This document shows positions 1 through 10,288 of a stretch of 10,288 nucleotides of DNA, in pieces. Position numbers and translations under genes: made by a program. The stretch lies in NCBI GenBank assembly GCA_007128995.1, contig SKWJ01000217.1, forward strand, positions 1-10,288, written 5' to 3'. How positions within the stretch are numbered: position 1 is the first letter of the stretch; each line of letters begins with the position of its first letter. This DNA is from Paracoccaceae bacterium. Its GTDB lineage: Bacteria > Pseudomonadota > Alphaproteobacteria > Rhodobacterales > Rhodobacteraceae. The notes beneath the pieces are model-generated. The model was not told the origin of the DNA. It did not search any database and was given only the letters and a program-made list of their open reading frames with translations.

Positions 1-2
1 AA

Positions 3-875
3 CTGGGCGTGGATCTGGATGTGAAGCTGGCAGGCGGGCTGGTGGTTGCGACCACCGACACCCAGATGCGCCAGATCGAAGCAAAAGCGCAGATCGAACG
101 CGCGGCCGGGGTCGAAACAGAAATCCTGACGCGCGAAGACCTTCGCCGCATCGCCCCATATCTGACCACAGATGCGATCGGCGCTGGTTTCTGCGCCATG
201 GAAGGCAAAGCCAACCCGTTGCGCGCGACGCCAGCTTTGGCCGCGGCTGCCCGCGCGGCGGGGGCCATAATCCGCACGCATATGCCCGTAACCGGACTGG
301 AACCCGCGGCGGGCGGCTATCGCATTACCACACCAGAGGGGCCTGTGCATGCCCGGCGTGTCATTAACGCTGCGGGGGCAAGAGCGGCCGAGATCGGTGC
401 GCTGCTGGGCCTTCGCATAGACCTGCAAGGCTTTGCGCTGCAGGTCACGGCAACGCAGGCGCTGGCGCCGCTTATCCCGCATCTGGTCTATTCGGCTGCG
501 GGCAAGCTGTCTGTCAAACAGGCCCGCAATGGGACCTGCCTTATTGGTGGGGGCTGGGCAGCCAGACAGCGCGTCAATGGCACCCTGAGCCTGATCCCGG
601 CCAACCTGTCGGGGAACCTTGCCACTGCAGCGCAAGTCATTCCGGCGCTTGAAAGCGCGCAGACAGTGCGGACCTGGACCGCTATCGTGAACGGAACCGC
701 CGATTGGCGACCGATTATCGGAGAGGTGCCGGGGCATAACGGTTTCTTTCTTGCTCTGTTCCCATGGATGGGGTTCTCGGCCGGCCCGATGACCGCCCGC
801 CTTGTCGCGGATATGGTCCTTGGACACCCACCACGCCTGTCACTAAAGGGAATTTCCGTTCTGCACGATGGGTAA
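3..875 (+). CDS. FAD-dependent oxidoreductase of the DAO family, 5' end outside the window
   Basis: This is the C-terminal part of a flavoprotein that oxidises amines or amino acids, of the D-amino-acid oxidase/sarcosine oxidase beta fold. The reading frame is open to the left edge. A GTG at position 9 is only an internal valine codon, so the N-terminal FAD-binding GxGxxG segment lies outside the window. What can be seen is a segment reading EGKANPLRATPAL about 65 residues in, an INAAGARA segment typical of the second FAD-contacting strand, and a C-terminal stretch with DWRPIIGEVPG and a GFSAGPMTARLVADMVLG helix, the usual end of these enzymes. The style resembles the beta-type subunits of sarcosine oxidase, octopine oxidase or HcnC, which work with partner subunits; no partner is visible here. 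The gene converges on the GcvPB-like gene and need not belong to the same pathway. The family is fairly certain, the substrate unknown. Confidence 0.85.
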   Translation: MGVDLDVKLAGGLVVATTDTQMRQIEAKAQIERAAGVETEILTREDLRRIAPYLTTDAIGAGFCAMEGKANPLRATPALAAAARAAGAIIRTHMPVTGLEPAAGGYRITTPEGPVHARRVINAAGARAAEIGALLGLRIDLQGFALQVTATQALAPLIPHLVYSAAGKLSVKQARNGTCLIGGGWAARQRVNGTLSLIPANLSGNLATAAQVIPALESAQTVRTWTAIVNGTADWRPIIGEVPGHNGFFLALFPWMGFSAGPMTARLVADMVLGHPPRLSLKGISVLHDG

Positions 876-897
876 ACACGACGGCAGCGCTGGCGCG

Positions 898-938
898 CGC
901 GCCACGAACTGGGCCTAGTTAACCCTGTCCGTGGCGCG
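898..938. terminator. Stem-loop between convergent genes
   Basis: A perfect 9-bp inverted repeat, CGCGCCACG at 898-906 and CGTGGCGCG at 930-938, encloses a 23-base loop. The loop contains a smaller AACT/AGTT stem at 907-910 and 917-920. It fills most of the 74-bp gap between the stop codons of the flavoprotein gene and the GcvPB-like gene, where a bidirectional terminator would be expected. No T-run follows on either strand, so it is not a textbook intrinsic terminator. It may act as an end-of-message structure. Confidence 0.5.
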
Positions 939-949
939 TCACGCACAGC

Positions 950-2470
950 TTATGCGAATTTCCGCAGATATGCGCGCCAGGTCATCGCCCATTTTTCCGG
1001 GTCTTCAAAGACATCGCCCTTCAACTGCGCCACTGGCTGATTATGCGGCGCAGATTTGACAAGGTCGGGCGTCTCTCTGGCTTCGCGCACAATCTGAGCG
1101 ACGACATCGATCCACAGATCGATATCCGCCTTTGACCAGAGTTCGCCAGCCTCTGGTGTGAAGGGCTCTGGCACGAGCCATGGCTCGTGGCTCATCCACC
1201 AGGGATCGATGCCATAGTCAGCCATGCGATTTGCAAAATCGAATGTCCCGACACCTGTTTCCTCGAATACTGGCGCGAGTGACCAGCGGGTCATTTCCAT
1301 GCGCGGCGCGGTGATATCCGGGTTCGACCGCACCACCCCGTCAATCTGCGCCAAACGATGATCCATGTAGTTATTCGCCACCACGGAAATATCGGACGCG
1401 AGGTCAATGCCCTCTGCCCCCATCCCGCGCGCCCAGGCATAGGCCTTTACGACCTGCGGAACATTGCCCCAGAACTCCCGGATCTTGCCGCAGCTTTTGG
1501 GACGATCATCGTCCAACGCATAGCGGTCGCCAGTTTTCACCACCAGAGGCGCAGGCATGTAGGGTGCGAGCTGGTCAGTGCAGCCATAGGCCCCGACAGC
1601 GGGCCCACCCCCGGCCTTGGGGGCTCCGAATGTTTTGTGCAACATGAACATGCAGGCGTCGAAACCCAGTTCACGGGCTGACAACTTGCCCATCACACCG
1701 TTGAAATTGGCATGATCATAGAAGATCAGCGCGCCCGCCTCCTTCGCCACGCGAACCCATTCCTTGATCTCGGGGTTGTAGATCCCCATGTCGTCAGGAT
1801 TGTTGATCATGACAAGCGCCGTGCGCTCTGACACTGCGGCTTTCAACGCGTCAAGCGATGGATAGCCGTTCTCTTCCAACGGCAGATTGACGACCTTGAA
1901 CCCGGCCGCCGCCGCTGTTGCGGGGTTACACGGATGCGCCTGGATCGAGGTCACCATCTCTGTGCGGGTTTCCAGTTCACCCCGATCGGCCCAATAGGCG
2001 CGTGCAACCGCTGTCATTGTATAGGCTGCATCGGCACCGCCCCCGGCCTGAAAGACGAACTGATCCATGCCGGAAAGGCTGCGCAGGATCAGGTCGAAAT
2101 CATGCAGGATTTCCAGCACCCCCTGCAATGTATCGGGGTGCTGATAGGGGTGGATTTCAGCCAATTCGGGACGCAGCGTGGCATATTCTGCGGTTTTCGA
2201 ATTGTATTTCATGGTGCATGTGCCGAACAGGCTGACACCCATCATGCCAAGCGTCATCTGACTGAGATGCAGGAAATGGCGCTGCACTTCGAACTCGGTC
2301 AGTTCGGGCAGGTCCGGCCGGTCGGTCCGCATAATGCTTTCTGGCAAGGTCACCCTTGGCAACTCTGCCTCGGGGGCCGGAAAACGCTGGCCGCGCGCGC
2401 CCTCTCGGCCCAGCTGATGGATTACAGGTTCATTCCAGCGCGCAGTCTGAATTTCGCGGGGAGTTGTCAT
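950..2470 (-). CDS. GcvPB-like PLP subunit of a divergent split P-protein
   Basis: 506 residues, the usual length of the PLP-carrying half of a split glycine decarboxylase P-protein. The fold family is clear: FGTCTMKYN at 83-90 matches the family's GSCTMKYN, IHPYQHPDTLQG at 106-117 matches its IHPxQxxETVQG, and the PLP-binding lysine is K279 in LHKTF. Other signatures differ from known glycine decarboxylases: AHGTNPAS is AHPCNPAT (178-185), DGANLNA is DHANFNG (252-258), and the glycine loop PHGGGGPG is PKAGGGPA. The C-terminus has WWMSHEPW where the family has a PPTIYFP-type segment. I therefore keep the fold assignment but doubt glycine as substrate. Start choice: ATG at 2470 overlaps the upstream stop as ATGA, with GAGG seven bases before it; a GTG two codons earlier is a less likely start. 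Last gene of the operon. The T, H and L proteins are absent from the window. Confidence 0.88.
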   Translation of the reverse strand: MTTPREIQTARWNEPVIHQLGREGARGQRFPAPEAELPRVTLPESIMRTDRPDLPELTEFEVQRHFLHLSQMTLGMMGVSLFGTCTMKYNSKTAEYATLRPELAEIHPYQHPDTLQGVLEILHDFDLILRSLSGMDQFVFQAGGGADAAYTMTAVARAYWADRGELETRTEMVTSIQAHPCNPATAAAAGFKVVNLPLEENGYPSLDALKAAVSERTALVMINNPDDMGIYNPEIKEWVRVAKEAGALIFYDHANFNGVMGKLSARELGFDACMFMLHKTFGAPKAGGGPAVGAYGCTDQLAPYMPAPLVVKTGDRYALDDDRPKSCGKIREFWGNVPQVVKAYAWARGMGAEGIDLASDISVVANNYMDHRLAQIDGVVRSNPDITAPRMEMTRWSLAPVFEETGVGTFDFANRMADYGIDPWWMSHEPWLVPEPFTPEAGELWSKADIDLWIDVVAQIVREARETPDLVKSAPHNQPVAQLKGDVFEDPEKWAMTWRAYLRKFA

Positions 2471-3870
2471 TTGCACACCTCTGTCAAAGTTGCTGCCAGG
2501 TGGCGCAGGTCAGCGGCGCTATGCATTTCGGTTACGCAATACAGCGCGCATTGCCCCTGTTCCAGTTCGTGGGAAATATCCTTGCCGCCGAAGATGCGCC
2601 GCGCCCGCAACGCATCGTTGATTTCTGCGACGGTCTTGCCGGTGTCATCGAAATTGACGACAAATTCCTTGAATGTCGTATCCCGCCACAAGACGCGGAC
2701 GCCCGGAATGTCATCGAGCAATGCTTGTGCATAACGGGCCCGCGACAGGATCAGCTGCCCCAGTTCGCGGAAACCTTCGGGCCCAAGAAGACCCATATAG
2801 ACCGCACCCGCAATCGCCCAGAGATAGGTTGAGTTCCCAGTCCAGTCTTTCCCATGCTCGCGCGAACCGTAAGAGTTCTGATGCGCCGCGGCCAACCCGA
2901 ACCCGAACTCGCCCTCGCGCTGTGTCTGCGCGATCGAGACCAGAAACCCGTTATATTCGCGCACATAGCGTTCTTCATCGCGGCTTGCGATAAAGCCACC
3001 AACACCACCGCCGCAATTCATATGCACCCCAAGCGGTTGCACCGGACCGGTGACAATGTCGGCACCGTAATCACCGGGGGCCATCATCACGCCCAGACTG
3101 AGCGGGTCCACCCCGACGATTGTCTCTGCCCCGCACGCACGGGCAGCGGCTGAAATATCAGCCGGGTTTGTTTCGATCGTGCCCAGATAGGCCGGGTTCT
3201 CGAAATAAACGGCGGCGACATTCGGGCCCAGCTTGTCGCGCAGATCACCCATATCAATCTGACCTGTGGCGGGATCGGCCTTCACCTCGACAACTTCGAT
3301 ATGGTTCTCCATTTCCGAAGGCTGGCAATAGGTGTGAATGACCGACAGACGTTCGGGATCGCAATACTGGGGCACAAGGACCCGAGAGCGCCCGGTCAAT
3401 CGCTGCGCCATGCGGATCGCGTGCCCGATGGCACAGCCCCAGCTATAGACCGGCAACTGCACCACATCCAGCTTGAGAAGCGCGCCCAACTGGCTGGAAA
3501 ACTCGAACCACGCCTGATTGCGCCCATGATCAGATTGATAAGACCCCCAGACATTTGTTGCAAATTCCGTGCGGCCCACAATTTCATCCACCACGGCGGG
3601 GACATGGTGCTGCCAGACGCCAGCACCCAGAAAATTCAGGTTGTCCTCGCATGTGTGGTTCTTCTTGAGCTTGCCGAGCAGGTCCTGCTTCAAGGCCATC
3701 TCGCTGGCCAGTTGCGGGGGCAAGTCAAGCGGCGCCTTGCGAAAATGATCCTCTGGTATCTGCGCGAACAGGTCTTTGACCGAGGATGCGCCAATCTCTG
3801 CCAGCATATCCTCGATCGCGCCTGGTGCGGACAAGGCCATCCAGGGATGTCCGGTGTTGTTTAGTGCCAT
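2467..3870 (-). CDS. GcvPA-like subunit of a divergent split P-protein
   Basis: 467 residues, close to the usual 450 of glycine decarboxylase subunit 1, the half that pairs with the PLP subunit and helps form its active site. Family traits are FLGAGVWQHHVPAVVDEI at 80-97 (typical FLGAGxYxHxxPxxVDxI), an EF-x(4)-WGSYQ region, DPLSLGVMMAPGDYGADIVTG near 255-275, and the C-terminal EFVVNF and CVTEMH segments. Several signatures are replaced: TPYQPEISQG reads GSYQSDHGRN (109-118), the DGGTA/DEATA turn reads SWGCA (143-147), YGGPH reads CGGGV, and the SNICSNQAL segment reads DWTGNSTYL (342-350). These are positions that shape the glycine and PLP pocket in true P-proteins. The start ATG at 3870 has AGGAGG at 3878-3883. 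The 3' end overlaps the GcvPB-like start by 4 bp, which suggests translational coupling and a 1:1 heteromer. The exact substrate is unknown. Confidence 0.87.
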   Translation of the reverse strand: MALNNTGHPWMALSAPGAIEDMLAEIGASSVKDLFAQIPEDHFRKAPLDLPPQLASEMALKQDLLGKLKKNHTCEDNLNFLGAGVWQHHVPAVVDEIVGRTEFATNVWGSYQSDHGRNQAWFEFSSQLGALLKLDVVQLPVYSWGCAIGHAIRMAQRLTGRSRVLVPQYCDPERLSVIHTYCQPSEMENHIEVVEVKADPATGQIDMGDLRDKLGPNVAAVYFENPAYLGTIETNPADISAAARACGAETIVGVDPLSLGVMMAPGDYGADIVTGPVQPLGVHMNCGGGVGGFIASRDEERYVREYNGFLVSIAQTQREGEFGFGLAAAHQNSYGSREHGKDWTGNSTYLWAIAGAVYMGLLGPEGFRELGQLILSRARYAQALLDDIPGVRVLWRDTTFKEFVVNFDDTGKTVAEINDALRARRIFGGKDISHELEQGQCALYCVTEMHSAADLRHLAATLTEVCK

Positions 3871-3931
3871 CTCGAAGCCTCCTGTGTTACCTGTGACGTG
3901 GCATGAAATGCCTTGGGCGGGTGTCCTGACA

Positions 3932-5053
3932 TCATGCGGCCCTTATGCGCATCATCTGGGTTTCCCCGGGGCCAGTGCGAACCCGGACATAACCCGAAAG
4001 GCTTTGATCAAGGGCCGCGCACCCGGTATCCACCCATAGGCAAGGCTGCGCCAGGGCGGCAAGTTTCGTGCGTGTGGCCAGAATCTCCAGCGCGCCGCGA
4101 CCACCGGCGGCGCGAATGACATCAGCATGTATCTGTTGATTGCCACGACCAAGCACGAAACCCTGCTGCCCGGTCACACCCAGAACAATGCGGGTTTCAG
4201 ATGTCTGCGCGACAAGCGCCTTGAGTGTTTCGGCACAGGCATCCTGTGCTATCAGCGCGCCCGGTGTCACCGCATCAACACCCAGCAAAGTCGGAACATG
4301 GCCCAAAGCCGATATGACCTGACCCGCGCTGCGTCCCGGACCTACGATCAGGAGGGTATCCGAGGAAACTCCGGCAACAATCTCTTGCGCGGCAAGGGCG
4401 AGGGCCGCCTGATCATCGCGCGGACCGGGTTGTCCTTTGGCAGCCTGCATTCGACGGGGCCGTGACGGAACAGACGCCACCCCGTAAAGTCGCGGCGCAA
4501 TATGGCCGGCGCGTAGGGCAGCTTCGTCGATATCCATGATCTCAACTTCAGATAAGCTGCTCCGCCCTGCGCCGGCGGCAAGAAGATCAGCCAGCAGATG
4601 ACCCGCCGTTGACGGCGACAAGGCAAACACGCCCGAATGCATCTTGACGCCACACGGGATGCCAAGCATCGGCAGGCCCGGTGCAGCCGCCAGAACATCG
4701 CGGGCTGTCCCATCGCCCCCGGCAAAGACGATCAGATCAATCTGCCCGCGCATGGCCGCAACCATCTCGCGGGTGTCGGCCCCGGTGCCCAGCAAGGGCT
4801 GGGCAGGCAGTATCTGAACATCCAGATCAAGGCCGGTCAGCCAGTCAACACCCGCTTGCCCCGGTCCGGCCAGAACTGACACACCCGGACAAGCCCGCGC
4901 AAGGATCTCGAACGCGTGTCTGGCACGCAGGCCCGATTGTGGTTCGGCGCCGCGGCGCAGGGCTTCGGTCACGATATCACGGCCATCCGTGCCTTTCAGG
5001 CCTACCGCACCGCCCAGACCTGCCACCGGGTTGATGACCACACCCAACCGCAT
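3932..5053 (-). CDS. ATP-NAD kinase family protein, AcoX-like
   Basis: 373 residues related to NAD kinase/diacylglycerol kinase-type folds and in particular to the longer ATP-NAD-kinase-like proteins that include AcoX of acetoin operons, whose biochemical role is not settled. Visible motifs are an N-terminal NPVAG (8-12), the nucleotide-binding GGDGTARD (112-119) after a hydrophobic strand, and GIPCGVKMHSGVFA (131-144), typical of this subfamily. It is cytoplasmic, with no signal peptide or membrane segment. I chose ATG 5053 (MRLGVVINPV) because it starts the first beta strand and lies one base after the tctB stop; a longer reading from 5092 would add 13 cysteine- and glycine-rich residues that look like read-through of tctB. 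A 61-bp gap separates it from the GcvPA-like gene. It could phosphorylate NAD or a pathway intermediate; I cannot tell which. Confidence 0.82.
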   Translation of the reverse strand: MRLGVVINPVAGLGGAVGLKGTDGRDIVTEALRRGAEPQSGLRARHAFEILARACPGVSVLAGPGQAGVDWLTGLDLDVQILPAQPLLGTGADTREMVAAMRGQIDLIVFAGGDGTARDVLAAAPGLPMLGIPCGVKMHSGVFALSPSTAGHLLADLLAAGAGRSSLSEVEIMDIDEAALRAGHIAPRLYGVASVPSRPRRMQAAKGQPGPRDDQAALALAAQEIVAGVSSDTLLIVGPGRSAGQVISALGHVPTLLGVDAVTPGALIAQDACAETLKALVAQTSETRIVLGVTGQQGFVLGRGNQQIHADVIRAAGGRGALEILATRTKLAALAQPCLWVDTGCAALDQSLSGYVRVRTGPGETQMMRIRAA

Positions 5054-5054
5054 G

Positions 5055-5516
5055 TCAGAACCACCACACCCGCACCTGCAGGACCGGTGCAATCTGCGTG
5101 AACATGACCCAGAACGCCCCCGCCGAAAGCATCGCCACAGGGATCACAAGCTTCAGGCTTTGCATCGGGCGCGGCGACAGGACCAGCATGGCAACGCACA
5201 GCATGATCGCGGTAGAACTGACAAGCCCGAGGTTGCGCACCAGCCAGAAATACAGCAAGGCCCAGATAACCACGGCACCGACCACGCGCATTGGTACGGT
5301 TTCGGTCTGGCAACTCTCGGGGTAACGAAACGCCTGCCATATCATTAAAAGCGCGGCGGGGATCAGCACCAGAAACATGATCCGCGGGATTGCCATTGGC
5401 CCACCCCCCGGCCCGGGCCGCCAGTGTCCGAAATAGGTGTGCCAAAGCCCCCAGACGCCCAGAACCAGAAGGATACACGCGCCGACAACGAATTTTCGGT
5501 CAAGGTCATGCCGCAT
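5055..5516 (-). CDS. tctB: Tripartite tricarboxylate transporter small membrane subunit TctB
   Basis: 153 residues with about four hydrophobic membrane segments (roughly 9-26, 43-62, 77-113 as a pair, and 119-140), the size and layout of TctB, the small and poorly conserved inner-membrane subunit of TTT solute:cation symporters. The segment PRIMFLVLIPAALLMIWQAF after a glycine/proline-rich periplasmic-like loop is typical. The start was set at ATG 5516 (MRHDLDRKF) because the preceding 36 codons of open frame are arginine-rich and hydrophilic and overlap tctA deeply. With this start the gene overlaps the tctA 3' end by 11 bp, and its stop sits one base before the kinase-like start. The identity is supported mainly by its position next to tctA. 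Confidence 0.85.
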   Translation of the reverse strand: MRHDLDRKFVVGACILLVLGVWGLWHTYFGHWRPGPGGGPMAIPRIMFLVLIPAALLMIWQAFRYPESCQTETVPMRVVGAVVIWALLYFWLVRNLGLVSSTAIMLCVAMLVLSPRPMQSLKLVIPVAMLSAGAFWVMFTQIAPVLQVRVWWF

Positions 5517-7038
5517 CGGGTTGCCCCCGGCGAAAGGTTGCCCAGAAGAACAGCGCCATGACACCGGCCCCGGTCGCATAGATCGCCAGCGCAATCGGGC
5601 TTTGCAGCAGATACCCCCAGTCATTCTGGCCCAGCATCAGCGCTTGTCGCAGCGCGCGCTCGAATCCGGGGCCAAGTATGAAGCCCAATGCCAGCGCGGG
5701 AATTGGTATCCCGAACCCCCGCATCAGAACCCCGAACACACCAGCAGCGACCAGCATCCAGACATCGGTGACCGAATTTGAAATCGCATATGTTCCGACC
5801 ACGGCCAGGGCAACCACGATCGGCAACACGATTCTGGGCGGGATCAGGGAAATCCGGGCATAGTAGGGAAGCAATGCCTTGCTGACCACAAGGTTCATGA
5901 GTGTTCCCAGGACCAGCAGAATGAAGATTGCATAGATGATCGGCATATTTGCTTCGATCATCTGAGGGCCCGGTGTGATGCCCTGCATGATGAACGCGGC
6001 CCCGATCAGGGCAGCGGAACCGCTACCGGGAATACCAAAGGAAAACAATGGAATAAGCGTTGCGCCAGCTGTCGCGCTGTTCCCCGCCTCTGGTGCGGCG
6101 ATACCTTCCATACAGCCCTTGCCGAACTCCTGCGGCCGACGAGACGCACGCTGAGCCAGCGCGTAGCTGAGGAATCCCGCGAGCGTTGCCCCCGCCCCCG
6201 GCAGCGCACCGATGAACGTTCCTGTTGCGCTTCCGATCGTCATCGCCCGCCAAAGACTGCGAAACTCCTGCCGCGACAGCTTGTCCTTGCGCGGATCATA
6301 CCCGGCGTCCTGCGCAACCTGAGCGGCGCGCTGTGCTTCTGTCTGGACGCGCGCGTGAAAACTTCGTCCAACCTGAATCATGATTTCTGACAGCGCGAAA
6401 AGGCCGATCAGCAAAGGGACAAGGCCAATCCCGCCCGCCAGTTCCGGGATCCCGAATGTATAGCGCTGCGCGCCAGTGAAAGGGTCGCGGCCGATCATCG
6501 ACAGCATGACGCCGATAGACGCGGCCGCAAAGCCCCGCACGACACGCCCCTTGTCCAGTGAGGCAATGACAACAATCGACACGATATACAGTGCAAAAAA
6601 GTCGCGCGGCCCGAATTTCAGAGCAAGCGCGGCCAAGGGTGTCGCAATGAAGATCAAGACCATGACACCGGCCAGATCCCCGAATACGGAGGAATACAGC
6701 GCCGTATGCAGCGCGGAATTTGGCCGTCCAGCCTGCTTTGCCGGGTAGCCATCCATCATTGTTGCGGCGGCACCGGGCGTTCCGGGAACGCCAAACATGA
6801 TAGCCGAGATGGAGCCCCCGAACAGCCCCCCCTTGTAAATCCCCATCAACATGCCGATCGCGGCCGCAGCATCCATCGTGAAGACAAAGGGCAGCAGAAC
6901 CGCCATCGCCATATCACCCGAGATGCCGGGAATTGCCCCGACCGTCACCCCAAGAAACACCCCCAGCAGGACCGCCAGCAGGACTTCGGGGCGAAAGGCA
7001 ATATCTGCCGCAAGGGGCAAGAGATCTAGCAGGGGCAA
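5506..7038 (-). CDS. tctA: Tripartite tricarboxylate transporter large permease TctA
   Basis: 510 residues, a polytopic inner-membrane protein that moves a carboxylate delivered by TctC. Family motifs are strong: GVTVGAIPGISGDMAMAVLLP near 30-50, the GMLMGIYKGGLFGGSISAI segment with FGVPGTPGAAATMMDGYP that follows, and in the second half GALPGAGATLAGFLSYA and GIPGSGSAALIGAA, the internal duplicate expected of TctA. The C-terminus has the usual LGFILGPGFERALRQAL. The start codon is TTG at 7038 with GGAG six bases upstream; no ATG or GTG gives as good a fit. The gene order C-A-B differs from the classical tctCBA operon. The substrate is not predictable from sequence: TTT systems carry citrate, other di- and tricarboxylates and aromatic acids. 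Confidence 0.95.
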   Translation of the reverse strand: MPLLDLLPLAADIAFRPEVLLAVLLGVFLGVTVGAIPGISGDMAMAVLLPFVFTMDAAAAIGMLMGIYKGGLFGGSISAIMFGVPGTPGAAATMMDGYPAKQAGRPNSALHTALYSSVFGDLAGVMVLIFIATPLAALALKFGPRDFFALYIVSIVVIASLDKGRVVRGFAAASIGVMLSMIGRDPFTGAQRYTFGIPELAGGIGLVPLLIGLFALSEIMIQVGRSFHARVQTEAQRAAQVAQDAGYDPRKDKLSRQEFRSLWRAMTIGSATGTFIGALPGAGATLAGFLSYALAQRASRRPQEFGKGCMEGIAAPEAGNSATAGATLIPLFSFGIPGSGSAALIGAAFIMQGITPGPQMIEANMPIIYAIFILLVLGTLMNLVVSKALLPYYARISLIPPRIVLPIVVALAVVGTYAISNSVTDVWMLVAAGVFGVLMRGFGIPIPALALGFILGPGFERALRQALMLGQNDWGYLLQSPIALAIYATGAGVMALFFWATFRRGQPDAA

Positions 7039-7057
7039 GGGAAACTCCGGATGTCAC

Positions 7058-7095
7058 GTGGCGGGCGCGGCGCATGTTCCGCGTCCGCCCGCCAC
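7058..7095 (-). other. GC-rich hairpin in the tctC-tctA gap
   Basis: A perfect 9-bp inverted repeat, GTGGCGGGC at 7058-7066 and GCCCGCCAC at 7087-7095, with an inner GCGG/CCGC pairing, sits in the 72-bp gap between the tctC stop and the tctA start. There is no T-run after it on the minus strand, so full termination is unlikely. In operons for binding-protein-dependent transporters, such hairpins often protect the upstream message from 3' exonucleases or cause partial termination, giving more binding protein than permease. That role is inferred here. Confidence 0.6.
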
Positions 7096-7110
7096 CAACA
7101 CGATCTGGGC

Positions 7111-8064
7111 TTAATTCACGCTTTCCAGCGTTTCGCGTACGGTTTCGAAGGTCGCATCATAGATGTCCTGCAAGCCATCCGCGCGCGAGATCGGCCGCGC
7201 ATCGACATTGGCCCGCGCCGCAAGTTCCTGCCCTTCGTCGCTGGCATAGGCCGCTGCAATTCCATCAGACAGATGCGCGACAATGTCCTCTGGCACATTT
7301 GCTGTTGCGAAAATGGTGTACCAGACCGGCATCACCACATCATGCCCCAGCTCTGCCAGAGTTGGCGTATCGGGCAAGGATGGCACGCGCTCGGCAGAGG
7401 CAACAGCCAATGGCACGGCATCCCCGGCTTCGACCGCCCCTGCAATGGTGGTGGGTGTTGTCACAGCAACCGGCACAGTGCCGCCAAGCAGGAACTGGAC
7501 TGTTTCACCACCACCCGATGTCGGGATCTGGTTTGTCGCAAAGCCCGCCAGGTCTTGCAGGCGCAACAACGGCAGATGGCTGGAACTCAGATAGGCCCCA
7601 TGCGTGATTGCAACGCTCCCGGGGTTGGCCTGAGCGGCCGCGATGAACCCTGCAAGATCATCGAAACCGGCATCCGAACGGGCCACGATCGTTGGCGCAA
7701 TCTCGGTCACCTGGGTCAGCGGCACCCAGTCTTCCGGCTGATAGGGGGTATCCTCCAACAGCGGCAGGGTGATCAGCGGGCCGTAATCCGAGATGATCAG
7801 CGTATAGCCGTCATCTCCGTTCTGGCGGACGAAATTGGCGGCATCCATGCCACCGGCACCGGGCATGTTCACCACTTCAACACGCGCGCCCAGATGCGCT
7901 TCGCCGACCTGAGCAAGAATCCGCGCTGCGATATCGATACCGCCGCCCGCACCATAAGGCGTAACGATCCGGATCGGTCCCTCACTCGGGAATTCGGCGA
8001 CAGCCGCCGTGGCACTCAGCAAAAGCCCTATCGTAGCGGACATCGCTATCGTTTTCTTGGTCAT
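7111..8064 (-). CDS. tctC: Periplasmic solute-binding protein TctC of a TTT transporter
   Basis: 317 residues, normal for the TctC/Bug family of periplasmic receptors. The N-terminus is a Sec signal peptide: MTKKT, a hydrophobic core (AMSATIGLLLSATA) and an AVA cleavage site before EFPSEG. The mature part begins with the family's first strand, PIRIVTPYGAGGGIDIAARI, equivalent to the PIRxIVPFxPGGGTD carboxylate-binding loop. A second ligand loop is probably the ASSHLP-type segment, here AYLSSSHLPL. Three ATG codons stand in a row (8070, 8067, 8064). The last is favoured because GAGGGAG ends at 8071, giving a six-base spacer, while the first would have none. First gene of the operon, directly behind a predicted promoter with two operator-like dyads. 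The ligand is unknown; the neighbouring genes suggest an amino- or keto-carboxylate, which is inference. Confidence 0.94.
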   Translation of the reverse strand: MTKKTIAMSATIGLLLSATAAVAEFPSEGPIRIVTPYGAGGGIDIAARILAQVGEAHLGARVEVVNMPGAGGMDAANFVRQNGDDGYTLIISDYGPLITLPLLEDTPYQPEDWVPLTQVTEIAPTIVARSDAGFDDLAGFIAAAQANPGSVAITHGAYLSSSHLPLLRLQDLAGFATNQIPTSGGGETVQFLLGGTVPVAVTTPTTIAGAVEAGDAVPLAVASAERVPSLPDTPTLAELGHDVVMPVWYTIFATANVPEDIVAHLSDGIAAAYASDEGQELAARANVDARPISRADGLQDIYDATFETVRETLESVN

Positions 8065-8099
8065 CATCATCTCCCTCTGGGTTGCAATTCCGTGATTTA

Positions 8100-8113
8100 C
8101 GAACTTTTGTTCG
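8100..8113. promoter_or_regulatory. Operator-like dyad 1 upstream of tctC
   Basis: Perfect 14-bp dyad CGAAC-TTTT-GTTCG. It lies just downstream of the predicted -10 of the tctC promoter, over the expected transcription start, and 22 bp (about two helical turns) from an identical copy. That placement suggests repression. Confidence 0.65.
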
Positions 8114-8141
8114 ATTTTGGCCGAACTTTTGTTCGCGTCAA
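8114..8141 (-). promoter_or_regulatory. Predicted promoter of the tctC operon
   Basis: On the minus strand, TTGACG at 8136-8141 (5 of 6 to the sigma-70 -35 box) and CAAAAT at 8114-8119 (4 of 6 to the -10 box) are 16 bp apart. The start of transcription would fall near 8107, about 40 bases before the tctC start codon. Operator-like dyad 2 fills the spacer exactly and dyad 1 follows the -10 box, which supports the region being a regulated promoter. Box matching alone is weak evidence. Confidence 0.5.
8122..8135. promoter_or_regulatory. Operator-like dyad 2 upstream of tctC
   Basis: Second perfect copy of CGAAC-TTTT-GTTCG, in the same orientation as dyad 1, lying between the predicted -35 and -10 boxes of the tctC promoter. 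Two identical 14-bp dyads at helical spacing are unlikely by chance in this GC-rich sequence. Confidence 0.65.
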
Positions 8142-8164
8142 GAAGTTTCGCGTCCGGACCACGA

Positions 8165-8183
8165 CGCGCCTTCAGACGGCGCG
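8165..8183 (-). terminator. Weak stem-loop just after the aldehyde dehydrogenase gene
   Basis: A 6-bp stem (CGCGCC at 8165-8170, GGCGCG at 8178-8183) with a 7-base loop starts five bases beyond the aldehyde dehydrogenase stop codon. No T-run follows, so it may only slow or partly end transcription before the tctC promoter. Read-through into the tct operon remains possible. Confidence 0.3.
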
Positions 8184-8187
8184 GGCC

Positions 8188-9642
8188 CTATTGAGCCTGC
8201 AATCCGCCGATGCAGGTGTATTTCGTTTCGAGAAAGTCCTCGAGGCCCTGCCAGCCGCCCTCTTTGCCAAGCCCGGATTCCTTGAGCCCGCCAAAGGGCA
8301 CCTCTGGCGTTACGATCAGCACTTCGTTGACGCCGATCAGCCCGTATTCAAGGGCGTCCTGCATGCGGAAGGTCCGGCCAAGGTCGCGGGTATAGACATA
8401 GGCGGCCAGCCCGTAGGTGCTGTCATTTGCCTGCGCAATCAGTTCCTCTTCCGTCTCGAACCTGTAGATTGCCGCGACAGGTCCGAAAATCTCTTCTTGC
8501 GCGATCCGCATTGCCGGTGTCGCCCCGGCAACGACAGTCGGCTTGAAGAAACATCCGCCCTGCGGATGGCGGCCACCCCCCGTCAGTACGCTTGCGCCAC
8601 CGCTGACGGCATCATCTATCAGGCCCTGTGTCTTCTCGACCGCCGCATCGTCTATCATCGGCCCGATTTCGACGCCGTCCTGTGCGCCGGGGCCGACGAC
8701 CATCTTCTCCGTACGCGCGACAAGCCTTGCGACAAACGCATCATGGATGCCCGACTGAACAAAAATACGGTTCGAGCATATGCAGGTCTGCCCGGCATTG
8801 CGAAACTTCGCGATCATCGCGCCGTCAATCGCACGGTCCAGATCAGCGTCATCAAAAACGATGAACGGCGCATTGCCACCCAATTCCATCGACACTTTCT
8901 TGACAGTATCCGCACAGTCCCGGATCAGCATCTTGCCGACTTCGGTCGACCCGGTGAATGTCAGCTTCCGTACCTTCGGGTTGCGGGTGAGTTCCCCTGC
9001 GATCACACGCGCCGATCCGGTCACAATATTGACCGCGCCCGCCGGGAACCCCGCCATTTCGACAAGTACGCCCCAGACAAGGGCCGAGTAAGGGGTTGCA
9101 CTCGCAGGCTTGACAACGACGCAACACCCCGCAGCCAGCGCCGGGCCGATCTTGCGCGCGAGCATGGAAGACGGAAAATTCCAAGGTGTGATCGCAGCCA
9201 CAACGCCAATCGGGTGACGTGTCGTCATCAGCTTTCTGCCAGCCCATGGAGATGGGATCACATCGCCCATACTGCGACGCGCCTCTTCCGCGAACCAAAG
9301 CACATAGGCCGCAGATGACGCGACTTCGGCACGCGCTTCCGGCAGCGGCTTTCCCTGCTCTGCCGTCATGATGCGCGCAAGCGCCTCCTGATGCTGCGAG
9401 ATCAACGCGGACAGCCGACGCAGCTTCTCGGCACGCGCGCTGACGGGGTCTTCACGATACTTTAGAAATGCCGCATAGGCCGCATCAATCGCGCGCGCTG
9501 TGTCATCCGCTGTTGCGCTGGGAACGTGCCCAAGTGTTGAACCGGTTGCGGGATCAGTCACAGCAAATGTCGCGCCATCGCTGGCCTGCCCCCAGACACC
9601 CCCAATCAGATTGGCGCCGATATCTTTACCCAGAAACTGCAT
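8188..9642 (-). CDS. NAD(P)-dependent aldehyde dehydrogenase, succinate-semialdehyde dehydrogenase (GabD)-like
   Basis: 484 residues, nearly the length of Escherichia coli GabD (482). It oxidises an aldehyde to a carboxylate with NAD(P), probably a short semialdehyde, in the cytoplasm. Key residues are all present: oxyanion-hole N155 in TPWNFP, cofactor-binding K178 in KPAS, the general base E253 in MELGGN and the nucleophile C287 in GQTCIC. A second cysteine, C289, gives the CxC pair found in GabD-type enzymes. EIFGPV and the C-terminal LETKYTCIG also match the GabD group. Glutarate- or sulfo-semialdehyde enzymes look similar, so the substrate stays open. The start is ATG 9642, with GGAGG at 9647-9651 four bases upstream; the longer open frame to 9714 would run through the predicted promoter and operator and is rejected. 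It has its own promoter but shares the operator core with the tct operon downstream. Confidence 0.93.
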   Translation of the reverse strand: MQFLGKDIGANLIGGVWGQASDGATFAVTDPATGSTLGHVPSATADDTARAIDAAYAAFLKYREDPVSARAEKLRRLSALISQHQEALARIMTAEQGKPLPEARAEVASSAAYVLWFAEEARRSMGDVIPSPWAGRKLMTTRHPIGVVAAITPWNFPSSMLARKIGPALAAGCCVVVKPASATPYSALVWGVLVEMAGFPAGAVNIVTGSARVIAGELTRNPKVRKLTFTGSTEVGKMLIRDCADTVKKVSMELGGNAPFIVFDDADLDRAIDGAMIAKFRNAGQTCICSNRIFVQSGIHDAFVARLVARTEKMVVGPGAQDGVEIGPMIDDAAVEKTQGLIDDAVSGGASVLTGGGRHPQGGCFFKPTVVAGATPAMRIAQEEIFGPVAAIYRFETEEELIAQANDSTYGLAAYVYTRDLGRTFRMQDALEYGLIGVNEVLIVTPEVPFGGLKESGLGKEGGWQGLEDFLETKYTCIGGLQAQ

Positions 9643-9648
9643 ACGTCC

Positions 9649-9680
9649 TCCGTTATGCAAACTTTTGTTCGTATAACGGA
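9649..9680. promoter_or_regulatory. 32-bp operator-like dyad over the aldehyde dehydrogenase start region
   Basis: Outer arms TCCGTTAT (9649-9656) and ATAACGGA (9673-9680) are perfect inverted repeats. They share their centre (9664/9665) with the inner AAC-TTTT-GTT core (9660-9669). Only two of the fourteen paired positions outside the TTTT centre mismatch. The core is the same as in the tctC dyads. The element covers the predicted -10 box, and its left arm touches the GGAGG ribosome site, an ideal place for a repressor. If a transcript started further upstream, the same arms would fold into an RNA hairpin hiding part of the ribosome site. Confidence 0.65.
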
Positions 9681-9698
9681 CAATTTCACAGACTTCAA
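9670..9698 (-). promoter_or_regulatory. Predicted promoter of the aldehyde dehydrogenase gene
   Basis: On the minus strand TTGAAG (9693-9698) and TATACG (9670-9675) are 17 bp apart, each matching 4 of 6 consensus positions. Transcription would begin around 9663, inside the dyad, leaving a leader of about 20 bases with the GGAGG ribosome site. Confidence 0.4.
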
Positions 9699-9822
9699 TC
9701 CGAAACCAGGGCAAATATCGCGGATACGCAGCTCTCAGTCACAGAGTGTCACAGAGACGTCGAGATCAGTTTTGCATACTCTATTCTGAACAAAGCGCCA
9801 CATTATTGACCCAGAGATCCCC

Positions 9823-9999
9823 ATGAAACGGGCGGAGACAGATCACACGATATGTGAACTTTTGTTTATTATCTACGCGGGAGCACTGAAGTTACGAAAG
9901 TGGTACTGTCCACCTGAACGCACGGTGTACGCTGTCAGTATTGCGTCAGCGGCGACCGCGCCCACCCGGACGCAGCCCACTCGCCAAGCTTCATTCTGA
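9823..9999 (+). pseudogene. Probable remnant of a divergent GntR/FadR-family regulator (N-terminal winged helix only)
   Basis: A 58-codon plus-strand frame begins MKRAETDHTICELLFIIYAG and continues with GALK, then PPER six residues later. In GntR regulators of the FadR type the same order occurs near the N-terminus: a helix with I-x-x-L-x-x-x-I, then GALKPGxxLPPERELA and a GVSRxxVREAL recognition helix. Here the proline-glycine turn is replaced by LRKWYC, about three residues seem lost after PPER, and AVSIAS stands where GVSRAS would be. The frame then runs into residues without family likeness and stops inside the 3' end of the opposite-strand permease gene. The effector-binding C-terminal domain is missing. 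The position, divergent from the aldehyde dehydrogenase across an operator, is where its regulator would be expected. No good ribosome site precedes the ATG. The likeness is short, so chance cannot be excluded. Confidence 0.5.
9855..9868. promoter_or_regulatory. Fourth, degenerate copy of the AACTTTTGTT core
   Basis: TGAAC-TTTT-GTTTA shares the 10-base core and orientation with the tctC and aldehyde dehydrogenase dyads, but one arm position is changed. It lies inside the GntR-like fragment, where GAACTTTTGTTT encodes ELLF. It is either an upstream auxiliary site or a coincidence of that coding sequence. Confidence 0.3.
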
Positions 10000-10288
10000 T
10001 ATGGCGGCGCGGCGCTTCCTGACCCATGCCTGCCAAAGCGGCAACAGAAGCAGACCGACAGTCGCAACCACGAACCCGGCCGCGATGGGCCGTTCCAGAA
10101 AGACCATCGGGTCACCCCGCGAGATCAGAAACGCACGCCGCAAATTGGTTTCGATCAACGGGCCAAGCACAAATCCCAGCAACAGCAATGCCGGGCTGAA
10201 TCTGGCGAGTGCAAGCAAATACCCGGCAAGCCCGATACCCGCCACTGCAATGATGTCAAAAGTCAGCCCCCGGACCGAATAGACACCA
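9991..10288 (-). CDS. C-terminus of a second TctA-type permease, 5' end outside the window
   Basis: The frame is open to the right edge; 98 residues are visible, beginning GVYSVRGLTFDIIAVAGIGL. This matches the end of TctA proteins, where GVYSVxxxxFDxxxxxxFGxxGY is followed by LxLGxxLGPLxExNLRRAxxxSxGD; here it reads LLLGFVLGPLIETNLRRAFLISRGD at roughly 45-69, then a last membrane helix and a short basic tail (WVRKRRAAISE). It is a different protein from the complete TctA in this window, whose equivalent segment reads LGFILGPGFERALRQAL. A GTG at 10245 is an internal codon, not a start. It probably ends another TTT operon on the same strand as the aldehyde dehydrogenase gene. Whether the two systems share substrates cannot be judged. 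Confidence 0.9.
   Translation of the reverse strand, partial: GVYSVRGLTFDIIAVAGIGLAGYLLALARFSPALLLLGFVLGPLIETNLRRAFLISRGDPMVFLERPIAAGFVVATVGLLLLPLWQAWVRKRRAAISE

Follow-up and report, generated by a model that had tools for sequence, protein, structure and literature searches.

Does a two-subunit protein that keeps the fold and catalytic lysine of the split glycine decarboxylase (P-protein, GcvPA/GcvPB), with its pocket motifs replaced in both subunits, still belong to glycine cleavage, and if not, what might it do? We addressed this question at a locus of a Paracoccaceae bacterium (contig SKWJ01000217.1), analyzing a stretch of 10,288 nucleotides, hereafter the window. It encodes the following features.

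3..875, plus strand: FAD-dependent oxidoreductase of the DAO family, truncated by the window edge
950..2476, minus strand: GcvPB-like PLP subunit (PB), 508 aa from GTG 2476
2467..3870, minus strand: GcvPA-like partner subunit (PA) with replaced pocket loops, 467 aa
3932..5053, minus strand: linked kinase of the NAD kinase/diacylglycerol kinase/sphingosine kinase superfamily, with a GGDGTARD motif
5055..5516, minus strand: TctB, small membrane subunit of a tripartite tricarboxylate transporter
5506..7038, minus strand: TctA, large membrane subunit of the transporter, start uncertain
7111..8070, minus strand: TctC, solute-binding protein of the transporter
8188..9642, minus strand: aldehyde dehydrogenase of the succinate-semialdehyde dehydrogenase (SSADH) type, 611.9 bits

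Results

The PA and PB reading frames are both intact on the minus strand within positions 950–3870, and the start ATG of PB and the stop codon of PA share the sequence ATGA, an overlap that fits translational coupling and agrees with the original prediction of full-length, coupled genes. The likely start of PB is ATG 2470 (506 aa). With this start, its PLP lysine is K279, which agrees with the earlier numbering; with the GTG start, the residue becomes K281. The reading frames of the kinase, TctB, and aldehyde dehydrogenase were listed to 5092, 5624, and 9714, respectively, and the starts given above (ATG 5053 for the kinase) follow those in Roseicitreum, where the kinase start is annotated. 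The aldehyde dehydrogenase score lies below the SSADH cut-off of 646. The FAD-dependent oxidoreductase, which has a complete counterpart in another family locus (L093), is convergent with the operon and may lie outside its pathway.

The pair has the P-protein fold and falls in the P-protein HMM family. NCBIfam models named both subunits glycine dehydrogenase (PB, 477.8 bits, cut-off 441; PA, 401.4 bits, cut-off 364), and the pair is called gcvPA and gcvPB in 7 of 7 annotated plasmid relatives, as had been anticipated for automatic annotation. A PDB sequence search matched PB and PA at E values of 9.7e-78 and 6.5e-58, and the predicted PB model (mean pLDDT 74.8) gave TM scores of 0.75–0.78 to 1wyt_B, 1wyu_B, and 9a73_B. 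The PLP lysine, in the LHKTF motif of the B subunit, was present in all 92 family and all 24 reference rows. The retention of fold and lysine in the original prediction was therefore correct.

The pocket motifs are different. Our canonical comparison set comprised solved P-proteins, 22 loci fetched for reference, the chains from Thermus, and the genome's own fused GcvP. The canonical motifs (PYQxExxQG and SNICTN in A; AHGTNPA, DGAN, and PHGGGGPG in B) are missing from the pair, which instead carries GSYQSDHGRN, SWGCA, CGGGV, and DWTGNSTYL in PA and AHPCNPAT, DHANFNG, and PKAGGGPA in PB. All seven replacements originally reported are present, and alignment to canonical proteins confirms that they are real departures; two of the canonical forms quoted for comparison were less apt, as the reference set mostly has FGGPY or FGGPH as the third A motif (YGGPH occurs in the own fused GcvP) and DGATA or DGSTA in place of DGGTA.

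Family members from several phyla share these swaps, in 88 PA and 92 PB rows; L119 and L040 represent one contig, which leaves 87 and 91 distinct rows. In four of the 92 loci, PA aligned over too short a stretch to be kept in the PA alignment. We found 198 relatives, the best 80 of which were examined; the family occurs in Proteobacteria, Actinomycetota, Bacteroidota, and a haloarchaeon, in varied gene clusters. Diagnostic pocket columns were changed in every family row: in PA, P to G and S to D (88/88 each); in PB, loss of the G of AHG and the G of DGAN (92/92) and K in place of H in every row except that of the deep member L117, which retains H (K287 in 91/91 rows without L117). The R of the PA DHGRN loop was found in 80 of 88 rows. 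Some motif columns were partly kept, such as the N of HGTN (71 of 92 PB rows), and the column comparison revealed many residues common to the pair and canonical P-proteins. Excluding L117, 21 PA and 34 PB columns had switched between near-fixed states, although part of the conservation within the family reflects descent, its rows having been gathered by their resemblance to the window protein.

In a tree, a check suggested along with the original prediction, 35 of the 92 family rows were separated from 24 reference rows by a branch of length 1.96 (SH-aLRT 100), placing the pair outside the canonical P-protein clade that includes the solved Thermus P-protein; the tree was built by a quick method with midpoint rooting, and the program gave long-branch warnings for the fused GcvP, L129, L126, and L117. 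Against the nearest relative, dN/dS was approximately 0.03–0.04 (PB, 0.050/1.52; PA, 0.064/1.49), with dS near saturation. The recurrent swaps, switched columns, and low dN/dS indicate that the pair is not decaying and lend good support to the earlier proposal of a new substrate or reaction. As judged from sequence, the pair is a separate, widely shared family without the usual glycine pocket motifs.

Another suggested check concerned a canonical glycine cleavage set. The source genome has gcvT, gcvH, and a full fused gcvP clustered separately on contig C410, and the pair is not its sole P-protein. Neither of the two results named in advance as refuting the original prediction was thus seen. 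A second H-protein was not found in this genome, the only match adjoining the canonical gcvP. Among 39 other tested genomes (37 behind the chosen isolate loci, plus G053 and G064), 38 have their own P- and H-proteins apart from the pair, and G053 (90% complete) has the pair with no H-protein match and no other P-protein. No gcvH or gcvT was found linked to the pair, as tblastn detected neither gene in any of the 93 family loci, some of which are short (controls: gcvH in 5/5 and gcvT in 4/5 loci). We infer that the activity of the pair is altered: the pair very probably stands outside the glycine cleavage system and has a different substrate.

The original prediction was right about the divergence but overlooked the kinase linked to the pair, how widespread the family is, and the presence of a catabolic operon. 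In 84 of 88 loci, a kinase gene lies no more than about 1.5 kb from the pair: upstream and on the same strand in 77, downstream in 2, and on the opposite strand in 5. Of the other four, three are at contig ends and one has the kinase elsewhere on its plasmid. The kinase of the haloarchaeal member is about 54 kb from the pair. Divergent PB was found in 4 of 144 sampled Alphaproteobacteria genomes and, at E ≤ 1e-90, in 4 of 397 Pseudomonadota, with the kinase adjacent in 4/4 each time; both samples include the source genome, giving seven distinct genomes, and three of these (G053, G447, and G514) correspond to the L040, L027, and L011 contigs already counted among the 88 loci. Kinase and PB distances were correlated (Mantel r = 0.81, 85 loci, 0 of 1000 permutations), as were PA and PB distances (0.96).

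The kinase carries the NAD kinase Pfam domains (PF01513, 51.2 bits, cut-off 25.5; PF20143, 38.3 bits, cut-off 23.7) and a GGDGT motif invariant in 34 of 34 aligned kinases. A PDB sequence search with it returned no match. The best Foldseek matches, weak ones, were to sphingosine kinase 1 and diacylglycerol kinases. In a further fold comparison, solved NAD kinases, diacylglycerol kinases, and sphingosine kinase 1 were tied; the rank order there says little, since substrate-binding proteins matched the kinase model as well as kinases did.

Kinase relatives occur more widely than the pair: they were found in 45 of the 397 Pseudomonadota, only 4 of which have divergent PB, and 27 of the 29 newly fetched loci among these 45 matches lack PA/PB within about 1.5 kb. 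In five stand-alone loci, the neighbors encode PdxB or PdxB-like proteins, EpmC, and chorismate synthase. In G072, the kinase adjoins a Kbl/BioF-like gene and a PA/PB pair whose motifs are all canonical, which shows that its occurrence is not tied to the swapped pocket; given this locus and the stand-alone kinases, we rejected the idea that it is specific to the divergent pair. In Peptoclostridium, a kinase relative overlaps a PLP enzyme gene whose nearest models are HisC and CobD, with scores below both cut-offs. HisC and CobD both take O-phosphorylated amino compounds as substrates.

The PA–PB–kinase cassette is kept across different gene neighborhoods. Of the 80 loci, at least 15 have an aldo-keto reductase/RidA fusion cluster and at least 44 short-chain dehydrogenases within 4 kb, at least 6 have zinc alcohol dehydrogenases, and at least 4 an SSADH-type cluster besides those of the window operon and Roseicitreum. 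Each cluster label rests on one scanned member, and the counts are lower bounds because the gene caller misses genes (it recovered PB in 74 of 81 loci). The aldo-keto reductase/RidA and SSADH-type neighbors would handle imines and aldehydes.

Discussion

We propose that the pair is a P-protein-derived PLP enzyme working in series with the adjacent kinase, and give the whole chain of steps below a probability of roughly 0.4. The transporter would import a carboxylate or amino compound, and the kinase would phosphorylate a hydroxyl next to the amino-bearing carbon of a beta-hydroxy-alpha-amino acid or amino alcohol. The PA/PB dimer would then attach the amine to the PLP carried by the conserved lysine, a residue that is observed, and expel phosphate with or without loss of CO2; the enamine or imine released would be hydrolyzed to an aldehyde and ammonia, and the aldehyde might be oxidized by the aldehyde dehydrogenase of the operon. 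The separate clade, recurrent pocket swap, kinase linkage, purifying selection, and absence of H- and T-proteins from the loci support this chain. The correlated kinase and PB distances, the neighbors that would handle imines and aldehydes, and the kinase overlap with a HisC/CobD-like gene in Peptoclostridium also speak for it. Its chemical core, in which the kinase makes O-phospho beta-hydroxy amino compounds and the P-protein descendant is a PLP phospho-lyase, possibly a decarboxylating one, is more tentative still. The cations gained in the loops (PB K287 and the R of PA DHGRN) could hold the phosphate, an argument weakened by two deep members, L117 and L176, which keep the canonical histidine at PB 287 yet carry the kinase. 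The chain is also partly disfavored by the kinase relatives being broader than the pair and often standing alone, by the canonical-motif pair beside the G072 kinase, by the distant haloarchaeal kinase, and by the tied fold matches, which would also suit an NAD kinase. As substrates, beta-hydroxyaspartate, beta-hydroxyglutamate, threonine-derived amino alcohols, and hydroxyectoine were considered and set aside, since the gene neighborhoods differ too much for a choice among these guesses.

It is also conceivable, if somewhat unlikely, that PA/PB decarboxylates a different amino acid in unphosphorylated form and that the kinase works later in the pathway, on a product resembling an alcohol or sugar. 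Decarboxylation is ancestral to P-proteins, and the many residues shared with canonical P-proteins, the histidine kept in the two deep members, the seven of 88 loci in which kinase position or strand differs, and the short-chain (at least 44/80) and zinc (at least 6/80) alcohol dehydrogenases that could make or use a hydroxyl all fit this order, which leaves the gained loop cations unexplained. The kinase linkage itself carries no information on step order and counts neither for nor against a downstream kinase.

A rather improbable arrangement is that the kinase phosphorylates NAD(H) locally to boost NADP(H) for the operon dehydrogenases, with PA/PB acting independently on some amino acid. Both Pfam domains above cut-off, the NAD kinases among the top fold matches, and the name NAD(+)/NADH kinase given by NCBI to some plasmid relatives agree with it; the genome, however, has a second NAD kinase-like gene (C55, 37.9 bits), Foldseek ranks sphingosine kinase 1 and diacylglycerol kinases highest, if weakly, and the kinase accompanies PA/PB across differing neighborhoods.

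There is little chance that the pair still decarboxylates glycine or a close analog using an H-protein encoded elsewhere. Its fold, the NCBIfam equivalog cut-offs passed, the H-protein present in 38 of 39 tested genomes, and the canonical-motif pair with a kinase in G072 would allow this, but the diagnostic pocket columns are altered in all family rows, the clade is separate, gcvH and gcvT occur in 0/93 loci (versus 5/5 and 4/5 in controls), and G053 has the pair without a detected H-protein or other P-protein. Decay of a functionless gcvPA/gcvPB duplicate, at which the loss of motifs near-invariant in canonical enzymes might hint, is close to impossible and was rejected given the strong purifying selection, the intact, overlapping genes, and the identical new residues shared across phyla.

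The serial kinase–PLP enzyme reading can be compared with known systems. The pair resembles the split P-protein (GcvPA/GcvPB, Thermus 1wyt/1wyu) in fold, heterodimer, PA–PB order, LHKTF, and HMM family, whereas here the pocket loops of both subunits are replaced, the clade is separate, and the loci have a linked kinase with no H- or T-protein found. CobD, a threonine-phosphate decarboxylase paired with a threonine kinase, offers a likeness in that a kinase acts first and a PLP enzyme then converts an amino acid carrying an O-phosphate, but belongs to another PLP subfamily than PA/PB. Ethanolamine-phosphate and 5-phosphohydroxylysine phospho-lyases, together with hydroxylysine kinase, were reportedly described by Veiga-da-Cunha in 2012. 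PB is not a class III aminotransferase: its best match is GcvPB (477.8 bits), with Pfam Aminotran_5 at 40.5 bits, and LysJ, which we take to be the only class III model among its matches, scored 19.8 bits (cut-off 700). By analogy, the cassette would resemble these phospho-lyases (PMC8154272) only in the proposed logic of kinase and then phosphate elimination; they are class III aminotransferase relatives, whereas PA/PB descends from P-protein, and the kinase here is of the NAD/diacylglycerol kinase superfamily. PA/PB may consume the product of the kinase to whose gene it is linked.

AcoX-type proteins (COG3199), which share the annotated name 'ATP-NAD kinase family', probably belong to the same family as the window kinase; their partner is the acetoin dehydrogenase complex, whereas here it is a PLP enzyme. 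Open-licence literature searches gave no paper on the PA/PB–kinase cassette among the matches listed. PMC6722718, which deals with hydrogen cyanide synthase and an acetoin operon, places a kinase gene within the aco operon and names both ATP-NAD kinase and glycine dehydrogenase subunit, PMC10672838 also mentions both, and 'aldo' and 'glycine dehydrogenase' do not occur in the part of PMC4433059 retrieved.

P-protein has been treated as an enzyme of one reaction. Because the NCBIfam equivalog models transfer its name to this family, metabolic models of genomes with the family probably include a spurious extra glycine decarboxylase. If the phospho-lyase reading is true, it would be, to our knowledge, the first time that a reaction on something other than glycine is ascribed to the scaffold of split P-proteins. 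The conservation of a three-gene cassette across several phyla and varied neighborhoods points to a recurrent metabolic step, and a kinase family annotated only as NAD kinase gains a partner and hence a testable role.

The GcvPA-like and GcvPB-like genes (PA and PB) lie in an operon-like run on the minus strand of the window, which reads aldehyde dehydrogenase, TctC, TctA, TctB, kinase, PA and PB. The PA stop is overlapped by the PB ATG (ATGA). This run is also present on Roseicitreum antarcticum plasmid pRA01, with a PB identity of 92%.

Gene layout of the window
8188-9714, minus: aldehyde dehydrogenase, succinate-semialdehyde type
8070 down to 5055, minus: TctC, TctA and TctB of a tripartite tricarboxylate transporter
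3932-5092, minus: kinase (NAD kinase/diacylglycerol kinase/sphingosine kinase superfamily)
2467-3870, minus: GcvPA-like gene
950-2476, minus: GcvPB-like gene
Left window edge, convergent with the run: FAD oxidoreductase

Additionally, a short minus-strand ORF (9991-10245) resembles, by eye, the C-terminus of a further TctA-type membrane protein; its Pfam scan returned no match.

Both subunits passed the NCBIfam equivalog cut-offs (PA, 401.4 bits against 364 for GcvPA; PB, 477.8 bits against 441 for GcvPB), so automatic annotation is expected to call them gcvPA and gcvPB, as originally predicted; 7 of 7 annotated plasmid relatives carry these names. The accompanying observation, that pocket motifs are replaced in both subunits, was borne out by aligning 88 PA and 92 PB rows from the family (one contig being represented twice) to 24 canonical P-protein reference rows. 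In the consensus for PA, the canonical loop PYQxExxQG becomes G-x-x-x-S-D-H-G-R-N and SNICTN becomes D-W-T-G-[NH]-S; in PB, AHGTNPA is replaced by [ATS]-H-P-C, DGAN by D-H-A-N, and PHGGGGPG by P-K-x-G-(V)-G-G-P-A, with certain positions variable or retained among family rows. A near-fixed state was switched in 21 PA and 34 PB columns when L117, a deep family member, was left out. The PLP lysine, AHGTN histidine and DGAN aspartate, which by comparison with fold-type I enzymes we take to be PLP-binding residues, are retained in 92 of 92 PB rows. Tyr161 and Tyr164 of human P-protein are labelled active site in PMC7259800, and in our own mapping their spacing fits the YTPY of the canonical PA loop.

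In a maximum-likelihood PB tree of 59 sequences (quick method, midpoint root, long-branch warnings), 35 family rows were split from the 24 reference rows, including Thermus P-protein, by a branch of 1.96 (SH-aLRT 100), which sets the pair apart from the canonical clade. The family occurs in several classes of Proteobacteria, in Actinomycetota, on one Bacteroidota contig (among the best 80 of 198 relatives) and on one haloarchaeal plasmid. Bacteroidota and Actinomycetota rows were nested among proteobacterial rows, suggesting spread by transfer. Among the 40 of 158 plasmid records listed, eight were at least 49.7% identical to the window PB and the next was 36.6%; among 144 Alphaproteobacteria genomes, four reached at least 44%, one 38% (the pair with canonical motifs in genome G072) and the rest at most 36%.

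The window's own genome (79% complete) carries, on another contig (C410), a cluster of gcvT, gcvH and a complete fused gcvP, and it gave no second H-protein match. Of 39 other family-bearing genomes, 38 had both an H-protein and an additional P-protein match (383 bits or more). In the remaining genome, G053 (90% complete), neither a further P-protein nor an H-protein was matched alongside the divergent pair; this may reflect incompleteness or a pair working without H-protein. With canonical tblastn queries, H and T proteins were found at 0 of 93 loci (92 family loci and the G072 locus), against 5 of 5 and 4 of 5 control loci, respectively. The rival reading of PA/PB as a glycine decarboxylase after all is unlikely, and these comparisons support the view that the divergent pair is not the cell's glycine decarboxylase. 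Decay is disfavoured by a dN/dS of approximately 0.03 to 0.04 against Roseicitreum, with dS near saturation.

The divergent pair is accompanied by the kinase, but the kinase is not always accompanied by the pair. Kinase relatives occurred in 45 of 397 Pseudomonadota genomes, and 27 of 29 newly fetched Pseudomonadota kinase loci had no PA/PB within approximately 1.5 kb. Six neighbour genes scanned from five stand-alone loci (L164, L153, L147, L150 and L148) were PdxB or PdxB-like genes at three loci, epmC (EF-P hydroxylase) together with a DAO-family gene at one, and chorismate synthase at one. In G072 (L143, contig C47, about 6259-11034), a Kbl/BioF-like gene, the kinase and PA/PB are consecutive, and this pair has fully canonical glycine motifs; its PB is frame-broken in this assembly, and the sole H-protein match lies on a different contig. 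These stand-alone kinases and the canonical G072 pair make the linkage one-way. On a Peptoclostridium acidaminophilum plasmid (L132 7992-10068), a kinase relative and a PLP gene overlap over 8 bases; the models nearest to the PLP gene are HisC and CobD, and it scores below both cut-offs. On a Deinococcus sp. QL22 plasmid (L126 2032-7053), a gcvPA-gcvPB pair has mostly canonical pocket motifs (PYQAELMQG) and neither gcvT nor gcvH within 3.5 kb; the genes after it encode a MOSC protein and then a class III aminotransferase.

Neighbours within 4 kb of the cassette (the pair and its kinase) were counted at 80 genome loci, as lower bounds with cluster labels taken from one member each. They included short-chain dehydrogenases (at least 44), dihydrodipicolinate synthase-like aldolases (at least 40), FAD amine-oxidase-like genes (at least 36), old-yellow-enzyme-like genes (at least 29), amino-acid ABC permeases (at least 21), AMP-ligases and class III aminotransferases (at least 10 each), zinc alcohol dehydrogenases (at least 6) and SSADH-type dehydrogenases (at least 4). 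An aldo-keto reductase/RidA fusion (one member scanned; e.g., L007 5893-7401) was near at least 15, on the strand opposite to the kinase in 14 of its 15 loci; Rid proteins have imine/enamine deaminase activity, according to PMC5636819. Deacylase/peptidase-family genes, with N-acyl amino acids as possible substrates, were found close to the cassette in Rhodococcus, Natronosalvus and G457. In L117 6834-14608 (G137), PA, PB and the kinase occur in that order; next come a gene resembling trimethylamine methyltransferase, which scores below cut-off, and one for malate-CoA ligase beta, which scores above its own. Judged from gene content, the shared theme appears to be amino compounds, imines and aldehydes, and no one substrate suits all.

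For the chemistry, which is inferred throughout, the most economical reading has a kinase acting first and a PLP lyase second. The kinase would phosphorylate a hydroxyl adjacent to an amino-bearing carbon, creating a good leaving group; PA/PB would then eliminate phosphate, with or without decarboxylation, to give an enamine, which RidA-type activity and an aldehyde dehydrogenase could handle. Phosphate could be bound by cations gained in the PA loop and at PB position 287, with the exception that the two deep members (L117 and L176) have the canonical histidine at 287 in place of the lysine seen in the other members. Kinase plus PLP lyase routes have precedents in ethanolamine phosphate and hydroxylysine, with PLP enzymes of class III (PMC8154272). 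Alternatively, PA/PB could be a decarboxylase with the kinase acting downstream, or the kinase could be a local NAD kinase. The observation behind the original prediction was confirmed, and its interpretation, a new substrate or reaction, is supported and has been extended; under the kinase-then-lyase reading, PA/PB would act on a phosphorylated amino compound.
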